Of a stretch of DNA of 64,000 bases, positions 1 to 64,000 are shown piece by piece. The notes under the pieces were generated by a model. That model was not told the DNA's origin, ran no database searches, and worked only from the letters and a program-made list of their open reading frames with translations. Source of the DNA: a virus; the IMG/VR virus record IMGVR_UViG_3300042894_002308, positions 1 through 64,000 of that record; one strand, given 5' to 3'. How positions within the stretch are numbered: position 1 is the stretch's first letter; each line of letters starts with the position of its first letter. The position numbers and the translations under genes were made by a program.

Positions 1-1
1 C

Positions 2-124
2 TTCACGCCAGAGGAAATGGCTGACACTACAGCCACAGATGAGGAGATTGAAGAGTCGATGATTACTGCCGGATTCATGACAATGGATTGCTTTAAGATC
101 AACAAAGAAGACGAAGACGAATAA
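2..124 (+). CDS. C-terminal end of an unknown protein (partial)
   Basis: An open frame enters from the left edge and ends at TAA 122-124, giving 40 visible residues rich in Glu and Asp, ending in an acidic EDEDE tail. The next gene starts 9 bases later behind an AAGGA ribosome-binding site, so this is probably the end of a gene in the same early operon. No family can be recognised from the fragment. Confidence 0.6.
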   Translation, partial: FTPEEMADTTATDEEIEESMITAGFMTMDCFKINKEDEDE

Positions 125-133
125 GGAAACACT

Positions 134-313
134 ATGAAAACTCACACAATTATTATTCTGCCAGATGGCGAAACTTGGAATACAATCGGCGACTGCACCA
201 TCATGGTCATAGACGATAAACAATTCAAAGAACTTTGCGAGGATCAAGTCAAAGCATGCGAGATGAAACCTGTTGCAGCACTTTCGTTCAATGATTTGGA
301 AATTAGTTCATAA
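134..313 (+). CDS. small hypothetical protein, 59 aa
   Basis: ATG 134 follows AAGGA (123-128) at good spacing. The frame runs 59 codons to TAA 311-313, whose sequence overlaps the AAGGAGA ribosome-binding site of the next gene. The product is mixed alpha/beta with three cysteines and no membrane segment. It sits between two other small genes of the same strand, typical of a phage early cassette. I do not recognise a family. Confidence 0.65.
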   Translation: MKTHTIIILPDGETWNTIGDCTIMVIDDKQFKELCEDQVKACEMKPVAALSFNDLEISS

Positions 314-322
314 GGAGACACT

Positions 323-619
323 ATGGCAGACCGAGATCATTGTATGGAAGTAGTGAAGGCGTATGACAGAGTTACAATCGTAATGGATTGCATCATGGAG
401 CATTGGTTGGAAGGCAACTGCAATCCACCCAAGGAACTGATTGACCAGTACTTTGAAACTAAGGATGAAGCCTTTCAAGCATTGTATAATGACTTTGACC
501 ACATTAAAGAGAATCAACGCTTTGCTGAAGAAACTCGTGGTATGAACAGAGAGTTTTATAAAAAAATAGATCAACAATTTGGAGTGACTGAAACGCCCAT
601 GTTGTTTGAAGAAGATTAA
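323..619 (+). CDS. small hypothetical protein, 98 aa
   Basis: ATG 323 lies behind AAGGAGA (312-318), the best ribosome-binding site of this little operon. The protein is acidic and looks mostly helical, with no signal peptide or membrane segment. It is the last protein gene before the tRNA cluster, with the tRNA-Leu 5' end only 5 bases beyond the stop, so mRNA and tRNAs are probably co-transcribed and separated by processing. Function unknown. Confidence 0.7.
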   Translation: MADRDHCMEVVKAYDRVTIVMDCIMEHWLEGNCNPPKELIDQYFETKDEAFQALYNDFDHIKENQRFAEETRGMNREFYKKIDQQFGVTETPMLFEED

Positions 620-624
620 CTTAG

Positions 625-708
625 GGCGCGGTGGCGGAATTGGCATACGCAGCAGACTTAAAATCTGCCGACTGTAAAGTCTTGTGGGTTCAAGTCCCAC
701 CCGTGCTA
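625..708 (+). tRNA. tRNA-Leu (TAA)
   Basis: An 84-nt class II cloverleaf. The acceptor stem is GGCGCGG/CCGTGCT with A as discriminator, the anticodon stem is GCAGA/TCTGC with loop CTTAAAA (anticodon TAA at 659-661), and there is a long variable arm and a GTGGG/CCCAC T stem with TTCAAGT loop. CCA is not encoded. It would decode UUA, a codon favoured by the AT-rich genes of this phage. Confidence 0.95.
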
Positions 709-713
709 CATAT

Positions 714-787
714 ATTCCCGTAACTCAGTTGGATAGAGTAACAGATTTCTAATCTGTAGGTCGTTGGTTCAAATCCAACCGGGAATG
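714..787 (+). tRNA. tRNA-Arg (TCT)
   Basis: A 74-nt cloverleaf: acceptor ATTCCCG/CGGGAAT with G discriminator, anticodon stem ACAGA/TCTGT with loop TTTCTAA (anticodon TCT), and T arm TTGG-TTCAAAT-CCAA. It would decode AGA. CCA is not encoded. It lies 5 bases after tRNA-Leu. Confidence 0.95.
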
Positions 788-788
788 C

Positions 789-816
789 TTGACAACCAAT
801 AGAAAGGTGCTACAAT
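789..816 (+). promoter_or_regulatory. sigma-70 type promoter before tRNA-Ile
   Basis: A perfect TTGACA (789-794) and TACAAT (811-816) with a 16-base spacer. Transcription would start near 823, giving about 100 nt of structured leader before tRNA-Ile. It begins 1 base after tRNA-Arg. Confidence 0.75.
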
Positions 817-822
817 GCATAA

Positions 823-922
823 GAATAATTTATATATTATGTTTTGGCGGTAGTTCCCAAAACCGCATAGCGGTAGCCTACGGTTGCACGGTTGGACACT
901 AGCCGTATGATTAGTGTCGTAC
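823..922 (+). ncRNA. structured leader or small RNA between promoter and tRNA-Ile
   Basis: About 100 bases between a strong promoter and tRNA-Ile contain no gene but several helices: 841-847 with 857-863, ACCGC-ATA-GCGGT at 862-874 (alternative to the first), TACGG 879-883 with CCGTA 903-907, and GACACTA 895-901 with TAGTGTC 912-918. The last two interleave as an H-type pseudoknot. It does not fold as a tRNA. It may be a small regulatory RNA released by RNase P processing of tRNA-Ile; function unknown. Confidence 0.4.
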
Positions 923-998
923 AGAAGGGTGGCTGAAACGTAGTTAGAGCGCATGCCTTATAAGCGTGAAAATGTGGGTGCAACTCCCGCCCCTTCTA
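923..998 (+). tRNA. tRNA-Ile (TAT)
   Basis: A 76-nt cloverleaf: acceptor AGAAGGG/CCCTTCT with A discriminator, anticodon stem CATGC/GCGTG with loop CTTATAA (anticodon TAT at 959-961), T stem GTGGG/CCCGC. The T loop TGCAACT departs from the usual TTC start. The anticodon arm closely resembles bacterial tRNA-Ile (GAT). A UAU anticodon would read AUA directly, whereas most bacteria use a lysidine-modified CAU tRNA. Confidence 0.88.
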
Positions 999-1001
999 TT
1001 T

Positions 1002-1107
1002 GTTCCTGCCCGTGTTCAAGTCGTCTGGGTCATAGCATCTTAACCTTCTTTAAGGTTAAGATAACATGGGATATGACGTTCTTTTTTCACACGGGCAGGA
1101 ACTTTTT
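1002..1107 (+). terminator. long nested hairpin with T run after the tRNA cluster
   Basis: A perfect 14-bp outer stem (1002-1015 with 1089-1102) encloses a 6-bp stem (GTCATA 1029-1034 with TATGAC 1072-1077) and an 11-bp inner hairpin (1037-1047 with 1052-1062). TTTTT (1103-1107) follows directly, so it can act as a terminator for the tRNA transcript. The large ordered interior is unusual for a plain terminator. Confidence 0.6.
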
Positions 1108-1113
1108 ATTAAG

Positions 1114-1172
1114 CTACTATCAGAGCCTGGCCTCCCAGGCTCTGATGTTTTTTTATATTATTATGATAGTAG
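1114..1172 (+). terminator. terminator module flanked by CTACTATCA/TGATAGTAG, copy 1
   Basis: CTACTATCA (1114-1122) and its complement TGATAGTAG (1164-1172) enclose a GC hairpin (GAGCCTGG/CCAGGCTC) followed by a run of seven T. The ATCA of the left arm can pair either with the adjacent TGAT to lengthen the hairpin or with the distal arm. Copies 2 and 3 with unrelated hairpin cores follow the next genes. Confidence 0.7.
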
Positions 1173-1225
1173 TGGACGGTACCGGACTGTTATCGGACCT
1201 GGATAAAAAAATCTTGGAGGTGGGG

Positions 1226-1254
1226 TTGACTTTAGAAAGTTTGTGTGGTAAAAT
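1226..1254 (+). promoter_or_regulatory. early promoter of the CobS-like gene
   Basis: TTGACT (1226-1231), a 17-base spacer and TAAAAT (1249-1254). Exactly six bases (TGGGGC) separate the -10 box from ATG 1261, so the predicted +1 is the A of the start codon. The last 20 or so bases match the promoter at 3029-3057 almost exactly. Confidence 0.8.
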
Positions 1255-1260
1255 TGGGGC

Positions 1261-2640
1261 ATGAACAGCAACATTGATAACCGTAAAAAGAACTTCCTCG
1301 CAGCCCTTGAGATTCTCAATGGTACACCCTCTACCTTGGCAGATGCCATCTACAGCAGGGAGCAGTGCATGGCAGCACTTGACCGTGCATGGCAGGATGC
1401 TCCCCATGATCCACGCTACAGCGTTCTTCCGGCTTGGCTTGTGCAGAACAAGAGCCGCCGTGCAGGTCGTGGCAAGTACCACATTCCGGAGATGGTTTCA
1501 TTCGACTTTGCCGATGACTTGGACATCCCTACTGAAAATATTCCTGAATCTTTTTCTGAAACCTTGACTTCCTCTGAAACTTGTGGTACAATTAGCAACA
1601 TGAACAGTAACACCTACAACCTCGCTATGCCGTCCTCCGATGTCTCGCTCGTCCCTACCAAGAACGACACTTTCGTTCCTTGGGGTCACTACGATGACAT
1701 TGCTACCATTCTCGCATCCAAGCAATTCGCTCCCGTCTACATCACGGGTATGTCCGGCAACGGTAAGACTACGATGGTGGAGCAGATCTGTGCGTCTGCT
1801 GCACGGGAGTGCATTCGCGTCAACATCACCGCCGAGACTGACGAGGATGACCTCATCGGTGGTTTCCGTCTTGTCAACGGTGAAACGAAGTTCGTGTTCG
1901 GTGGAGTGGTTCAGGCTATGCAGCGCGGTTCCATTCTGCTCCTTGACGAGATCGACCTTGGTACGGAGCGCATGATGTGCTTGCAGCCTGTGTTGGAAGG
2001 CAAGGGTATCTACATCAAGAAGATCGGTATGTTCATCAAGCCCGCAGTTGGTTTCAATGTGGTTGCGACTGCCAACACCAAGGGCAAGGGTGAGTCTGAT
2101 CGGTTTGTCGGTACTCGCTGCATGAACGAGGCTTTCCTTGATCGCTTCTCGTATTGGTTTGAGCAGGACTACGCAGATCGCACTATCGAAGCGCGTATCA
2201 TCATTCGTAAGATGAAGGCGTTCGGCAAGGAGGACAAGGAGTTCGCTCAGTACCTCACGAAGTGGGCAGAGACAATTCGCATGGGCTTCAAGGAAGGCGG
2301 CTTGGATGACATCATCACGACTCGCCGTCTTGAGGAAGTCTGCAAGGCATTCGCCATCTTCGGTGACAAGGAGAAGGCAATCAAGTTGACGCTGACTCGT
2401 TTCGATACATCAACCAAGGAGGCGTTCTACAACCTGTACACGAAGATCGACCCAACGATTCTTCCTGTGCCGGAGGGAATGCCGGAGGCTCCGGTGAAGG
2501 CACCTAGCGCGGAGCAGCAGAAGATCGCAGAATTGAAAGCACAGTTGGAGAAGTTGTCCAATGCTTACCCTCACATGGCAGAAGTCATCCCGTCCATTCC
2601 GTCCGACGATACCAATACCCAGTACGCAGTTAACGCCTAA
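1261..2640 (+). CDS. cobS: CobS-like MoxR-type AAA+ ATPase
   Basis: A 459-aa AAA+ ATPase. Walker A is GMSGNGKT (about 163-170), Walker B SILLLDEID (about 224-232), sensor 1 VVATANT (about 267), with a C-terminal Ala/Glu-rich coiled-coil-like tail. The 130-residue N-terminal extension is unlike the core family. T4-type cyanophages carry related CobS-labelled ATPases, and the family works with a VWA partner, here encoded downstream at 3064. Real cobaltochelatase activity is unlikely; a remodelling ATPase is a better guess. GC content is clearly higher than in the rest of the window. The start is fixed by the leaderless promoter. Confidence 0.85.
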   Translation: MNSNIDNRKKNFLAALEILNGTPSTLADAIYSREQCMAALDRAWQDAPHDPRYSVLPAWLVQNKSRRAGRGKYHIPEMVSFDFADDLDIPTENIPESFSETLTSSETCGTISNMNSNTYNLAMPSSDVSLVPTKNDTFVPWGHYDDIATILASKQFAPVYITGMSGNGKTTMVEQICASAARECIRVNITAETDEDDLIGGFRLVNGETKFVFGGVVQAMQRGSILLLDEIDLGTERMMCLQPVLEGKGIYIKKIGMFIKPAVGFNVVATANTKGKGESDRFVGTRCMNEAFLDRFSYWFEQDYADRTIEARIIIRKMKAFGKEDKEFAQYLTKWAETIRMGFKEGGLDDIITTRRLEEVCKAFAIFGDKEKAIKLTLTRFDTSTKEAFYNLYTKIDPTILPVPEGMPEAPVKAPSAEQQKIAELKAQLEKLSNAYPHMAEVIPSIPSDDTNTQYAVNA

Positions 2641-2658
2641 CAAAGAAAGAAAAAGAAA

Positions 2659-2883
2659 ATGCCATATCTCAACAAGCGCAATCGTTTCATTTCCGCCGCC
2701 AAGCAGTTTGCGGATACCGTTCACAACGGTAACACCAACAACTTCAGCAAGACGGATCTTCTTGCAGTCGCACATTCCATCAACATGAAAGGCATTCCCA
2801 CTTGGGTGTTGAAGGATTGCCAGACTAGCACGAAGGGTGTTTACGATCTCACTCCCCTGATCGTTCCCACCGTTACCGTCTGA
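2659..2883 (+). CDS. small hypothetical protein between CobS-like and CobT-like genes, 74 aa
   Basis: ATG 2659 lies 18 bases after the ATPase stop behind a purine-rich AAAGAAAGAAAAAG stretch, so it is probably co-transcribed with it. The 74-residue product is basic at its N terminus and polar, with no membrane segment. Its codon use matches the GC-rich neighbours. Two hairpins follow its stop, closing the transcript. It may be a small partner of the ATPase/VWA pair; no family recognised. Confidence 0.65.
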   Translation: MPYLNKRNRFISAAKQFADTVHNGNTNNFSKTDLLAVAHSINMKGIPTWVLKDCQTSTKGVYDLTPLIVPTVTV

Positions 2884-2894
2884 TGCTGTTCAAG

Positions 2895-2920
2895 CCCCAC
2901 TCCCCGCAAGGGGAGTGGGG
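2895..2920 (+). terminator. GC-rich hairpin with GCAA loop
   Basis: A perfect 11-bp stem CCCCACTCCCC/GGGGAGTGGGG closed by a GCAA (GNRA) tetraloop, 12 bases after the stop of the 74-aa gene. No T run follows, so it may protect the mRNA 3' end or act with the terminator module just downstream. Confidence 0.6.
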
Positions 2921-2933
2921 TAGCATTATGTAG

Positions 2934-2988
2934 CTACTATCAGAAAGGCCCCTGGCCTTTCTGTGTTTTTGTATGTCCCTGATAGTAG
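2934..2988 (+). terminator. terminator module flanked by CTACTATCA/TGATAGTAG, copy 2
   Basis: CTACTATCA (2934-2942) and TGATAGTAG (2980-2988) enclose a CAGAAAGGCC/GGCCTTTCTG hairpin followed by TGTTTTTG. Arms are identical to copies 1 and 3, the hairpin core is not. Confidence 0.7.
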
Positions 2989-3028
2989 CCGGACGTTATG
3001 GGACGCAAAAATAAACTTTGCGTGAGGC

Positions 3029-3057
3029 TTGACTTCTTGCCAAAGGTGTGGTAAAAT
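3029..3057 (+). promoter_or_regulatory. early promoter of the CobT-like VWA gene
   Basis: TTGACT (3029-3034), 17-base spacer, TAAAAT (3052-3057), then TGGGGC and ATG 3064: the same six-base geometry as the promoter at 1226. A 7-bp hairpin (ACGCAAA 3003-3009 with TTTGCGT 3017-3023) lies just upstream and could be an operator. Confidence 0.8.
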
Positions 3058-3063
3058 TGGGGC

Positions 3064-5229
3064 ATGAATACATCTCTCTCCATCTTCGCTAAGGCACTCG
3101 CGTCCGAAAACCTCTCCTTCTCCTTTTCCAAGGATGCCAATACTGCATCGTTCGATGTTAAGTCTCGGCACCTCGTTATGCCCATGTGGGATGTGACCGA
3201 TACGGTCAAGACCATGTTGATCGCCCATGAGATCAGCCATGCTCTGTGGACTCCCTACGAACGCAGCGAAGAGTTGCTTAAGGCTGCGGAGGTGGACGGC
3301 TACAACCTCCCGCTCCTTCAGCGTATCGCCAATGTGATCGAAGATGTTCGCATTGAGAAGTTGATGAAGCAGAAGTTCCCCGGCACTCGCCGCGACTTCT
3401 TCCTTGGCTACAAGGAGATCGCAGAACTCGACCTGTTTGGATTCAAGCAGATGGATCTGCCGAAGGCAGGGTTCCTCAACCGCCTCAACATTCACTTCAA
3501 GTTCGGTATTCCCGGCTTCATCCCCATGACCTTTGAGGGTAACGAGCAGGAAGTCGTGGACATGGTGGACGGTGTTGTCAATTTCGATCAGGTCTTTGAG
3601 GTTGCCAAGTTCCTGTACGAACATCCTTCCATGAAGGAGATCCGCGAGAAGATGGAAGCCGCTGCTGCTCAAGGAGACAAGCAGGGTGAGAAGGATCAGA
3701 AGCAAATCTTGGCAGACAAGACTGAGGTTCCCGGTGACTTCGTGAGTAAGAAGGGCAATCACTTTCAGGATGGTGTTGTGACCATCACGGGCGTGAAGGA
3801 TCTGTCAGACTACATCATCAGCACCGATACGATTCTCACCGATTTCAACGGCAATGAAGGCTGCAACACGCTGAACATTGAAGAGTATCGCAAGTTTGTT
3901 CGTGAGTCCGATGCGTTCGTTCGTCAGATGGTTGCACAGTTTGAGCGCAAGAAGGCTGCGGACGATATTCGCCGTGAGCGTCCCAAGCAGACCGGAATGC
4001 TGAACCTTGATCGTCTTCATCAGTACAAGACGCATGACGATATCTTCCTGTCGAAGATCGTCAAGCAGGACGGCAAGAACCACGGGATCGTGTTCATGCT
4101 CGACTTCAGCGGTAGCATGGGTCAGACCATTGGTCATGCCTACCTTCAGGTGCTTCAGTTGGTTTGGTTCTGCGAGAAGGCAAACATTCCGTTTGAAGTG
4201 TTCGGCTTCACCGATGTCTACTGCCTGAAGATTCCCGGCTACGAAGAAGCGTACCGTGAATGGCAGAAGACCAATCCTACGGGATTCAGCCATGACTTCG
4301 ATCATGTTTGGAACGCGGGTAAACTCAGACGCGAATGCCCAACGGCATTGGAAATGGGTTCTGCTCGACTGATGAACATTGCTTCATCCAAGGATGACGC
4401 AGCAACCCGTGAGCGTCTGTGCGCTTTCATCTACGAAGCGTATGTCACGCAGACTCGTCCTGCTTCTCGTCTGATTTCCTTGAACGGTACGCCTACGGTG
4501 GAGTGCGTTGCGCTTGCTTCGCAGTTCATGGTGAATTGGGTGAAGGAGAACAACATTCAGATTCCTACGATCATGGTTGTGACTGACGGCTGCTGCAATG
4601 GCGTGAATACGCTTGAAGCAAACAACCTGTATCACTTCTGTTCGCAGGACAGTACCGCGACTGTAACGAATGAGATTCTCGATACCATTATTGTGCTTCC
4701 GAAAAAGTACACGAAGAGTGGACTGCCTAACGCGGTGATCGCTTCAATGCTTGATTCGCTTCGCATCAAGTTGAATGCTCGTTGCATCGGTATGTATGTG
4801 ATGGCGGGTCGTACCCTTGGCATTCGTGCCTATGAGCAGTTCTGCATGAGTCAGGATGAGAATGAGAAGTTGCGTGAGGCAGGATCGTATCAGGAGTCCC
4901 CATTGGAGACTTCGGATCGCTTCAAGGCTGCATCAGAAGCGTTCAAGGAAGGTTGCTTGATTCTGCACGAAGATACTTTCCCCGGTTACGATTCGTACTT
5001 TCTCATTCAGACTACGAAGCCCGTGAAGGATGAAGAGGCTGTTTCGACCACGGGTAACTTCACCAAGGTCAAGAATGCCTTCATCAAGACGATGGGCAAG
5101 CGCGCAGGTAGTCGCGTGTTCCTCTCCCGGTATGTTGACATTGTGGCGGGTGCGCCGATTCGCAAGATGGATTCGGGAGTCTACGGACTCCCTGCCTTCC
5201 CGGAAGGATTCAAGTTTCGGCAGAGATAA
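3064..5229 (+). CDS. CobT-like protein: N-terminal zincin motif plus VWA domain
   Basis: A 721-aa protein with two recognisable parts. Residues 55-59 are HEISH, an HEXXH zinc-metalloprotease signature, followed about 35 residues later by NVIEDVRIEK that could give a third ligand. From about 340 there is a VWA domain with MIDAS motif DFSGSMG (D347, S349, S351) and a second acidic site TDG (D508). The middle is charged and helical. CobT-type VWA proteins pair with CobS/MoxR ATPases, and the ATPase at 1261 has the same promoter. Role in infection unknown. GC-rich codon use like the ATPase. Confidence 0.8.
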   Translation: MNTSLSIFAKALASENLSFSFSKDANTASFDVKSRHLVMPMWDVTDTVKTMLIAHEISHALWTPYERSEELLKAAEVDGYNLPLLQRIANVIEDVRIEKLMKQKFPGTRRDFFLGYKEIAELDLFGFKQMDLPKAGFLNRLNIHFKFGIPGFIPMTFEGNEQEVVDMVDGVVNFDQVFEVAKFLYEHPSMKEIREKMEAAAAQGDKQGEKDQKQILADKTEVPGDFVSKKGNHFQDGVVTITGVKDLSDYIISTDTILTDFNGNEGCNTLNIEEYRKFVRESDAFVRQMVAQFERKKAADDIRRERPKQTGMLNLDRLHQYKTHDDIFLSKIVKQDGKNHGIVFMLDFSGSMGQTIGHAYLQVLQLVWFCEKANIPFEVFGFTDVYCLKIPGYEEAYREWQKTNPTGFSHDFDHVWNAGKLRRECPTALEMGSARLMNIASSKDDAATRERLCAFIYEAYVTQTRPASRLISLNGTPTVECVALASQFMVNWVKENNIQIPTIMVVTDGCCNGVNTLEANNLYHFCSQDSTATVTNEILDTIIVLPKKYTKSGLPNAVIASMLDSLRIKLNARCIGMYVMAGRTLGIRAYEQFCMSQDENEKLREAGSYQESPLETSDRFKAASEAFKEGCLILHEDTFPGYDSYFLIQTTKPVKDEEAVSTTGNFTKVKNAFIKTMGKRAGSRVFLSRYVDIVAGAPIRKMDSGVYGLPAFPEGFKFRQR

Positions 5230-5267
5230 GATTTACTGAGTTGGTGTTTGATTCATTCATACATAGT

Positions 5268-5303
5268 CACCCAGTACTGGAAGGAGAGAGCCAGTCCTGG
5301 GTG
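5268..5303 (+). terminator. hairpin after the VWA gene
   Basis: CACCCAGTACTGG (5268-5280) pairs with CCAGTCCTGGGTG (5291-5303) with one mismatch around a purine loop. Like the hairpins at 1002 and 2895 it lies shortly before a CTACTATCA terminator module. Confidence 0.5.
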
Positions 5304-5319
5304 GCTGTGTACCTGGAGA

Positions 5320-5375
5320 CTACTATCAGAAACCTCCGAGGTTTCTGATATTATTTTATTCCCCCCTGATAGTAG
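5320..5375 (+). terminator. terminator module flanked by CTACTATCA/TGATAGTAG, copy 3
   Basis: CTACTATCA (5320-5328) and TGATAGTAG (5367-5375) enclose a CAGAAACCTC/GAGGTTTCTG hairpin followed by an A/T stretch. An isolated left arm CTACTATCA also occurs at 5758-5766 without a partner. Confidence 0.7.
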
Positions 5376-5502
5376 CTCGGACAGGACGGACGGGATACAC
5401 CTGGCCCACAAATAATAATTAATTTCTTTATGGTCTCAGTGTTCACCTGGCACCTGGCAGCTGGGACCAGCTCTCACGTTATCGGACTTGTGGATTAGTT
5501 GC

Positions 5503-5530
5503 TTGACTTCCCCTATATCTGGTGTATATT
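5503..5530 (+). promoter_or_regulatory. putative promoter inside the repeat cluster
   Basis: TTGACT (5503-5508), 16-base spacer, TATATT (5525-5530). The nearest in-frame ATG is 5543, 12 bases on, so this promoter does not have the exact leaderless spacing of its relatives. Confidence 0.55.
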
Positions 5531-5542
5531 ATAGGACTGTTC

Positions 5543-5830
5543 ATGCGACCGATAAACTCCCAGTCCCTGTGTCCGATAATCATTATAGGTCGGGCTGGGA
5601 GTTATCGGGCGTGGGTTGTTATCTGGGCTATACTTATCGGACTCCTGGTTATCGGTCTGCCAGGTGACGAGGTTATTCGCTACCTCAGAGGTTATAATAA
5701 TAATTTAATATTATCGGACGGGATTCAGGCGGACAGGATTCGCATCGATACATGCAGCTACTATCAAAAGGGCACCTGGAGGCCCCAGATTAATAATATT
5801 AATACTCTGGACGGGATTCAATACCCTTAG
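5543..5830 (+). CDS. possible small membrane protein, 95 aa
   Basis: An open frame from ATG 5543 follows a promoter by 12 bases and has one strong hydrophobic segment (about residues 23-40, VVIWAILIGLLVIGLP) followed by a charged region. It overlaps the GTTATCGGAC repeat cluster and an unpaired CTACTATCA arm, which argues that the DNA may be conserved for other reasons. There is no clear ribosome-binding site. It could be a real membrane protein or a chance frame. Confidence 0.3.
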   Translation: MRPINSQSLCPIIIIGRAGSYRAWVVIWAILIGLLVIGLPGDEVIRYLRGYNNNLILSDGIQADRIRIDTCSYYQKGTWRPQINNINTLDGIQYP

Positions 5831-5880
5831 AGAGCTCCAGGTATGTGGCCTGGACAGGATACAGCTAATCTGGACAGGAT

Positions 5881-6192
5881 TGTTCAAAAAATTATAATAA
5901 TTTACTCAAATTGTTCATAAAGGACCCTGAATTGTCCAACCTGGATGGACGGTACGCAGAAACTGTAAGAAATTGTAAATTTTTAATAAAATTTCAAGTA
6001 TTTGCTTGACTCCTAGGACTGGATATAGGCGATTGGTGCCTTAAAGGGTCTCTGGAGTTCTTTTTGACCCTCGGATGGCTCTGAGAGGCGTATAGAACGC
6101 TTAAAGAGGCTTTGAGGAGTGGTCACTAAACTCCATACTCTCAAAATTTCTTTAAAATTCATTACCCCACACCACCCCATACCAACCCATTC
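5881..6192 (+). other. non-coding AT-rich stretch after the repeat cluster
   Basis: No convincing gene. It begins with an AT-rich block (5880-5925) holding two TTGTTCA repeats (5880 and 5910), continues with TTTTTAATAAAATTTC near 5980, and ends beside the 3' end of the minus-strand genes. TTGACT at 6006 has no -10 partner. The AT-rich block next to iteron-like repeats is compatible with a DNA-unwinding element. Confidence 0.4.
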
Positions 6193-6504
6193 TTACCCAC
6201 CCATTTTCCAAGTCTTATCTTTAGAGTCATATTCGTACATACCACCCCTAAAACGTCTGTTAAAGTCCGGTGGTAACTTTGGTAATGGAGGAAGTGTCTT
6301 GTGAGGTGGAAACATAGGTGGAGGTGGTGCTGCTGGTGGTGGAGGCGGTGGTGGAGTAGGCGATGGAGTAGGTAAAGGATTATTTGGTGGATATCCTGGT
6401 CCTACTGGCACTAATACTCCATTGTTGGGAACTTTCCCTGATGGAGCAGATCCTGTTGCACCCGGTGTATTTACTTCATACAAAAATGTTTTAAATTTCT
6501 TCAT
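6193..6504 (-). CDS. capsid-targeting-leader protein, proline-rich, 103 aa
   Basis: It begins MKKFKTFLYE, the shared leader of this operon, with an L-Y-E site at residues 8-10 that fits the T4 gp21 prohead protease pattern (L/I-x-E). The body is a low-complexity Pro-rich segment (about 40-78, runs of seven Pro) and a short basic C terminus. ATG overlaps the stop of the upstream gene (ATGA). Last gene of a five-gene coupled operon. Inferred role: small internal head protein. Confidence 0.7.
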   Translation of the reverse strand: MKKFKTFLYEVNTPGATGSAPSGKVPNNGVLVPVGPGYPPNNPLPTPSPTPPPPPPPAAPPPPMFPPHKTLPPLPKLPPDFNRRFRGGMYEYDSKDKTWKMGG

Positions 6505-6674
6505 TGTTTTACCTTTTTAACTTTTAACTTCTTTAGTTTATCTGCTTGTGGTGTATACACTTCTGTATCTGTCTCTGAATTGGTAATATCCTTTTGTTGA
6601 GATATATTACTAAATGGTGGTACTACATCAAGATACACATCATAATTTTCTAAAAATTCTTTAAATTTTCTCAT
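6501..6674 (-). CDS. capsid-targeting-leader protein, 57 aa
   Basis: A 58-codon frame, ATG 6674 to TGA 6501, overlapping both neighbours by ATGA, which makes it a genuine gene despite its size. It begins MRKFKEFLEN, like the other leaders but without the exact L-x-E site at positions 8-10. The C terminus is strongly basic (LKKLKVKKVKQ) and could bind DNA. Function unknown; presumably packaged with its neighbours. Confidence 0.7.
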   Translation of the reverse strand: MRKFKEFLENYDVYLDVVPPFSNISQQKDITNSETDTEVYTPQADKLKKLKVKKVKQ

Positions 6675-7216
6675 TCTCTTACTCCATGTATCATTCCATG
6701 CTGTATTGTTGCATTCGGAAATACCTTCTTTACATCATCTAGGTATGCTTGTGTTGGGGAATTGTTCTGCCATGAATCTTTCTTTGTTTTTCTTCCTTTG
6801 CCTGACTTATCCCCTTCGTATATGCCAATAAAGATTCTACCACCGGGTTTGAGTGTTGAGTGTGCTGTCCTTAAGGCTTCTTGTCTGTACTCCGGTTCCT
6901 TAATAACATTCAGAACATTGAAGAGTGATGCGGTATCTGCTCCCTGTTTGCCTACAGTCTCCATGACTCTCTTATTGTGATCTTCGGGTCGGTTGAACGG
7001 GTCATAGACATGAGCATTCACCCCCAAATTTTTAAGAAATTCTACACCATTATCAAACTTACCCCCACCGATATCAATATGCGTAGTTCCCTTCTTCCAA
7101 CCAATCTTTCTATGCACAGTTGAGTATCCTGTTGGAAGTTTGTTTTTGTTGATGCTGGTTCCGGCTGATGAGAACTCCTGTGCATCTTCTCTTAAAAATT
7201 CTTTAAATTTTTTCAT
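6671..7216 (-). CDS. class I SAM-dependent methyltransferase with capsid-targeting-like leader
   Basis: 181 aa. Residues 1-10 are MKKFKEFLRE, the shared leader with an L-R-E cleavage-like site. The rest is a Rossmann methyltransferase: motif I HIDIGGG (46-52), acidic position in VYDPFN (70-75), then a NVLNVI..PEYRQEAL segment (about 99-114) and KPGGRIFIG. The middle resembles phosphorothioation-associated methyltransferases, from memory only. No NPPY-type motif is seen, so DNA adenine methylation is not supported. If the leader works, an active methyltransferase would be packaged in the head. Coupled by ATGA to both neighbours. Confidence 0.75.
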   Translation of the reverse strand: MKKFKEFLREDAQEFSSAGTSINKNKLPTGYSTVHRKIGWKKGTTHIDIGGGKFDNGVEFLKNLGVNAHVYDPFNRPEDHNKRVMETVGKQGADTASLFNVLNVIKEPEYRQEALRTAHSTLKPGGRIFIGIYEGDKSGKGRKTKKDSWQNNSPTQAYLDDVKKVFPNATIQHGMIHGVRE

Positions 7217-7680
7217 TTGTTTTCTTTATCCGAATATCCAAACCTAGATCCTGTTGTTGGTGAAGCCACATAATTATCGTCAAACGGGCTTGGTGTTGGT
7301 GTTGGTGTTGGTTTATTTGGTTTTGGTTTTTGTATAGGTGTAATACCACCAAACACCTGTCCCATTGCATTTAAAGTTCCTCTTGCGGTTATTGCTGCCA
7401 TATCCAAAACAGACATTTCTTCTTTATCTTCATATTCTGTTTGAATTCCTTGAGGTTTATTCATATGTAATTCATTATCAAAAAATTCAGGTGAACCAGA
7501 AGGATTCATAGCCGTTGTTCGCAAGTTTTGTTGATTTCTAATCAGTTCTTGTGCTTCTCGGTTTTTTCTTTCACGTGGGGTTTCATTTTGGTTTGGATTC
7601 ATCGCTGCATTTTCGATTTCTTGTTTATCAAAATCAGTAAGCGAATCATTTTCTCTTAAAAATTCTTTAAAACTTTTCAT
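7213..7680 (-). CDS. capsid-targeting-leader protein, 155 aa
   Basis: It begins MKSFKEFLRE (L-R-E site). The body is polar and Asn/Pro-rich, with a TPTPTPSP segment (about 125-132) and no membrane segment or catalytic motif. Overlaps the upstream and downstream genes by ATGA. Probably a packaged internal protein; no family recognised. Confidence 0.7.
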   Translation of the reverse strand: MKSFKEFLRENDSLTDFDKQEIENAAMNPNQNETPRERKNREAQELIRNQQNLRTTAMNPSGSPEFFDNELHMNKPQGIQTEYEDKEEMSVLDMAAITARGTLNAMGQVFGGITPIQKPKPNKPTPTPTPSPFDDNYVASPTTGSRFGYSDKENK

Positions 7681-8081
7681 GTGTTTCTCTTTGTTGGTGA
7701 TACTTTGTTACCCGATGCTCCCTGCATTCCTACTCGTGACTTCTCTGCCTTCTTGCGTTGCAATTCCTTTGATGACATCTCTGATGATGTCTTTGGAGTC
7801 TTACTACTGACTCTCTTGCTTGGTCTGCAATACTCATTCTTACCCCCTGCACCACAGTCCTTACCAGTCTTAGTATCCTTCCAATCCTCTGCTTCCCATC
7901 TCTTCAGGTTTGCACCTTCTTTAGACTTTTTGACCTGTCCCTTGCCTTTGCGGCACTTGGCGGTTGCTTGGGCTGCACGGGCTGACCACTTACCATAAGA
8001 AGCCATTGCTTTACGATAGCAGGCATCTTTCTCTTCGGTAAGATCATTTGACTCAATTAAAAAATTTTTGAAACTCTTCAT
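7677..8081 (-). CDS. DUF5872-like basic protein with capsid-targeting-like leader, 134 aa
   Basis: First gene of the operon, 5 bases downstream of a TATAAATA late promoter. It begins MKSFKNFLIE (L-I-E site). The body is very Lys-rich and contains GANLKRWEAEDWKD, CGAGG and YCRPSKRVSSKTPKT, which resemble the DUF5872-type domain of many phages and large viruses (recognised from memory). The charge suggests DNA binding in the head. Predicted leaderless late message. Confidence 0.75.
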   Translation of the reverse strand: MKSFKNFLIESNDLTEEKDACYRKAMASYGKWSARAAQATAKCRKGKGQVKKSKEGANLKRWEAEDWKDTKTGKDCGAGGKNEYCRPSKRVSSKTPKTSSEMSSKELQRKKAEKSRVGMQGASGNKVSPTKRNT

Positions 8082-8086
8082 GTAGA

Positions 8087-8094
8087 TATTTATA
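8087..8094 (-). promoter_or_regulatory. late promoter TATAAATA for the five-gene leader operon
   Basis: An exact T4-type late octamer, five bases before ATG 8081, so +1 should be the start codon. Two bases away begins the -35 box of the plus-strand early promoter at 8097. Confidence 0.85.
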
Positions 8095-8096
8095 TC

Positions 8097-8124
8097 TTGA
8101 CTCTTTAACCATATGGTGTATACT
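8097..8124 (+). promoter_or_regulatory. early promoter for the gene at 8131
   Basis: TTGACT (8097-8102), 16-base spacer, TATACT (8119-8124), then six bases to ATG 8131. Back to back with the late promoter on the other strand. Confidence 0.8.
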
Positions 8125-8130
8125 AACTCT

Positions 8131-8565
8131 ATGATTTCTAGACTCTACTCTACTGGTCAGATGTTTCATGATTCTGTGTATGAGGGTTCTATGTATGTGG
8201 AAGTTTCATATACAAACAGGTTGACCTTTGACTCTGCATATACCATGATGGAACCTTGGGCTGAAGCCATTGAGCCCCCTACAGTTGCCGTTACAAGTTT
8301 TTCATCAAATTTGTTTATGGGAACGGCTGATGGTCTATGGATCTATAAAATCTACAATGGGGGAGTATTGGTCAAGACCATTCAGATGGTTGATCAGCAG
8401 TTTGCTATTCCAATCATGTATGATCGAATCGAAAGCATCTCAATGGGTTCGTTGCAGATGACAGAATCAGGTGGTGTTACGCCTACTCCTGTTCCTTCTC
8501 CGGGCATGGGGTTGATGTTAGGAATGGCTGCACTTATTTCATTAAAACGTAAACGAGTTGTTTGA
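8131..8565 (+). CDS. unknown protein with PEP-CTERM-like C terminus, 144 aa
   Basis: Start chosen at ATG 8131, six bases after the -10 box; an upstream in-frame ATG (8113) lies inside the promoter. The C terminus reads PTPVPSPG, then a hydrophobic stretch (MGLMLGMAALISL) and KRKR, which is the layout of PEP-CTERM sorting tails. No N-terminal signal peptide is visible, which is odd for that system. The body is a mixed beta-rich domain of unknown family. Early expression suggests action in the host, perhaps at the membrane through the tail. Confidence 0.65.
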   Translation: MISRLYSTGQMFHDSVYEGSMYVEVSYTNRLTFDSAYTMMEPWAEAIEPPTVAVTSFSSNLFMGTADGLWIYKIYNGGVLVKTIQMVDQQFAIPIMYDRIESISMGSLQMTESGGVTPTPVPSPGMGLMLGMAALISLKRKRVV

Positions 8566-8589
8566 CATTCACTCTAGATATGGTATCAT
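8562..8589 (+). promoter_or_regulatory. early promoter for the gene at 8596
   Basis: TTGACA (8562-8567, overlapping the previous stop), 16-base spacer, TATCAT (8584-8589), six bases to ATG 8596. Confidence 0.75.
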
Positions 8590-8595
8590 ATTGGT

Positions 8596-8832
8596 ATGAA
8601 CACGACAACCAAGACATCAAAGATTGGGAGTAACCATGCCACCTTTAGCGGCAATGAATATATGTTCATTGAGTGGATGTATAAGGTGAAACCTGAGTTT
8701 GAATACAACTACATTAGGCTTGAAGATGCTTTCACCATTCTTTTTGATGGTGATAAGACTTTTGCTGATGACATTCTTAAGTTCATTCGTAATGACGGAC
8801 ACTATACTCTTATTAACAAGAATTGGAAATAA
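8596..8832 (+). CDS. small hypothetical protein, 78 aa
   Basis: The start is fixed by the leaderless promoter geometry. The acidic/aromatic product (WMYKVKPEFEYNYIRLED) has no membrane segment or known motif. The next gene begins 1 base after its stop. Early expressed, function unknown. Confidence 0.65.
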   Translation: MNTTTKTSKIGSNHATFSGNEYMFIEWMYKVKPEFEYNYIRLEDAFTILFDGDKTFADDILKFIRNDGHYTLINKNWK

Positions 8833-8833
8833 C

Positions 8834-9097
8834 ATGAATACTAAAACACTTAAAAAAGTTAAAGCCAAGAAGTATTACTACTCATTCATTTACAATCGTG
8901 GAAATTATTTTCAAATTTCACGAGGACTTGAGAATCGTTACCCGAAGCAATTTATGGGTTCGGGTATGATGATGGGTAAGAATAGTTTTGATCTTGGTTT
9001 TGAATGTACTGCTTTAGAGTACAAGAAGATTGTTGCCTGCGCTCGTCGTCGTTATGGAAGAATTCAAAAAATCAAAAGGAATAAAATTGAGTACTAA
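8834..9097 (+). CDS. small basic hypothetical protein, 87 aa
   Basis: ATG 8834 follows the previous stop by one base, which suggests translational coupling. The product is very basic at both ends, with aromatic residues in the middle (KKYYYSFIYNRGNYF) and a C-terminal RRRYGRIQKIKRNK stretch, compatible with nucleic-acid binding. It overlaps the next gene. Function unknown. Confidence 0.6.
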   Translation: MNTKTLKKVKAKKYYYSFIYNRGNYFQISRGLENRYPKQFMGSGMMMGKNSFDLGFECTALEYKKIVACARRRYGRIQKIKRNKIEY

Positions 9098-9275
9098 AAA
9101 GAAAATCACTAAGCCTGCTCCTAAGCGTTACATTCTTTCTCTATTGCCCCCACCGGGTGCATTCTCTGTACTGCTTGACTTGGCTATTCTAGCCATGCTC
9201 ATGTTTGCTGCCAGTACATTGTTTCTCATGAGTCTGCAACTCTGTCAGAAGGTTACCATTACAGTAGGTAAGTAA
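9087..9275 (+). CDS. small membrane protein, 62 aa (TTG start)
   Basis: No ATG fits, but TTG 9087 lies behind AAAAGGA (9074-9080) and overlaps the preceding stop. The N terminus is basic (STKKKITKPAPKRY), followed by a long hydrophobic region (about 22-52) that makes one or two membrane spans. A small inner-membrane protein of unknown role next to another one at 9277. Confidence 0.55.
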   Translation: MSTKKKITKPAPKRYILSLLPPPGAFSVLLDLAILAMLMFAASTLFLMSLQLCQKVTITVGK

Positions 9276-9276
9276 T

Positions 9277-9396
9277 ATGACTAATTTTGTAAGTTTTGTT
9301 GCTATCATGGCTGCTCTTGTACTTGGACTTGCAATACTTTCAATTGGTTTTGCCGTTGTGGTAGGAATTGCTATCCGTGCATTTGAAGCAAATTAA
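9277..9396 (+). CDS. tiny membrane protein, 39 aa
   Basis: ATG 9277 begins one base after the preceding stop (TAA T ATG). Residues 5-34 are almost entirely hydrophobic and form one membrane helix with a short charged end (RAFEAN). The following gene has its own AAGGA site, so this frame is part of a closely packed cluster. Function unknown; small phage membrane proteins often modify the host envelope. Confidence 0.55.
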   Translation: MTNFVSFVAIMAALVLGLAILSIGFAVVVGIAIRAFEAN

Positions 9397-9407
9397 TAAG
9401 GATTCTA

Positions 9408-9719
9408 ATGGCTGTTAACTTTGTAGGCGACAATGATCACGGTGATACAGTTCCTTCCACTGATGTTCTATTGCAAATGATTAAAACACTCCGTGAGGAT
9501 GTTGTGCATCTTGCCTATGAACTTAACGAAATCAAAGAGGGCTTTGAGGGCTGTTGTAATGCCTGCGAACCTGTTGGCTTGATGAACAAGAAGTTGCGAG
9601 AAGAACGCGACGAGGCAAGGCGTGAAGTTTGCAGGTTGATGTCCATGTTTAATGCGGAAAACTCAGTCCAAATTGCAGCATCTCGTAGTTGGGATTGCTT
9701 CAAGGAGGACGGCAAGTGA
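9408..9719 (+). CDS. small coiled-coil hypothetical protein, 103 aa
   Basis: ATG 9408 behind AAGGA (9398-9402). The central part (about 20-80) is charged with heptad-like spacing, and there is a CCNAC cysteine cluster near residue 50. Its end overlaps the GTG start of the next gene, whose AAGGAGG site lies inside this frame. Function unknown. Confidence 0.65.
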   Translation: MAVNFVGDNDHGDTVPSTDVLLQMIKTLREDVVHLAYELNEIKEGFEGCCNACEPVGLMNKKLREERDEARREVCRLMSMFNAENSVQIAASRSWDCFKEDGK

Positions 9720-10027
9720 GTGACAAACACAAAATGACTCAAGAGCGTTGGAATTACCTCATGCAGCCCTTTGATGGCGATGAGAGCGTCATGCTGACCG
9801 CACAGGAACTTGCCAATGGATGGCATTGGTGCGATGAATGGGATGGTCTTCTTATTCACACGGATGACATTGAGTTTCATCATTGCAAGTGTGGCTTCAT
9901 GGAGAAGTTCCGTACACCGGAGCGCATGGAGAAGATAAACCAGCAGAAAGCGTTGGACACCATTGCTGATCTTGATATTGCATTAGGATTTTTTGAGTCA
10001 GATGATAACGAAAGAGATTCCTTTTAA
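9716..10027 (+). CDS. small hypothetical protein with HHCKC motif, 103 aa (GTG start)
   Basis: GTG 9716 overlaps the previous stop (GTGA) and has a strong AAGGAGG (9703-9709) at 6 bases, so it is preferred to the internal ATG 9734. The protein is Trp-rich (GWHWCDEWDG) with a HHCKCGF motif near residue 60 that might bind metal. Function unknown. Confidence 0.65.
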   Translation: MSDKHKMTQERWNYLMQPFDGDESVMLTAQELANGWHWCDEWDGLLIHTDDIEFHHCKCGFMEKFRTPERMEKINQQKALDTIADLDIALGFFESDDNERDSF

Positions 10028-10063
10028 TAGGCGTATCTTTACTTTACGAATATAGAATACATT

Positions 10064-10672
10064 ATGGACCTAAGTTTTTTAAATAATTATTGGACTCAGG
10101 CTCATGTTGCTAGCAATAAACATTTTAACTCTCTTAATGTACATTTACATAAAGAAGTAAATTGTAATTCAATTGCTGAAGATAAAATAAAAACAATGTA
10201 TAGAGGATCAAAACAATGGGATATTCATTTTCCATTGAAAAAAGTTGCAATAGAGTATAAGACTATTGCAACACAACAAAAATCCGAGTTGTTTTTAAAA
10301 ACCAATCAAACCGTAAAGCCATACGGAAATTTAAGAAGAAATATAGGAAACAGAATAGAAGAGGCTATTGGTGCTGCTGTTGATGTAAAACATTATGATA
10401 ATGAATATAAATTAGGGTATCTGATGGTTTTTACTCTGCAAAAAGAAAGTAATTTATTAATACCCAAAAAAATTATTGATAAAGTCATAGATCAATTTGA
10501 TAAAATGATTAAAAATAATCTTTATAATTTTTTCTGTCCTTTAATTACTTTTGGTATTGACGATCACATGGAGTTATCTGAGTCTTATACAATGCAAAGA
10601 TTTATCGAAGAAATTAAATCTGTAGAAACTGTAGAAACTAATTCTTTAGAAAAGTTTTTCATTGATACTTGA
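10064..10672 (+). CDS. PaeR7I-like PD-(D/E)xK restriction endonuclease domain protein
   Basis: 202 aa. The stretch YRGSKQWDIHFP..KVAIEYK gives the catalytic arrangement D53...E64-x-K66, and the following GNRIEEAIGAAVDV plus LGYLMVF segments match the core pattern of the PaeR7I/XhoI family from memory. No methyltransferase gene is adjacent. It may cut host DNA if phage DNA is modified, or exclude competing phages. Very AT-rich relative to its neighbours. Upstream TAGAAT-like box is weak; no clear ribosome-binding site. Confidence 0.7.
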   Translation: MDLSFLNNYWTQAHVASNKHFNSLNVHLHKEVNCNSIAEDKIKTMYRGSKQWDIHFPLKKVAIEYKTIATQQKSELFLKTNQTVKPYGNLRRNIGNRIEEAIGAAVDVKHYDNEYKLGYLMVFTLQKESNLLIPKKIIDKVIDQFDKMIKNNLYNFFCPLITFGIDDHMELSESYTMQRFIEEIKSVETVETNSLEKFFIDT

Positions 10673-10690
10673 TCGTATTCAATAAACAGC

Positions 10691-10698
10691 AATAAATA
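10691..10698 (+). promoter_or_regulatory. late-type promoter for the 39-aa membrane protein
   Basis: AATAAATA, one mismatch from TATAAATA, four bases before ATG 10703. Confidence 0.5.
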
Positions 10699-10702
10699 TT
10701 AG

Positions 10703-10822
10703 ATGATTGAAACAACCGTAAACATCTATTGGTTTACTCTTGCTACGTTTCTACCCATTATTTCAATGGGTATTGCAAATATTTTAATTTATTTTAAAGA
10801 AACATATAAACAAAGATATTGA
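10703..10822 (+). CDS. tiny membrane protein, 39 aa
   Basis: ATG 10703 sits four bases after a late-type octamer. The product has one hydrophobic span (about 8-30) and a basic C terminus (KETYKQRY), so Nout-Cin topology is likely. It ends at 10822, exactly abutting the convergent gene end at 10823. Late expression would fit a small lysis or head-membrane role, but this is speculative. Confidence 0.55.
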   Translation: MIETTVNIYWFTLATFLPIISMGIANILIYFKETYKQRY

Positions 10823-12316
10823 TTAAGCCTTTTGCATTCCAGAAATCTTCTGAGATACATCAGATCCTTTATTATTCTTAGCAATCATATCAAATAATTT
10901 TTTACCTTTAGGATGCTGAAGCATATCAAGCATTTGCATGATTTCAGGTGACCCTTGAAGTTCTGGGAATTTTCCTTGTTTATACTTATCCAATAATTCT
11001 TTACCAAGATTCTTAGATGTTTCAAAGGGCATGTTAATATCAATATGTGGTAGACCTTTTTTCTCCATCCATGCTTTTGCACTTGTAATTTGTGCAGGAA
11101 TTTCTCTATTACTTAAATAGTCTCTGCTACCAATTGCATTTTTTAACGCGGTATCTCGTATATATTGTTTTAATCTAGGAAACTCTGTTTGCAAATCATA
11201 AGTTCTAGTTAAATGTTTTTTTAATTCAGCATCCATAAAACTCTGTGATTTTGGTGATAAATCACTAAAGGTTTTAGCCGTATCAACTTCTTTTGCAAAT
11301 CCTCTTTGCATTTTGTGAGTGTGATCTACCGTGCGGAAAGCCGTATCAAATAATCCTGCATCTGTTGATGGAATAGCATCAGCATAATATGAACGAACAT
11401 CTGTACCAGTCTTTTTATAGACATCATCAATTTTACCTAATAAATTTTTAGTAATATTTCCAGGTGTAGTATGACCATAATCCATAACACCAGCTAATGC
11501 AAAATTAGGATTCTGATGTCCAGAAACATGTGTCCATTCATGAGCAATAATACCAGGCATTTCCCCTTGTAAATTTGGATGTGCTACTTGTGTAATGTTC
11601 ATATTAATTGCTGGAACTCTTTGACCATTTAATATTCTTTGTGGTGCATCCATAGAAAATGCTCCAGCACCAACACCAGGAGTTAAGTCAGCACGCCCTG
11701 GTTTTACTTTATCTGTTCCATAATGTGTCCCAACGTGAATATCAACAGGTTTTTCTAATGCTGCTTTAGTATAATCTGGAGGTAAAAATTCACTAGGTTT
11801 TTCTGGCTGTAAATAATTTCCTCTTAATTGGAGTTTTTGTGCTTTGTCTGCTAATTCAGCATATGATGCGGCTTTCTTTCCATATATTCCTTGTAAAACG
11901 TCCATTCCAGTTAAAGTTGTTAGAGGTTTGTCTATATCAGGAACAACACCCCCTATTGATTCAACGGATTTAATATTTCCTGGAGTTGCAGCAACTCTTG
12001 TATTTAAAAACTGTTGATTAAAGGGATCCGTCAGATTAAAATCATAAACAGGTTTTCCAAATCGATTTTTTTCCCACGTTTTAGCAGTATCAATAACTTC
12101 AGTTGCTGCTTGTTGAAGTGGTTTAAATTCTTTTGCAATTTCTCCGGGAACTCTGGCAACCTTAGCAACCTCTGCTGCTTTAGATATTTCTCCAGCCGAC
12201 TTTACCATTTTAACAATATCACCTACTCCACCTTCATTTAACAAATTTTGACAATAATTAATTTTTTCTTGAATATTGTCACAGCGAGTTTTGTATAAAT
12301 TTGTTAATTGATCCAT
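10823..12316 (-). CDS. putative internal virion zincin (HEXXH) protein, 497 aa
   Basis: Residues 259-263 are HEWTH, within IIAHEWTHVSGH, a zinc-metalloprotease signature. The N terminus is short and helical and ends in NLLNE at about 24-28, an L-N-E site like those cut by the T4 prohead protease, followed by an Ala/Val/Lys helix (about 33-60) also seen after the LNE site of the 36495 and 35068 products. Late promoter 20 bases upstream. Inferred to be packaged in the head and possibly injected; the substrate is unknown. Confidence 0.65.
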   Translation of the reverse strand: MDQLTNLYKTRCDNIQEKINYCQNLLNEGGVGDIVKMVKSAGEISKAAEVAKVARVPGEIAKEFKPLQQAATEVIDTAKTWEKNRFGKPVYDFNLTDPFNQQFLNTRVAATPGNIKSVESIGGVVPDIDKPLTTLTGMDVLQGIYGKKAASYAELADKAQKLQLRGNYLQPEKPSEFLPPDYTKAALEKPVDIHVGTHYGTDKVKPGRADLTPGVGAGAFSMDAPQRILNGQRVPAINMNITQVAHPNLQGEMPGIIAHEWTHVSGHQNPNFALAGVMDYGHTTPGNITKNLLGKIDDVYKKTGTDVRSYYADAIPSTDAGLFDTAFRTVDHTHKMQRGFAKEVDTAKTFSDLSPKSQSFMDAELKKHLTRTYDLQTEFPRLKQYIRDTALKNAIGSRDYLSNREIPAQITSAKAWMEKKGLPHIDINMPFETSKNLGKELLDKYKQGKFPELQGSPEIMQMLDMLQHPKGKKLFDMIAKNNKGSDVSQKISGMQKA

Positions 12317-12335
12317 AATATTGCCTATCTCATAC

Positions 12336-12343
12336 TATTTATA
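12336..12343 (-). promoter_or_regulatory. late promoter TATAAATA for the 497-aa zincin
   Basis: Exact octamer, 19 bases before ATG 12316, leaving a leader of about 14 nt. One base separates it from the TTGACA of the plus-strand promoter. Confidence 0.8.
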
Positions 12344-12344
12344 T

Positions 12345-12373
12345 TTGACACGGCTCATTCTATGAAGTATACT
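12345..12373 (+). promoter_or_regulatory. early promoter for tRNA-Glu and following genes
   Basis: TTGACA (12345-12350), 17-base spacer, TATACT (12368-12373). Transcription would start near 12380, 50 bases before tRNA-Glu. Confidence 0.75.
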
Positions 12374-12431
12374 AATGAGGATAAATAAACAGTATGTTAA
12401 AGAATACAATAGACAGACATACAGTTAATTT

Positions 12432-12506
12432 GGTCCTATCGTCTAGCCCGGTTTAGGACCTGAGATTTTCAATCTCAGTACATGGGTTCAAATCCCATTA
12501 GGATCA
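12432..12506 (+). tRNA. tRNA-Glu (TTC)
   Basis: A 75-nt cloverleaf: acceptor GGTCCTA/TAGGATC with A discriminator, anticodon stem TGAGA/TCTCA with loop TTTTCAA (anticodon TTC at 12468-12470), T arm ATGGG-TTCAAAT-CCCAT. CCA is not encoded. Its 3' end is only two bases before the next start codon. Confidence 0.95.
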
Positions 12507-12508
12507 CT

Positions 12509-12709
12509 ATGAATGACATTGAACAACGTTTGAGAGATATGGCTGATAAGTGGCGCACAGTAAACCAAGAGGTTTATAATATGTGTCGTGATGCAGCAGA
12601 AGAAGTACGTGTACTTCGTGTACAGCGTAATTCTGCGGTGGAAACTAAAGACTCTATAATTGATGCCTACAACCATGGAACTGGTTGGGGGAAAGGAAAA
12701 GACGAATGA
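12509..12709 (+). CDS. small hypothetical protein, 66 aa
   Basis: ATG 12509 lies two bases after the tRNA-Glu discriminator, so 3' processing of the tRNA would leave an almost leaderless message. No ribosome-binding site is possible outside the tRNA. The product is helical and charged (DIEQRLRDMADKWRTVNQEV). The stop overlaps the next start (ATGA). Function unknown. Confidence 0.65.
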   Translation: MNDIEQRLRDMADKWRTVNQEVYNMCRDAAEEVRVLRVQRNSAVETKDSIIDAYNHGTGWGKGKDE

Positions 12710-13161
12710 ACCCGAATGAAGTAAAAGAATATACAGATCCACTTGACAAATTGATTGCGGACTATCCTTCTGTGTTTAAAGACATGGATCAGAATACTGC
12801 ATATGGTCTTCCTAGCGGTTGGTATGTGCTTGTAGACAAACTATGCTCAGATCTTGCTATTCTTCTTGATGAAGAACACAAGAACGTTCAAGAGAATCCT
12901 CTAGAGCCTTTGTTTACTGTTTTACAAGTCAAGGAAAAGTTTGGTGGTCTTCGGTTTTATTACAGAGTAAATACGGAGAATGAAAAACTATATCATGAGA
13001 TTGGAAAATTGGTTGATAAGGCAGAAGAGGCTTCATACAAGACGTGTGAGATAACAGGAAAGCCTGGAACTCGTTGCAGTTCTGGAATGTATTATCACAC
13101 CTTCTGTGAAGAAATTCGTATTGCTAATCACTTTAACCTTGTAGAAAATGGAAACACGTAA
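12706..13161 (+). CDS. conserved phage hypothetical protein, 151 aa
   Basis: ATG 12706 overlaps the previous stop. The C-terminal half has KEKFGGLRFYYR followed by CEITGKPGTRCSSG and YHTFCEE, a pattern known from many phage proteins of unknown function, with Cys residues (about 110-138) that may form a small metal site. It lies between a small gene and the GroES-like gene in one operon. Confidence 0.65.
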   Translation: MNPNEVKEYTDPLDKLIADYPSVFKDMDQNTAYGLPSGWYVLVDKLCSDLAILLDEEHKNVQENPLEPLFTVLQVKEKFGGLRFYYRVNTENEKLYHEIGKLVDKAEEASYKTCEITGKPGTRCSSGMYYHTFCEEIRIANHFNLVENGNT

Positions 13162-13162
13162 A

Positions 13163-13417
13163 ATGAAACCTATTGGTAAATGGATTGTCGCAAAGTCTTT
13201 AGTTGGTGGAGAAAAGAAAAGTGAAGCAGGTATCATTTTTCAAGAAAAATCTAAGTACAAGATAATTCGTGCAAAAGTTCTGGCTGTAGGTAATAAACTT
13301 ACAGAAGACATTAAAGTTGGTGATGTAATTCTTTGGGACGTAACAAAGATTAAAGATGGTCATGCTGGTAACCATATCGTACATCAAGACTGGGTTGAAA
13401 TGGTTGAGCGAGATTAA
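13163..13417 (+). CDS. GroES-like co-chaperonin
   Basis: 84 aa from ATG 13163 (GGAAA eight bases upstream; ATG 13148 would add five residues). It has the Cpn10 layout: MKPIGKWIVAK at the start, a mobile-loop-like segment (about 16-28, GGEKKSEAGIIFQE), VLAVGNK, then DIKVGDVILWD and a C-terminal VEMVER strand. T4 gp31 is an analogous co-chaperonin needed to fold the major capsid protein with host GroEL. Probably the same role here. Convergent with the gene ending at 13414. Confidence 0.7.
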   Translation: MKPIGKWIVAKSLVGGEKKSEAGIIFQEKSKYKIIRAKVLAVGNKLTEDIKVGDVILWDVTKIKDGHAGNHIVHQDWVEMVERD

Positions 13418-14271
13418 AGGCTCAGATTTTCATCCTGTTTTGTCTTGATATATTCATTCATCTTATCAAGATAACCAAGATTACGTAATTCTTTGAAGAT
13501 GAGATTTCCATGGGAGAATTCGCCATACTTGGCGATACTCCCAGTTCTCATTTCTTTAAACTTCTCTTTAAGTTTTTCAAATGCTTCATGCTCTGCATTT
13601 GATGCAATCAAAGAATCAATTTTTTCAATATATTCTTGAACCTTCTTAATAATATTTGGATTATCAAGATTAACTTCTTGATACACTGGTTCTGCAATCC
13701 ATTGATTGTCTGTAATACTGAAGACACCTTGATCCTTGGCGTAGTCATCATTCATGTCTTGAGCATAAATTTCTACATCGTTACCATGAATCTGAATATC
13801 ATGTGTTAACGACCATAACTGCTTCTTATCTTTTAGATAATCATCTATAAAATCTGGGCAGTTTGGAATAGCATCAATATCAACAAGAATATGAAGATCA
13901 ATATCAGAATGTGGTGTGTAATTATAATTTGCATTACCACCAACAAAAATCATTTCTTTGACTGCTTCAATTGGAATGTTTGCCCAAGTAATCCAAGTAT
14001 TACCAATCTCAATAAGTTTATTTCTTACATCATCCTTTAATTCAAATCCATTCCATATTGATGGATTAAGTTCTTGGTGATATTGAAGAGTAGATTTTAA
14101 CTCTTCTTTTAAGAAATTAGAAAAACCAATTACTCTAGATTCATTTTTATGTTTTGATATTTCAATTGCCTGTAGTTGTGCAATAGCCTTTTTCTTTGAA
14201 GGGTGTTTTCCAAGAACTTTTTTGCCCGTGGAGTCCAACACATAAAATTTATCGCCTACAGCCTTGATCAT
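13414..14271 (-). CDS. nucleotidyltransferase-fold protein, probably virion-associated
   Basis: 285 aa. FVGGNANYNYTPHSDIDLH (about 109-127) is a pol-beta/MNT signature with G111-G112 and D123-x-D125, and DVEIYAQD (about 165) may supply the third acid. Residues 1-42 form a small basic GKFYVLD-type module ending in KKKAIAQLQAIEISK, and residues 49-57 (GFSNFLKEE) resemble the capsid leader with an L-K-E site. Late promoter five bases before ATG. Target unknown; a modifying toxin-like activity is possible. Confidence 0.7.
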   Translation of the reverse strand: MIKAVGDKFYVLDSTGKKVLGKHPSKKKAIAQLQAIEISKHKNESRVIGFSNFLKEELKSTLQYHQELNPSIWNGFELKDDVRNKLIEIGNTWITWANIPIEAVKEMIFVGGNANYNYTPHSDIDLHILVDIDAIPNCPDFIDDYLKDKKQLWSLTHDIQIHGNDVEIYAQDMNDDYAKDQGVFSITDNQWIAEPVYQEVNLDNPNIIKKVQEYIEKIDSLIASNAEHEAFEKLKEKFKEMRTGSIAKYGEFSHGNLIFKELRNLGYLDKMNEYIKTKQDENLSL

Positions 14272-14276
14272 ACAAT

Positions 14277-14284
14277 TATTTATG
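14277..14284 (-). promoter_or_regulatory. late promoter CATAAATA for the nucleotidyltransferase gene
   Basis: One mismatch from TATAAATA, five bases before ATG 14271: predicted leaderless. Confidence 0.8.
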
Positions 14285-14290
14285 GAAAAG

Positions 14291-14320
14291 AAACAACCCC
14301 AAATATATTGGGGTTGTTTA
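14291..14320 (-). terminator. terminator between two late genes
   Basis: AAACAACCCC (14291-14300) pairs with GGGGTTGTTT (14310-14319), a 10-bp stem with an AT loop and T-rich flanks. It ends the transcript of the 14349-15086 gene just before the next late promoter. Confidence 0.75.
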
Positions 14321-14348
14321 ACCTAAGATATATTCTTAAGTAAATTTA

Positions 14349-15086
14349 TTATGAACCATAATCCACTAAGTAACTACCACCGATTCCTTGGTGTTGCACT
14401 TTTAGTTTTCTAGCTTTTGCCATTTTAATAAGTTGATCTTCAAATTTGGTGTTTTCCTTGTCTGCATCTAACTCACTTTGACGAATATTTTCTCTAGAAT
14501 CGGCAGCATCCATTCCGGTTCTAATACCTCTAATGTGCCGTAATGCTCCTGACAATCCTTCGTCACTACCAACATCATATTCCACTGGCTTTCCACCGTA
14601 TCCGGTAAAAAGACTAACTCTGGATAAATCTGGTTGAGTAGCAACTTGTTCATCGCCTGGTTCGTCATCTCCATCATTAAACGCATCGACTGCGCTTACT
14701 TCATTAAGAAGTCTTGAAACTCTTGGGAAACCACCATAGTTCATGATACCACCATGGATTTCACGACCTTCCTTGATCATCTTCTTTTTCTCAGCCATCT
14801 TCTTCTTGATAGCCTTATCCTTGGATCCAAAGTATTCATCTTTTGATGACTCTACTTCACCATCGCCATCATAGTCCTTGTTAGCCTTTTTATCGGCTTT
14901 CTTGCCAGACTTTTTGTCATCCTTTTTGTCACCCTTTTTGGATTTCTTAAATTTACTAATATCAAATTTCTTCTCAAGAAGATTGATTTGAGAAGAAAGT
15001 TCTTCGGAAAGGTTCCGATAAGAATTTTCTAATTGGGACTGAAGTTGTTCGCAAAGATTACGGTAATAGTTTTCTAAGTGTTTCAT
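14349..15086 (-). CDS. putative internal or scaffold-like virion protein, 245 aa
   Basis: Residues 1-40 repeat a (Y)RNL(C/S)EELQSQ-type helical motif, then a Lys/Asp-rich stretch (about 44-78), a charged helix and SRLLNEVSA (about 125) with an L-N-E cleavage-like site. The C-terminal half is acidic then helical. High charge and late expression are typical of T4 prohead-core or internal proteins. No family recognised. Leaderless late promoter. Confidence 0.6.
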   Translation of the reverse strand: MKHLENYYRNLCEQLQSQLENSYRNLSEELSSQINLLEKKFDISKFKKSKKGDKKDDKKSGKKADKKANKDYDGDGEVESSKDEYFGSKDKAIKKKMAEKKKMIKEGREIHGGIMNYGGFPRVSRLLNEVSAVDAFNDGDDEPGDEQVATQPDLSRVSLFTGYGGKPVEYDVGSDEGLSGALRHIRGIRTGMDAADSRENIRQSELDADKENTKFEDQLIKMAKARKLKVQHQGIGGSYLVDYGS

Positions 15087-15091
15087 AATAT

Positions 15092-15099
15092 TATTTATA
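15092..15099 (-). promoter_or_regulatory. late promoter TATAAATA for the 245-aa protein
   Basis: Exact octamer, five bases (AATAT on the plus strand) before ATG 15086. Confidence 0.85.
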
Positions 15100-15103
15100 T
15101 CTT

Positions 15104-18100
15104 TTATGGGGTTACAATAAGCTTTGTAGTTAAGCTAAATGTATTTCCTGCTGGAATAAGCCCAACGGTACTTATATTAAGCATTTTATGAACTCTAGGG
15201 TTACCAATATTTGTACCACTTTGAACTAATTGAGTAAAATCATTAAAACCAGTTTGTCCAATTGTAATGCTAAAATTACTAGTAATTCCCATTGTCACGT
15301 TATCCCAAGCAGCAGTCCATCCAGTTCCACTTCCTGTTATAGAAATTCCATTTGTATTTCCTGTATGGAATCGATAAACTTCTAATCCTGCTGTTACTCC
15401 GATAGTTTTATTAAAGTTATCAGAAATTGTTATTGTTAACGGATTATTAAAACCATTTGAATTCCAAATAATATTTCTTGTACAATTATTAATATTAGTG
15501 TATGCACAGGTTCCATCAATAGTAATATTACCAGTAGTTGCACCAAGTGTTGCAACTGTAATAGGAGCAGCAACTACAACACTTCTAGCAACAGCATCAA
15601 CCTGCATCATATTATGACCAGTAGCTTCCATTAGTGTGTCCATAGGATTTATTAATAATGGATTTGAAGTATCATAATCGACACCACAGTCCATAAGAAT
15701 AACTTTATATCCTTGATACACACTTATATGTGCTTGATCGGTATGTTTGTGTCCTTCTTTAACTGATGATCCCTTTGCCCAGATAGCATAATGTGGTGTA
15801 GCTGTATTACCAAATGTACCAGAATTAATAGCATCATATGGATTACCAATGACTGATGGTTTGTCTCTACCAGTTCTCCAAATGACTTGTTGTTTATCTG
15901 GATAAAATTTATAATTTGGAATCGTTAATGCTGCAGTAATACCTTGAGCCGCAATAGTATATTGTAAACCCTGCAAATCAGGAAGACTTCTGGGGAATAG
16001 ATATTTAAAATTAGCTAATGCTGTATTACCTTGGTATGACAATACACTTGCAAGAATAGACGGCCAATAATATCCTATAGTATAATCTGCTTGTTGACCA
16101 CCTCTATTATCTTGACAATTAATAATATAATTTCCAGGTAATTGAGAATCAATAGCCCATTGCCAATAATTTTGTAGAAATGGGAACTTGACTGGATCTA
16201 CGAGTCGTGTATCTCCAGTTGCAACCATATAATTAACTGAATTGACCATTTCACCAACAGTTTGTTGGGCATAACCAAATCCTTCAGCAAATCCACCATC
16301 AGCACCTTCATAAGCAAAAGATTCAGCTAATAGTGCAACACCAAGATTATATGATGGTAAGAACTTTTTATCTCCAAGATATAAAGAAATGTTTAGTAAA
16401 GCCGCCGCTGGTTCAATCCATTGATTGGTATTTGGTTGTCCGGATCCAGTAGGCAATCCTGTTAACTGTCCTTTAGTATACCAAGCATATTTTGATTCCC
16501 AGTTGGCAACTAAACCATAAATTTCACCTTCTAACAATCCTCTTAATTTAGTTTCTAAGCCAGTTGTCATACCAGCCGTACCCAATGCATGCATCATAGA
16601 AATTACACCGTTGTTATACCATGCACTTCCTAGATATTTTCCATCATTGACTGGCTCATTTCCAGAATAAATTAATAAATTAGGATTGAAATCACAATCA
16701 CTAATAGTCCATCCATATCTTTCAAATGGAACGTGAGTAGAAATTTCACTTAAAATTGTATTTGCATTATTTAATACTGTTGCTTGATATGTTGTACTGC
16801 CAGGAGATATAGAACGTCCATCTGCAACTCTTGCATCACCAACTTTCCAACCAAATGCTAAATTAAACCCTGATGTACGAATCCAGTTTCCTATATTAGT
16901 ATCTGAGCCAGTCAAAGCAACAATTTGTGTAATCATTGGATTACTACAATTTGACAAAGAACCATTCGGTGTTATAGTACTAGAATATCGATTATATAAT
17001 GGAACATCAGCATTTGTATATGCTCTCGTATATCTTCCAGTCTCTGTTTGTAATGTTGGAAGATAATTATTTGCTAAAGAAGCCAATTGAGCAGTAACAG
17101 TTGAACCCGTTGTTGTAAAGATACTTGGGTCATATGGCACATATGATAAGTTTCCATTATATGCAGTAAGACCTTGAATGAATGTTGAACCTCTTGAAAT
17201 AACAAGAGCACAATCTTGTGTAAGTGGTCCTGTATCTCCGGCATAAGATTTAAACAATCTTGCTATTTGAACTGCTTTAGATATTCCAGCTTGGAGTGCC
17301 AACCTTTGTACATCTGCAGTTCTTCCGTCTACATTAGGTGGCATTACACCCGTTGTTCCTCTCCATACTTCATCATTACCTAAAGGTAGAGTGTATTTAA
17401 AGGCATAACTTGAAAGAGCAGTTTGTGGAATTGTATATATTGAAGTTTGTGTATCACACCAAAGATCATTTAATACTTTTCTGGCTTGATAAATGTATGA
17501 TCCAGCTACACCAAAATTACCTGGCAATACTCCCCAACAATTTCCTGCTGCAAATTTGGAAATATTAATAATATATTGTAATGGGAACCATATAAACATT
17601 TTCTTAACACCGGCATCGGTTGCTGGTTTAAGAGTATAAGTTCCCAAATGAGGATTAAAGCTTACAAGTGATTGGTAATTTTGTAATCCAGTATAACCTG
17701 TTATCGAATTACTAGCTGTGCCGGTTAATATATATTCACTCCCATCCGAAACAGTAAAACTACTAAAGATTTGTGTTGGTACTGATTTTGGATAATTATT
17801 TAATAATACTTGACTAGCACTTAAAGTATTATTATATATAAGTTGTGATGAAGCTGCATCGGTATCCTTTGCATATTTAAAGGCATCGGTGTATTTTGGA
17901 TAGGCTTCAATATCTACACGATCTGTGTTAGCTTTGAATAAGGATATTTTATTTTGATGTTGTGTCTTTAATCGAGTTTTTTCATTTTCATAATCAACAA
18001 GCGTAACTGCAGTTGATTTACCAGCCCATGTGCATGCATTACCTGTAGTAAATGCAAAATAGTATGGTAATGATGGGCAGTTATATTCATAAATTATAGA

Positions 18101-21100
18101 ATTAGGAGAAACGGCTTTAGTATAAGCTAATAGATTATTAAGAAGATCAATTGCTTTTGCGCATGATAAACCAGCAATTGGATCAACATCTCCATTAATA
18201 TAATTTGTCATATCAGATTCATAGTCAAGAACTAAATGATATGGATCTATACCAAAATAATTTTTATTTGCTGTATTCCCATAAAATTGATTAAGAGAAG
18301 TTCTTACCAAATTTTGATACGATGCCCCATTTACTGTAAAATTTGGTCCAAAACTAGCAGATACATTCTGTTCATATAAAAGTTCACCATATTTAATATT
18401 GTTAGCCAACATCGGTGGAATCGTTGCGGCTCTTTCGGTAGCATTAAATGATAGATTAACAATATCAGTAACAACCTCAATACCATTGGAAGCTTCTACA
18501 GCTTGTGTCATTGTTAATGGGTTATAACTAAATGCCGATGCTCCAGGAAGATTGAGAACTCCTAATCTTTCTGCTTCTGATACTGGTGGGTTTTCTACTA
18601 CTGGAATTTCATAACGGTCTGTATTCCACCATATACCAAATTTATTATTAGGAGTTCCAATATAATTTGTAATACCATTTACATAATATGCTGTTGTAAT
18701 ACCACTAACAGATCCTCTTACAATAATTGGAGATTGTGTTGCTGGATGAGCAAAGGTAATACGCCAAACATAATTACCATCAACCTTCTGTGCCCCCGAG
18801 ATAATGTATGATCTTTCATCCATATTCATTGGAGCAAGATATGTTGTTTCCCACACAGTACCATTACCAATAGTTTGGCATTCTCCAATAACAGTATTAA
18901 TTTTTCTTGCGAGTGCCATTTTAATAGCACCACATATACCCATGCAAGTAAGACCACCAATTTTTGTTGGAGATGTTTGTGCTTGAGTGTATCGTCTTCC
19001 ACCAAAACATACTGATTCATTCATAAATGATAATGGAGTTCCATCCGAAGCAGTCATATCATATATACTAGGATTCCAATAAGAATAACGTCCAGTTTTA
19101 TTTAAATACTGATGGCGTATATTTTCATAATACATTGGTCCTGCTTCACCATACATAAATGTAAAGCCGTCTAATTGAGTTGATTCTGCATCAACTCTAG
19201 TACGATATCCAAATGTTAATCCTTCAGGAATATAATATGCACTACCAAATAAATTAGATTCATCACTAATGTCTAGGCTAGCATCACTAGTCCATTTTTG
19301 ATGAGCAACCCATGTATTAATTGGTTTTTGTATTCCGTACCAATTACTTCCTGTTATCTTGGGATGATTGTTAGGATCATTTCTTTCATATATTGCTTTC
19401 GCTACATTTGATTTGGCTACTTGTCTTCCCCACTTAACGTCTGACATTAATGCCATATATCCCATTGGATACCAATGAGTCCAATAATTATTATAAATTG
19501 TTCCAGCAGGCAATGTATTTCCTGGGAATGGATTACCACAAGGATCTACTTTATCAACTGAAATAGTAGTATTGGCTCCCGTCCAATATTTTGTTTTGCC
19601 TCCAAAAGATAATCCATTTAATGTATCGGGACCATATAATGGTATATAATTAGCTGGACCTGCAACATAACCAGACGATAGTCTATTAACATTAATTCCC
19701 CATACTGGATTTAAATGCCAGGAAATATAATGTGGTGCTCTATCAAAACCAACTTTAGTTATACTTGCTGCGCAGGAACCATTAGATCCTGTAGGATCAT
19801 ATCTAAAGAACCCAGTACTTCCCATTATTTCAGCACATGAATAGCATTGAAGTATTTGTGCAGGTCCACTGATTCCGACCCAATTTGCAGGTACCCATTT
19901 TTTAGCATATGTTGTACTTGCTTCGGGAGAAGAATATCCATATTTTCTACCCATTGCTCCCCACGACCAATACCAACCACCAACATTTTTACCATATGTA
20001 ATACCATTGATGACTAATCCGTATGTATTACCTCTCCAATCTAAATTTCTATCAATAATTCTTGGAGAATTGCTATTTGGGTCAATATCTGCCATTATAC
20101 CGCCGTAGGCATGTATTGAACCAACATCACCTACTTGTTCTGTATATAAATTTTGACACGACTCTAAACTAAATGCATCATTATACTGATAATAATCTTG
20201 CATTCTTTTATCAGATGCTGATGTAATATTATTAGTAACAAACGGAACATAATCAGTACTTGTACGAGTTAATGCATCACTAATATGATCTTTAGTATTA
20301 TTTACATAAAAATTATTTGTATAAGATGGATTTGTAAAATTAATTACTGCATTATTTAATTTGTAATATCCATAATCCGCAGATAATGAATTGTCGGCAA
20401 CAATTCCATTATATAATTTAAAATCATCTACCATATCAGTCCAGTGACCAGCATACCAATCTTTAATTGCAGCTTGATGTTCATATCCTAAAATTTCAAA
20501 TGACCCATCACCTGCAAGATTTCCTGGTACATTATCAATAGATCCACCTATGGCAGTCAAACCTTCAACATATCTCCAATTTGATGGATTACTTGTAAAT
20601 CCCTTTGCCAAAAGGTTTGCTCGCATAGAAGTGATGCCACGAGTAATAAAAGAATCTGGAGCAGCAGATGCACCATAAAATGTTGAATACCATTTAGATC
20701 CAGTTGGTGTATTATTAGGATAGAGCCATTTTGAATAAAAATTGGAATCACCAATACGTATTCCTCCGGATATACCAATACCACGATAGTCTAGATAACC
20801 ATATATTTCATCATCTAAATCAAAATGTGCCATGGTAAAACCATTAGCAGAAAGATGTGAATATATTGCCTTTAACTCGGCACGTAGGAAATTCATTTTG
20901 CGTTTTAACCATGGGGTTTTAAACGCGGTAGAAGATCTACGATCACCAGTTAACACAATAGCTTCGGTATCCATAATCGGACTATTAGATTCTGCTCTCC
21001 ACCACCTACTTGCCATCACAACTCTATATTTGTTTGGAATCCAACTGTGGTCTTGAATTACTCGGTTTAATCCAGCAATACTATAAAAACCAGTTGCACC

Positions 21101-24100
21101 AAAGGTTAAACCAATATAACCTGTTGCACTATTCCATGGAAAGGTTGACATATCGATATCAACATCAGGAAAATTATTATATCCAACACCAGTCCATCCT
21201 TGATCTACACCAGCACTCGGTGGAAATATTCCTGCATTTAAATCACTTTGACTTGGGCCATTTCTTCCACGAATAAATTCTACATTGGGCCACATATATG
21301 TCAAACCATTTTGACTGCCCCAACGTTCTGCTTGATTCCAATAACCATATGGTGAATTAAGTGTGCAGAAAAGATCTGGGTTTACATAATTTTTAGGAAC
21401 AATGTTTCTAGATTCAGCAGTAGTTTCTGCATTGAACATAAACTTTGGATTTTCTGGAAGACTTAATGTATTCAGTCTTTGTGCTTCAGATACTGGTGGG
21501 TTTTCAACAATTGGAATTTCCAGATTTCCACTATTCCACCATATACCAAATTTATTATTTGGATTATTGATGTAATCTGTAACTCCACTGATATTGTATG
21601 CTGTAGTAATACCAGAACACATACCACGAACTATAATGGGTGCAGGATCTGTTGCTGGATGTGCAAATGTAATACGCCAAAGGAAATTAGTATTTATTTT
21701 TTGTGCACCAGAAATCAAATATGATCTCTCATCCATATTTACTGGAGCAAGATATAATGTTTCTTTAACAGTACCATTACCAACAGTGTGGCATTCACCA
21801 ATAATTGTATTAACTTTTCTAACATCCGAAAGCATCATCGCACCACAGACACCAAATGATGTGATGCCACCAACTCTTTGTGGAGTTTGAGTATTAGCTT
21901 GTGGATAATACTTGGGAAAAACACCATTTTGTGTAACATATGGTGGAGTATTTGAAATTGATGTTGTAGTATAATGATCTGGTGGATTATAATATGTAAA
22001 CTTACCAACTTTATTTAAATATTGGTGTCTCATATTTTCATAATACATGGGTCCAACATCACCATAGATATATGTAATACCTGTAGCCATACTTGTTGTT
22101 AAAGTATAATTAAATGTTACTCCTTGTGGAATATACATATAATTGGAAAATGGTTTATTATCAGATATATCTGTACTATTAGTAAAATATTTTTGACTAG
22201 CAATCCATACTTGAATTGGTTTTTGAATTTTATTCCATGCAGAACCACTTATTCCAGGATAATTGGTTGGGTCATTTCTTTGATTTACTGCATCAGCAAC
22301 ATTTACTCTGGCAACGTGTCTTCCAAATCTTACTTGTTCAAGAAGAGACATATATGCCATTGGATACCAGTGTGACCAATAGTTATTATAAATTGTTCCA
22401 GGTGGTAAAGTATTACCTGGAACTGGATTTCCACATGGATCTAAAGCACCTGTTAATGTACTCCAAGTAGTAGAGCCACCAAGCTTTCTTTTAGATTCTG
22501 CACCAGCTGATAAACCACCAAGTACATCAAATCCTCTGATTGGAATATAATTTACTGGTCCTAATGTAGCACCACCATTAAAAGTCTGAACATTAATTCC
22601 CCAAACCGGATTTAAATGCCAGCCAATATATGCTGGTGTCCGATCAAATCCAACTTTATTTTGGTTTGCAGCACTCGATCCATTAATACCAGTTGGATCA
22701 AATTTAAAGAAACCACAATTACCAAGAGTTTCAGCACATGTAAAACATGTTACTAACTGTCCTGGAGCAGTTGATCCAAGATAATTTGCGGGTATCCATT
22801 TACGGGCATCATTTTGATTCCACAACGAAGGATTTGAAAATCTGAATTTACTATATAAACCAAAATAATACTCATATACTTGAACAAGAGCTTTACCAAA
22901 TGTATTTCCACCAAAAGCAAATCCATAACTATTGCCTCTTTGATCTAATGTTCTGTCAATTTGGTATTCGCCATTGGCATACACATCAACCTCTGCCGGA
23001 CCATAAAATGCAGTACTAGAAATATCCCCAGCAACTGAACTATATGTATTATAAAAAGAACCTAAATTACCATGATCATTATATGAATAATAATTAAATA
23101 CACCCAAATCTTGAAAGGCTGTTGGTGAAGTAAATGGAACATAATCGGAAGCAGATTTTGTTAAAATTGTTGGAGAATTTGATGTACCACTTGGTGTTGG
23201 ATTAGAATAATTATGTATTTCGGCATTTGTCTTATAATAGTCATAATCAGCAGATAAAGAATTATCGGCACAAATTCCATTTATTTGTTTAAAATCAGTA
23301 ATAAGATCCGTGATAAAATATCCAACCCAATCTTTCCATGCACTATAGTATTCTGGTCCAAACCACGATGCAAATGGAGTTCCACCTGCAGCAATATTTC
23401 CTTGAGCAGAACAATTTCCAAGAGCTGTTAACCCATCAACATTTCTCCAGTTTCCATTGGTAGTAGTAAATCCTCTTCTTAAAAGAAAAGCTCTATTAGA
23501 TGTAATTCCTTGTAATATTAATGAATCTGGAACCGCACATATTCCATTAAAATTTGCATACCAGTTAGAACTATTTTGAGAATTTGCTGGATATACTACG
23601 TTATTAATAAAACTATTACCACCATTAGTAACAGAAGGACGAAGCCCAATAGTACCAATACCTCTCATATCCCCGATCCCAGCCATACCAAAATATTCAT
23701 CATCTATATCAAAATGAGCACAAGTAAATCCAGATAAACCCATATATCTATAAACAGTATTTAATTCATTACTAAGAAAATTTATTTTACGTTTTAACCA
23801 ATGAGTACGATAAGTTTGAGTACCACCCGCTGTATCAATAGTAATATATTCTGTTCCAGTAATACCTATTGGTCCTACACCAATTCCGTCTAAAGCTCTC
23901 CACGATCTTGGTGGGTAAAATGTTCGGTATTTATTTGGAATATGCGAATAGTTTCGTATAATGTCATCAACATCTGATTTTGTTATAAAACCTGGAGAAC
24001 CAAATGTCATTCCAATATAACCAGTGGATGTATTCCATGGACTTATAGACCAATCAATATCAGAAATATTTTGGCTTCCCGCTCCAGGCCATTCTGATAC

Positions 24101-24343
24101 CGTTGGTGGAGTATTTGTTCCATCTGCTCTAGGAAATTGACCTGCATCCAAGCAAGCACCCTTTGGTCCAAGAATACCAGTAGGATACTTAACATAATGC
24201 CACATATAGGTAAGCCCAGCTGTATTACCCCAAGTTTCACCTTGTTTCCAATATCCAACCACAGGATGTTCAATGAGACCAAATAATTGAGTCGGCATCA
24301 GAACAGTGTATGTAATATTAGTATTAAGTAAAAGTGGATGCAT
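15104..24343 (-). CDS. giant virion depolymerase/tailspike with duplicated module and heparinase II/III-like lyase domain
   Basis: 3,079 aa, over a seventh of the window. Two copies of a module of about 960 residues lie in tandem (about 20-980 and 990-1950); both share WLKRK.NFL..EL, AHFD(I/L)DDE, ADNSLSADY and PPVSEA.RL segments and are similar at DNA level with an offset near 2.91 kb. The HFDxDDE strands suggest a TIM-barrel glycosidase. A third barrel-like part (about 1970-2330) has LVLDYESDM. The C-terminal part (about 2400-2990) resembles polysaccharide lyases, with EGHKHTDQAH (about 2862) and VILMDCG. Probably removes host surface polysaccharide. Family numbers cannot be given. Confidence 0.7.
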   Translation of the reverse strand: MHPLLLNTNITYTVLMPTQLFGLIEHPVVGYWKQGETWGNTAGLTYMWHYVKYPTGILGPKGACLDAGQFPRADGTNTPPTVSEWPGAGSQNISDIDWSISPWNTSTGYIGMTFGSPGFITKSDVDDIIRNYSHIPNKYRTFYPPRSWRALDGIGVGPIGITGTEYITIDTAGGTQTYRTHWLKRKINFLSNELNTVYRYMGLSGFTCAHFDIDDEYFGMAGIGDMRGIGTIGLRPSVTNGGNSFINNVVYPANSQNSSNWYANFNGICAVPDSLILQGITSNRAFLLRRGFTTTNGNWRNVDGLTALGNCSAQGNIAAGGTPFASWFGPEYYSAWKDWVGYFITDLITDFKQINGICADNSLSADYDYYKTNAEIHNYSNPTPSGTSNSPTILTKSASDYVPFTSPTAFQDLGVFNYYSYNDHGNLGSFYNTYSSVAGDISSTAFYGPAEVDVYANGEYQIDRTLDQRGNSYGFAFGGNTFGKALVQVYEYYFGLYSKFRFSNPSLWNQNDARKWIPANYLGSTAPGQLVTCFTCAETLGNCGFFKFDPTGINGSSAANQNKVGFDRTPAYIGWHLNPVWGINVQTFNGGATLGPVNYIPIRGFDVLGGLSAGAESKRKLGGSTTWSTLTGALDPCGNPVPGNTLPPGTIYNNYWSHWYPMAYMSLLEQVRFGRHVARVNVADAVNQRNDPTNYPGISGSAWNKIQKPIQVWIASQKYFTNSTDISDNKPFSNYMYIPQGVTFNYTLTTSMATGITYIYGDVGPMYYENMRHQYLNKVGKFTYYNPPDHYTTTSISNTPPYVTQNGVFPKYYPQANTQTPQRVGGITSFGVCGAMMLSDVRKVNTIIGECHTVGNGTVKETLYLAPVNMDERSYLISGAQKINTNFLWRITFAHPATDPAPIIVRGMCSGITTAYNISGVTDYINNPNNKFGIWWNSGNLEIPIVENPPVSEAQRLNTLSLPENPKFMFNAETTAESRNIVPKNYVNPDLFCTLNSPYGYWNQAERWGSQNGLTYMWPNVEFIRGRNGPSQSDLNAGIFPPSAGVDQGWTGVGYNNFPDVDIDMSTFPWNSATGYIGLTFGATGFYSIAGLNRVIQDHSWIPNKYRVVMASRWWRAESNSPIMDTEAIVLTGDRRSSTAFKTPWLKRKMNFLRAELKAIYSHLSANGFTMAHFDLDDEIYGYLDYRGIGISGGIRIGDSNFYSKWLYPNNTPTGSKWYSTFYGASAAPDSFITRGITSMRANLLAKGFTSNPSNWRYVEGLTAIGGSIDNVPGNLAGDGSFEILGYEHQAAIKDWYAGHWTDMVDDFKLYNGIVADNSLSADYGYYKLNNAVINFTNPSYTNNFYVNNTKDHISDALTRTSTDYVPFVTNNITSASDKRMQDYYQYNDAFSLESCQNLYTEQVGDVGSIHAYGGIMADIDPNSNSPRIIDRNLDWRGNTYGLVINGITYGKNVGGWYWSWGAMGRKYGYSSPEASTTYAKKWVPANWVGISGPAQILQCYSCAEIMGSTGFFRYDPTGSNGSCAASITKVGFDRAPHYISWHLNPVWGINVNRLSSGYVAGPANYIPLYGPDTLNGLSFGGKTKYWTGANTTISVDKVDPCGNPFPGNTLPAGTIYNNYWTHWYPMGYMALMSDVKWGRQVAKSNVAKAIYERNDPNNHPKITGSNWYGIQKPINTWVAHQKWTSDASLDISDESNLFGSAYYIPEGLTFGYRTRVDAESTQLDGFTFMYGEAGPMYYENIRHQYLNKTGRYSYWNPSIYDMTASDGTPLSFMNESVCFGGRRYTQAQTSPTKIGGLTCMGICGAIKMALARKINTVIGECQTIGNGTVWETTYLAPMNMDERSYIISGAQKVDGNYVWRITFAHPATQSPIIVRGSVSGITTAYYVNGITNYIGTPNNKFGIWWNTDRYEIPVVENPPVSEAERLGVLNLPGASAFSYNPLTMTQAVEASNGIEVVTDIVNLSFNATERAATIPPMLANNIKYGELLYEQNVSASFGPNFTVNGASYQNLVRTSLNQFYGNTANKNYFGIDPYHLVLDYESDMTNYINGDVDPIAGLSCAKAIDLLNNLLAYTKAVSPNSIIYEYNCPSLPYYFAFTTGNACTWAGKSTAVTLVDYENEKTRLKTQHQNKISLFKANTDRVDIEAYPKYTDAFKYAKDTDAASSQLIYNNTLSASQVLLNNYPKSVPTQIFSSFTVSDGSEYILTGTASNSITGYTGLQNYQSLVSFNPHLGTYTLKPATDAGVKKMFIWFPLQYIINISKFAAGNCWGVLPGNFGVAGSYIYQARKVLNDLWCDTQTSIYTIPQTALSSYAFKYTLPLGNDEVWRGTTGVMPPNVDGRTADVQRLALQAGISKAVQIARLFKSYAGDTGPLTQDCALVISRGSTFIQGLTAYNGNLSYVPYDPSIFTTTGSTVTAQLASLANNYLPTLQTETGRYTRAYTNADVPLYNRYSSTITPNGSLSNCSNPMITQIVALTGSDTNIGNWIRTSGFNLAFGWKVGDARVADGRSISPGSTTYQATVLNNANTILSEISTHVPFERYGWTISDCDFNPNLLIYSGNEPVNDGKYLGSAWYNNGVISMMHALGTAGMTTGLETKLRGLLEGEIYGLVANWESKYAWYTKGQLTGLPTGSGQPNTNQWIEPAAALLNISLYLGDKKFLPSYNLGVALLAESFAYEGADGGFAEGFGYAQQTVGEMVNSVNYMVATGDTRLVDPVKFPFLQNYWQWAIDSQLPGNYIINCQDNRGGQQADYTIGYYWPSILASVLSYQGNTALANFKYLFPRSLPDLQGLQYTIAAQGITAALTIPNYKFYPDKQQVIWRTGRDKPSVIGNPYDAINSGTFGNTATPHYAIWAKGSSVKEGHKHTDQAHISVYQGYKVILMDCGVDYDTSNPLLINPMDTLMEATGHNMMQVDAVARSVVVAAPITVATLGATTGNITIDGTCAYTNINNCTRNIIWNSNGFNNPLTITISDNFNKTIGVTAGLEVYRFHTGNTNGISITGSGTGWTAAWDNVTMGITSNFSITIGQTGFNDFTQLVQSGTNIGNPRVHKMLNISTVGLIPAGNTFSLTTKLIVTP

Positions 24344-24346
24344 TAT

Positions 24347-24374
24347 TTGACTTTTAAGTATTGTCTCGTATACT
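24347..24374 (+). promoter_or_regulatory. early promoter for the gene at 24384
   Basis: TTGACT (24347-24352), 16-base spacer, TATACT (24369-24374), nine bases to ATG 24384. Its -10 box shares a base with the late promoter on the other strand. Confidence 0.7.
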
Positions 24375-24381
24375 ATTTATA
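24374..24381 (-). promoter_or_regulatory. late promoter TATAAATA for the giant depolymerase gene
   Basis: Exact octamer, 30 bases before ATG 24343, giving a leader of about 25 nt. Overlaps the plus-strand early promoter. Confidence 0.75.
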
Positions 24382-24383
24382 TT

Positions 24384-24581
24384 ATGACTAACAAGAAATT
24401 AGAAGAAATGATCTACGACTATGGTGAAACTTTAAAGCACATTGGTAAGTGTGAAACCGATGGAAAGACTAGTTTAAAGGAATATAACAAATTAGTTGAC
24501 CATAAGGAAAAATTGGTAGAACAATTTAATGAACATTTTAACAGCAATTCAAAAATGGCACAAACTTTAGGAGTTATATAA
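24384..24581 (+). CDS. small helical hypothetical protein, 65 aa
   Basis: ATG 24384 follows an early promoter by nine bases. The product is charged and helical throughout (LEEMIYDYGETLKHIG, KEKLVEQFNEHF), without membrane segment. It abuts the end of the convergent gene at 24582. Function unknown. Confidence 0.65.
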   Translation: MTNKKLEEMIYDYGETLKHIGKCETDGKTSLKEYNKLVDHKEKLVEQFNEHFNSNSKMAQTLGVI

Positions 24582-24764
24582 CTACTTGCTAAAAGTTGTT
24601 TTTATAATTTCTTTGGCTTTTTCAGGTGTTACATTTTGACGAGCCATAGCCTGCCAAAATTGATCCATCATAACTTTAGTAACATCTTTTAATTCAGAAC
24701 TTCTATTTACAGATGGCTTAGAAGTTTCAACGTTATATACATTTCCTTCGTTTATATCTTTCAT
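24582..24764 (-). CDS. small hypothetical late protein, 60 aa
   Basis: ATG 24764 is chosen because a CATAAATA octamer lies exactly five bases upstream; the longer frame would run into the divergent gene. The product is polar and helical at the C terminus (DQFWQAMARQNVTPEKAKEI). Late promoter suggests a structural or internal role. Function unknown. Confidence 0.65.
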   Translation of the reverse strand: MKDINEGNVYNVETSKPSVNRSSELKDVTKVMMDQFWQAMARQNVTPEKAKEIIKTTFSK

Positions 24765-24769
24765 ATTAT

Positions 24770-24777
24770 TATTTATG
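24770..24777 (-). promoter_or_regulatory. late promoter CATAAATA for the 60-aa protein
   Basis: One mismatch from TATAAATA, five bases before ATG 24764. It overlaps the start codon of the divergent gene at 24775. Confidence 0.75.
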
Positions 24778-25053
24778 CCCAGACCTCGCAAAACATCTAC
24801 TCAACCTAAACGCAAATACAATAAAAAGCCTGTGGAAATCCCTAAAAAGATTTACCCAGAATTTGTTCAAAATTTTATAAATGAGGTAGAATCTAAAACT
24901 CCCTATAAAGTTGTTGTTGCCCAGTATAATGAAGGTTCTGGATACCATGTGGGTGTGTGTAAGTCCGTTCCTAGTAATTGTTATCATTGTATTTGGATGG
25001 TCAATCATGCCAAAACTAAAGAAGAATTAGATAGATTTTGGAATATAATATAA
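24775..25053 (+). CDS. small hypothetical protein, 92 aa
   Basis: ATG 24775 lies inside the divergent late promoter, so transcription must come from the gene at 24384 or be leaderless. The N terminus is very basic and Pro-rich (PRPRKTSTQPKRKYNKKP), the rest a compact alpha/beta domain with four Cys/His residues (CKSVPSNCYHC). Function unknown. Confidence 0.6.
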   Translation: MPRPRKTSTQPKRKYNKKPVEIPKKIYPEFVQNFINEVESKTPYKVVVAQYNEGSGYHVGVCKSVPSNCYHCIWMVNHAKTKEELDRFWNII

Positions 25054-25055
25054 AC

Positions 25056-25063
25056 TCTAAATA
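25056..25063 (+). promoter_or_regulatory. late-type promoter TCTAAATA for the gene at 25072
   Basis: One mismatch from TATAAATA, eight bases before ATG 25072, placing +1 at about base 25069. Confidence 0.55.
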
Positions 25064-25071
25064 TTTGTATC

Positions 25072-25308
25072 ATGTACGATAAATACTTCTCAGCAAATCC
25101 AATTACAGTCGGTTCAAGAATACCTAAGCATAAAGGTCTTTTAATTTCTGGTGGTGCAGCAGGAGTTACTATGTCTGTTCAGTTTGTAAGTGGTACAGGT
25201 AATACATTAAATTCTGTTCTTACAATTAATAACACGCCCTATATTTTACCTTTCCAAGTATATGCTGTTAATACATTTAATGGTCTTACTGGCTTCTATG
25301 TAAATTAA
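25072..25308 (+). CDS. small beta-rich protein, probably structural, 78 aa
   Basis: A 78-residue Gly/Ser/Thr/Asn-rich beta protein (SGGAAGVTMSVQFVSGTGNT) behind a late-type promoter. The composition and the pattern of short strands resemble small tail or head-decoration proteins and the 106-aa product at 56798. No signal peptide. The exact structural role cannot be told. Confidence 0.55.
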   Translation: MYDKYFSANPITVGSRIPKHKGLLISGGAAGVTMSVQFVSGTGNTLNSVLTINNTPYILPFQVYAVNTFNGLTGFYVN

Positions 25309-25309
25309 T

Positions 25310-25516
25310 ATGCCTAAAGACATTCGATGTCTCATTACCAACAACCTTCTTAAGAAGGGTGAGTGGTTTTGGCTATCGTGGGAAATGGATGCTGCAATCT
25401 CAGCACCGGGTCTAGCAGAATTAGAAATGCGCCGTCATGATCCTGACGACGATTTCGCTAGAATGTTGTGGCAAGAATGGGAATGGTCCCGAGAAATCGG
25501 GTATCCTGATCTTTAA
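25310..25516 (+). CDS. small acidic hypothetical protein, 68 aa
   Basis: ATG 25310 is one base after the preceding stop. The protein is Trp- and Asp-rich (KKGEWFWLSWEMD, WQEWEWSRE). CLITNNLL near the N terminus is not a clear motif. Its end overlaps the convergent gene by four bases. Function unknown. Confidence 0.55.
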   Translation: MPKDIRCLITNNLLKKGEWFWLSWEMDAAISAPGLAELEMRRHDPDDDFARMLWQEWEWSREIGYPDL

Positions 25517-26379
25517 TCTTTTTTCAACTTATCTTGCATTGTCTTCAAGGCTTCGGATGCCCATGCATAGGCTTCATTGCCATGCTTTTTAGGACCCTCT
25601 TTTACAATAGCCAAGATTTTTCCAAGACGCTGACTTGGTTGTTCAGTTCCTTTGAACATTCCTTTAGGTGCTCCGCTTGAATTTGGACTTTTTGATGGAG
25701 TCTCGGAATCAGAACCTTTAGCAACACGACCACGCTGTGGTTTAGTCTCTTCATCTGAATTTTCATTCATCATTTTTGAAATTTTAGAGGTAATTGATTC
25801 TCTTACTGTTTGCCAGTTTGCAGTTGGAATAGAATATTGGTAGCCATCTTCTGGGTCTGCATAATCATGAGCATCTTCTTCTGCTTCGCGTCTTTTTCTA
25901 TTTGCCAAAGCATCTTTACGAATTTCTGCGGCTTGTACCATTTCATCTTCAAAATCTGACAAATCCGGATCAGCCATGACACCATCTTGTCCATCTACAG
26001 CAACTTCATTTGCATTGCCATCTGGCTTTGCATCAATTGGACCTGTGTTCTGTGCCATTTGAGCCAATCGTTCTGCTCGTTTCATTTTAGTAATATTTAC
26101 ATATGCACCAACATCACCATCTGCCAATGCAATGCTAGTAGGTGAAGGTTTACCAAGACGAGAAATTGCGTCTTTTACATCCTCAGGATGTGCGCTAGGA
26201 GAATCTGGGTTAATAACTGGGGCTACAGGCATTTGACCCATTAATGCGGCTCGTTGAGCAGGGTCTGTAATTTTTGCAGCCTTGGCTTCGTTAATCATAC
26301 GAAAACCATTTTGTTGGGCTTCTAATCCAGCACGATTTAATTGGTGAATCCAACTGTAATAACCTTTATTGTTCTTCAT
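25513..26379 (-). CDS. putative internal virion protein, 288 aa
   Basis: Hydrophilic, low-complexity protein rich in Ala, Glu, Lys and Pro. Near the N terminus GFRMINEAKAAK (about 26-37) contains an I-N-E cleavage-like site. The middle holds acidic and Arg-rich segments, and the C-terminal 60 residues are helical (SQRLGKILAIVKEGPKK). Late promoter five bases upstream. Composition and late expression suit a prohead-core or packaged protein. No family recognised. Confidence 0.6.
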   Translation of the reverse strand: MKNNKGYYSWIHQLNRAGLEAQQNGFRMINEAKAAKITDPAQRAALMGQMPVAPVINPDSPSAHPEDVKDAISRLGKPSPTSIALADGDVGAYVNITKMKRAERLAQMAQNTGPIDAKPDGNANEVAVDGQDGVMADPDLSDFEDEMVQAAEIRKDALANRKRREAEEDAHDYADPEDGYQYSIPTANWQTVRESITSKISKMMNENSDEETKPQRGRVAKGSDSETPSKSPNSSGAPKGMFKGTEQPSQRLGKILAIVKEGPKKHGNEAYAWASEALKTMQDKLKKD

Positions 26380-26384
26380 ATCAA

Positions 26385-26392
26385 TATTTAGA
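26385..26392 (-). promoter_or_regulatory. late promoter TCTAAATA for the 288-aa protein
   Basis: One mismatch from TATAAATA, five bases before ATG 26379, and one base from the -35 box of the plus-strand promoter. Confidence 0.75.
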
Positions 26393-26393
26393 T

Positions 26394-26421
26394 TTGACTT
26401 CTGTTATACATGATATATACT
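26394..26421 (+). promoter_or_regulatory. early promoter for the gene at 26428
   Basis: TTGACT (26394-26399), 16-base spacer, TATACT (26416-26421), six bases (TGTATC) to ATG 26428. Confidence 0.8.
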
Positions 26422-26427
26422 TGTATC

Positions 26428-26562
26428 ATGACTTATGGTTCAAACGGTGCAGGTAAGGGAAGTTCCCCCAGACACGTAAATTTGGAACAATATGGCAAAA
26501 ATTATGAAGCAATTTTTAAGAAGAAGCCAGTAAAGAAAAAGTCTAAAAAATCACCTAAATAA
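26428..26562 (+). CDS. small basic conserved phage protein, 44 aa
   Basis: A 44-residue frame whose start is fixed by the leaderless promoter. It reads GSNGAGKGSSPRHVNLEQYG then NYEAIFKKKPVKKKSKK. The GKG..PR.VN..KYG.NYE.IF pattern matches a very common small phage protein of unknown function (from memory). The tRNA-Tyr 5' end is five bases beyond its stop, so they share a transcript. Confidence 0.7.
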   Translation: MTYGSNGAGKGSSPRHVNLEQYGKNYEAIFKKKPVKKKSKKSPK

Positions 26563-26567
26563 ACTAC

Positions 26568-26650
26568 GCAAGAGTACTCAAGCGGTCAACGAGGGCAGAC
26601 TGTAAATCTGCTGATTAATTTCTACGAAGGTTCAAATCCCTCCTCTTGCA
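26568..26650 (+). tRNA. tRNA-Tyr (GTA)
   Basis: An 83-nt class II cloverleaf: acceptor GCAAGAG/CTCTTGC with A discriminator, anticodon stem GCAGA/TCTGC with loop CTGTAAA (anticodon GTA at 26602-26604), long variable arm, T arm GAGG-type stem with TTCAAAT loop. CCA is not encoded. Confidence 0.95.
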
Positions 26651-26670
26651 TTCAGCCAAATAATATAAAA

Positions 26671-26934
26671 ATGTATACATCTAATAAACAGCATGAATAT
26701 GATCCATATCTACAAGACTTTGGATCAAAACAAGTTGGTATCAATCAAGCACTTAATGATAGAATGAAAATTATAGAACTTCAAAATTCTGCTTTAAATA
26801 TAAAAATAAAAAAACTTGAGGAAATGATTGCAAAAATGTCTATTAATACTAATGAAACGTTAGAACAAAAATTAGAAGAAATGACTGATAAACTAGATGA
26901 TCTTCAATCTAGGATTGATTTACTTGACGAATAA
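26671..26934 (+). CDS. coiled-coil hypothetical protein, 87 aa
   Basis: ATG 26671 lies 20 bases after tRNA-Tyr. From residue 28 the protein is one long heptad-patterned coiled coil (LQNSALNIKIKKLEEMI, LEEMTDKLDDLQSRIDLL). The N terminus has PYLQDFGSKQVG. The promoter of the next gene lies inside its last codons. Function unknown; probably an oligomeric small protein. Confidence 0.65.
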   Translation: MYTSNKQHEYDPYLQDFGSKQVGINQALNDRMKIIELQNSALNIKIKKLEEMIAKMSINTNETLEQKLEEMTDKLDDLQSRIDLLDE

Positions 26935-26951
26935 ATAAACCGGAGTATACT
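26924..26951 (+). promoter_or_regulatory. early promoter for the gene at 26958
   Basis: TTGACG (26924-26929, inside the previous gene), 16-base spacer, TATACT (26946-26951), six bases to ATG 26958. Confidence 0.75.
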
Positions 26952-26957
26952 CTTATT

Positions 26958-27131
26958 ATGCCTAACTCAAAACAACGTATTACTAAACGTGCTCATAAGA
27001 AGCGTGAAGAACGCATGAAGCGCAATCGTATTCAGAGCCTTATGAAGGCTCGTGTTGGTACACTTCGCAGTCTTGACGCGAGTGGACAACTTCCTGTATG
27101 TGTCAAGGAAAAGAGACTGCCCAATGGCTAA
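26958..27131 (+). CDS. small very basic protein, 57 aa
   Basis: ATG 26958 is set by the six-base promoter geometry. Residues 1-35 are dominated by Arg and Lys (SKQRITKRAHKKREERMKRN), a likely nucleic-acid-binding helix. The end overlaps the next gene by eight bases. Early expression and charge suggest a DNA- or RNA-binding role, but no family is recognised. Confidence 0.65.
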   Translation: MPNSKQRITKRAHKKREERMKRNRIQSLMKARVGTLRSLDASGQLPVCVKEKRLPNG

Positions 27132-27423
27132 GACTGTTATAAACATGACTCTTGCAGATGTTCGCAAGAAATATGATTCTATTGATTGTTTTTTCACTTA
27201 CTATGATGGTGAAAAAGCTTCGTTTGATTTTTATGGTACTGATGCATCAGGTGCTGAAGTTCGTATTTCTCTTGGCGGGTGTTCTGCCTGGATTAAGAAC
27301 ATGGCATTTGGTCCAAAGGATCCACTAAATATTAGTGACGCAATGAGTCGTCACGTTCGCTATGTTTCTGTCACGGATAACCGTGCTAAATTGGTTTACG
27401 AACAAATTTTTGATACTAACTAA
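27124..27423 (+). CDS. hypothetical protein, 99 aa
   Basis: ATG 27124 overlaps the end of the previous gene, so translation is coupled. The product is a globular alpha/beta protein (MTLADVRKKYDSIDCFFTYYDG, FDFYGTDASGAEVRISLGG). It has no membrane segment or known catalytic motif. Function unknown. Confidence 0.65.
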   Translation: MAKTVINMTLADVRKKYDSIDCFFTYYDGEKASFDFYGTDASGAEVRISLGGCSAWIKNMAFGPKDPLNISDAMSRHVRYVSVTDNRAKLVYEQIFDTN

Positions 27424-27431
27424 GGAAAGAT

Positions 27432-27866
27432 ATGAATAATTCAGATTTTAATGATTTTAGAAACTGGCAAAATGGCGATGATGGCGAAGAAAACAATCCA
27501 AATAACGGATTCTTCTTCTTTGGTAATTCTAGCCCAGAATTCAAGAAGATGTGGGATCAAATGCGTAATGGTGAAAATCCTGCAGATAGTCTTCGTGACT
27601 ATCTTAACATGGATGACATTTTAAATCAATGGACTAAAGAAAATCAAAAAAAACCATTTAATAAAAATAATCCACCAAAACATTCTCGTAGACCTATTCG
27701 ACATAAGCCTAAGACTACACCATTTACTCAAGAAGAATATTTTAAACTTATTGAGATTCGTGGATACCTTGCTATTCAAGAACAGTATGCACATGTTAAG
27801 GCATTAGATAAGTTGCTGAATCAGATTATAATTAAGCCAATAGATAATTCAGGAGAATTTCAATGA
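27432..27866 (+). CDS. hypothetical protein, 144 aa
   Basis: ATG 27432 behind AAGGAAAG (27424-27431). Acidic, Asn-rich N-terminal half, a Lys/Pro/Arg-rich linker (about 75-95, HSRRPIRHKPK) and a helical C terminus. The stop overlaps the next start (ATGA). Function unknown. Confidence 0.65.
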   Translation: MNNSDFNDFRNWQNGDDGEENNPNNGFFFFGNSSPEFKKMWDQMRNGENPADSLRDYLNMDDILNQWTKENQKKPFNKNNPPKHSRRPIRHKPKTTPFTQEEYFKLIEIRGYLAIQEQYAHVKALDKLLNQIIIKPIDNSGEFQ

Positions 27867-28075
27867 CATATATTCCAGGTGAAGCGTATAAAAAAGGTTA
27901 TGCAGCCCGTATGGGTGGTGCAGAAAGAGCATCGAATGTAAATGAGTCTACCAGTGTGTATTGGGAAGAGTGGGCTACTGGTTGGGACGATGCTAACACT
28001 AAGGTAATTACAGAAGCCAGACAAAATGCTGGTTGTTCAAAACCTAAGTGTTGTAAGACATTTATTCAGGAATAA
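27863..28075 (+). CDS. small hypothetical protein with C-terminal cysteines, 70 aa
   Basis: ATGA overlap with the previous gene. The sequence begins PGEAYKKGYAARMGG and has a Trp-rich centre (YWEEWATGWDDA). The C terminus CSKPKCC could bind metal. Last gene before a strong bidirectional terminator. The GxxAG-type 'YxxGYxA..G' start is common in small phage proteins. Function unknown. Confidence 0.65.
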   Translation: MTYIPGEAYKKGYAARMGGAERASNVNESTSVYWEEWATGWDDANTKVITEARQNAGCSKPKCCKTFIQE

Positions 28076-28101
28076 AAAAACCCCCGAAAGGGGGTTTTTT
28101 T
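28074..28101. terminator. bidirectional terminator between convergent operons
   Basis: AAAAAAA CCCCC GAAA GGGGG TTTTTTT: a perfect five-GC-pair hairpin with GAAA loop, A and T runs on both sides, exactly between a plus-strand early operon and a minus-strand late gene. Confidence 0.95.
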
Positions 28102-29644
28102 ATCTGGCTCTTCTTAGATTTGGTGCTAAAATTCTTTGAATTTGTCTATTAAGTTTAGGACTAAGCATTTTTTCCATTGCTGTAAGAATATCTGTTTTTG
28201 ATGTTGAAACAGAACCTGGACCAGATAATTCTTTTGCTACTTCTGCAACAGTAGGTTCCCGTCCTCTTACTTTATATTCAACTCTACCTTTGCTAGGTCT
28301 TGCACTTAATTTTGGTTTAGCAGATGATCCACCATATTTTGTAATAAGATCTGGTGTAATTTGTGTAACTAATCCTGGAAAATTATAAGGTTTTGTGGAT
28401 CTTCCTGGTGTAACCACCCAACGTAAATCTGGAGATATATCTAAAAGACCTTGTTGAAATATTTTTCCAAGTTGTTTTTGCGATCTTGCACCTATTTGTT
28501 CAGTTGTTTTACGTATTTTTGATTTTTGATCAGAAGTTAATGTACGCCCACGTTCAAACATTTTTTTTACTGTTGCGTCAAATTGTGGTAAGCCTGGAAA
28601 TAAATTTTTCTGATCATCGGAGATATGCTTAAATGGAGATGTATTATCACCTTTATAGTCTGCTGGTGACCATATTCCATCTTTAAATGTCCAGCCATCT
28701 GCACCACCAGTACTTACTTCACTTGATGCAACTGGAATCAATCTGTCTGCAGTTTCATCTTGATGACTTTTACCACCCTTTGTTAAATCTGCTGTAGCAG
28801 AAAACAAAAAACCAGATCTTTGTGTTTTTGCGCCTCTTTTTGGTTTGCCTGTATTTGGATTAATATCTTTTTCAGGTGGCTTGATAATGTTTTGTGCTGC
28901 TATATTTACCAAGTCTCTAGCAGCACTAGAATATGATTCTTTCAATTGTTTCTTTTCTTTATTTGAAAAGTTAATCCAATGAACATTGGAAGTACCTGTA
29001 TCAGGATCAACTGATCTTAAAGCAACTGCTCCGGTTGGATTTCTTAATTGATATCTACGAACATATTTTTTTGTCTCACTATCGGGAACATATTTCCAGT
29101 CGCTGGCACCTTGAAATTGTTTAAATTCTTCAGGACAAACATCAAACATCTCACATGAATCTAAACCCTTCAACACAGGCTTACGACGTTGCATAGGAGC
29201 CATTACAGGGTCCATACCCGATACTTGACCCGTATTGTAGCCAGGAGAGCCTCCAGCAGCTGCCATGCCTCCTGAGCTCATATCCTCCACTAATGCAATA
29301 TAGCTTACTTCTGGGTATCCTTGAATAACCAATTGACCTTCCATGAGTCCAGCATACTCTGCCTTTGTAATACCAAAAGTATTTGCTTCTTCTCCAAACA
29401 ATTGCAAAGTACTGAGATAATTTCCAAGTTTGGCTTTTGTCATGCCAAAAGGAAGTTCCTCAAATATTTTCTTTAATTTAATAATAAGGTATTCTAAAGG
29501 ATCAATACTGCTCTCTGGCTTTAGAAAATTTCCTTGAGCATCTATGGCACCAGCTTTGAATGCCTGAAAAGATGTATAAGAAGCCGAAATTCCTTCTGCA
29601 AACTTGTAAAAGTAAAACGATGGAATGTATGAAGGGCTTCCCAT
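28100..29644 (-). CDS. unknown virion-type protein, 514 aa
   Basis: A hydrophilic 514-residue protein behind a late-type octamer. Residues 1-100 are mixed aromatic and helical. A Gly/Met-rich stretch (about 120-150) leads into CEMFDVCPEEF, and the rest is basic with many Lys/Arg-Ser-Gly segments and a C-terminal helix (LTAMEKMLSPKLNRQIQRIL). No catalytic motif is visible. Its position at the end of the late cluster suggests an internal or structural protein. Confidence 0.6.
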   Translation of the reverse strand: MGSPSYIPSFYFYKFAEGISASYTSFQAFKAGAIDAQGNFLKPESSIDPLEYLIIKLKKIFEELPFGMTKAKLGNYLSTLQLFGEEANTFGITKAEYAGLMEGQLVIQGYPEVSYIALVEDMSSGGMAAAGGSPGYNTGQVSGMDPVMAPMQRRKPVLKGLDSCEMFDVCPEEFKQFQGASDWKYVPDSETKKYVRRYQLRNPTGAVALRSVDPDTGTSNVHWINFSNKEKKQLKESYSSAARDLVNIAAQNIIKPPEKDINPNTGKPKRGAKTQRSGFLFSATADLTKGGKSHQDETADRLIPVASSEVSTGGADGWTFKDGIWSPADYKGDNTSPFKHISDDQKNLFPGLPQFDATVKKMFERGRTLTSDQKSKIRKTTEQIGARSQKQLGKIFQQGLLDISPDLRWVVTPGRSTKPYNFPGLVTQITPDLITKYGGSSAKPKLSARPSKGRVEYKVRGREPTVAEVAKELSGPGSVSTSKTDILTAMEKMLSPKLNRQIQRILAPNLRRAR

Positions 29645-29651
29645 ATATTAT

Positions 29652-29659
29652 TATTTATT
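29652..29659 (-). promoter_or_regulatory. late-type promoter AATAAATA for the 514-aa protein
   Basis: One mismatch from TATAAATA, seven bases before ATG 29644. Confidence 0.6.
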
Positions 29660-30086
29660 GTTCTGTCTGTGTCAACTTTCTATCTACTCTTGGATCGGTA
29701 TTTAATTCAGAGTACTTTACTTCTGGCAAAGTTTTGATGTTAAATTCCAAAAATATAAGAAAGGATTTAAGATAAGAATAGAGTCTAGGCTCAACTCTGA
29801 AGAATAAAATACGAGCAGTATTTTCTTCTCCAAAGACATTTTTTAATATTATAATGTGATTAAGAATCAAACGTTCTCTGATGGACTTGAGAGTCTTGTG
29901 TTTATGAATTTTCTGTAATAATCTTTTAACGTATTTTATACGCTTCAAATCATCCATGAACTCTGCTTTACCAGAGCATTCTCTATTAAAATAACAACCC
30001 TGACAGAATTCTGTAAAATTTTCTTCTGTCAGGGGTTTATTCATTTCAATTAATGTTTCAATGTTGGCACCCGCAATCATTTGCAC
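29655..30086 (-). CDS. conserved T4-type phage protein, 143 aa
   Basis: Helical protein with a short Cys motif CQGCYFNREC (about 29-38), then basic helices and a FLIFLEFNIKTLPEV segment. A protein of this shape occurs in T4-like cyanophages, from memory only. The start overlaps the upstream gene by 29 bases; ATG at 30080 or 30044 are alternatives. Expression is coupled to the upstream gene. Function unknown. Confidence 0.6.
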   Translation of the reverse strand: MQMIAGANIETLIEMNKPLTEENFTEFCQGCYFNRECSGKAEFMDDLKRIKYVKRLLQKIHKHKTLKSIRERLILNHIIILKNVFGEENTARILFFRVEPRLYSYLKSFLIFLEFNIKTLPEVKYSELNTDPRVDRKLTQTEQ

Positions 30087-30615
30087 TCGTTTCCATATTA
30101 TATGAAGAAGATTCAGTTGGAACTATGACAAATGTTACGCGTCGCAAATGGTTTGGTTGTTTTTCAATATTTACACTAAGCGCAAGAGAATAACCAAGTT
30201 TTTCCTTGATTCCATCTCCCTGACTAAAACCAGTTTTGTTAACATCATCATAAGGATTTTGTCCGTATATACCTAGCTGTGGGCTACCATATTGGACTAA
30301 CTCTAACATATTTAACCCATCACTTAAACTCTTTTTGGGCATACCAAAATCTAGTCCAACAAGATTTAATTTATTTTTTACAACACCAAGAACGCCATCT
30401 GGATCAATATAATCTCTAGATGACAAAGAGTATAACATTGCGTTTATCGCATCAATGTGTCTTGGCATCTGAAGATTGTGGGTACCTTTGTCGGTAAGCA
30501 CAGATGGACCTAGTTTTCCTTGTGGATCTCCAATATAAAGACCACCACCAAAGGTGTGTTCACCAGCATTTTCGACAAGTTCATTGATTTTATTGAGAAG
30601 GGCTTTAAATTTCAT
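30058..30615 (-). CDS. unknown protein with capsid-leader-like N terminus, 185 aa
   Basis: It begins MKFKALLNKINELVENAG, similar in length and pattern to the leaders of the 6193-8081 operon, with an L-V-E site at about 13-15. A Gly-rich beta domain follows (HTFGGGLYIGDPQGKLG), and the C terminus ends in SANDCGCQH. Probably virion-associated. The next gene overlaps its end. No known family. Confidence 0.6.
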   Translation of the reverse strand: MKFKALLNKINELVENAGEHTFGGGLYIGDPQGKLGPSVLTDKGTHNLQMPRHIDAINAMLYSLSSRDYIDPDGVLGVVKNKLNLVGLDFGMPKKSLSDGLNMLELVQYGSPQLGIYGQNPYDDVNKTGFSQGDGIKEKLGYSLALSVNIEKQPNHLRRVTFVIVPTESSSYNMETSANDCGCQH

Positions 30616-30624
30616 GGCTTTCCT

Positions 30625-31383
30625 TTATTTAGTTCTGTATTTTATTAGTCCATATAAATCTGAATTGTATTCAATATTATTCAAATTTTTGAGAGTATCG
30701 TGGGCAATACTTTTAATAAAGTCCTTGCACTTCCCACCAGGTGAAACGTTTTCTTTTAACATAGAGGTTACGGATTTAGTACTCCATGTTTTGCATGCCC
30801 AATACCGTGCTTTCCATTTTGGTCCCGGATTATCACAGTTATGACGAGCACGAAAGTTTTTGCGACGAGCAGGATCATCGCGTTTAATTTCCATGGTCTT
30901 ATCTCCAAAATTTACTTTAACAACATTTCCTTTATCATTCTTGACGTAAACTTTATATTTTTTTACATCACCTTTCATGATCTTATTGAGCTTTACTTTT
31001 TTATTTGCTTCTTCATGAATTTCAATGATATCACCGTATTCGTTGTATTCTTCACCCTCAGTTACATCAACAAATCCAATAATTTTATTTGGAGCAAAAG
31101 TTTCAATTAGTTCACATCCGTTTTTATCTGTGAACGTTACCTTATAGTTATTTTCATTAATTTCAATTGCATCAACATTTAAAATGTTTCCAGATTCATT
31201 TATAACAACATCACATGGTTTAATATCTTTAATTTCTATAGATGAAAAAGGAACAGATGGTATATAAGTCATTGTTTCAACAATGAATTTGTTGGAAGAT
31301 TGTTGAATGGCTATGACACGTTCATTCAAACCAACTTTGGTCTGAATCTTGTTCATAATCATATTGACATATTTCCTACTCAT
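30625..31383 (-). CDS. virion-type protein with conserved RRKNFRARHNC domain, 252 aa
   Basis: The N-terminal half (about 1-150) is a repetitive beta protein. The C-terminal part has YKVYVKNDKGNVVKVNFGD, RDDPARRKNFRARHNC and PKWKARYWACKTW (about 150-215). This Arg/Cys-rich domain recurs in many marine phage proteins linked to heads or tails and was recognised from memory. Its start overlaps the upstream stop (ATGA). Role not established. Confidence 0.65.
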   Translation of the reverse strand: MSRKYVNMIMNKIQTKVGLNERVIAIQQSSNKFIVETMTYIPSVPFSSIEIKDIKPCDVVINESGNILNVDAIEINENNYKVTFTDKNGCELIETFAPNKIIGFVDVTEGEEYNEYGDIIEIHEEANKKVKLNKIMKGDVKKYKVYVKNDKGNVVKVNFGDKTMEIKRDDPARRKNFRARHNCDNPGPKWKARYWACKTWSTKSVTSMLKENVSPGGKCKDFIKSIAHDTLKNLNNIEYNSDLYGLIKYRTK

Positions 31384-33755
31384 TTCCAGCTATCCTTATT
31401 TTGTTTTTCACCTTCGTGATGACCATTATCAGATCTATTAGCAGAACGATCTCTTACACGTAAATTATTTATACCGTTTGATCCACCACTACGAAGAGCT
31501 TTTTTATGGTCAATGTCTTTACCATCTCCTTTTTTAGCTCTTCCTTTTTTAATCATTTCTTCTCTGGCTTTAGTTCGTGATGCACGCTCTTTGCGTTGCT
31601 TTGATTTACCATGATAATTCTTGTATTCTTTTTTGTAATCTCTTTCGTATTCTTCTTCAATAAAATCTTTTATTAAAGTTTGTAGCAATAGTGGATTACT
31701 TTGAATTCTTGCTTTTGCATTTTCAAAAATTGATTTCATATTGATCATTACATATTCAGAATCTTCCAAAAGCATGTTTCGTGAATTCGATATTAATGCA
31801 CCTTCAGAATCATTTAAGATTTCATAGTTTACCAAATTAGCTAAAACAAAATTATTTGTAAGTGCTTCAACAAGAAGATCATTTAACATTATAATTTCTT
31901 CACCAAGAACTTGGTTGGTGACATTATCATCTGTTAATACTGGAATCTTAGTTGTTTTATTGTCTATTGTAATGTAGTTATATTGAATCGAATTAAGATC
32001 TTTTGGTTTGAAACCAGGCAATAAACTGGCATTTAATGAGAAATCATTATTACTAGTTATATAACCAACCATGATCTGCATTGGATCAATTTTGGTTTTA
32101 TCTACTAAGATATCTTTCAATCCCATTTTCTTTTGTTTGGGTTCTGTTGCTTCTACTACAGTTGTAAATTTCTTTAACTGTTCTGCTGCAGCAGGATTAT
32201 ATCTTTGTATGTTGGATGCAGTCATTACATCTTTAGCCCGTTTGACATCTAATGTAGCATCATTTGAAATGCTATCAAAATAATCATCTGTCATCGGTAA
32301 AATACCATTAACAGTTATAAGATGATTGGGTGCAGTCTCAGGAGGAACAATTCCATCACCACGTAACATAGTTTTTAATAGGTTTGATGATACATATTTT
32401 TTAAGAGGATTATCTTTTTTACCTTTTAATAAATCGTATGCACCGTCTTCCCATGCTTTTTGATAATTGATCATAGATGCTAGAGGATTTAAATTTCCTT
32501 CTTCATCTACTACAGTTCCTATTTGTTGTCCGGATGCATCTTTAATAGGAGTGTTTTGTAATTTTTTCAACATTTCAGGATCCTTGCGAATCTCTGACAT
32601 GGCGTTATCGGGAACAAGCATTTGAGAGAACTGAGAAGCAATTTCACCAGTTTTTTGTAGAGTCTCAGAAATTCTTGGATCTGATGCTGTTAGATCAGGG
32701 TTGCTTAAGGCTTGAGTCAAAGCGTTAGCCACAAAGCCTTTAAAGTTTTTATTTGATTGATTGAAATCGGTTGATGAAAAAGCTATTTCACCACCAGCAG
32801 CAACCTTGAAACGGTACTCACCACAAGACATATCGGAAGCACCTTCAGAATTAACTGGCTTACCTGTTGTCTCAACGTTTGTTAAAAGAGTTTGTAGGCA
32901 CTGATCACCAATCTGTGATAAGATTTTTCTGGCAGTAAAGAACGCAGTTCTGGTAAATTCTCTACCACCTGGAGCCAATGCAAGATATGTTTGCATTTCT
33001 TGTTCGCTTGCGCCTGCTTTAATCTTAGCAAGAAAAACAACTGCATTCAATACTTGTTGGTTGTAAGGAACTCCGCTTATGTCACTTAGACCGTATGCTA
33101 CAGTTAGTTTTTCATAAGTTAATTCATCAAAATCAGAATTAGGAGTGGGCTGACGCATCATCTGGAAATACTGATTACGCAGTTCAGGTGGCATTTGAAG
33201 CAACTGTTCTGGTGTCATCTGAGTCATGGTCTGGAACATTTGTTCCTTATCCATTTTCTTTGCTTTGGTTTTTTCAGACTTTTCAGTTTCTTCTGCTGAC
33301 TTTGGACTTACAGATTTTCTCTCTGAAGTTTCTTCTTTTTTCTTAGATCTTTCGTCTTTATCATCACTACCTTGTTTCACATTTCCAAATAATAATTTAG
33401 AAGCTCTGGTCTGTTCAAACCCCTTTTCTTGGGTAGCTCGCTTGGCTTCATCAACAGTCATGTCTTGTTTATTAAGTTTTTGGTGATATCCCTTGTTAAA
33501 GGAATCTTTAAAAATTAATTGTACATTTCCACTGTTTGTCTTTACTAAAATAACATCTTTAATAAGTTCTTGTGCAGGCTTCTTATCTCTTGGTATCTGT
33601 TTGGATCTTTCAATTTTTTTACGGGCTGCATCTTTAGCTTTATTGTCACCAGCACCAGCTTTTGCTGTTTCCAACTGTCCAGCCATAGCAGAACCATCAG
33701 CCTCATTAAGGATTGCGTGTTTGGCAATTTGATTTAAAAAAGTGTTAAAGTTCAT
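31380..33755 (-). CDS. large internal/head-type protein with C-terminal HNH-like domain, 791 aa
   Basis: The N terminus FNTFLNQIAKHAILNEAD (about 3-20) has a leader-like start and an L-N-E site. Residues 100-210 are Lys/Glu/Ser-rich; the middle is helical. The last 85 residues (NYHGKSKQRKERASRTKAR, KKGDGKDIDHK, SGGSNGINNLRV) match a small HNH-like protein common in phages near packaging genes, here fused to a large body. Late promoter seven bases upstream. Probably packaged; the nuclease activity is unproven. Confidence 0.65.
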   Translation of the reverse strand: MNFNTFLNQIAKHAILNEADGSAMAGQLETAKAGAGDNKAKDAARKKIERSKQIPRDKKPAQELIKDVILVKTNSGNVQLIFKDSFNKGYHQKLNKQDMTVDEAKRATQEKGFEQTRASKLLFGNVKQGSDDKDERSKKKEETSERKSVSPKSAEETEKSEKTKAKKMDKEQMFQTMTQMTPEQLLQMPPELRNQYFQMMRQPTPNSDFDELTYEKLTVAYGLSDISGVPYNQQVLNAVVFLAKIKAGASEQEMQTYLALAPGGREFTRTAFFTARKILSQIGDQCLQTLLTNVETTGKPVNSEGASDMSCGEYRFKVAAGGEIAFSSTDFNQSNKNFKGFVANALTQALSNPDLTASDPRISETLQKTGEIASQFSQMLVPDNAMSEIRKDPEMLKKLQNTPIKDASGQQIGTVVDEEGNLNPLASMINYQKAWEDGAYDLLKGKKDNPLKKYVSSNLLKTMLRGDGIVPPETAPNHLITVNGILPMTDDYFDSISNDATLDVKRAKDVMTASNIQRYNPAAAEQLKKFTTVVEATEPKQKKMGLKDILVDKTKIDPMQIMVGYITSNNDFSLNASLLPGFKPKDLNSIQYNYITIDNKTTKIPVLTDDNVTNQVLGEEIIMLNDLLVEALTNNFVLANLVNYEILNDSEGALISNSRNMLLEDSEYVMINMKSIFENAKARIQSNPLLLQTLIKDFIEEEYERDYKKEYKNYHGKSKQRKERASRTKAREEMIKKGRAKKGDGKDIDHKKALRSGGSNGINNLRVRDRSANRSDNGHHEGEKQNKDSWK

Positions 33756-33761
33756 CTCAAA

Positions 33762-34364
33762 TTATTTAGGCTCCTGGGAATGCTTATATTTTTCTAAAGG
33801 ATTATAAACTTTTAAATTTTTATAAGTTTTAGCTTTGCCGTTTACCAGTTTTTTAAGAGCAGAATAGTCTAGATTGTTTTGCTTGGCAAACTGAGAAAGA
33901 TTGGGAATAGTCATAACTAAGTCAGTTGTAGTATCAACCAATATGTACAATTTTGTAGTCATTATGGTTTTGGCTTTTGGTTCTTCCAATTTTTCATGAG
34001 AACCAATTCCATCTTTTACTTCACGAATTTCGACTGCTGTCCAACCTTTGTAAGTCTTTCGTTTACCGTTTAACAGTTCACAAATCTTTACAGAAGTCAT
34101 GCCTTGACTTTCTGCAAATTGAGACATATCTTTAAAAAAAGTCTTTTCTCCAGTATCAACTCGTTTTAGCCAATACCCATTTTTTTCTGCAATTGGATTG
34201 GTCCATTTCCAATATCTTCCATTTCTAGTAAAAAAACCACCATGTGTGTCAATGAATTGACTTCTGTGTTTTATAGCCTTAGAATTATCATTCATCATCA
34301 CCCAAAGTTTTGTTCCTCTGGTATTGACAGTTTCTTCTAAAGTTTTTTCTTTATGAAATTCCAT
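33762..34364 (-). CDS. protein with two NUMOD/IENR-like DNA-binding repeats, 200 aa
   Basis: Two copies of a helix-turn-helix-like repeat: FFKDMSQFAESQGMTSVKIC..LNGKRKTYKGW (about 76-108) and IPNLSQFAKQNNLDYSALKKLVNGKAKTYKNL (about 153-184). Such modules occur on homing endonucleases, but no nuclease domain is present here, so a DNA-binding regulator or an endonuclease remnant is possible. It overlaps the upstream nuclease gene by 14 bases. Confidence 0.65.
   Translation of the reverse strand: MEFHKEKTLEETVNTRGTKLWVMMNDNSKAIKHRSQFIDTHGGFFTRNGRYWKWTNPIAEKNGYWLKRVDTGEKTFFKDMSQFAESQGMTSVKICELLNGKRKTYKGWTAVEIREVKDGIGSHEKLEEPKAKTIMTTKLYILVDTTTDLVMTIPNLSQFAKQNNLDYSALKKLVNGKAKTYKNLKVYNPLEKYKHSQEPK
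33763..33770 (-). promoter_or_regulatory. late-type promoter CCTAAATA for the 791-aa protein
   Basis: Two mismatches from TATAAATA, seven bases before ATG 33755. It lies in the last codons of the upstream gene. Confidence 0.5.
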
Positions 34365-35031
34365 TTAATTCCTTATATTCAGTTATCAAACTTTTTAAAT
34401 ATTTGACATATGAAATTGGGTTTCCTTGAAAAACTTGGCTTAATCCATCTTCACACGCAATTAATATAGCAAAATTATCTATAATAATTCCAGTTCTTTC
34501 TTGAAACATCAAAGAATACGCACATGCTTGGGCAAAATAGGTATCAATATCTTTTTCACGTTTTTCTTTTGTACTTGCTTTAAAATCTATAATTGATAAT
34601 TTACCATCATATTCTGCTATACAATCAGTTCTTCCAGCTAAACCAAGAGTCTTTGACCATAATGGGGTTTCTAATGCAATTATATTATTTATTTTATGTA
34701 ATTCTGGTTTCATCAATGAAAACAAACCTTTATAGCTAGAATGAAGATTGTCATAATCTATTTCTTCATTCTTTAAATATGATTCTATTATGCTATGGAA
34801 TTTGGTTCCTCGTGTTGTAACACGCATACTTTCCTCTGGATTTTTTGCTCTCCATCCAGCAAAGAATTGTTGTTTCTTAAAACCAACAACAGTTGTTACA
34901 GATGGAAAAATTCCCTCTGGAGTTTCGTACAGACGTTTTCCATCTGTTGAAACTTCTTTGAGGGAACCAAGGATTTCGATAGGTTTATGTACAAACGGTA
35001 TTGATGAATTTATTAACATATATTTACACAC
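34351..35031 (-). CDS. PD-(D/E)xK exonuclease, RecB/MGME1-like, 226 aa
   Basis: The pattern RGTKFHSIIESYL (about 73-85), LGLAGRTDCIAEYDGKLSIIDFKAS (about 128-152) and YFAQACAYSLMF gives the full nuclease core: His, Asp of GRTD, D-x-K of IIDFKAS and the Q..aY motif. The same family is found in T4-like cyanophages and in mitochondrial MGME1. Likely single-strand DNA exonuclease in replication or recombination. Start GTG 35031 or ATG 35019 (MLINSS); a TATAAT box lies just upstream. Confidence 0.8.
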   Translation of the reverse strand: MCKYMLINSSIPFVHKPIEILGSLKEVSTDGKRLYETPEGIFPSVTTVVGFKKQQFFAGWRAKNPEESMRVTTRGTKFHSIIESYLKNEEIDYDNLHSSYKGLFSLMKPELHKINNIIALETPLWSKTLGLAGRTDCIAEYDGKLSIIDFKASTKEKREKDIDTYFAQACAYSLMFQERTGIIIDNFAILIACEDGLSQVFQGNPISYVKYLKSLITEYKELNGIS

Positions 35032-35067
35032 TTTAATTATAACAGCATATTTAAACTATGCAATTAT

Positions 35068-36486
35068 TTATCGCATAACTTGTCGTCGTGCATATTTACC
35101 AACCAATTCTAAACCTAAGCCAAGATCAATTTCTTGTTTTCTACCTTGTTCTTCATAAGGTTTACTTTTAACATCCGAAGATCCAAACATAAAGAATGGT
35201 AAGGATTCTTTTGGTGTGGGTTCCTTTGGTAGAGGTGTCTTTGGGGGAGTTGGTGTTTTTGATGGTGGTGGTGGTGGAGCAGGGGGAACTGGACCTGGTG
35301 GTGGAGGTACCGGTGGTGTTGGAATTGGTAAAGGAATTGGTCGGGGAACTGGCACCGGTGCTGGAACAGGTGCTGGAGTTGGAGTCGGAGTAGGCGTTGG
35401 AGTCGGTGTTGGAGTCGGAGTCGGAGTCGGGGTAGGTGTTGGAGTAGGCGTTGGAGTAGGCGTTGGAGTCGGAGTTGGTGTTGGCGTTGGAGTCGGAGTT
35501 GGTGTTGGAGTCGGGGTAGGTGTTGGAGTAGGCGCGGGTGCTGGAGCAGGAGTTGATGCTGGTGTGGAGGCTGGAGCAGGAGTTGATGCTGGAGCTCGTT
35601 TAGTAGCTCGTTTAGGAGTTGAAGAAGGTGTTGGCTCTGGAGCACGAATTAGTTCAGGTGGAGGCTCTACCTTCACAACAGCTGGTTTTAATGAATCTAA
35701 ACTTGATTGATAATCCGCCCACTCTTCTGGTGTGAATACTCCTTCAGGTTTTTCTCCTTTAAAGTAAGAAGATGGTGTTGAATATGGTTTTCCACTAGAA
35801 CTATTTCTAACAATATCTTCGGCATTTTTAATAATTTGTTCTGCAGCATCATCAACTTTTTCCAAAGCTTGTTGTAGCTCTGGTTCTAATGAAACATTTT
35901 TTAACGCTGGATGTTCTTTTATTGTAGAACGAATAAGCTCTCTTAAATCTGATCCACTCGCAACACCTTCTTTAGAATAATCAAATGCTAATTTTTGAAC
36001 ATAATCTAAAAGTTGTTCTGCATATGCTTTTGCAGATTCTCCAGTAAATTTTGGAACCCAATCAGTTGGCGGTAAACCAATTTCATTTGGAAAGAATTTT
36101 GGTTTTGGAGCAGCAATTAATTCTGGTGTTACACCAAGTTTTGGTAATGTTTTTGCTGGCTCTGTTGATAATCCTATTTTTATTGCTTCGCCTGCTGTTT
36201 TTGCTTCTTTAGCAACTGCAGCCTCTTTAGCTAATTTTTCTGCTTCTGTTGCTATTTTAATTATTTCTCGACCACTACCTTCATTTAATGAATAATATTT
36301 TCTTTTTGGATATGATTCTTCACCCAACATAACACTATGTGTTTGTTTAATAACATTCTTTAAAATATTCTTACTTAATTCTTTTGAAATTCTAGATTCA
36401 AAATAACCGCTTTCTAATAACAATGCAATATATGCATTGGTTTGATAACGATATTCTAAAATTGAATGAAGAAAAGAACTTTTCAT
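35068..36486 (-). CDS. putative internal virion protein with long Pro-Thr repeat, 472 aa
   Basis: Residues 1-75 form a domain paralogous to that of the next upstream gene ([17 protein letters not shown]... ending YYSLNEGSG, an L-N-E site), followed by an Ala/Lys helix. The centre is helical, then about 300-375 is an almost pure Pro-Thr repeat coded by a hexanucleotide array, then Pro-rich to about 430. Late promoter five bases upstream. Inferred packaged protein; the PT stretch is a rigid linker. Confidence 0.6.
35361..35547. repeat. hexanucleotide microsatellite (GGAGT(T/C)-type) coding for Pro-Thr
   Basis: About 30 tandem units of G-T-(T/C/A)-G-G-(A/C) type lie inside the 472-aa gene. On the coding strand they read as alternating Pro and Thr codons. 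Slippage would change length in steps of two residues without shifting the frame. Confidence 0.85.
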
Positions 36487-36491
36487 ATTAT

Positions 36492-36499
36492 TATTTATG
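36492..36499 (-). promoter_or_regulatory. late promoter CATAAATA for the 472-aa protein
   Basis: One mismatch from TATAAATA, five bases before ATG 36486; it includes the stop codon of the upstream gene. Confidence 0.8.
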
Positions 36500-37982
36500 A
36501 GGCTGGTGGAACTGGAGGAGTCTTTAACAACTCATCTGCTCGTTGAAGAATTGTTTTTAAGTCTTCTCTATCTCTTGGTCGATTGCTTTTAGTCCAGTTT
36601 CTAGAAAACGCCGTTTGTTCTTCAGGAGTCATTTGTGAATAATCTTTTGCACGAGCAGATAATGAATCATCGTAAGTTTTATTTTTTGCAGCAGTTTCTG
36701 CATCTCGTTCTGCTGCACGGCGCGACATATATGCTTCAGTATCAGCAACTTTTTTGTTTTGTGCTTCTTTTGTTATTCTATCTAACTCAGCTTGTTTGGC
36801 TATTTCGGCTGCTTCTTTTTCTGCTTGGATTTTTGGTGCATTATAAGATTGCAAATCCATCATAAGTTTTTGACGTGCTGTTAATTCTTCTGGAGAGAAA
36901 AGCGTACTTTCTGCTTTTCTTCTGGCTAATTCATAATTTAAATCTGAAACCTTTTGTTTGACTTCATCATAATATGGTGAAAGTTCTTCAACTGTTTTTG
37001 AACCTTCTGAAGCTCTAGATGCAGCAGCTTTTTCAGCAGCAGATATTGTGCTTGATATTTCGGCTTCAGGCATTCCTATAGAGCCTGTCCAATCTATATT
37101 TGGTTGGGCTTCTTGTGCTCTTTTTCCTGTTTCGATGTCAAGTTTAAGACGTTTTCCTTCTTGTTTTAAAAATCCTTTAAGATCAAAAATATCTTCAGGA
37201 GCCATTCCGGTTTCTTTTGTAAGTTCCCCAGCAGTAGTCAAATCTTTAGTTGCTCCAGAGTAATCACGTAACATACTCGGATCAAAAGATCTTCCGGATT
37301 TTTGAGCATCCGCAGCTTGTTCGGCTGCTTTTATTATTTCTGGAGCCGCATTATTTACTCTTGTTAATTGTCCATATACAATTGGATCCGCTTTATCGAT
37401 TCCTTGAAATACAGGAAGATTTTGTATATTTTGTCGTACTAACTCAGCTAATTCATCTCCACGCTTTCCTTCTTGTGCTAGTTTTAATGCTTCATATTGA
37501 ACCCGATTCATTAAAACATTTGCACCAGCAGCTACATGTTTTGGAACTTCAGTAACTGCAGTTATACCATCTCCCACTGTTGGAAGATCAATGAATGATC
37601 TAATTGGTTGCTTTACAACAGCAGTAGATACAGCTTTCGCTGCTTCTCCCGCTTCTGCACCTAATTTTCCTACTTTGGTTGCTGCTTCAAGTTCTCTTGC
37701 AGTTCTAGCGGCTTCCATGGCTTTCATGGCTGCATCTACACCACGAGCAACTTTTCCGACTCCAGCTTGTTCATTTAGCTGATATTTCTTTACTAAAGAT
37801 TTGGGGTACGGTAATACACCCTCTGCAATTAAATTGGTGCTTTGTATTACTTGCTTAAGAATATCAGCACTGCAACTATTTGAAATTTCAGGGCTAAAAT
37901 AATTATTTTCATTTAACAAAGCAATGTATGCATTTGTCTTATAACGATAATTTAAAATGTGTTCTGTTATTGTATTATTCAT
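36495..37982 (-). CDS. putative internal virion protein, 495 aa
   Basis: Residues 1-72 ([20 protein letters not shown] ... [11 protein letters not shown]) are paralogous to the start of the 35068-36486 product and end in an L-N-E site. The rest is rich in Ala, Glu and Lys and strongly helical (for example about 370-440, [20 protein letters not shown]), typical of elongated core or internal proteins. A late-type octamer lies 14 bases upstream. No catalytic motif seen. Confidence 0.6.
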
Positions 37983-37996
37983 GATATTCTACAAAG

Positions 37997-38004
37997 TATT
38001 TATT
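37997..38004 (-). promoter_or_regulatory. late-type promoter AATAAATA for the 495-aa protein
   Basis: One mismatch from TATAAATA, 14 bases before ATG 37982, inside the end of the upstream gene. Confidence 0.55.
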
Positions 38005-40798
38005 ATAATTTTGGAGCTCTTACAAATCCAGAGGATGGTTTATTTACCTTATCCCATGTAGTAGACTGCATTGGAGATGGAATCTCTGTAGCTAAATTTC
38101 TGTTTCTTTCTCTTTCTTTACGTGTGTGATATTCCAATTCAGCACTAGACGGGTATCTAGTTGGCTCTGGAGCATATTCTTGTTGAGTTGGCATACCTCT
38201 ACGCATACGATATTCTTTAGCTCTATCAGTTTCACTATCACCCACAACATAATTTACAATATCTTCCCCAGTTTCTGCATATGTTTTTGGTCTAGTTTTT
38301 CCCGTAACTTTGTCAGCAACTTCAAGACCTAACATTTGTGGAGTTTCAAAATCACGCAAAGCTTCTCCAGCTTTAAATCCACCATAAGCTACAACTGGAA
38401 CAAGAGCACCACCTATTGCACCAGATACTAATTGAGTTCCTAAACCTGATACTAAAGGAGCACCTCTCAAAGCATTCATATATACCTGTCCAGCACCAGA
38501 CATTGCTGACCAATCTGCAACACTTTGTATTTCTTTGCTTAAATTTGGTAATTCATTCATTTCAGTAGCTGGATCCATACCAATATAATCAGTACCTAGT
38601 TCTGCACCTCTACGAGCTAATTCACCAGCAACTAAAGGGACAACTAAGGCACCGCCTACTTGTAAAGCAGTTTTTCCAACAGTTGTTGCTGCTGGAATTG
38701 GATTTTTTACAGCATATTCAACAGCAGAAACACCTTTTTTTGCCATGTTTACTGCAGATTTTGCAGAATCTACAGGATTCATTACTGTATTGGCTACACC
38801 TTTGCCTATACTAGTAAATGTAGGAACTGGATTTGGATTACCAATTAAGTCTGTACGAAGTTCTTTTCCACTAAAAAAAGGAGGAGGAATTACAACTGCT
38901 TCGCCTACCATAGCCACTCTTGTGGTTTCTTTACGTTTTCTTTTACTTCTTCTAGATGTCTTTTTGCTATCTGATGTACCAAGATTTTTTAATATATCAT
39001 TAATTTTATCTTGTGTTGATTGTTGATCAGCAGCATCTTGGAAAGGTTTAATAATATCTTTTACATAATCTCCAGCAGGTTTTGATGTTGTTTCTTTTTT
39101 ATCAGGAAAATCAGAGAGATCCATTGGTTCATTCATTCCACCAGTGGATTCACTATCATCTTTTATATTATAATCTTCAGCATCTAGTTCAGTTTTTATA
39201 TCTGGATTAAACGGACTTGGAATTGTATATGAGTATGCTGGTGGTTCTGAAGGAGTTTTTGCTTGTGTATCCATCATCGGAGCAGATATATCACCATACA
39301 ACTTATCTTGTATAACATTTGGATTAGTTTGTGCTGTATTTAACTTCATTATTCTTTGTAATTCAGCTGCAACATTTTTTCCAGAAGCTCCAACAGATGT
39401 AACCAGATTATTAATAATATTGGATACTCCAACACCAGGAGGTTGTCTATAAGTAGAATCTACTTGACCTTCAGGATAAATTGGAGACTCTCCACGGTTA
39501 ACATCAGGATTTACTCCAGTTTCAGGATAGCGAACACCTGGAGAATTCAGTGATTGTTTTTTCATCCAATCAGATCCGCTTCTCATCATATCTTGAAGTG
39601 TATTTGTTGCAGTATCAGTAACAGAACGTTGAGCGTCTGATATACCTGTTCCAGGTTTGGATCGGTCTACATAAGGACTATATCTAATAGGATCAGCAGC
39701 TGTTCCACTTCCATACAAATTTTCATCATTATTATCTCTAAGTTGAACATCAAAATTTCCACCACCATCTCCTCGTATAGGTTCTTTAATTGTTCTAGAA
39801 CCATCTTTGTTTAGAGTATCACTAATTTGATCTATGTAGCCTTGTCTTTTTTCTTTTGTATCTGTAGCATTTTTCAAGGCAGCAGCTTTTTGTTCAGCAC
39901 CAACAATTCTTCTAGCTTCTGCTCTAATTTCTGCATCTCGTTTAGCTGCTTCCGCATCAATACGTTTTAATGCTGCAGCATCATCGGCATCCCATTGAGC
40001 TTTGCCTCGTGATTGTGATGTTGTATTGGCTATGGTACCATCTACAGTATCATACCTAGCCTGTGGAGTTCCAAATTGTGGAATATTGGCTGGTCTACGA
40101 CGCATGGTATGGTATGCAAGACTATCGTATGCAGGCCCCTGTCCTACACCAGCGGTTGGAGCAACATTTGATTCACCTGAAGAATTTAAATCAAAAAATA
40201 ATTGTCTGTGTTTTGCATTTCTTGCATCATAATCTTCACCAGTTGCCTTTTTAAAATCATCCTGAGTAACCCAGTACATTGGACTAATTCTTTTATTTGC
40301 ATTTACAGTAGTTAATGCTCTTTCTTGTCCTGCTGCTTTATCTTGTAGTTGTTGTTGATATGCATCTGGGTTTTCTCTACGAAATTTATCAAGTTTTTTT
40401 CTATCATCTATATCTTGTTTATCTCTAACTTTTATTCCCTGTGCTATATTTTCTTCTTTGGTGTGTTCTCTCCAATTCCAATCACCTGCTTTTTCATTTA
40501 AATTTTTTGGAGTATTAGCAAAAGCATTTCCATAGACATTACTACCATGTGCTGCACTATGTGAAGCCCCTAAATTCTTAGATTGTTCCATTGCACCAAT
40601 AGCATTATTAATAGTATTTGGAGAACTAATAGATGGATTAAACGAAGATGGTCTATACAACTCATTCTTGTTTAATACATTTTTTATGTTTTCAACCAAT
40701 GAAGGAGAATTTTTCTTTTCCTGTGGAACAGGATTTGGAGAATTCCCCATAAATTGCTTGACTTCCCAATAAAATTGTCTATCTTGTTTATTATCCAT
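38003..40798 (-). CDS. large unknown, probably packaged protein, 931 aa
   Basis: A largely disordered, Asn/Pro/Ser/Asp-rich N-terminal 600 residues, then GGMNEPMDLSDFPDKK (about 553-568), a peptide also found at the start of the 42287 product. A more hydrophobic Gly/Ala-rich part (about 680-820) could be amphipathic or membrane-active (TAAGLV-type helices such as GALVVPLVAGELARRG). Late-type promoter ten bases upstream. No enzymatic motif recognised; placement suggests an internal head protein. Confidence 0.55.
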   Translation of the reverse strand: MDNKQDRQFYWEVKQFMGNSPNPVPQEKKNSPSLVENIKNVLNKNELYRPSSFNPSISSPNTINNAIGAMEQSKNLGASHSAAHGSNVYGNAFANTPKNLNEKAGDWNWREHTKEENIAQGIKVRDKQDIDDRKKLDKFRRENPDAYQQQLQDKAAGQERALTTVNANKRISPMYWVTQDDFKKATGEDYDARNAKHRQLFFDLNSSGESNVAPTAGVGQGPAYDSLAYHTMRRRPANIPQFGTPQARYDTVDGTIANTTSQSRGKAQWDADDAAALKRIDAEAAKRDAEIRAEARRIVGAEQKAAALKNATDTKEKRQGYIDQISDTLNKDGSRTIKEPIRGDGGGNFDVQLRDNNDENLYGSGTAADPIRYSPYVDRSKPGTGISDAQRSVTDTATNTLQDMMRSGSDWMKKQSLNSPGVRYPETGVNPDVNRGESPIYPEGQVDSTYRQPPGVGVSNIINNLVTSVGASGKNVAAELQRIMKLNTAQTNPNVIQDKLYGDISAPMMDTQAKTPSEPPAYSYTIPSPFNPDIKTELDAEDYNIKDDSESTGGMNEPMDLSDFPDKKETTSKPAGDYVKDIIKPFQDAADQQSTQDKINDILKNLGTSDSKKTSRRSKRKRKETTRVAMVGEAVVIPPPFFSGKELRTDLIGNPNPVPTFTSIGKGVANTVMNPVDSAKSAVNMAKKGVSAVEYAVKNPIPAATTVGKTALQVGGALVVPLVAGELARRGAELGTDYIGMDPATEMNELPNLSKEIQSVADWSAMSGAGQVYMNALRGAPLVSGLGTQLVSGAIGGALVPVVAYGGFKAGEALRDFETPQMLGLEVADKVTGKTRPKTYAETGEDIVNYVVGDSETDRAKEYRMRRGMPTQQEYAPEPTRYPSSAELEYHTRKERERNRNLATEIPSPMQSTTWDKVNKPSSGFVRAPKL

Positions 40799-40808
40799 GG
40801 TTATTAAA

Positions 40809-40816
40809 TATTTAGA
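40809..40816 (-). promoter_or_regulatory. late-type promoter TCTAAATA for the 931-aa protein
   Basis: One mismatch from TATAAATA, ten bases before ATG 40798. Confidence 0.55.
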
Positions 40817-40820
40817 TTTA

Positions 40821-40828
40821 CATAAATA
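40821..40828 (+). promoter_or_regulatory. late-type promoter CATAAATA for the HNH gene
   Basis: One mismatch from TATAAATA, ten bases before ATG 40839, divergent from the previous octamer. Confidence 0.5.
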
Positions 40829-40838
40829 CTTAAAGAAT

Positions 40839-41333
40839 ATGAAGAAACAAGTACTCTTGCTAAATCAAGACAATACTCCTCTTAATATTATTACTATTGG
40901 AAAAGCATACAAACTCATTGCCCGAGATAAAGTTTGGAGTGATGAAAGTAATGAATGTTTTGAAGTTGTCTCTATTTCCAAAATTATAAAGATTCCTAAA
41001 GTTTTAATTTTAAAATATTATGTAAAATTGCCTTATAGAAAGGCAGCTTCTTCTAGGCAAAATATTTTACGTAGAGATCAATTTTGTTGTCAATACTGTG
41101 GAGTTGCTTTAAATAACAAAGATGCAACAGTTGATCATATTATACCAAAATCAAAAGGTGGTGCATCATCTTGGGTAAATATGGTAGCAGCATGTAGATG
41201 CTGTAATTTGGCAAAAGGAAACAGAACCCTTAAAGAAGCCAAAATGGAATTAAAAATCAAACCAAAAGAACCTTCTTATGGATTCTTGTTTGAAGCCATG
41301 CTAATTACCTTTAGAAGGAAAAAAAATGCCTAA
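40839..41333 (+). CDS. HNH endonuclease, 164 aa
   Basis: Start at ATG 40839, which gives the family's usual beginning (KKQVLLLNQDNTPLNIITIGKA). The HNH core reads RRDQFCCQYCG, then ATVDHIIPKSKGG and NMVAACRCCNLAKGNRT (about 78-130), with two CxxC zinc-knuckle pairs and the DH..N catalytic pattern. It is a free-standing HNH enzyme of the type widespread in bacteria and phages. Its end overlaps the next gene by 8 bases. Role: DNA packaging aid or selfish nuclease. Confidence 0.85.
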   Translation: MKKQVLLLNQDNTPLNIITIGKAYKLIARDKVWSDESNECFEVVSISKIIKIPKVLILKYYVKLPYRKAASSRQNILRRDQFCCQYCGVALNNKDATVDHIIPKSKGGASSWVNMVAACRCCNLAKGNRTLKEAKMELKIKPKEPSYGFLFEAMLITFRRKKNA

Positions 41334-41631
41334 TTATGCTTTTAAATGTGAAAATTGTGACCATACTTTTGATGAAATCTTAAATCTATCAGAGCGTAAT
41401 ACTCCTTTAGAGAAACCCTGCCCAAAGTGCAGTAAAAAGAAAATTATAAAGGATTGGCAAGCAAACACACCATCACTTGCAATGGATTCCACTCTGACAC
41501 CTTCAAAAGTAGTTGGAAGTCAATTTAAAGACGTAATTGACAAAATTAAGGGTAGCGGTCAAGTACCTAAGAGATTTCATGAAAAATTAGATAATAGTGC
41601 CAGAATGAATGCTGGACGTATTGTTCGCTAA
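41326..41631 (+). CDS. FmdB-like zinc-ribbon protein, 101 aa
   Basis: The N terminus NYAFKCENCDHTFDEILN..LEKPCPKCSKKKIIKDW has two CxxC pairs (about 8-11 and 33-36) as in FmdB-type zinc ribbons. The C-terminal part is a basic helix (FKDVIDKIKGSGQVPKRFHE). T4-like cyanophages carry similar proteins. A regulatory or nucleic-acid-binding function is likely. Coupled to the HNH gene by overlap. Confidence 0.75.
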   Translation: MPNYAFKCENCDHTFDEILNLSERNTPLEKPCPKCSKKKIIKDWQANTPSLAMDSTLTPSKVVGSQFKDVIDKIKGSGQVPKRFHEKLDNSARMNAGRIVR

Positions 41632-42176
41632 TTTTTAGACTGAATCATTGCCTTTAAAATATAATAACTGTCGATAACATCCGTAACAGGATTACTCAAA
41701 GTTTTCTGATTAAAGACCGATAAAAGATTGGTTTTTGTTTCTATTGAGAAGGCTTCGTACATTGCCTGTTTGTCAGCGTTACCTTTGCCCGTAGCGCATT
41801 TCTTGACTCGGGATGGCTCAATGATGGTCACGGGAATGGCGAGCTTGTAGAGCTTATGCTTCAAGATTCCCATATTCTCCGCTAGATTGAATACTCGACC
41901 TTTAGAACCGAATGAATATCCTTCTACGGCTATATCTCCAGCCCCAATACAAAGATTGGAAGCCCATTGAGATATAGTGTCAAATCTATCAACATCCAGA
42001 ATATATTCCTGAAAAGATTCCCCAGTAATATTTGGGGCAATTTTATCAGCATACTTTTTGGTATTTGTCAAATAATAAAAGAAACAATTTTCAAACTTAA
42101 ATTCTCTACGTTCATCATAAAGACAAAGGCAGGGGCAGGTTATAGAGTAATCAATGCCGATTAACATGTGGAACAT
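41628..42176 (-). CDS. RuvC-like Holliday junction resolvase, 182 aa
   Basis: An RNase H-fold resolvase layout: IGIDYS (Asp near residue 9), DIAVEGYSFGSKG (Glu about 80), SRVKKCATGKGNADKQAMYE (about 121-140) and C-terminal PVTDVIDSYYI with two acids. This is the phage RuvC-like family that replaces T4 gp49 in some marine T4-like phages. It would resolve branched DNA before packaging. ATG 42167 is an alternative start. Confidence 0.75.
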   Translation of the reverse strand: MFHMLIGIDYSITCPCLCLYDERREFKFENCFFYYLTNTKKYADKIAPNITGESFQEYILDVDRFDTISQWASNLCIGAGDIAVEGYSFGSKGRVFNLAENMGILKHKLYKLAIPVTIIEPSRVKKCATGKGNADKQAMYEAFSIETKTNLLSVFNQKTLSNPVTDVIDSYYILKAMIQSKN

Positions 42177-42194
42177 ATGTACTTATACCTTGGT

Positions 42195-42278
42195 CAGAAG
42201 TGGTGGTTCCTTAGCAGTCTGATGAAGTATACTTCGATTATTTCAAAAGGATTGCGTGGAAGCCCAACCACTTCTGCC
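42195..42278. other. intergenic inverted repeat and palindrome
   Basis: CAGAAGTGG (42195-42203) and CCACTTCTG (42270-42278) can pair across a region that contains the perfect 12-base palindrome GAAGTATACTTC (42225-42236). The palindrome includes a TATACT box and looks like a dimeric repressor site. No gene is seen in the 110-base gap. Confidence 0.4.
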
Positions 42279-42286
42279 TAAAATAT

Positions 42287-44185
42287 TTAGGCATATCGTC
42301 TATCTTGTTTCGATGAAGATTTTTCTACACCTCTATATATGGCTTTACCTTCTGGGGTTCCCATCATTTCAAGAGCTTTTACCGGTGCTAGATCTTCACC
42401 TGGTCCATTTTGTTGAAGAAGCTTATACATTCTATCTCTATCTTTTTCTATTTCTTCATCTGTTTGATCACTCATAGGATAACTACCTGTTGATTTTAAT
42501 AATCTACCTTTAATATCTCTCATAAATGCAGGCATTTCAGCTCTACTCCAAAAATAATTATTAGGAGTTTTAAATCTATTATCTGGTGAAGGAGTTGGAG
42601 TATCCATCTGATCTAATGCAGTTTTTACAGTCTCTTTTTGTTCTGGAGTCAATTCCCAACTATCTAAAATTCCTCTTTTTTCTAATTCTTCATAACCAGA
42701 TCCTAAAGCAATTCCACTTGTCGAAGGTTCAATACCATATTTAATAGTAGCAGGAGATTTATATTCTGGTTTTTTTTCTAAATTAGAACTAACTGCATTT
42801 TCAACTGCAGCAACTCCTCGTAATTGAGTTCCTATTGCATGTTGACCTTCATGATTCATAACCTGAATATATTGATCCCAATCTTTAATATTATCTTTAT
42901 TCATATCAATTGTAGTTTCAAAAGTATTTGGCGCATTACTCATTTGATTATCAATTAGTTTTTGAACAGATTGATCAACTGGTAATTGTGGTGTTTTCTT
43001 ATCTCGTTGAGCTTTATTAAAAGTAGAATATGGATCTAGAAGATGTTGAACATTCCATGTTAATTTAGCATCAACTAATTCAGGGTATTTTACGTTGTTT
43101 CTTCCTAAGAAAGCTTCGGGTGGATCAAAGTATCTGTAACCAGTTTTATCAAAATGAGTTATCTCTAATGGCTTATAAAGCATTGCTTCATCATGTTTTG
43201 GATCTCTTAAATCTGCATATTGTCTAGCTAATTTTGCTTGATCACTATAATCTAAATCATTTGGTCCAGAACGTTTCAAATATTCTTTTTGTTTTGCTAA
43301 AAAGTCATTTCTTTCTTTGGTTTTATCTTTTCCAAATTCTAAAGAAATCATATCAAATGGAGATAATTTTTGATTTTCTTTCTTTACGAACATAGTATTA
43401 GCATTATATAAAGTATTTGCAATTCCTGTTATTCTATCAAAATAATCTTGTGAGTCATGATAATTTTCAGGTGGATTTGGATTAACAACTGAAGGAGTTA
43501 CACCTAACCTTGCATTTCTTGCTTCTTTTTCTCCGGCTTCATTGTGTGCTTGCCATAATGGACTATTTAATTTTTTTCTTTCTCTATAATTTTTTGAAAA
43601 TGCATAATCAAAAGGATCATTACTACGTAAAAAATTTGTGAAATCATTAAATCTTTGAGATATCTGAGTTCCTTTATCTTTGACTTGTCTTAACAAATCA
43701 GTATGCAATGATCCAGCGTCAAGTGGATTATCTGGATTTAATATAGAACCCAACCATCCTTTTTGTCCTAAATCTGGAGGTTGATTCATAGTTCCTGTAC
43801 TGGAGAATGTCCTGGATGATTTCATATCCTCAGGTGAACGTGGCTCGTTCTCCTTATTACCTGGATCCATCACCGTACTTTCAATATATTTCCTAGTATT
43901 ATTAAATGCATCTTCAAAAGGAGTTTCATCAATTTCATCAGATAATCCAAATTTTTGATTATTTGCTAAAATTTTCTCATTTTTAAGTTTTAATGCTGTA
44001 TCATAAGCATCACGATCTGTTCGTGTATATTTTACAGGATTCAAAGCTGTACCAGAAAAATTTACTGGACTTATCATTGAACCATTTTGATTATCAGGAA
44101 AATCAGCAAGATCTAATGGTACATTCATACCACCATATTTGGTATCTTCTTGTTTTTCTATTAAGTATTGTTTAAATGACAGCAT
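42287..44185 (-). CDS. putative packaged zincin (HEXXH) protein with capsid-targeting-like leader, 632 aa
   Basis: It begins MLSFKQYLIE, the leader pattern with an L-I-E site, followed by YGGMNVPLDLADFPDN (about 17-32). After a long polar region there is NHEGQHAIG, an HEXXH motif at 445-449 in a helix-like context, and YEELEKRGILDS downstream. Together with the product at 10823 it is the second HEXXH protein with a head-targeting-like start. Late promoter five bases upstream. Protease activity is inferred only from the motif. Confidence 0.65.
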   Translation of the reverse strand: MLSFKQYLIEKQEDTKYGGMNVPLDLADFPDNQNGSMISPVNFSGTALNPVKYTRTDRDAYDTALKLKNEKILANNQKFGLSDEIDETPFEDAFNNTRKYIESTVMDPGNKENEPRSPEDMKSSRTFSSTGTMNQPPDLGQKGWLGSILNPDNPLDAGSLHTDLLRQVKDKGTQISQRFNDFTNFLRSNDPFDYAFSKNYRERKKLNSPLWQAHNEAGEKEARNARLGVTPSVVNPNPPENYHDSQDYFDRITGIANTLYNANTMFVKKENQKLSPFDMISLEFGKDKTKERNDFLAKQKEYLKRSGPNDLDYSDQAKLARQYADLRDPKHDEAMLYKPLEITHFDKTGYRYFDPPEAFLGRNNVKYPELVDAKLTWNVQHLLDPYSTFNKAQRDKKTPQLPVDQSVQKLIDNQMSNAPNTFETTIDMNKDNIKDWDQYIQVMNHEGQHAIGTQLRGVAAVENAVSSNLEKKPEYKSPATIKYGIEPSTSGIALGSGYEELEKRGILDSWELTPEQKETVKTALDQMDTPTPSPDNRFKTPNNYFWSRAEMPAFMRDIKGRLLKSTGSYPMSDQTDEEIEKDRDRMYKLLQQNGPGEDLAPVKALEMMGTPEGKAIYRGVEKSSSKQDRRYA

Positions 44186-44190
44186 ACCAA

Positions 44191-44198
44191 TATTTATA
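44191..44198 (-). promoter_or_regulatory. late promoter TATAAATA for the 632-aa zincin
   Basis: Exact octamer, five bases before ATG 44185. Confidence 0.85.
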
Positions 44199-44225
44199 AA
44201 CCCCCAGGATTTCTCCTAGGGGTTT
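44198..44225 (-). terminator. terminator after tRNA-Asn
   Basis: AAACCCC/GGGGTTT plus AGGA/TCCT stem with TTTC loop and one internal mismatch, followed by T and A rich sequence. It separates the RNR/tRNA transcript from the next late promoter. Confidence 0.7.
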
Positions 44226-44234
44226 ATTTGTATG

Positions 44235-44307
44235 CTCCTCCGACTGGATTTGAACCAGTGACCCGAGAGTTAACAGCTCTCTGCTCTACCAACTGAGCTA
44301 CAGAGGA
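44235..44307 (-). tRNA. tRNA-Asn (GTT)
   Basis: A 73-nt cloverleaf on the minus strand: acceptor TCCTCTG/CGGAGGA with G discriminator, D arm AGCTCAGTTGGTAGAGC, anticodon stem GAGAG/CTCTC with loop CTGTTAA (anticodon GTT), T arm CTGG-TTCAAAT-CCAG. It lies seven bases after the reductase gene and is probably cut from its mRNA. Confidence 0.96.
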
Positions 44308-44314
44308 AAGTAAA

Positions 44315-46204
44315 TCAGACGATCTGACATCCACCTGCGCTGCAGGCAAACTCCTTTGCGGATTCAGTATTGTCTTCTGCCTCGTATGTAGACAGATCCT
44401 TAAAATTAACTTTAACCTTAGGATGTGCTGCATAGGTTGCAGAATCAATCTGCTCAAAGGGTGCCTGAGCGTAGGTGTGACTATCACCACCGGGAAGGAA
44501 TGCTATTCCTGTTGCAATATCAAAGTTTTCCCAAAGCCAGTTGCCCACTTCAAGGAATTCAGAGTCCTTATAGTTGACGGTGATTGATGGCTTGTGATGA
44601 CAGAAGTGTTCTTGATAAGTTTTCCACAGATCAAGATGGTCTAATGCACGAAGTTCCTCAGTGGTCATGGTTCCCTTTGGAGCCTTCATAGCAAATGTAA
44701 AGACGGCAGTAGAAGTTGGGTTGATCACATCATCCTCGCACGGGACTCCTTGATCCTTCATCAAGTTATATAAAGGATCTTTCTTGTCCAGACGAATTCG
44801 GCGGAAATAATAATCCGCATAGCGAGGATGCAGACCCGAGGCAGAGTCCACCAAACACGATGTAGTACCTTCAGGCTTCACGCAAGTCACTGACTTGCTA
44901 GGGTTGATTCCCAACTTCTCTGCCCACTTGAGATTCGTCGCAGTCGCATGATCACGAAGAGTCTCAAGAAGACGAACAAGCTTTGGCTTACCTTCTAAGC
45001 CACTCGTAAGCTTGTTATCAAAAATTCCTGTCATAGATACTCCAAGTAGTCTTTCCTCTTCACAGTTCTTCTTCCACTCCGGACGAAGATATGGAAAGTG
45101 AGTAAAGGTTGATTGAACTGTACCGATGATTGTAGCAATCTCAATCTTTCTCTTCAGTATTGCTGCAGTATCGTCTTGACGAACTACAACTGTAGAAAGA
45201 TTACAGAATTCAAATGGCTTAAGAATGATCTCGGAACATGGATTAGTTCCATATTCACAGTCAGGATCACGACCAGACTTTTCAGCCTGTTCTTGCAGTG
45301 CCTTACGATTGATCATTCCACGTTCACCACTGTGACTATTGTATAGTGATGTCCACTCTTCTAGGAATTGACCCATTGGAGGACGACCATTATAAACAGC
45401 AGAGTTATTAGCATAAGAACGAAAGCCAGCCTGTTCCCACCATGCACCGCTCTTGCAAAGAGCCATTTCACGGTCAGCAAGATCGCTCAATGAAATCATA
45501 GCAGAACGACGAACACCACCAACAATTACTGCATTAGCAATAGCACAGCAAACATCATGACATTCAAGTGCAGACAGTCTGCGTCCTTGTGCATTGTAGA
45601 AAACCTTCACGACAAACTTGAATAGATTGTCTAAAGGTGCGGGACCACTAGCACGACCACCAAAAATTTTAAGTCGTGCACCAGATGGTCGAATCTTTGA
45701 CAAGTCCCACTTAGGGTGCTTACCAGAATAGAGATCATTAAATAATATTTTAATAGCATCTCCCCAACCTTCCTTTGAATCTTCAACAACAATTACATTA
45801 TCAAAATTCTTTACAATCTTGCTAGCAACAGTTGGAAGTTTATCAGTGTATTTTCTTTCTACAGAATAGCCAGTACCTGTGCCATTCATAAGAATAACAA
45901 ATAGTTCTGCAAATGAGTCAATAGAATCAATTGGTAGATAGGAGCAATTGTATAAACAAGTATTGTCGTGATCCAATGCAGGACCGGCAGTCATAAGACT
46001 ACGCATAGAAGGAAGAACTTCTAAGTTCAGAATTGCTTCCTTGACATCAGGACGTTCTGCAAGTTGTGGAACTTTATTCGTAAAGTATTTCCACCAACGG
46101 TCTACACATTCATCCCAAGTCTCACGACGATTTTGGTCATTGAGCCAACGAGAGTAGCGAGAGATAAAAATAAACGATTGAAATGGTGATAAAATTTCTG
46201 CCAT
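44315..46204 (-). CDS. nrdJ: adenosylcobalamin-dependent ribonucleoside-triphosphate reductase (class II, monomeric)
   Basis: 629 aa. It reduces ribonucleotides to deoxyribonucleotides using B12. TNPCSEIILKPFEFCNLS (about 320-337) places two cysteines 11 residues apart with C-x-E, as in the Lactobacillus enzyme (thiyl C408, E410 and C419). NTCLYNCSYLPID (about 82-94) supplies the second redox cysteine, and the tail CSAGGC is the swinging dithiol. Expression may use AAGGA before ATG 46204. Upstream lies thyX, downstream tRNA-Asn: a nucleotide-supply operon needing B12 from the host. Confidence 0.92.
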   Translation of the reverse strand: MAEILSPFQSFIFISRYSRWLNDQNRRETWDECVDRWWKYFTNKVPQLAERPDVKEAILNLEVLPSMRSLMTAGPALDHDNTCLYNCSYLPIDSIDSFAELFVILMNGTGTGYSVERKYTDKLPTVASKIVKNFDNVIVVEDSKEGWGDAIKILFNDLYSGKHPKWDLSKIRPSGARLKIFGGRASGPAPLDNLFKFVVKVFYNAQGRRLSALECHDVCCAIANAVIVGGVRRSAMISLSDLADREMALCKSGAWWEQAGFRSYANNSAVYNGRPPMGQFLEEWTSLYNSHSGERGMINRKALQEQAEKSGRDPDCEYGTNPCSEIILKPFEFCNLSTVVVRQDDTAAILKRKIEIATIIGTVQSTFTHFPYLRPEWKKNCEEERLLGVSMTGIFDNKLTSGLEGKPKLVRLLETLRDHATATNLKWAEKLGINPSKSVTCVKPEGTTSCLVDSASGLHPRYADYYFRRIRLDKKDPLYNLMKDQGVPCEDDVINPTSTAVFTFAMKAPKGTMTTEELRALDHLDLWKTYQEHFCHHKPSITVNYKDSEFLEVGNWLWENFDIATGIAFLPGGDSHTYAQAPFEQIDSATYAAHPKVKVNFKDLSTYEAEDNTESAKEFACSAGGCQIV

Positions 46205-46227
46205 AGTTAAATCCTTAAGTGGGTGTC

Positions 46228-46932
46228 TTATTTAGTTGTTAGAGTCTGCCACGAAACCGGGAAAAGGGGAGCAATTAATTTGTCAATTGCTTTTGCATAT
46301 TCTTGAATTTCCCATTGGGCATGTGCATCGATTCTCAAATTATAAACACGGGCAAATGCATAGAGAGAACCAGTCCATACAAATTCTGTATAAGTTCCTT
46401 GTGGTAATATTGAACGGGCTTGCTCAGGAGCAACACCATCTACCAAAAGTTTATTATAAAGATCTAAACATTCTTTTGCAACTCCATCATATTCTTGACG
46501 AAGTTTAATACAATGATCCAGATCTTCAATAGGACCACTGCTACCTTGCTTGGCTCCATCAGTAGGAGAATTTCTCCACATAGGAGTATAAATCTCAGGC
46601 TCATAAGTGACATACCTACGACTGACTTCATTCATCACAAGACCAACTTGGTGCTTTCCTAGTTGAGCACGAACAAAGATAGGGCACTTGATACGAACAC
46701 TGATCTGTGGATGACAGAATGGTGTAAAGTGATTATGCTTTGCCAGATAACGAATTAGTTTTGCATCTTTATCAGATAGAGAACGAATTGGAACATGGCT
46801 ATCAGCATAATCCCAAGAACTTTCTTTATTAAAAGAAACTCTTGCTGCATTTGCCACACTTAAATCCGAACCCATATAATCCACTAGATCAACGTGACCG
46901 TGATCTAGGACAAAGTACTTAGTCTGCGCCAT
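46228..46932 (-). CDS. thyX: flavin-dependent thymidylate synthase ThyX (divergent)
   Basis: 234 aa. It makes dTMP with FAD and methylene-tetrahydrofolate. The core is recognisable: SVANAARVSF, FTPFCHPQISVRIKCPIFVRAQLGKHQVGL and NEVSRRYV, then GPIEDLD and EQARSILPQGTYTEF. The usual RHR-x7-S signature is replaced by KHQVGLVMNEVS, a variant seen in some T4-like phages (from memory). Start ATG 46932 is preferred (overlap of 14 with the upstream gene); ATG 46968 would add 12 residues. Confidence 0.88.
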   Translation of the reverse strand: MAQTKYFVLDHGHVDLVDYMGSDLSVANAARVSFNKESSWDYADSHVPIRSLSDKDAKLIRYLAKHNHFTPFCHPQISVRIKCPIFVRAQLGKHQVGLVMNEVSRRYVTYEPEIYTPMWRNSPTDGAKQGSSGPIEDLDHCIKLRQEYDGVAKECLDLYNKLLVDGVAPEQARSILPQGTYTEFVWTGSLYAFARVYNLRIDAHAQWEIQEYAKAIDKLIAPLFPVSWQTLTTK

Positions 46933-47152
46933 TTTTATTTGTGCTATCTCGGTCATCTTCATCCTCATCTACATCTACAAGTTCAACTCTCACACCATCA
47001 ATCTTTGTAAAGTCTGCAGCGTATTCTCGTGCTCGGGACCATAAACCTGGGTCCATTTCTTTTACATATTCACCAAATCTTTGCACAAAAGTCAGATAGG
47101 CTTCACTAGCCTTTAAGATATCTTCTTCTGTCATATCTTCATTATTATCCAT
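46919..47152 (-). CDS. small acidic protein between primase and thyX, 77 aa
   Basis: Helical protein (EEDILKASEAYLTFVQRFGEYVKE, LWSRAREYAADFTK) with a very acidic C-terminal stretch (VDVDEDEDDRD). Similar small genes sit between primase and thyX-type genes in T4-like cyanophages, from memory. One base separates it from the primase stop. Function unknown. Confidence 0.65.
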   Translation of the reverse strand: MDNNEDMTEEDILKASEAYLTFVQRFGEYVKEMDPGLWSRAREYAADFTKIDGVRVELVDVDEDEDDRDSTNKNGAD

Positions 47153-47153
47153 T

Positions 47154-48140
47154 TTAAACCTTCTTCCAGTAAGTATACTTCATTTTAGCTTTAAGTCCAG
47201 AATAAACATTATTAATAATCAACTTCATGGTTAGATTCGTTCCATAGACTTTAACCATATCATTGACATCTTTTTTATCAATTTCACTTGGCCAGATTAC
47301 TACATTTCGTCCAGCATCAATATATCTACCAATTAAATTTACTATTTCAATATTTCTAGGTTCATTATCAAAAACAAAAACTATATTTGCTTTTGCAATT
47401 TTTTTAGGAATCGTGTCTAACCAACCTGCACCCTGCATTGCAACTCCATTTGGAATAAACATGGAGTCAATAGGACCTTCTGTAACGTAAACAGTTTCTC
47501 TTGGATCTACTTTATCTAGGTTGTACCAAAGCCGTTCTTCGCCGTCTTTCTTGAGGGTAATGTAGCGTATGGAATCCCTCTTTTCTTCAAAGGATCGCCC
47601 CTGTACGCCAAGTAGTGACCCATCCTCGTCATAGAACGGTATGACGAGTCTGTCTTCCTTGGTCCCTTCACGGTCAAAATCCGCCATGATCCTACTGAAA
47701 TCAGCGCAGTAATAAAAACTACTATACTTCTCTTTAGGAATTTCTCTAGATTGAACATATTTTACTGCTTTATGGGTTGGATCGAGTAAGTCAAGCCTTG
47801 TTCCGAGATTCGTGAACATAGGTTCACGCACAATTGCTTCCTCTCGTTCAATCGGTTCTGGATTTTTGTCCTTGAAATTTTCAAACGCATATTCTTTGCA
47901 GAGAGATGGGCTGATACTTTCAAGAACAGAATATAAATTACAAGCAATACCGCAATTGTGACATTTATAAACATATTTTCCTTTGTTCTCAAAGAAATAT
48001 CCCCTTGTCTTGGATCTATTTTTCTTTGAGTCACCACATGCGAAACATCTGCATGTGGCTAGGTTATCTTTCTTCCACTTAAACTTCTGAAGTGAACCAG
48101 AAACCATATTCACATATTTCTTATCAATATATATGCTCAT
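47154..48140 (-). CDS. 61: DNA primase (gp61-like)
   Basis: 328 aa. It makes RNA primers at the fork with the helicase. The N-terminal zinc finger is TCRCFACGDSKKN...VYKCHNCG (C32-x2-C35 and C60-x2-C63), and a Toprim-type catalytic core follows: VYVTEGPIDSMF (about 213-224) and VFVFDNEPR (about 248-256). The start overlaps the helicase stop (ATGA), as expected for subunits of one primosome. Confidence 0.88.
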   Translation of the reverse strand: MSIYIDKKYVNMVSGSLQKFKWKKDNLATCRCFACGDSKKNRSKTRGYFFENKGKYVYKCHNCGIACNLYSVLESISPSLCKEYAFENFKDKNPEPIEREEAIVREPMFTNLGTRLDLLDPTHKAVKYVQSREIPKEKYSSFYYCADFSRIMADFDREGTKEDRLVIPFYDEDGSLLGVQGRSFEEKRDSIRYITLKKDGEERLWYNLDKVDPRETVYVTEGPIDSMFIPNGVAMQGAGWLDTIPKKIAKANIVFVFDNEPRNIEIVNLIGRYIDAGRNVVIWPSEIDKKDVNDMVKVYGTNLTMKLIINNVYSGLKAKMKYTYWKKV

Positions 48141-49555
48141 TTTGGTGCGTCTTGAAAAACCCAGTTTAATGCCTTGTTCTTTTTAATTCCAAAATCATCT
48201 GAAAATACTAGTGGACCAGAACCTGATCCAAAACTTTCTTCATTTGTATTGTTGGCATTGACAAGATTATTATTTGAATTTTCTACATCATAGAACTTCA
48301 TCTTGGATTTGTTTACACCAATAAGAAACTTACGATTCTTAGTTGTATCATTACCACGGTTCTTTAACTGCTTCACCATGAGTTGACCATTCTGTGCTAA
48401 CTCTTCAGTCTCAATGAGTGCAATGAAGAAGTCTGTAGTTTGTGGTAGACCAAAACTTTCAGATGTGTCTGTCATCTCCATGTCACTGCTCTTTGCACCT
48501 TCACGATTTACCTGAGTGGCAGACCATAGTGGTACATTGAACTGCTTGGCAAGACCACGAAGTTCTTCTGCAATACCCTTTACATAGGTGTAACTATTCA
48601 TACCGTTGCCCATCTTGAATCTTGCACATGAGCAGATGTTTAGATAATCAACAATAATAATATCAGGCTTGAACTTCTTCTTGATCTTCAGTTCTTCCAT
48701 AAGATTACGGAAGTGTGTGACATTGGCAGCAGCAGTAGGATATTCTTTAATAATAAGTTTACCACGGCAAGTCTTCTTGAGATTGTTTACCTTGTTCTCG
48801 TACATAGCAAGAGGCATCTTCTCAAGAACATGAATGTCTGTATCTAAAAGATTTGCATCAATACGTTTAGCAATTTCTTCTTCAGACATTTCAAGTGTGA
48901 TATACAGCACATTCAAATTCTGTGTAAGACACGCAGCAGCATGATGGCATAAGAATGCACTCTTACCAACACCCGATGCTGCCATGACAACGTTGAGAGT
49001 CTTCTTGCGAACTCCACCACCGGTGATGAGATTAAACATCTCAAGATCAAATGGTACACGCTCTTCTACACGATGATAGTACTCATAGCGTTCATCAACA
49101 TCTTCAAAGAAGTCGTGTCCTACCCGAGTATCAAAGGATACAGACAGAGCCTTAGACATGATCTCAGGAATTGCATTCTGAGTCTGTTCCTTATCCTTAC
49201 CTTCAATGATACCAATGGATGCCATGATACCATTGTAAATGGCTTTCTCTTTGCAGAACTTTTCAGTATGTTCTACAAGCCACTCAGTATCAGACTTCTC
49301 ACCTTCCTTATACATCTCATCAGAGATAGCAACACACTTCTTGAATTCACTTTCTCCAAGAGTCTTGTCATCTCCAAGTGAAATGAGTACAGCATCCTTA
49401 GTAGGAATGTTATTGTACTTGAGAAGAAACTTACTTACGATATTGAATACAGTCTTTTCAGACTTGTCGTGAAAGTATTCATCCTGAAGGAACGGGACAA
49501 CCTTGCGAGCATAGTCCTCATTGAGGACCAAGTTCTTTAAAATAACTGTTTCCAT
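48137..49555 (-). CDS. 41: replicative DNA helicase (gp41, DnaB family)
   Basis: 472 aa. Hexameric helicase of the fork. N-terminal helical domain (about 1-170), then RecA-type core with Walker A AASGVGKSA (about 190-198), VLYITLEMSEEEIAKR, Walker B DIIIVDYLN (about 300), and WSATQVNREG followed by LKNRGNDT. The start is fixed by a leaderless promoter lying inside the end of the upstream gene. Directly followed by the primase. Confidence 0.92.
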   Translation of the reverse strand: METVILKNLVLNEDYARKVVPFLQDEYFHDKSEKTVFNIVSKFLLKYNNIPTKDAVLISLGDDKTLGESEFKKCVAISDEMYKEGEKSDTEWLVEHTEKFCKEKAIYNGIMASIGIIEGKDKEQTQNAIPEIMSKALSVSFDTRVGHDFFEDVDERYEYYHRVEERVPFDLEMFNLITGGGVRKKTLNVVMAASGVGKSAFLCHHAAACLTQNLNVLYITLEMSEEEIAKRIDANLLDTDIHVLEKMPLAMYENKVNNLKKTCRGKLIIKEYPTAAANVTHFRNLMEELKIKKKFKPDIIIVDYLNICSCARFKMGNGMNSYTYVKGIAEELRGLAKQFNVPLWSATQVNREGAKSSDMEMTDTSESFGLPQTTDFFIALIETEELAQNGQLMVKQLKNRGNDTTKNRKFLIGVNKSKMKFYDVENSNNNLVNANNTNEESFGSGSGPLVFSDDFGIKKNKALNWVFQDAPK

Positions 49556-49561
49556 GTTTTT

Positions 49562-49589
49562 AGTATATCACTGATTTAGGGTTTGTCCA
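49562..49589 (-). promoter_or_regulatory. early promoter for helicase/primase
   Basis: TGGACA (49584-49589), 16-base spacer and TATACT (49562-49567) on the minus strand, six bases to ATG 49555. Confidence 0.75.
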
Positions 49590-49899
49590 GTGGATCTTCA
49601 TGAACATCTGATTCAAGATCTCTGGGTTCTGCTTCTACTTGATTTTCTACAATATTAACAAATATTTCACCAGCAATATTTGTAAAATCTTTATCTTGTT
49701 GATCAAATCCATCTGGTGATGTAATGATTTCAATATCCATCGTTACATTTAATTCGTCATTATCAGTTTCTTTAAAGGAAATTTGCCCATAACGATAAAT
49801 GATGCCAGAAAATTTACCCGATGTAATTTCAATAGGGCAAGTTTGTGTACTGTCTATTGATACTTCAGGAATAAATTTATATTCAACTGCCTTGCCCAT
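49576..49899 (-). CDS. conserved hypothetical protein next to uvsX, 107 aa
   Basis: A beta-rich N-terminal domain (VEYKFIPEVSIDS..CPIEITSGKFSGIIYRYGQISF) and an acidic disordered tail. It overlaps uvsX by 17 bases, and similar small genes stand downstream of uvsX in T4-like cyanophages (from memory). Its last codons contain the helicase promoter. Function unknown. Confidence 0.7.
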   Translation of the reverse strand: MGKAVEYKFIPEVSIDSTQTCPIEITSGKFSGIIYRYGQISFKETDNDELNVTMDIEIITSPDGFDQQDKDFTNIAGEIFVNIVENQVEAEPRDLESDVHEDPLDKP

Positions 49900-50905
49900 A
49901 CTTAAATCCTTTTTGAATTTCTATATCCAACTTGTCAAGAATATCTTTTGTAAAATACTTTTCAGGATCTTCATCTATATTTTTCTCAAATGCTTTTGTA
50001 CCATCTGGAAGTTCTACTCGTGTCGAAACCTTCTTGAATATATTATACTCAATTGCAAGGTCTGTCAAGCCATAATATCTACTTAATCCAGACGTATAGT
50101 TAAGTCTTGTCTGAACATGCATATTTTCTTTGACAAAACGATTCTTATAATTGGTACATTTAATAAAGTTACCAACGATACCATCATCAGTCTTGTCCTT
50201 ACTCTTTGATAACATGATGATGTTACTTGCTGCATACTTAATACCAGTACCACCACCAAGATCCTTAGTAGGAACATATGAACCAATAACTTGATATGTA
50301 TGGTTTGTAAGAAGAAGTGGTATCTTTGCCTTACCAAGTTTCAATGTAAGAACACGGAAAGTAGCCTTAGTAAGTTGTGCCTTGGTCATATCACGCACAT
50401 CCTTACCTTCAGCAGAATCATTCATTTCTTTGTTTGTCGATAACATTCCCAAAGAATCAAGAACCATAAAGATTGGCTTGCGGTCTTCTTCAGGTGTTTC
50501 AAGTACATCATTGACGATCTTGAGAGCCTGGTTCTTGAACTCTTCGATTGTTGCAACAGGAACAACTGCAATTCTTTTGGAATCAATTCCCCGCTGTGCA
50601 AACATGTCTGAAGTGATTGCTTGCTCCGTGTCAAAGTAGATGACAACACCATCTTTGTGGTCTTTGAGAAATTGCGTAGCGATTCCAATTGCATAGAAAG
50701 TTTTTCCAGTAGCAGGATCTCCTGCAAGACAAGAGATTTTGTTTGCTGGTAGTCCACCATATATAGATCCTGAAAGCAAAGCATTCAGAACATATGAACC
50801 AGTATCAATAAAGCCTGTAACATCAGCCCCATCAATACCATCGGCTACAATGGCTGCATCAGGATTGTTTAATTTGCTTAGTAGATTTGTTAGATACTTT
50901 GACAT
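49883..50905 (-). CDS. uvsX: UvsX recombinase (RecA family)
   Basis: 340 aa. Strand-exchange protein that drives recombination-dependent replication. Walker A GDPATGKT (62-69), a YFDTEQAI segment (about 93-100), Walker B PIFMVLDSLGML (about 145-156), and the L2-like part SYVPTKDLGGGTGIKYA. Ribosome-binding site AGGAAAAGA precedes ATG 50905. It lies between polymerase-side genes and helicase, as in many T4-like phages. Confidence 0.93.
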   Translation of the reverse strand: MSKYLTNLLSKLNNPDAAIVADGIDGADVTGFIDTGSYVLNALLSGSIYGGLPANKISCLAGDPATGKTFYAIGIATQFLKDHKDGVVIYFDTEQAITSDMFAQRGIDSKRIAVVPVATIEEFKNQALKIVNDVLETPEEDRKPIFMVLDSLGMLSTNKEMNDSAEGKDVRDMTKAQLTKATFRVLTLKLGKAKIPLLLTNHTYQVIGSYVPTKDLGGGTGIKYAASNIIMLSKSKDKTDDGIVGNFIKCTNYKNRFVKENMHVQTRLNYTSGLSRYYGLTDLAIEYNIFKKVSTRVELPDGTKAFEKNIDEDPEKYFTKDILDKLDIEIQKGFKYGQGS

Positions 50906-51242
50906 TCTTTTCCTTTTCTTTTTGTGCGTGTTTCCAATTTTCGTTTTCCCAATACTGAGATGCCTCTACAGCATCACTAAGTCTGTGATAACACTTTTCA
51001 AGTAAATCTTCAATAGCAATAATTCTTTTATATAGATCAGTACTATTTTCTTTACTGAATTCTGGTTTACTATTTAACTTAGTACCCCGATACTCACAGT
51101 GTGACCGGTACTCATGCATTAACAACTTAAATGGCATCTCTTCAATTGAATCTATAAATTCTTGATATGGAATTCTTAAAATATTATATTCATATTGCCA
51201 CGGAATTGTTTTAGTAATAGTAACTTTAGATTTCTTTGTCAC
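50859..51242 (-). CDS. hypothetical protein upstream of uvsX, 127 aa (GTG start)
   Basis: No ATG fits well: GTG 51242 lies behind AAAGGTAAGAAG and overlaps the previous gene by 17 bases; a longer TTG frame would overlap by 80. The product has a basic N terminus, IPWQYEYNILRIPYQEFIDS, a helical middle and a Lys-rich C terminus (HAQKEKEKNVKVSNKSTKQ). It overlaps uvsX by 47 bases. Position would suit a recombination mediator, but no UvsY similarity is visible. Confidence 0.55.
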   Translation of the reverse strand: MTKKSKVTITKTIPWQYEYNILRIPYQEFIDSIEEMPFKLLMHEYRSHCEYRGTKLNSKPEFSKENSTDLYKRIIAIEDLLEKCYHRLSDAVEASQYWENENWKHAQKEKEKNVKVSNKSTKQIKQS

Positions 51243-51528
51243 TTTGCTTCTTACCTTTCTTATAATTTTTGGTTGTAATGATAATCCGCGCATAGTTTTC
51301 TTCAACTATGGTGTCATCAATAGTAATTGATTCTACGATTACGTCATCTACGTCATTGACAATGTCAAGTAGTCTAGCACCAACCATAACGCATGGACCA
51401 CCTTCAAAGTCAAATAAACCATCGCCACCCCTAGAAAATAAGGTGTGACCTTCGATACTATAGTTTCCGTCTTTACGTTTTGTGAGGATTCGTTCATCAC
51501 CATATCTAGATTTAAAGGTCTTTACCAT
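51226..51528 (-). CDS. hypothetical protein, 100 aa
   Basis: A small beta-rich protein: TFKSRYGDERILTKRKDGNY, SIEGHTLFSRGGDGLFDFEG and PCVMVGARLLDI, then an acidic stretch and a Lys-rich end. ATG 51528 is three bases after the preceding gene. It lies in the polymerase-uvsX operon. Function unknown. Confidence 0.65.
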   Translation of the reverse strand: MVKTFKSRYGDERILTKRKDGNYSIEGHTLFSRGGDGLFDFEGGPCVMVGARLLDIVNDVDDVIVESITIDDTIVEENYARIIITTKNYKKGKKQSDKEI

Positions 51529-51531
51529 TTC

Positions 51532-51783
51532 TTAACTTTCCATTTCAATAAAAGATTTTAGATCTGTCTTCAAATCTTTAATTTCTTCATTCAATGAAGT
51601 AATTTCTTCACGCAATTTTTTAATTATATCGTCTTTTATTTTAATAATTGGATAGTCTATAGTAGGAGGTTTTGCCTTTGTATAGTGATTATACTTTTTT
51701 TGATAATTTTGCATAAATGTTACTTCAAATTCCTTGATTGTTTGTTTTTCTATTCTCTCATTCATATTATCATTATAACTCAT
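51532..51783 (-). CDS. coiled-coil hypothetical protein, 83 aa
   Basis: Its ATG overlaps the polymerase stop (ATGA). Residues 45-80 form a clear coiled coil (IKKLREEITSLNEEIKDLKT), and the N terminus is polar (RIEKQTIKEFEVTFMQNYQK). Possibly a small accessory or dimerising protein of the replication operon. Function unknown. Confidence 0.65.
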   Translation of the reverse strand: MSYNDNMNERIEKQTIKEFEVTFMQNYQKKYNHYTKAKPPTIDYPIIKIKDDIIKKLREEITSLNEEIKDLKTDLKSFIEMES

Positions 51784-54287
51784 CCAAAGAAGGATTCAAG
51801 TGTTACTTGTTGATTTATTGACCACTTAATTGCTTGTAAAATATTGTCAAGAGGTTCACCAAAAGTTTTATCAAATTGTTTCTTTCGATCAATATACTTT
51901 TCAAGATTAAATTGTGGAGGAGCCTTGCCAATGAATCCCATTACTGCATCTCTGCCGCCCATACCATATGGATTTGGAACACGAACAAATATAAACTTGA
52001 TCTTGTCGTTTTCCTTAATAGGTGGAAGTTCTTTATCCAAATTTATCTTCTTGACGTATGCATTGTGTAACAATGCAGCCTTGGTAGCAATCGGGGTACC
52101 TGACTTATATATGTCTGAGAAGTCAGTATACTTGCTGATACCCTTAACACCCCGAGGAGATGCTATAACATCTATAGGTAGTTCCATAAATTCATCATAA
52201 AATGCATCCACATACTTACGCAACTCCTCGGGGGTCTTGGTCATGATGATCATGATGCAATCTTTGAGTTTAGTACGAACAATACCGGGAGTACTGCTTC
52301 GTGCTGTCTCAAGACCCATGATCTTTAACTTTGGTTCACTGAAGCGAACACCTTCAAGATCTGTCATCAGTAACGCATATCGCTTCTTGGCAATAAACAT
52401 TCCACTTGATGCAATGGCTTCACGCTTGAATGAAATCTTGTTGGTGAGACAATTAAGTTTCGTGGTCAACTCTTTCATTGTCCCAGTCAATTCTTTTTGA
52501 ATATTCTTTTCACAGATATTATCAATAAAGGTTGTGATGTCACCGATATCACTCTTGCTAGAAACTTTAGTAATAATATCTTCAAGATTTAGATAAACAG
52601 AATCTGTATCAACGGCAATAACATAATCCTTTGAGTCAGTATTCTTCATAACTCTATTGATATAGGCATTCATCTGATCTTCAGCAGATCGAATGATAAC
52701 CTGACCAGTAACAGTAACTGCAGTTGCGAGTTCCGGAGAAGAGTATGTGAATGCAGGATTACCAAGACAGCCATACAGACTGTTTGCTAGAATCTTCTTA
52801 ACAGACTGACGAATCTTAAGAGCCGCAATCAAGGGAGTAAGTTTCTTATCCTTGGAGATTTCATATTCTTTTTCCAACTTAATCATCTTCTTCTTGGCTT
52901 CTTGTCGTTGATTGAAAGTGATCTCAATCAAAGTAGGAATGAATCCCTTGACGCTATTGGAGAAGACTGAACCATTGCATGCCAAGCATGCATTCTGATC
53001 AATAGCATCTTGAATCATGTCTGGAATCTCTTTGCGTTTACTACGCAAAAAGTCATCTGCATTCAATGATGAATTCTTGACAATGCATGTCTCGGGTGAA
53101 ATGTTCCAACCAATGATAATAGATGGATATAGAGATGTTGCATCGAAACTCACAACATTTTTATACAGACCAGGAATTACATCCTTGACATATGCACCAA
53201 TGAACTGATCATCCTTGGCATACTTTGTCTTTAATGGTGGAACAATGTTTTGCTTGGCAAGATAGTCACAACAAATGGTTTCCCAAATACGTGTGGCGAA
53301 GAAGACGGTATCAAAGGTGATCTTGGCTTCATATGCAATCGAAACTGCAAGATCAATTAACTTTAATTTATCCTCAAGTCGCTCAACCAAGACCACGTCT
53401 TGGACATTGTACTCAGCAAACTTTTGAAAGTTTTGCGTATAAAACTCACGCAACGACCCATATTCGGTATAGTCCAGTTTTTGTTCATCTAGTTCTACCT
53501 TTGCTATATTATTTAGAGCGTAACTCTCCTGGTTGGTTCCAGAAAATTTCTTATATAAATCCATGTAATCCAGGATGGTATATCCCGGAAACTCATATAG
53601 AGTATAGTCTTTACCACCAATATTGGTAATACGCATCTTCATGAAGCCAAAGGGCATCCATGCCTGAATCTCCTTTTCTTCAAAGAAGAGTTTGGCACGA
53701 CCAATGATATAGGGCATATCAAAGAGTTTGATGTTCCAGCCAGTCAGAATATCTGCATCACATTGACGAAGAATGTCAAAGATCTTCTTGATCAACTCCT
53801 TCTCGGATGCAACAAGCACAACTCTACAATCCGGAAGGTTCAGGGGTTTCATGGTGATAACATAATTGACACCAGAGATACGAATCGTCACCAAGTTGAT
53901 GCGTTCATTAGGCGCATCAAGATTGGGAAACCCCCCTTCCGTCTCACATTCAAGGTCCAAGTAGGCTACTTTGATCTTGGAAAGATCGTATTCCACCTCA
54001 GACGGATAAGTCTCCATGATATATTGAGTGATGAAATCAGTGTTTCCATAAATTGGACAATCTTCTAGTTCTCTGTATTGATCAAGGAATTCACGAGCCT
54101 CATACAAATTCTCAAACTTAATACGACCAACATTGACACCGGTCAAGGTTTTGTGTTTACTGGGAGTGTCAGTACGCATATACAATGATGGCTTATAGGT
54201 AACGGTATCCGTAAAACGAACACCGTTGTTATAGCCACGAACAAGAACCTTGTTCCCCTTAAGTGCACATGCTGTATAAAATTTCAT
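51780..54287 (-). CDS. 43: family B DNA polymerase (gp43)
   Basis: 835 aa, slightly shorter than T4 gp43 (898). The 3'-5' exonuclease site begins YLDLECE (D111, E113). Polymerase motifs follow: A, DATSLYPS (about 380); B, KKILANSLYGCLGN (about 496-509); C, VIAVDTDSVYL (about 557-567). It replicates the phage genome with the helicase, primase and UvsX encoded downstream. ATG overlaps the stop of the DUF1599-like gene. Confidence 0.95.
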   Translation of the reverse strand: MKFYTACALKGNKVLVRGYNNGVRFTDTVTYKPSLYMRTDTPSKHKTLTGVNVGRIKFENLYEAREFLDQYRELEDCPIYGNTDFITQYIMETYPSEVEYDLSKIKVAYLDLECETEGGFPNLDAPNERINLVTIRISGVNYVITMKPLNLPDCRVVLVASEKELIKKIFDILRQCDADILTGWNIKLFDMPYIIGRAKLFFEEKEIQAWMPFGFMKMRITNIGGKDYTLYEFPGYTILDYMDLYKKFSGTNQESYALNNIAKVELDEQKLDYTEYGSLREFYTQNFQKFAEYNVQDVVLVERLEDKLKLIDLAVSIAYEAKITFDTVFFATRIWETICCDYLAKQNIVPPLKTKYAKDDQFIGAYVKDVIPGLYKNVVSFDATSLYPSIIIGWNISPETCIVKNSSLNADDFLRSKRKEIPDMIQDAIDQNACLACNGSVFSNSVKGFIPTLIEITFNQRQEAKKKMIKLEKEYEISKDKKLTPLIAALKIRQSVKKILANSLYGCLGNPAFTYSSPELATAVTVTGQVIIRSAEDQMNAYINRVMKNTDSKDYVIAVDTDSVYLNLEDIITKVSSKSDIGDITTFIDNICEKNIQKELTGTMKELTTKLNCLTNKISFKREAIASSGMFIAKKRYALLMTDLEGVRFSEPKLKIMGLETARSSTPGIVRTKLKDCIMIIMTKTPEELRKYVDAFYDEFMELPIDVIASPRGVKGISKYTDFSDIYKSGTPIATKAALLHNAYVKKINLDKELPPIKENDKIKFIFVRVPNPYGMGGRDAVMGFIGKAPPQFNLEKYIDRKKQFDKTFGEPLDNILQAIKWSINQQVTLESFFG

Positions 54288-54601
54288 TATTTTGTTTCTT
54301 TATCTTCCAGCAATCCCTGAAGTAGAATCATATAGTTAATTACGTCAAGAATGCTGTCTTGAACAGTCTCATTTCCCACTTTTAATTCACCCTTCTTGAG
54401 GAAGGTGGAAATACGTGAGATTTTATCGACTACTCGCAACATTAACCCTTCTTCGGCACTTGCAAAGCCAAGAATCTCTCCTCTCTTAAAATTAGCAAAC
54501 GGATCTGTTCCGGATGCATAATCTGCGGACTTGTGACGCATTATTACTAATGCTCGGCGGCAAACGTCTTCGTGTAGTTGAAATAGTTCATCTCTAGTCA
54601 T
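54287..54601 (-). CDS. DUF1599 / Nmad1-like protein, 104 aa
   Basis: HEDVCRRALVIMRHKSADYASG and DPFANFKRGEILG (about 10-45) match the DUF1599/nucleotide-modification-associated domain found in many phages, recognised from memory. The rest is a helical bundle (MLRVVDKISRISTFLKKG, DVINYMILLQGLL) as in MazG-related folds. First gene of the polymerase operon with a leaderless early promoter. May act on nucleotides or modified bases; unproven. Confidence 0.75.
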   Translation of the reverse strand: MTRDELFQLHEDVCRRALVIMRHKSADYASGTDPFANFKRGEILGFASAEEGLMLRVVDKISRISTFLKKGELKVGNETVQDSILDVINYMILLQGLLEDKETK

Positions 54602-54607
54602 GGCAGT

Positions 54608-54635
54608 AGTATATACCCTATTATGGGGATGTCAA
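54608..54635 (-). promoter_or_regulatory. early promoter of the polymerase operon
   Basis: TTGACA (54630-54635), 16-base spacer and TATACT (54608-54613) on the minus strand, six bases to ATG 54601. A perfect -35 box. Confidence 0.88.
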
Positions 54636-54638
54636 GAA

Positions 54639-54646
54639 TATAAATA
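54639..54646 (+). promoter_or_regulatory. late promoter TATAAATA for the 54674-55985 genes
   Basis: Exact octamer three bases from the -35 box of the divergent early promoter. The start codon at 54674 is 27 bases on, leaving a normal leader with GGAG (54660-54663). Confidence 0.8.
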
Positions 54647-54673
54647 TTAATGCACCCAATGGAGTTTTAAAAT

Positions 54674-55279
54674 ATGCTGTTATCTCTCATCGATTATACC
54701 AAATTTATAGACATTATTTCTCTTATTATGGTAGGTGTAATCGGTGGTGTATATGGAATTATGAAATTTGTAAAGTCTAGAATAAAAACAGACAATTATA
54801 TTGCAATACATACCGAAATACATGAATTATTAACAGAACTTAGAATTACCACTAAGTCCATGAGAGCAAGTATTTTACAGTTTCATAACGGGGAATATAC
54901 AATGGATGGAATTTCCATGCGTAAATTTTCTGTAACTCACGAATCAACTCACAAAGGTTATACCTCACAGGTAGGGCTTCTCAAAGGAAGTTTATGTTCA
55001 ATGTTTATTCCCTTATTAGTCCATGTAGTAGAAAACAAAAGTTTAATTTATCCTCTTCGATCATTACCTGAAAGTTACACTAAAGGGTTCTTTGAAGATG
55101 AAAACGTTTCAGATTATGCGTGTCTTCCATTAAAAAACAAAGGAGCAAATGTTGGATTTGTTTTGCTTCAATGGAATGAAAAATTTGAACCACAGATGGA
55201 AGAACATGATATTTTAATGAAACATTTCAAGGCTATCAAAGAGTCAATCGAGATTCAACTTTCACATCAAAAGAACTGA
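54674..55279 (+). CDS. membrane-anchored GAF-like domain protein, 201 aa
   Basis: One N-terminal hydrophobic segment (about 12-32, IDIISLIMVGVIGGVYGIM) is followed by a soluble domain with MRASILQFHNGEYTMDG, RKFSVTHEST and YACLPLKNKGANVGFVLLQW, the layout of a GAF-like sensor domain seen in marine T4-like phages. It is late-expressed and transcribed with a holin-like gene. Possible role in lysis timing or membrane sensing; no direct evidence. Confidence 0.65.
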   Translation: MLLSLIDYTKFIDIISLIMVGVIGGVYGIMKFVKSRIKTDNYIAIHTEIHELLTELRITTKSMRASILQFHNGEYTMDGISMRKFSVTHESTHKGYTSQVGLLKGSLCSMFIPLLVHVVENKSLIYPLRSLPESYTKGFFEDENVSDYACLPLKNKGANVGFVLLQWNEKFEPQMEEHDILMKHFKAIKESIEIQLSHQKN

Positions 55280-55287
55280 GGTATATT

Positions 55288-55719
55288 ATGTCTGAACAAC
55301 TCATATCATTAATTGGTGGAACTGCTACTGGATTTCTTTTCAAATACTGGGCTCAACGGGCTCAAGATCAAAAAGAAATGTTTGAGCAAATGCTCAAGGC
55401 AAATACTCAAACTACTGAAAATCAAGATAAGGCTGTCCAGCGTGTACCAATTGACGTTGGTAAGAACGTTCGCCGCCTTATTGTACTTTCCTGTCTCTTT
55501 GCAGTTGTGGCTGCTCCATTCGTCTTACCGTTCTTTGGGATTCCTACATTTGTAGAAATTTCACAGAAACAACCTGATTCGATCTTTGGATTTATCCCAG
55601 AAACAACTCGTAAATACTTTATTGAAATTCCAGGATATTTCTTGGCTGAAGAAAACCGTCAAGTTCTACTTGCCGTTGTTGGGTTCTACTTTGGTTCAGC
55701 AGCAGGGAGCAACAAATGA
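55288..55719 (+). CDS. holin-like membrane protein, 143 aa
   Basis: Short N-terminal LIGGTATGFLFKYWAQ segment, a charged helix (about 22-60), then a strong hydrophobic span (about 62-85, LIVLSCLFAVVAAPFVLPFF) and a C-terminal one (about 123-140, VLLAVVGFYFGSAAG). This architecture recurs in marine T4-like phages and is often labelled holin. The gene start follows GAGGT. Lysis function is a guess. Confidence 0.6.
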   Translation: MSEQLISLIGGTATGFLFKYWAQRAQDQKEMFEQMLKANTQTTENQDKAVQRVPIDVGKNVRRLIVLSCLFAVVAAPFVLPFFGIPTFVEISQKQPDSIFGFIPETTRKYFIEIPGYFLAEENRQVLLAVVGFYFGSAAGSNK

Positions 55720-55985
55720 AATATTTACTTCCAATCATTATTTTTCTCGCCTCATGCACAAGTCCTGAATTTGTCACATTAAAGACAAAGACTGGTGAAC
55801 ATATTCACACAGTCTCTGAAAATTCTTTTTTCAATACTCCAGACAAGGCATCAGAATGGGCATTCTGGTATTTTCCAGTTGTCGTATTCGTAGTCTGGTT
55901 GGTCTGGAAAGAATTTAAGTCAATTAAATTTTCTAAAAAGAAATCAACTGACTCCAGTACTACCGAACCCACCGATACGATCTGA
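55716..55985 (+). CDS. small lipoprotein with transmembrane segment, 89 aa
   Basis: The N terminus MKYLLPIIIFLASCTS is a lipoprotein signal with lipobox LASC (Cys14). A second hydrophobic span lies at about 46-66 (FWYFPVVVFVVWLVW), followed by a basic and Ser/Thr-rich tail. It overlaps the holin-like gene (ATGA) and could be a spanin-type component of the lysis cassette. It overlaps the convergent dUTPase end by 42 bases. Confidence 0.65.
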   Translation: MKYLLPIIIFLASCTSPEFVTLKTKTGEHIHTVSENSFFNTPDKASEWAFWYFPVVVFVVWLVWKEFKSIKFSKKKSTDSSTTEPTDTI

Positions 55986-56459
55986 CTTCAGACTCGGTTC
56001 TGTATAAATTTCCATGAGTCTTGGCTGTTCGTACTTCACTAGTTCACCCTGTGCAATACGATCTCTATCATAGATTCTAACAGGATCTGTGCTAGTATTA
56101 ATCATGATAAGTTTGGTCTCATAGGTGTAATCTTCGTCTACTACACCTTCGCAATTTGCAAGCGTAAGACCGTATTTAAGAGCCATTCCAGATCTAGGGT
56201 GTATTCGGACAGAATATCCTTGGGGCACATTAAAAGTCAAGCCTGTGCGAACTAGAGCCCTTTCAGAAGGCATTAGGGTAATGTATTGACCCTTTTCTCC
56301 ATCATGGTCTGGAAGAAACAAATTTTCCTTTTTTCCGTCATAAATTTTTACTTTTTCATTTGCTGGAATATATGCGGCAAGGTCAAAACATGCAGCCATT
56401 CTGGTCTGAAAATTTGGATCTGGAATATTTGGAGAAACTTTGAAGTAGTCTAGGAACAT
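55944..56459 (-). CDS. dut: dUTPase
   Basis: 171 aa. Hydrolyses dUTP to dUMP and pyrophosphate, feeding ThyX and keeping uracil out of DNA. Motifs of trimeric dUTPases are visible: RMAACFDLAAY (motif 1), HPRSGMALKYGL (2), ANCEGVVDEDY (3), RDRIAQGEL (4) and RIGGFGSTG (5). The insertion about 35-56 is polar. Leaderless early promoter. Confidence 0.92.
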   Translation of the reverse strand: MFLDYFKVSPNIPDPNFQTRMAACFDLAAYIPANEKVKIYDGKKENLFLPDHDGEKGQYITLMPSERALVRTGLTFNVPQGYSVRIHPRSGMALKYGLTLANCEGVVDEDYTYETKLIMINTSTDPVRIYDRDRIAQGELVKYEQPRLMEIYTEPSLKSDRIGGFGSTGVS

Positions 56460-56465
56460 GCAACT

Positions 56466-56493
56466 ATTATATCATGTAATAATCAAATGTCAA
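56466..56493 (-). promoter_or_regulatory. early promoter of dut
   Basis: TTGACA (56488-56493), 16-base spacer and TATAAT (56466-56471) on the minus strand, six bases (AGTTGC) to ATG 56459: a consensus promoter. It overlaps the end of the upstream late gene. Confidence 0.9.
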
Positions 56494-56783
56494 ACATCTA
56501 TTGAACCTTGAAATTCATCAAGTGTTTTGAGATAATCATATGCAGACTTAAATGGATTTGCTGTGTCTAATACACTATTGGCAAAATAAGTGTTCCAGGC
56601 TTCACCAGAAACACCATATGATTTTGCATACACATTTCGTTTACCATCTTGTTTGGTCTGTTCATTTAAATATAACAATACACTAATTTGTGTATTTGTA
56701 TTTTTATAAATTTCAACATTATTTACAACCCAATAGTTTGCTTCATATCCATTATCTAAAGTTATTGATTTTTCAAGTGCCAT
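56490..56783 (-). CDS. small tail-region protein, 97 aa
   Basis: A polar alpha/beta protein (ALEKSITLDNGYEANYWVVN, KNTNTQISVLLYLNEQTKQD) behind AAAGGAAAT at ATG 56783. Proteins of this shape occur with tail fibres of marine phages (for example 'GYEANYW'-type starts). Belongs to the fibre operon; role unknown. Confidence 0.6.
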   Translation of the reverse strand: MALEKSITLDNGYEANYWVVNNVEIYKNTNTQISVLLYLNEQTKQDGKRNVYAKSYGVSGEAWNTYFANSVLDTANPFKSAYDYLKTLDEFQGSIDV

Positions 56784-56797
56784 ATTATTTCCTTTAA

Positions 56798-57118
56798 TTA
56801 AGTTATTTCAAGTACAGAAACCAAGGTATGAAAATATCCTGTTAAACCTGATGTTGCTCTGAGCGTGTTACCAGATTCTAAAACCAATGGAGCATCCAAT
56901 ACCTGTAATGATGTGCCTGGATTAATGTAGACATTACTTATAACTGAATAAGCAGTCGATCCCTTTAACATTTCTACAGTTATTGTTGTTGATGCGTTTG
57001 CATTAACATTGCTAACATTAACAGCATTTACTAATGCGGTTCCAGTAACACCTGCATAAATTGAAGTTGCTGCTGTAGTACCTAAAATTGTTCCAAAACT
57101 TTTATATGTTTCTGGCAT
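56798..57118 (-). CDS. small beta-rich tail-region protein, 106 aa
   Basis: Repeated short strands rich in Val, Ala, Thr and Asn (VNAVNVSNVNANASTTITVE) and a GTSLQVLDAPLVLESGNTL segment are typical of small phage tail or decoration proteins that bind fibres. Late-type promoter 15 bases upstream. Exact role unknown. Confidence 0.6.
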   Translation of the reverse strand: MPETYKSFGTILGTTAATSIYAGVTGTALVNAVNVSNVNANASTTITVEMLKGSTAYSVISNVYINPGTSLQVLDAPLVLESGNTLRATSGLTGYFHTLVSVLEIT

Positions 57119-57133
57119 GTGATTGTCCTATGT

Positions 57134-57141
57134 TATTTATG
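57134..57141 (-). promoter_or_regulatory. late-type promoter CATAAATA for the 106-aa gene
   Basis: One mismatch from TATAAATA, 15 bases before ATG 57118, overlapping the stop of the upstream gene. Confidence 0.55.
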
Positions 57142-57376
57142 GAATCGGTGGTGGGATGTATGGTGGAGTTGGAACAGGTGGTGCGGGTGGTGTTGGGATT
57201 GGAATTCCAAAATAATTATATGCTTCTTCTTCGGTATCAAACCAATACCATCCTTCAATAGGATAAGTATAGGTATCTTTTTGTGCTTTGTATAGACTAT
57301 ATGAACCACCCAAAACAAAATTAGGTCCATTTAAAACCATACCGGAATCATTTTTAAAAAATCCTGAAGTATCCAT
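57137..57376 (-). CDS. small tail-region protein with Pro-rich C terminus, 79 aa
   Basis: PIEGWYWFDTEEEAYNYFGI (about 42-61) is a motif seen at the ends of phage fibre-associated proteins, followed by a Pro-rich tail (TPPAPPVPTPP). Starts three bases before the adhesin stop region. Probably a fibre-associated chaperone-like or structural protein; unproven. Confidence 0.6.
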   Translation of the reverse strand: MDTSGFFKNDSGMVLNGPNFVLGGSYSLYKAQKDTYTYPIEGWYWFDTEEEAYNYFGIPIPTPPAPPVPTPPYIPPPIP

Positions 57377-57379
57377 AAT

Positions 57380-59110
57380 TTATCCTGTTACAGTCCATCC
57401 TTTATTGGTGGCAATAGAGGGAGTATCGGTTGCAGCTCCCCAGTTTCCTGTTATGGTAATAGTTTTAGCTCCGGCTCCACTGGCTCCTACAGTAGCCAGA
57501 CTTGTATATAAAGCATTCAAAGCCGTTGCACCCATTTGACAGTTTGTAAAATTTACATTTTGTCCAATTCCCGTAATACCACAACTTTGTAATGAACTTA
57601 AATTATTAAAAGCTGGCATAACCGCACCAGAACTTACACCCATTGTTGGAATAATTTTTAAAGCTTGACAAGATGTAAACATATTAGTTAGTGTTGGAGC
57701 ACCGGTTAAGGTTAATCCTGTAAATGTTCTAAGTGATCCAGCCAGTTCTGCAAAACTTGTAAAGTTAGTTCCTGCACTTGTATTAATAGCTGGCAAAGTC
57801 TGTAATGATAAAGTATAATAAAACATTTGTGTAAAATTTTGCCCTAATAAAGTATTGAAATTAGGAATTGATACTAATGCGCTAGCATAACTAAACATAT
57901 AACTAAAATTTGTTACCTTGGACGTATCAAACAAAGGAAGAGTTTTTAAAGATGAACAACCAGAAAACATTTCCGAACAGGTTGTAGCATTAGAAGTATT
58001 TGTTATTATAGGTGCTTCCACCAATGACGCACAACTAAGAAAAAGTTGACCTATATTTGTTAAAGATGAACTAGTTGTTAAAGTTCCAATCTTTTTAATA
58101 CCTCTACAATTTCCAAACATATAACTTATGTTTGTTGCTACTGGTAAATTAAATGGAGGAGCTTCAACAAGATTATAACAATTATAAAACATCAAATAGG
58201 TAGTAGTGGCTTTATTCAAATTGTAAGGAGGACAATATCTAACACTCTGGGCACCATAAGCAAAAACATCAAAACTTGTTCCATTAGAGGTATCCATCCA
58301 TGGAAGATATTGAAGAGAACTGCAATTATAGAACATATATCCAAAAGTAGTACACTTTGATGTATTCAAAATTTGAGGAATTTTTGTTAAAGAAAAACAA
58401 TGGTAGAACATTCCATATACATTCGTAACATTCTCTGTTGGTGTATTTACTACTTCTTGTAATGAATAGCACCACCAAAAAAATAAATTATAGCTGGATA
58501 CAGTACTTGTTCCAATCCAGTTAAATCGTTCTAAAATACCATGTTGAACATAACCAGCACCATTTCCACTGAAAGCTACAGATGTTACATTTGGTGCAGA
58601 TATCAATATATCTAAAAATCCAGATGAATATTGATTTGTTACTACACAGGAAGGATGTTGATGATCACGAAAATTAAATAAAGTAATAGTTGCACCACCA
58701 GTTGTTGGTGTTATCGTAATCATAGCCATTCGATAACCTCTACTGCTTGGCGTAGGATTAACTACACCGACAGTAGCATAATCATAATTTCTTGAAGCAA
58801 CATTTCCACTTGTATAGGAAGTAGTCGTTCCATCTCCCCAATCAACTGTATATGTGCCAGTATCTGTTGTAATTCTAAATGATACAAAGTTAGTACCAGT
58901 ATCAAAGACTGCATGAAGAATACAAATCTTTTGATCTCCTACATTTACTGTAGGCATTGCAAGCCAGTCAGAAGGTCTTACATATGGAGCAGTAATAAAA
59001 TAAGATTTTAATCCAGTATTTTTATTATTGTTTAATACACCATTGGAACCATTATTTAAATTATTACTTCCAATTACACCATTATTTGTACGGTTACTTC
59101 TACTCTTCAT
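57380..59110 (-). CDS. tail adhesin with BspA-type leucine-rich repeats, 576 aa
   Basis: Start ATG 59110, overlapping the upstream stop (ATGA). Residues 1-65 are Asn/Gly-rich, about 75-190 form an Ig/PKD-like part (YTVDWGDGTTTSYTSG), and about 200-520 hold many repeats of the YMF.NC.SL..LP..(D/N)TS type with LRR spacing, as in BspA/DUF285 surface proteins. Such repeats in a tail protein suggest host-surface recognition. Last large gene of the fibre operon. Confidence 0.75.
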   Translation of the reverse strand: MKSRSNRTNNGVIGSNNLNNGSNGVLNNNKNTGLKSYFITAPYVRPSDWLAMPTVNVGDQKICILHAVFDTGTNFVSFRITTDTGTYTVDWGDGTTTSYTSGNVASRNYDYATVGVVNPTPSSRGYRMAMITITPTTGGATITLFNFRDHQHPSCVVTNQYSSGFLDILISAPNVTSVAFSGNGAGYVQHGILERFNWIGTSTVSSYNLFFWWCYSLQEVVNTPTENVTNVYGMFYHCFSLTKIPQILNTSKCTTFGYMFYNCSSLQYLPWMDTSNGTSFDVFAYGAQSVRYCPPYNLNKATTTYLMFYNCYNLVEAPPFNLPVATNISYMFGNCRGIKKIGTLTTSSSLTNIGQLFLSCASLVEAPIITNTSNATTCSEMFSGCSSLKTLPLFDTSKVTNFSYMFSYASALVSIPNFNTLLGQNFTQMFYYTLSLQTLPAINTSAGTNFTSFAELAGSLRTFTGLTLTGAPTLTNMFTSCQALKIIPTMGVSSGAVMPAFNNLSSLQSCGITGIGQNVNFTNCQMGATALNALYTSLATVGASGAGAKTITITGNWGAATDTPSIATNKGWTVTG

Positions 59111-60876
59111 AAAAACCAACTCCTAGCATTACTAGTAAGTATATAGCCATTTGCTTGAACATTATTGGTAAAGGTAATACCACCTGCAGCACTAATACCA
59201 GCAGTACTGAAGAGTGCACCATTTTGGTCAATACCTGCAACCATATTGGTTGTAGTAAAACTACCTGATAACTGTTGACCATCACTTGTTTGTTTATATG
59301 CTGCAAAGATTGGTACTGATTGTGTTGGAGCCGAATTTATTCTTAATGCGGGTCTACCAGCTTGGTAATTATAAGAATTATTAAAATCGGAATATCCAAA
59401 TATATGAAATCTTTCATTATTTGGAGAAAAATCAACAGTTCCATTACCAGATCCTATTACATTTCCACCAATTTGGAATAGTCCATTTTTTAACCACATA
59501 CCACCATTGGTAGCTGATGTAGATGGAATAAATTGTAAAAATGCTGATGTTGGACCAAAGAGGAACCCAGTGCTTCCTGTTAGATAACCATTTAAAGTAA
59601 TACCACCAGAAGCACTAAGTCCACCAGCAAAACTTGCAAGACCTGTATGGGATGAGGTGCTTGTCATTGCTACGGTATTAGAAAATGTAGAAGGAGAACT
59701 AACATCAAAAGACGAAGAGCTTACACGAACAGTTGCTCCAGCAACACCACCAAGTGTAATACCACCCAAAATAAAAACTTTACTAGAAGTATTTGCTGAT
59801 CCAATTGTTATTTGGGAATCTGCACCACCACTAAGATTTCCTGCTATATTAATTGTTTTTGTGCCAGAAAATGATGTTTCATTCCCTATATTAAGTGTAA
59901 AACCTGAAGATTGTGTATTTAAAATATTAAGAGTAGTAGCATTTGCATTAAACAGTGTTGCAGTTGTTGATGTAGTTGTGATATCACCACCGTTTACTGC
60001 AATATCACCAGAGAATGTTGCAGTGGTTCCCTGTAATGTTCCGGAAAGAGTTACACCACCAGCAGCACTAATGCCTTTTGATGCGCTCAATAGTCCAGTA
60101 AAGGAAGCAGTGACACCAGTAATAGGTCCTGCAAAATTATTTGTATAACCAGCTTGCTGTGAGTTGATACCATTGTTAAAAACATGTTGAGCACCACTAT
60201 ATACATATGTTGGAGTTACCGAAAATTGATCACCACCAGATGCATGAAATATAATTGAACTACCAACATCACTCGTTGGTGTTGCTAGATGTAGATTAGC
60301 ACCATAAAGATATCCACCATCATTAAAAATCCCCTTTGCTGTTATAGCAACGCCACCACTTTCATCAAGACCTAATCCATAAACACCTCTTTCAAACTCC
60401 AATCCCATTGCTTGTTGATTACCAAAAAGATCATTTCCATTTGTTGCACCTGATAGAGTGAATATATCTGTAATTTGACCAAGATATCCTACAGTAAGTC
60501 CAAAATAATTATTTGCAGTAACACCAGAGCCATAACGAAACTGAATGTTTCCTGTGGTTCCTGCATAGGTGGTTACGGAACCTGTTGCACCATTGACCGA
60601 AGTAACAATATTTGGTGCAGAGATGTTACCACTAAAGGTTGCACCAGAAGCACTAATGCCTGCAGAGAACGATTGTAGCGCACTAAATGATTGCGTTATA
60701 CCAAGACCAGCAATAGTAGTTGAAGTAGTGGGAAAGGTAACAACAGCAGAACCCGAACCAGCAATGGTTACATCTCCACCAGTAATACCCAGTTTTCTAA
60801 CTGTAGTACCACCTGAGATGTCAAATCCATCTGCATTGTTTGTAATATCGAGATTGACTGATGATTGCTTTGCCAT
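59107..60876 (-). CDS. long repetitive tail fibre protein, 589 aa
   Basis: Gly/Ser/Thr/Ala-rich protein made of repeats of the type F-x-G-x-(I/L)-S-A-x-G-G-(I/V)-T (for example SAGISASGATFSGNISAPN), the composition of a triple-beta-helix fibre. The C terminus (VAGIDQNGALFSTAGISAAG) keeps the repeat. A TATAAATA octamer lies 12 bases upstream. Receptor-binding fibre segment is inferred from composition and location. Confidence 0.75.
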   Translation of the reverse strand: MAKQSSVNLDITNNADGFDISGGTTVRKLGITGGDVTIAGSGSAVVTFPTTSTTIAGLGITQSFSALQSFSAGISASGATFSGNISAPNIVTSVNGATGSVTTYAGTTGNIQFRYGSGVTANNYFGLTVGYLGQITDIFTLSGATNGNDLFGNQQAMGLEFERGVYGLGLDESGGVAITAKGIFNDGGYLYGANLHLATPTSDVGSSIIFHASGGDQFSVTPTYVYSGAQHVFNNGINSQQAGYTNNFAGPITGVTASFTGLLSASKGISAAGGVTLSGTLQGTTATFSGDIAVNGGDITTTSTTATLFNANATTLNILNTQSSGFTLNIGNETSFSGTKTINIAGNLSGGADSQITIGSANTSSKVFILGGITLGGVAGATVRVSSSSFDVSSPSTFSNTVAMTSTSSHTGLASFAGGLSASGGITLNGYLTGSTGFLFGPTSAFLQFIPSTSATNGGMWLKNGLFQIGGNVIGSGNGTVDFSPNNERFHIFGYSDFNNSYNYQAGRPALRINSAPTQSVPIFAAYKQTSDGQQLSGSFTTTNMVAGIDQNGALFSTAGISAAGGITFTNNVQANGYILTSNARSWFL

Positions 60877-60888
60877 ATGTGCTACCTA

Positions 60889-60896
60889 TATTTATA
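60889..60896 (-). promoter_or_regulatory. late promoter TATAAATA for the 589-aa fibre
   Basis: Exact octamer, 12 bases before ATG 60876; it lies at the very end of the upstream gene. Confidence 0.75.
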
Positions 60897-61605
60897 GACC
60901 AAATCTTCCTTTAAAAGTATTAAAGTTTGTGGTAATTTCGCCTGCCGACAAAGCGCGATTATAAACTGAAACTTGATTAATTCTTGCAGTAGCATATTCA
61001 CCAGCAATAGGATCTCCACCAACATAAAATGGCATAGCACTAGTCCTCAAATCTGGTTGATCAGCGTCTCGTAATCCTACTTGTGTGCCATTTACATAAA
61101 GTTTCATGTTAGATGTTCCGCTTTGTGTCCCGTCATAAATTGCGGTGATATTTTGCCAGACATTGAGAGTGAACAGATAAAATACTTCAGCAGGATACAT
61201 CTCAAATTTTTGAGTGGTTAATTTGTAAAACTGTAATGGTGTAGTTCCTCTGTAGCCCATGAGAACATAGCCATCTTGATTTGCAGTAGGATATGTCCAG
61301 ATGTCCCAAGTAAAAGCCGTAGCTGCTGATTGCACTGGTGTTTGATAAGTGAAACTGGTTCTCTGTGTTCCACCACTTCCGAAACTAAGATAACTACTGG
61401 CTCCAGCAGATACATATGTAGGACTATTAACTATTGTACCGTTATTACCATTACCACTTAAATCAGTCCAAGTAGTTCCCGATCCAGAATAACTTGCAAC
61501 ATTTCCTGCATCAAGATTGAGAACCAAACCTGATCTAATAACAGTAGGTGTATTAGTAATACTCCGCACACCAGTCATGGAAGATATTCCTGTAAATACA
61601 CTCAT
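60892..61605 (-). CDS. LamG/concanavalin A-like lectin tail protein, 237 aa
   Basis: After a short N terminus, [46 protein letters not shown] and a C-terminal [17 protein letters not shown] follow the order of a LamG-type lectin jelly roll (about 25-230). Phage proteins of this type bind carbohydrates at the tail tip. ATG overlaps the upstream stop by four bases. Confidence 0.85.
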
Positions 61606-63836
61606 ACGATTGTGATATTTCCTACTGAACTAAGAACATTCCATTCATTATCGGCAACACAGCATATCAATTCAACAGCATCTCTTGCCAATGTACTTTG
61701 AATATATCCACTAACACCTACTGTGGTATCAATATTTCCGAAATGAATGACTTCAGATGCATTTTGTGCAATCTTCCAACCACTTGCAGTCATTCCACTT
61801 ACACGAAGTACAGAACCAACTGCTGCCGTGGTTGGAAGAGTAAGTGTAAGAAGAGTTGCCTTGTTTGTAAAATATCCTTTGTTTATTACTGCGGTTTGAT
61901 CGGCAGTAATGACTGACCATGGAACTGCATCGGCAAGCACATCACCCGTAAGTCCATTGAATGAAGTAACGACACCACTAGTAAGCGCAACTGTACCAGA
62001 CGCATCAGGAAGTGAAATTGTACGAGCTGCTGTTGGGTCTACTACAGTTAGTGTAGTTTCATTAGCATTATCGGATGCACCTTCAAATATTATATTAACG
62101 GGGATAAAATCTTCACTATTGGTTGTTTTTGTACCAAGATAGAGATCACCACCAGAAATTTGAACTTGCCCTTGTGCATTACCACCATTTGTTACAACCA
62201 ATGATGTCAATGATCCAAAATTGAGTCCACTTGTAGTGGGTGTTAATAAAAGATTACCGTATGGAGAAATTGCAAGATAATTTGTTGTTCCACTATTTGT
62301 TTGAATAGTATTATTTGTATTACCTAAAGTAAGCGTAGAATTTCTAATAGATGCAGTACCTGAAGTACCACCCATTGTCAAAGTAGTAGCAGCACCACCC
62401 AAATTCAATGTAGTTGCAGTTGTGTTTACGAGAGCAAATGAGGTACTTGCAGTTGTTATACTTGTTGTTATAGTTGGGCTTGTATTGAATACTAGTACAC
62501 CACCACCACCAGTTTCATTGGAAATAATCGAAGCAAGTTGTGCTGATGTAGTTGATGCAAATTGTGCTAAAGTATCAGTTGTACGAGCAATATTTATAAC
62601 AGTACCAGTTAAACCATTTACCGTTAAAACACCAGTATTACTGAATGTTAATGTGTTTCCAGACAAACTCAGATCAATTCCGTTGCCGTTGGTAATTCCA
62701 ACAGCACCAGTAAGACCACGAATAGATGCTACACCAGTAACCGCACCTGTGAGTCCATTAAATGAAATTACATAATTGGTTGGTATTTCACCAGTTGCAC
62801 CAGTGTTACCTTGAGGACCAGTACCACCAGTGTTACCAGTAGTTCCCTGAATACCTTGTGGACCAGTACCACCAGTGTTACCAGTTACTCCATTAGTACC
62901 GTTGTTACCAGTATTTCCTTGTGGACCAGTGGGACCAGTGGGACCAGTGTTACCAATGGTTCCAGTTGGACCTGCGGGACCCGTGGGACCAAGCTGAGTA
63001 TACATAACCTGATTTGCTGAAAGAATTACAGAAGGAATTGCCGGTCTAGTTGGGTTTGTTCCTGCTGGATCTGCGATAAATTCTAAACGAGTATCAGATG
63101 TTCTCCACATTAATTCAACATAATCATTAGCATCAACTTGCAACATGTAGTTCCAAGCAGCAACGGTTTTAGCTGCTGCTGCACCACCCGAAACAGTTAC
63201 AATGGTGTTACTATCTGCAATATCTGTTCCGTTTTTACGGAACCATATATCAATAGTGTCTGTACCAGATCCAGAAACTCTATCAGCCTGTGCAGAAAAC
63301 TCAATGTTATATACGCCAGGATAACTGAATGTAATTCTTGAATTGGAAACAATACTTACACCATTAGAATTTGGATCTGTATTATTGTAAGTAATTGCAT
63401 AAGCAAGTGTTGTACCTGCTGCTGCTTGGTCTTGAGTTGACCAGAAACTACCCCAGTATCCTAAAGCTCCACCTGCACCAGTAGCACCAGTGTTTCCATT
63501 ATTACCAGTATTACCTTGTGGACCTGTTGGACCAGTATTACCAGTGTTTCCTTGAGGACCAGTACCACCGGTGTTACCAGTAGCACCAGTATTACCACCA
63601 CCACCTCCACCACCAGTATAGGCAATTGTTAGTGTATTGCCTGTTGGTGTTACAGATATAGAAGTTCCTGCAGCAATATTAATTGATCCACAAAGACCAT
63701 TTAATTTTGAAACATATTGCGTCAGACCACCTGCAGGACTATAAACATCCCATGCAATACCGTTCCATTGCCATGAACGACCACCATATGAGTAAATTTC
63801 ATTAAGTGCTGGTGATGTAGGAAAATCTAATGCCAT
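61602..63836 (-). CDS. collagen-like tail fibre with C1q/TNF-like domain, 744 aa
   Basis: The N terminus [20 protein letters not shown] (about 3-22) is a typical fibre-attachment start. Two Gly-x-y collagen-like blocks (about 80-122 and 282-350, units such as [10 protein letters not shown]) flank a C1q/TNF-like beta domain (about 125-275, [15 protein letters not shown]). The rest is Gly/Thr-rich beta repeats with GLTG.V motifs. A trimeric fibre is expected. Late promoter seven bases upstream. Confidence 0.8.
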
Positions 63837-63843
63837 GTGTTAA

Positions 63844-63851
63844 TATTTATG
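63844..63851 (-). promoter_or_regulatory. late-type promoter CATAAATA for the collagen-like fibre
   Basis: One mismatch from TATAAATA, seven bases before ATG 63836. Confidence 0.7.
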
Positions 63852-63864
63852 TTATATTGCATAC

Positions 63865-64000
63865 TTACCAGAACTTAAGAGTACGCCACATTTCCTGACC
63901 AGTATGACGCATGACGTACAGATATGTTAAACCATCAACAGTTTTTACAATTTCAAATTTATTGCTGAGGGTTGCTGTGCTATGAGCATACGGAATAGAT
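63865..64000 (-). CDS. C-terminal end of a probable tail protein (partial)
   Basis: An open frame enters from the right edge and ends at TAA (complement of 63865-63867), giving 44 visible residues (SIPYAHSTATLSNKFE, then YLYVMRHTGQEMWRTLKFW). Same strand and direction as the tail-fibre genes. No family can be assigned from the fragment. Confidence 0.6.
   Translation of the reverse strand, partial: SIPYAHSTATLSNKFEIVKTVDGLTYLYVMRHTGQEMWRTLKFW

Follow-up and report, generated by a model that had tools for sequence, protein, structure and literature searches.

Based on the following results, we conclude that, in a T4-type phage, five overlapping genes on the minus strand very probably encode precursors of internal head proteins, each equipped with a propeptide resembling the T4 capsid-targeting sequence. 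The window analysed comprises bases 1-64000 of a 135,768-bp IMG/VR record, and the five open reading frames span 8081-6193. Translation of these frames confirmed what a first-pass annotation made from the sequence alone had described: all products (P1 to P5) start M(K/R)xFKxFL, F4 and F7 being present in 5/5, and each gene overlaps the next by the four bases ATGA. The x-E continuation claimed for four of them was recovered as L-x-E at residues 8-10 of P1 (LIE), P2 (LRE), P3 (LRE) and P5 (LYE). The exception is P4, which has FLEN at the end of its leader and no (L/I)xE anywhere in its 57 aa. All features are listed in Table 1.

Table 1. Features of the five-gene cassette and further leader genes (window coordinates unless marked as record coordinates)
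Feature	Position	Strand	Remarks
Late promoter box TATAAATA	8087..8094	(-)	T4-type by consensus; 5 nt ahead of first cassette ATG; genome-wide scan
P1, 134 aa, pI 10	7677..8081	(-)	Leader + KDACY...KCRK domain + DUF5872
P1 leader MKSFKNFLIE	8052..8081	(-)	N terminus MKSFKNFLIES
P2, 155 aa, acidic	7213..7680	(-)	Asn/Pro-rich body without known family
P2 leader MKSFKEFLRE	7651..7680	(-)	N terminus MKSFKEFLREN
P3, 181 aa	6671..7216	(-)	Class I SAM-dependent methyltransferase behind leader
P3 leader MKKFKEFLRE	7187..7216	(-)	N terminus MKKFKEFLRED; K2, F4, F7, E10 invariant in orthologues
P4, 57 aa	6501..6674	(-)	Leader, then conserved YDVYLD
P4 leader MRKFKEFLEN	6645..6674	(-)	N terminus MRKFKEFLENY; targeting residues retained, cut motif not L/I-x-E
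P5, 103 aa	6193..6504	(-)	29 Pro
P5 leader MKKFKTFLYE	6475..6504	(-)	N terminus MKKFKTFLYEV
Leader gene MLSFKQYLIE, 632 aa	42287-44185	(-)	Own TATAAATA 5 nt before ATG; HEGQH
Leader gene MLRFKQYLIE, 295 aa	record 128195-129082	(+)	HELQH
Leader gene MKSFKQYLLE	record 133286-133759	(+)

The genes had also been claimed to share one late promoter. Judged by its consensus, this holds in this genome: TATAAATA precedes P1, no second copy was found inside the cassette, and the box is retained before P1 in a near-identical relative (L374). The claim does not extend to more diverged relatives, where the box was not seen at the cassette start. Its 5-nt spacing was also considered as a general trait of leader genes and rejected, as it is not general elsewhere. 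Within the record, six ATGs are preceded by TATAAATA at a distance of exactly 5 nt (window 8094, 15099 and 44198 on the minus strand; record 132029 on the minus and 133273 and 133772 on the plus strand). Given the T4 late-promoter spacing, the A of these ATGs would be +1 and the late mRNAs would be leaderless. The divergent neighbour of the cassette (window 8113-8565, plus strand) encodes a protein with a PEP-CTERM-like tail, PVPSPGMGLMLGMAALISLKRKRVV (TIGR02595, 14 bits, cut-off 16), an unusual sorting-type tail for a phage protein; its relatives in L375 and L379 have similar ends (VPAPGIGLL...RRR and VPSPGVSAML...KKR). Further, window 15104-24343 on the minus strand is a single open frame of 3079 aa.

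Proteins of this kind are already known from T4. There, the protease gp21 cuts after L/I-x-E, the propeptides of the internal proteins (IPs) are 10-19 aa long, and IPIII genetics identified residues 4 and 7 as the main determinants of targeting and residues 8 and 10 as those of processing (PMC9026906); IPIII with Asp10 gets packaged uncut. The T4 internal proteins, which have the leader alone in common, counteract restriction enzymes (PMC3012670, PMC12373910), and the uptake of various proteins by T4-like phages by means of the capsid-targeting sequence (CTS) has already been suggested in a review. IPI, IPII and IPIII resemble the cassette products in their 10-residue leader with Lys2, aromatic residues at 4 and 7 and L/I-x-E at 8-10 (IPI begins MKTFKEF), as well as in their unrelated bodies, gp21-type protease and polymorphic loci. 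They differ in that five genes form one coupled run here, and in the leader itself (MKTYQEFIAEA in T4, consensus MKxFKxFLxE here). Further, the T4 cargo consists of small anti-restriction proteins, whereas the cargo here includes a methyltransferase and DUF5872, and P4 has no cut motif. Another T4 protein, Alt, is a head-carried ADP-ribosyltransferase with an N-terminal cut-type site (MELITE), but its propeptide is not of the MKxFKxFLxE type. In bacteriophage P1, an N-terminal signal likewise loads the anti-restriction protein DarB and a reporter into the head, but no common consensus sequence is reported. As a control, the T4 genome was searched in full with the strict motif, which recovered ipII, ipIII and gp61.1. 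The product of the last (54 aa; NC_000866 18966-19130, minus strand) starts MKTFKEFIKEDMVAG and, to judge from this N terminus, may be an unrecognised T4 internal protein.

On sequence grounds, the leader is selected as a protein-level signal. P3 was aligned with 11 orthologues (54-87% identity to P3). All 12 proteins have K2, F4, F7 and E10; position 8 is occupied by L, F or I, whereas positions 3, 5, 6 and 9 vary freely. At the invariant residues, the codons drift (AAA/AAG, TTT/TTC, GAA/GAG). The conserved positions coincide with the targeting (4, 7) and processing (8, 10) residues of T4 IPIII, a match which was not built in and which bears out the T4 likeness proposed initially. In addition, 35 body families without relation to each other, all behind MKSFK(E/Q)F, a pattern that does not require Glu, were examined for Glu at residue 9 or 10. 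It is present in 24/35 families, compared to a background of 9% at two adjacent positions within residues 21-40 (p 2e-17), and several of the families without it have a later L/I-x-E, like T4 IPI (MKTFKEFTSTTTPVSTITEA).

Recurrence of the leader is far above chance. Three more leader genes, absent from the list of the first-pass annotation, lie outside the cassette (Table 1), two of them with a slightly altered leader. Those with 632 and 295 aa look like zinc metallopeptidases by their HExxH motifs, while Pfam gave no match for either. The true motif hits five real genes in the 136-kb record, namely four of the five cassette genes and one other; P4 misses the strict motif solely by its E10 term, and a further match with a GTG start looks spurious. 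Permuted motifs gave 1, 0 and 0 matches in 843 kb of related DNA. When IMG/VR was scanned for the DNA pattern of MKxFKxFLxE, at least 120 viral contigs were hit. Among the 120 matches listed, 119 start a frame that is at least 40 aa long or continues past the contig end, and 117 lack a long in-frame stretch upstream and are, thus, plausible gene starts. The 115 proteins among these matches form about 50 clusters, the bodies of which show no similarity to each other. A permuted control pattern, scanned completely, hit 67 contigs, mostly with 10-14-codon frames in repeats, but also one large and one small family. One viral family that was hit repeatedly (L131 and others; 431-435 aa) starts MKSKFELFLETKG or MKSKFELFLETKGLNTISFA; the control is, therefore, not purely one of chance, but it yields one such family versus about 50.

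Pfam domains of the cargo among the matches listed include S-adenosylmethionine lyase, ADP-ribosyltransferase, methyltransferases, DnaJ, phage lysozyme, GH19 chitinase, zinc protease, acid phosphatase, cytidylyltransferase, GNAT acetyltransferase and DUF6321. The search for the leader on other bodies in relatives, proposed along with the first reading, was thus successful, also at the cassette locus itself, which exchanges its cargo. Most relatives retain P3 and P4 and swap the rest. P1 is kept next to P3 in L375, L376 and L385; in L377 a leader-borne ADP-ribosyltransferase (5543-6148; PF03496, 3e-14), comparable to T4 Alt, directly follows P3 and further leader genes are present. L375 has a leader gene with DUF6321 nearby, and L380 has leaders on a 228-aa and a 149-aa body. 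In the relatives seen, P4 retains F4 and F7 but not L/I-x-E. P2 and P5 are intact only in the near-identical L374, and since they are not kept beyond it, their bodies may do little. A detachable tag which works on any body would allow the locus to trade cargo in this way.

The individual proteins were compared with databases. The DUF5872-like and methyltransferase assignments made earlier proved correct (P1: PF19197, E 6e-12; P3: PF13489, E 2.7e-8), whereas P2, P4 and P5 gave nothing above the Pfam cut-off and a PHROG search returned no function for any of P1 to P5. P1 is a fusion of two small basic proteins. Its halves match the adjacent gp64 and gp63 of Roseobacter phage CRP-7, whose genes adjoin the terminase gene, and its DUF5872 half also matches a gene between the scaffold and capsid genes of the podophage P-SCSP2. 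The first domain (KDACY) matches virion proteins of cyanophages detected by MS (S-SCSM1 ORF29, 3.5e-9; S-CREM2 ORF160, 2e-6). With a pI of 10, P1 probably binds DNA. A cyanophage multidomain protein joins small basic DUF5872-like, KDACY and DUF6321 domains that are separate genes in other phages; it is located at L405 1180-3279 (S-CAM9) and L386 42662-44215 (S-SCSM1 ORF29), the latter a virion protein by MS. The match of P3 to phrog_14016 starts at residue 1. An AlphaFold2 model of P3 (pLDDT 79.6) has a lone helix at residues 4-12, is of low confidence as far as residue 21 and continues with a methyltransferase fold matching SAM-dependent methyltransferases in PDB (E about 1e-6); in this model, the leader would be a tag on a string ahead of the enzyme body. 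Weak matches suggest that P3 possibly acts in restriction counteraction or on RNA.

Some of the same bodies lack the leader in phages of other types. In Pelagibacter phage HTVC115P, DUF6321 is encoded two genes behind the capsid gene and starts MAKSPAWQRKEG, with no leader, whereas in a leader-bearing contig it starts MKTFKQFLEEIDSLDEKSPAWQRAAG. Likewise, the P3 homologue of the 485-kb phage LR745208 starts MTYSARTTRP without a leader, while that of the KVP40-type Vibrio phage VH7D, the third gene after a head vertex gene, carries MKKFGEFLTEV. Leaderless homologues near head genes in other phage types indicate that the bodies themselves are head-associated and that the tag is an add-on.

A gp21-type protease, suggested as a check by the initial annotation, was found in the rest of the genome. 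An S77 prohead protease is encoded at record 99298-99945 (PF03420, E 3e-39, profile positions 42-193, over cut-off), contains the segments GELNHP and GVSTRG and adjoins homologues of gp20, gp22 and gp23. The record thus holds a T4-type head module of portal, S77 protease, scaffold, gp23-like major head protein and terminase (PHROG matches phrog_207, 237, 138 and 213), and also a T4-type replication set (UvsX, DnaB-like helicase, primase, RNR). The major head protein shares about 53% identity with its counterparts in cyanophages and phage C48C1, which places the phage among T4-like phages, yet not close to an isolate. Three neighbouring core-type proteins begin MKSTLSVKTQNYLIES, MIPTTKLLLKHGVRSLLAE and MKNNVRQMLKNIVEE, short stretches ending in L/I-x-E (sites YLIES, SLLAEN and NIVEEN); FLIES of P1 is nearly the same site as YLIES of the 228-aa core-type protein. 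Across records that are mostly short fragments, S77 is present in 6/33 with the leader pattern and 3/25 with the control pattern, a comparison that carries little weight given the fragment lengths. Around S77 genes (within 10 kb), the leader has a low density of 0.5 per 100 kb; leader genes are, hence, not concentrated near the head module.

Proteins bearing the leader are present in virions of relatives according to published cyanophage data. For S-CREM2, 52 proteins were detected by MS in CsCl-purified particles, although the authors leave open that some are contaminants (PMC10665884). Among them, a SAM hydrolase (MKDFDSFLEE), a kinase (VKRFDAFLTE), a cytidylyltransferase (MKNFSSFLTE) and ORFs 13 and 136 (MKDLHSFLTE, MQTFSMFFSE) have the leader. 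ORF15 and the large ORF12 carry related forms, the latter 15 residues in. An all-frame scan with the strict motif found six S-CREM2 genes, five of which are MS-detected, compared to 52/219 overall; the p-values of 0.003, or 0.0002 with 26 structural and lysis proteins set aside, are only indicative, as the motif range was loosened after the sequences were seen. The IMG/VR leader set includes a SAM lyase cluster, which aligns with S-CREM2 ORF6 from residue 1 onwards. In S-SCSM1, one of two leader proteins was found in the virion (NMNAT, MKSFLQFLKE; a 106-aa leader protein is not listed), and in S-SZBM1 the cytidylyltransferase with a short leader (MRFRQFIIE) was detected, but two small leader proteins were not; both MS data sets are shallow for small proteins. 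An NMNAT or cytidylyltransferase with this leader type is, thus, a virion protein in all three cyanophages, whose leader genes are mostly scattered rather than arranged in a cassette. The accessible parts of these papers contain neither a proposal of a packaging or sorting signal nor an N-terminal peptide showing leader cleavage.

Taken together, protease, leader on many bodies and, according to published MS, leader proteins in cyanophage particles support the head-loading reading put forward initially. One coupled late message would yield all five precursors, which would be drawn into the prohead core late in infection. There, the leader, as a short amphipathic helix with K2, F4 and F7, would bind the core, F4 and F7 lying on one face. 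The S77 protease of the same record would cut P1, P2, P3 and P5 after Glu10 and free the bodies. P4, which keeps F4 and F7 without L/I-x-E, is predicted to be packaged but probably not cut, as is T4 IPIII with Asp10. The mature proteins would stay with the DNA in the head, probably enter the next cell and act there within the first minutes. The results above show the leader and its selection as protein, the protease, the head module, the exchange of cargo and, from published data, leader proteins in virions of relatives. What we infer is that the proteins of this phage are packaged, cleaved and injected, and how each cargo acts, injection into the host by analogy with T4 IP biology (PMC12373910).

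Other explanations were weighed against this. The proteins might be parts of the prohead core or scaffold, docked by the leader and degraded or lost at maturation, so that nothing would be delivered. T4 offers precedents, as IPIII also affects head morphogenesis and gp21 destroys core proteins; moreover, the core-type proteins of this phage start with comparable sites (MKSTLSVKTQNYLIES, MIPTTKLLLKHGVRSLLAE, MKNNVRQMLKNIVEE), and P2, P5 and P4 are small, of low complexity or unconserved. However, cargo elsewhere consists of enzymes such as SAM lyase, ADP-ribosyltransferase, lysozyme, DnaJ and cytidylyltransferase, and the cassette proteins have at most two L/I-x-E sites beyond the leader compared to a dozen in T4 gp22. 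In addition, the SAM hydrolase, kinase and cytidylyltransferase survive into mature virions of S-CREM2. We regard a mere core role as unlikely. Clearly less probable still is a leader targeting a membrane or host site, or a set of late cytoplasmic proteins with a lineage-specific N terminus that reach virion preparations as contamination. The leader agrees exactly with the genetically defined T4 CTS residues, the S77 protease is in the same record, the same bodies are leaderless in other phage types, and the P1 domain family adjoins head genes in unrelated phages. All this stands against the leader proteins that were not found in virions and the possible contamination mentioned by the S-CREM2 authors.

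Finally, the 5′ ends could serve as a DNA or RNA device, for ribosome loading, coupling or as a recombination hook, with an inert peptide. The leaders of P2, P3 and P4 do share long DNA identity (TTTAAAGAATTTTTA), ATGA coupling needs re-initiation, and recombination in the common stretch could aid cargo exchange. Nevertheless, synonymous codons vary at every invariant residue, on which basis a DNA-level leader function was rejected; further, residue 9 is free while Glu10 is fixed, and Glu is enriched across unrelated families. This explanation is, in our view, highly implausible.

Under the preferred reading, a head-loading tag so far regarded chiefly as a feature of coliphages, with three to ten cargo proteins, would mark some 50 cargo families in the T4-like phages, which abound in water. 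It is likely that T4-type phages in marine and other waters use MKxFKxFLxE as a general code for capsid loading, by which dozens of unrelated proteins, many of them enzymes, are made as tagged precursors, packed and injected. The leader alone would then predict this arsenal, and the puzzling metabolic and anti-restriction enzymes of cyanophage virions would be such cargo. If so, a ten-residue pattern would list, from genome and metagenome data, proteins that are probably injected in the first minutes of infection. It would also provide the enzymes in cyanophage virions, for whose packaging there was no explanation, with a sorting signal and make packaging versus contamination directly testable. 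As far as the literature searched shows, the breadth of the cargo, the five-gene coupled cassette, the same bodies without tag elsewhere and the link to cyanophage virion enzymes are new; a description of the leader in cyanophages or KVP40-type phages was not found in this literature, from which subscription journals were mostly absent.

A second shared N terminus, (T)NYY(K/R)NL(S/C)EQLQ, was observed on different bodies, often with L-x-E near residue 30. It occurs at window 14349-15086 (minus strand) and record 132046-132429 and 132467-132973 (plus strand), as well as in L376 (3397-3897), L377 (9742-10350) and L380 (6314-7102), adjoining the cassette in the latter two. By its pattern, it is perhaps a second class of head-targeting leader.
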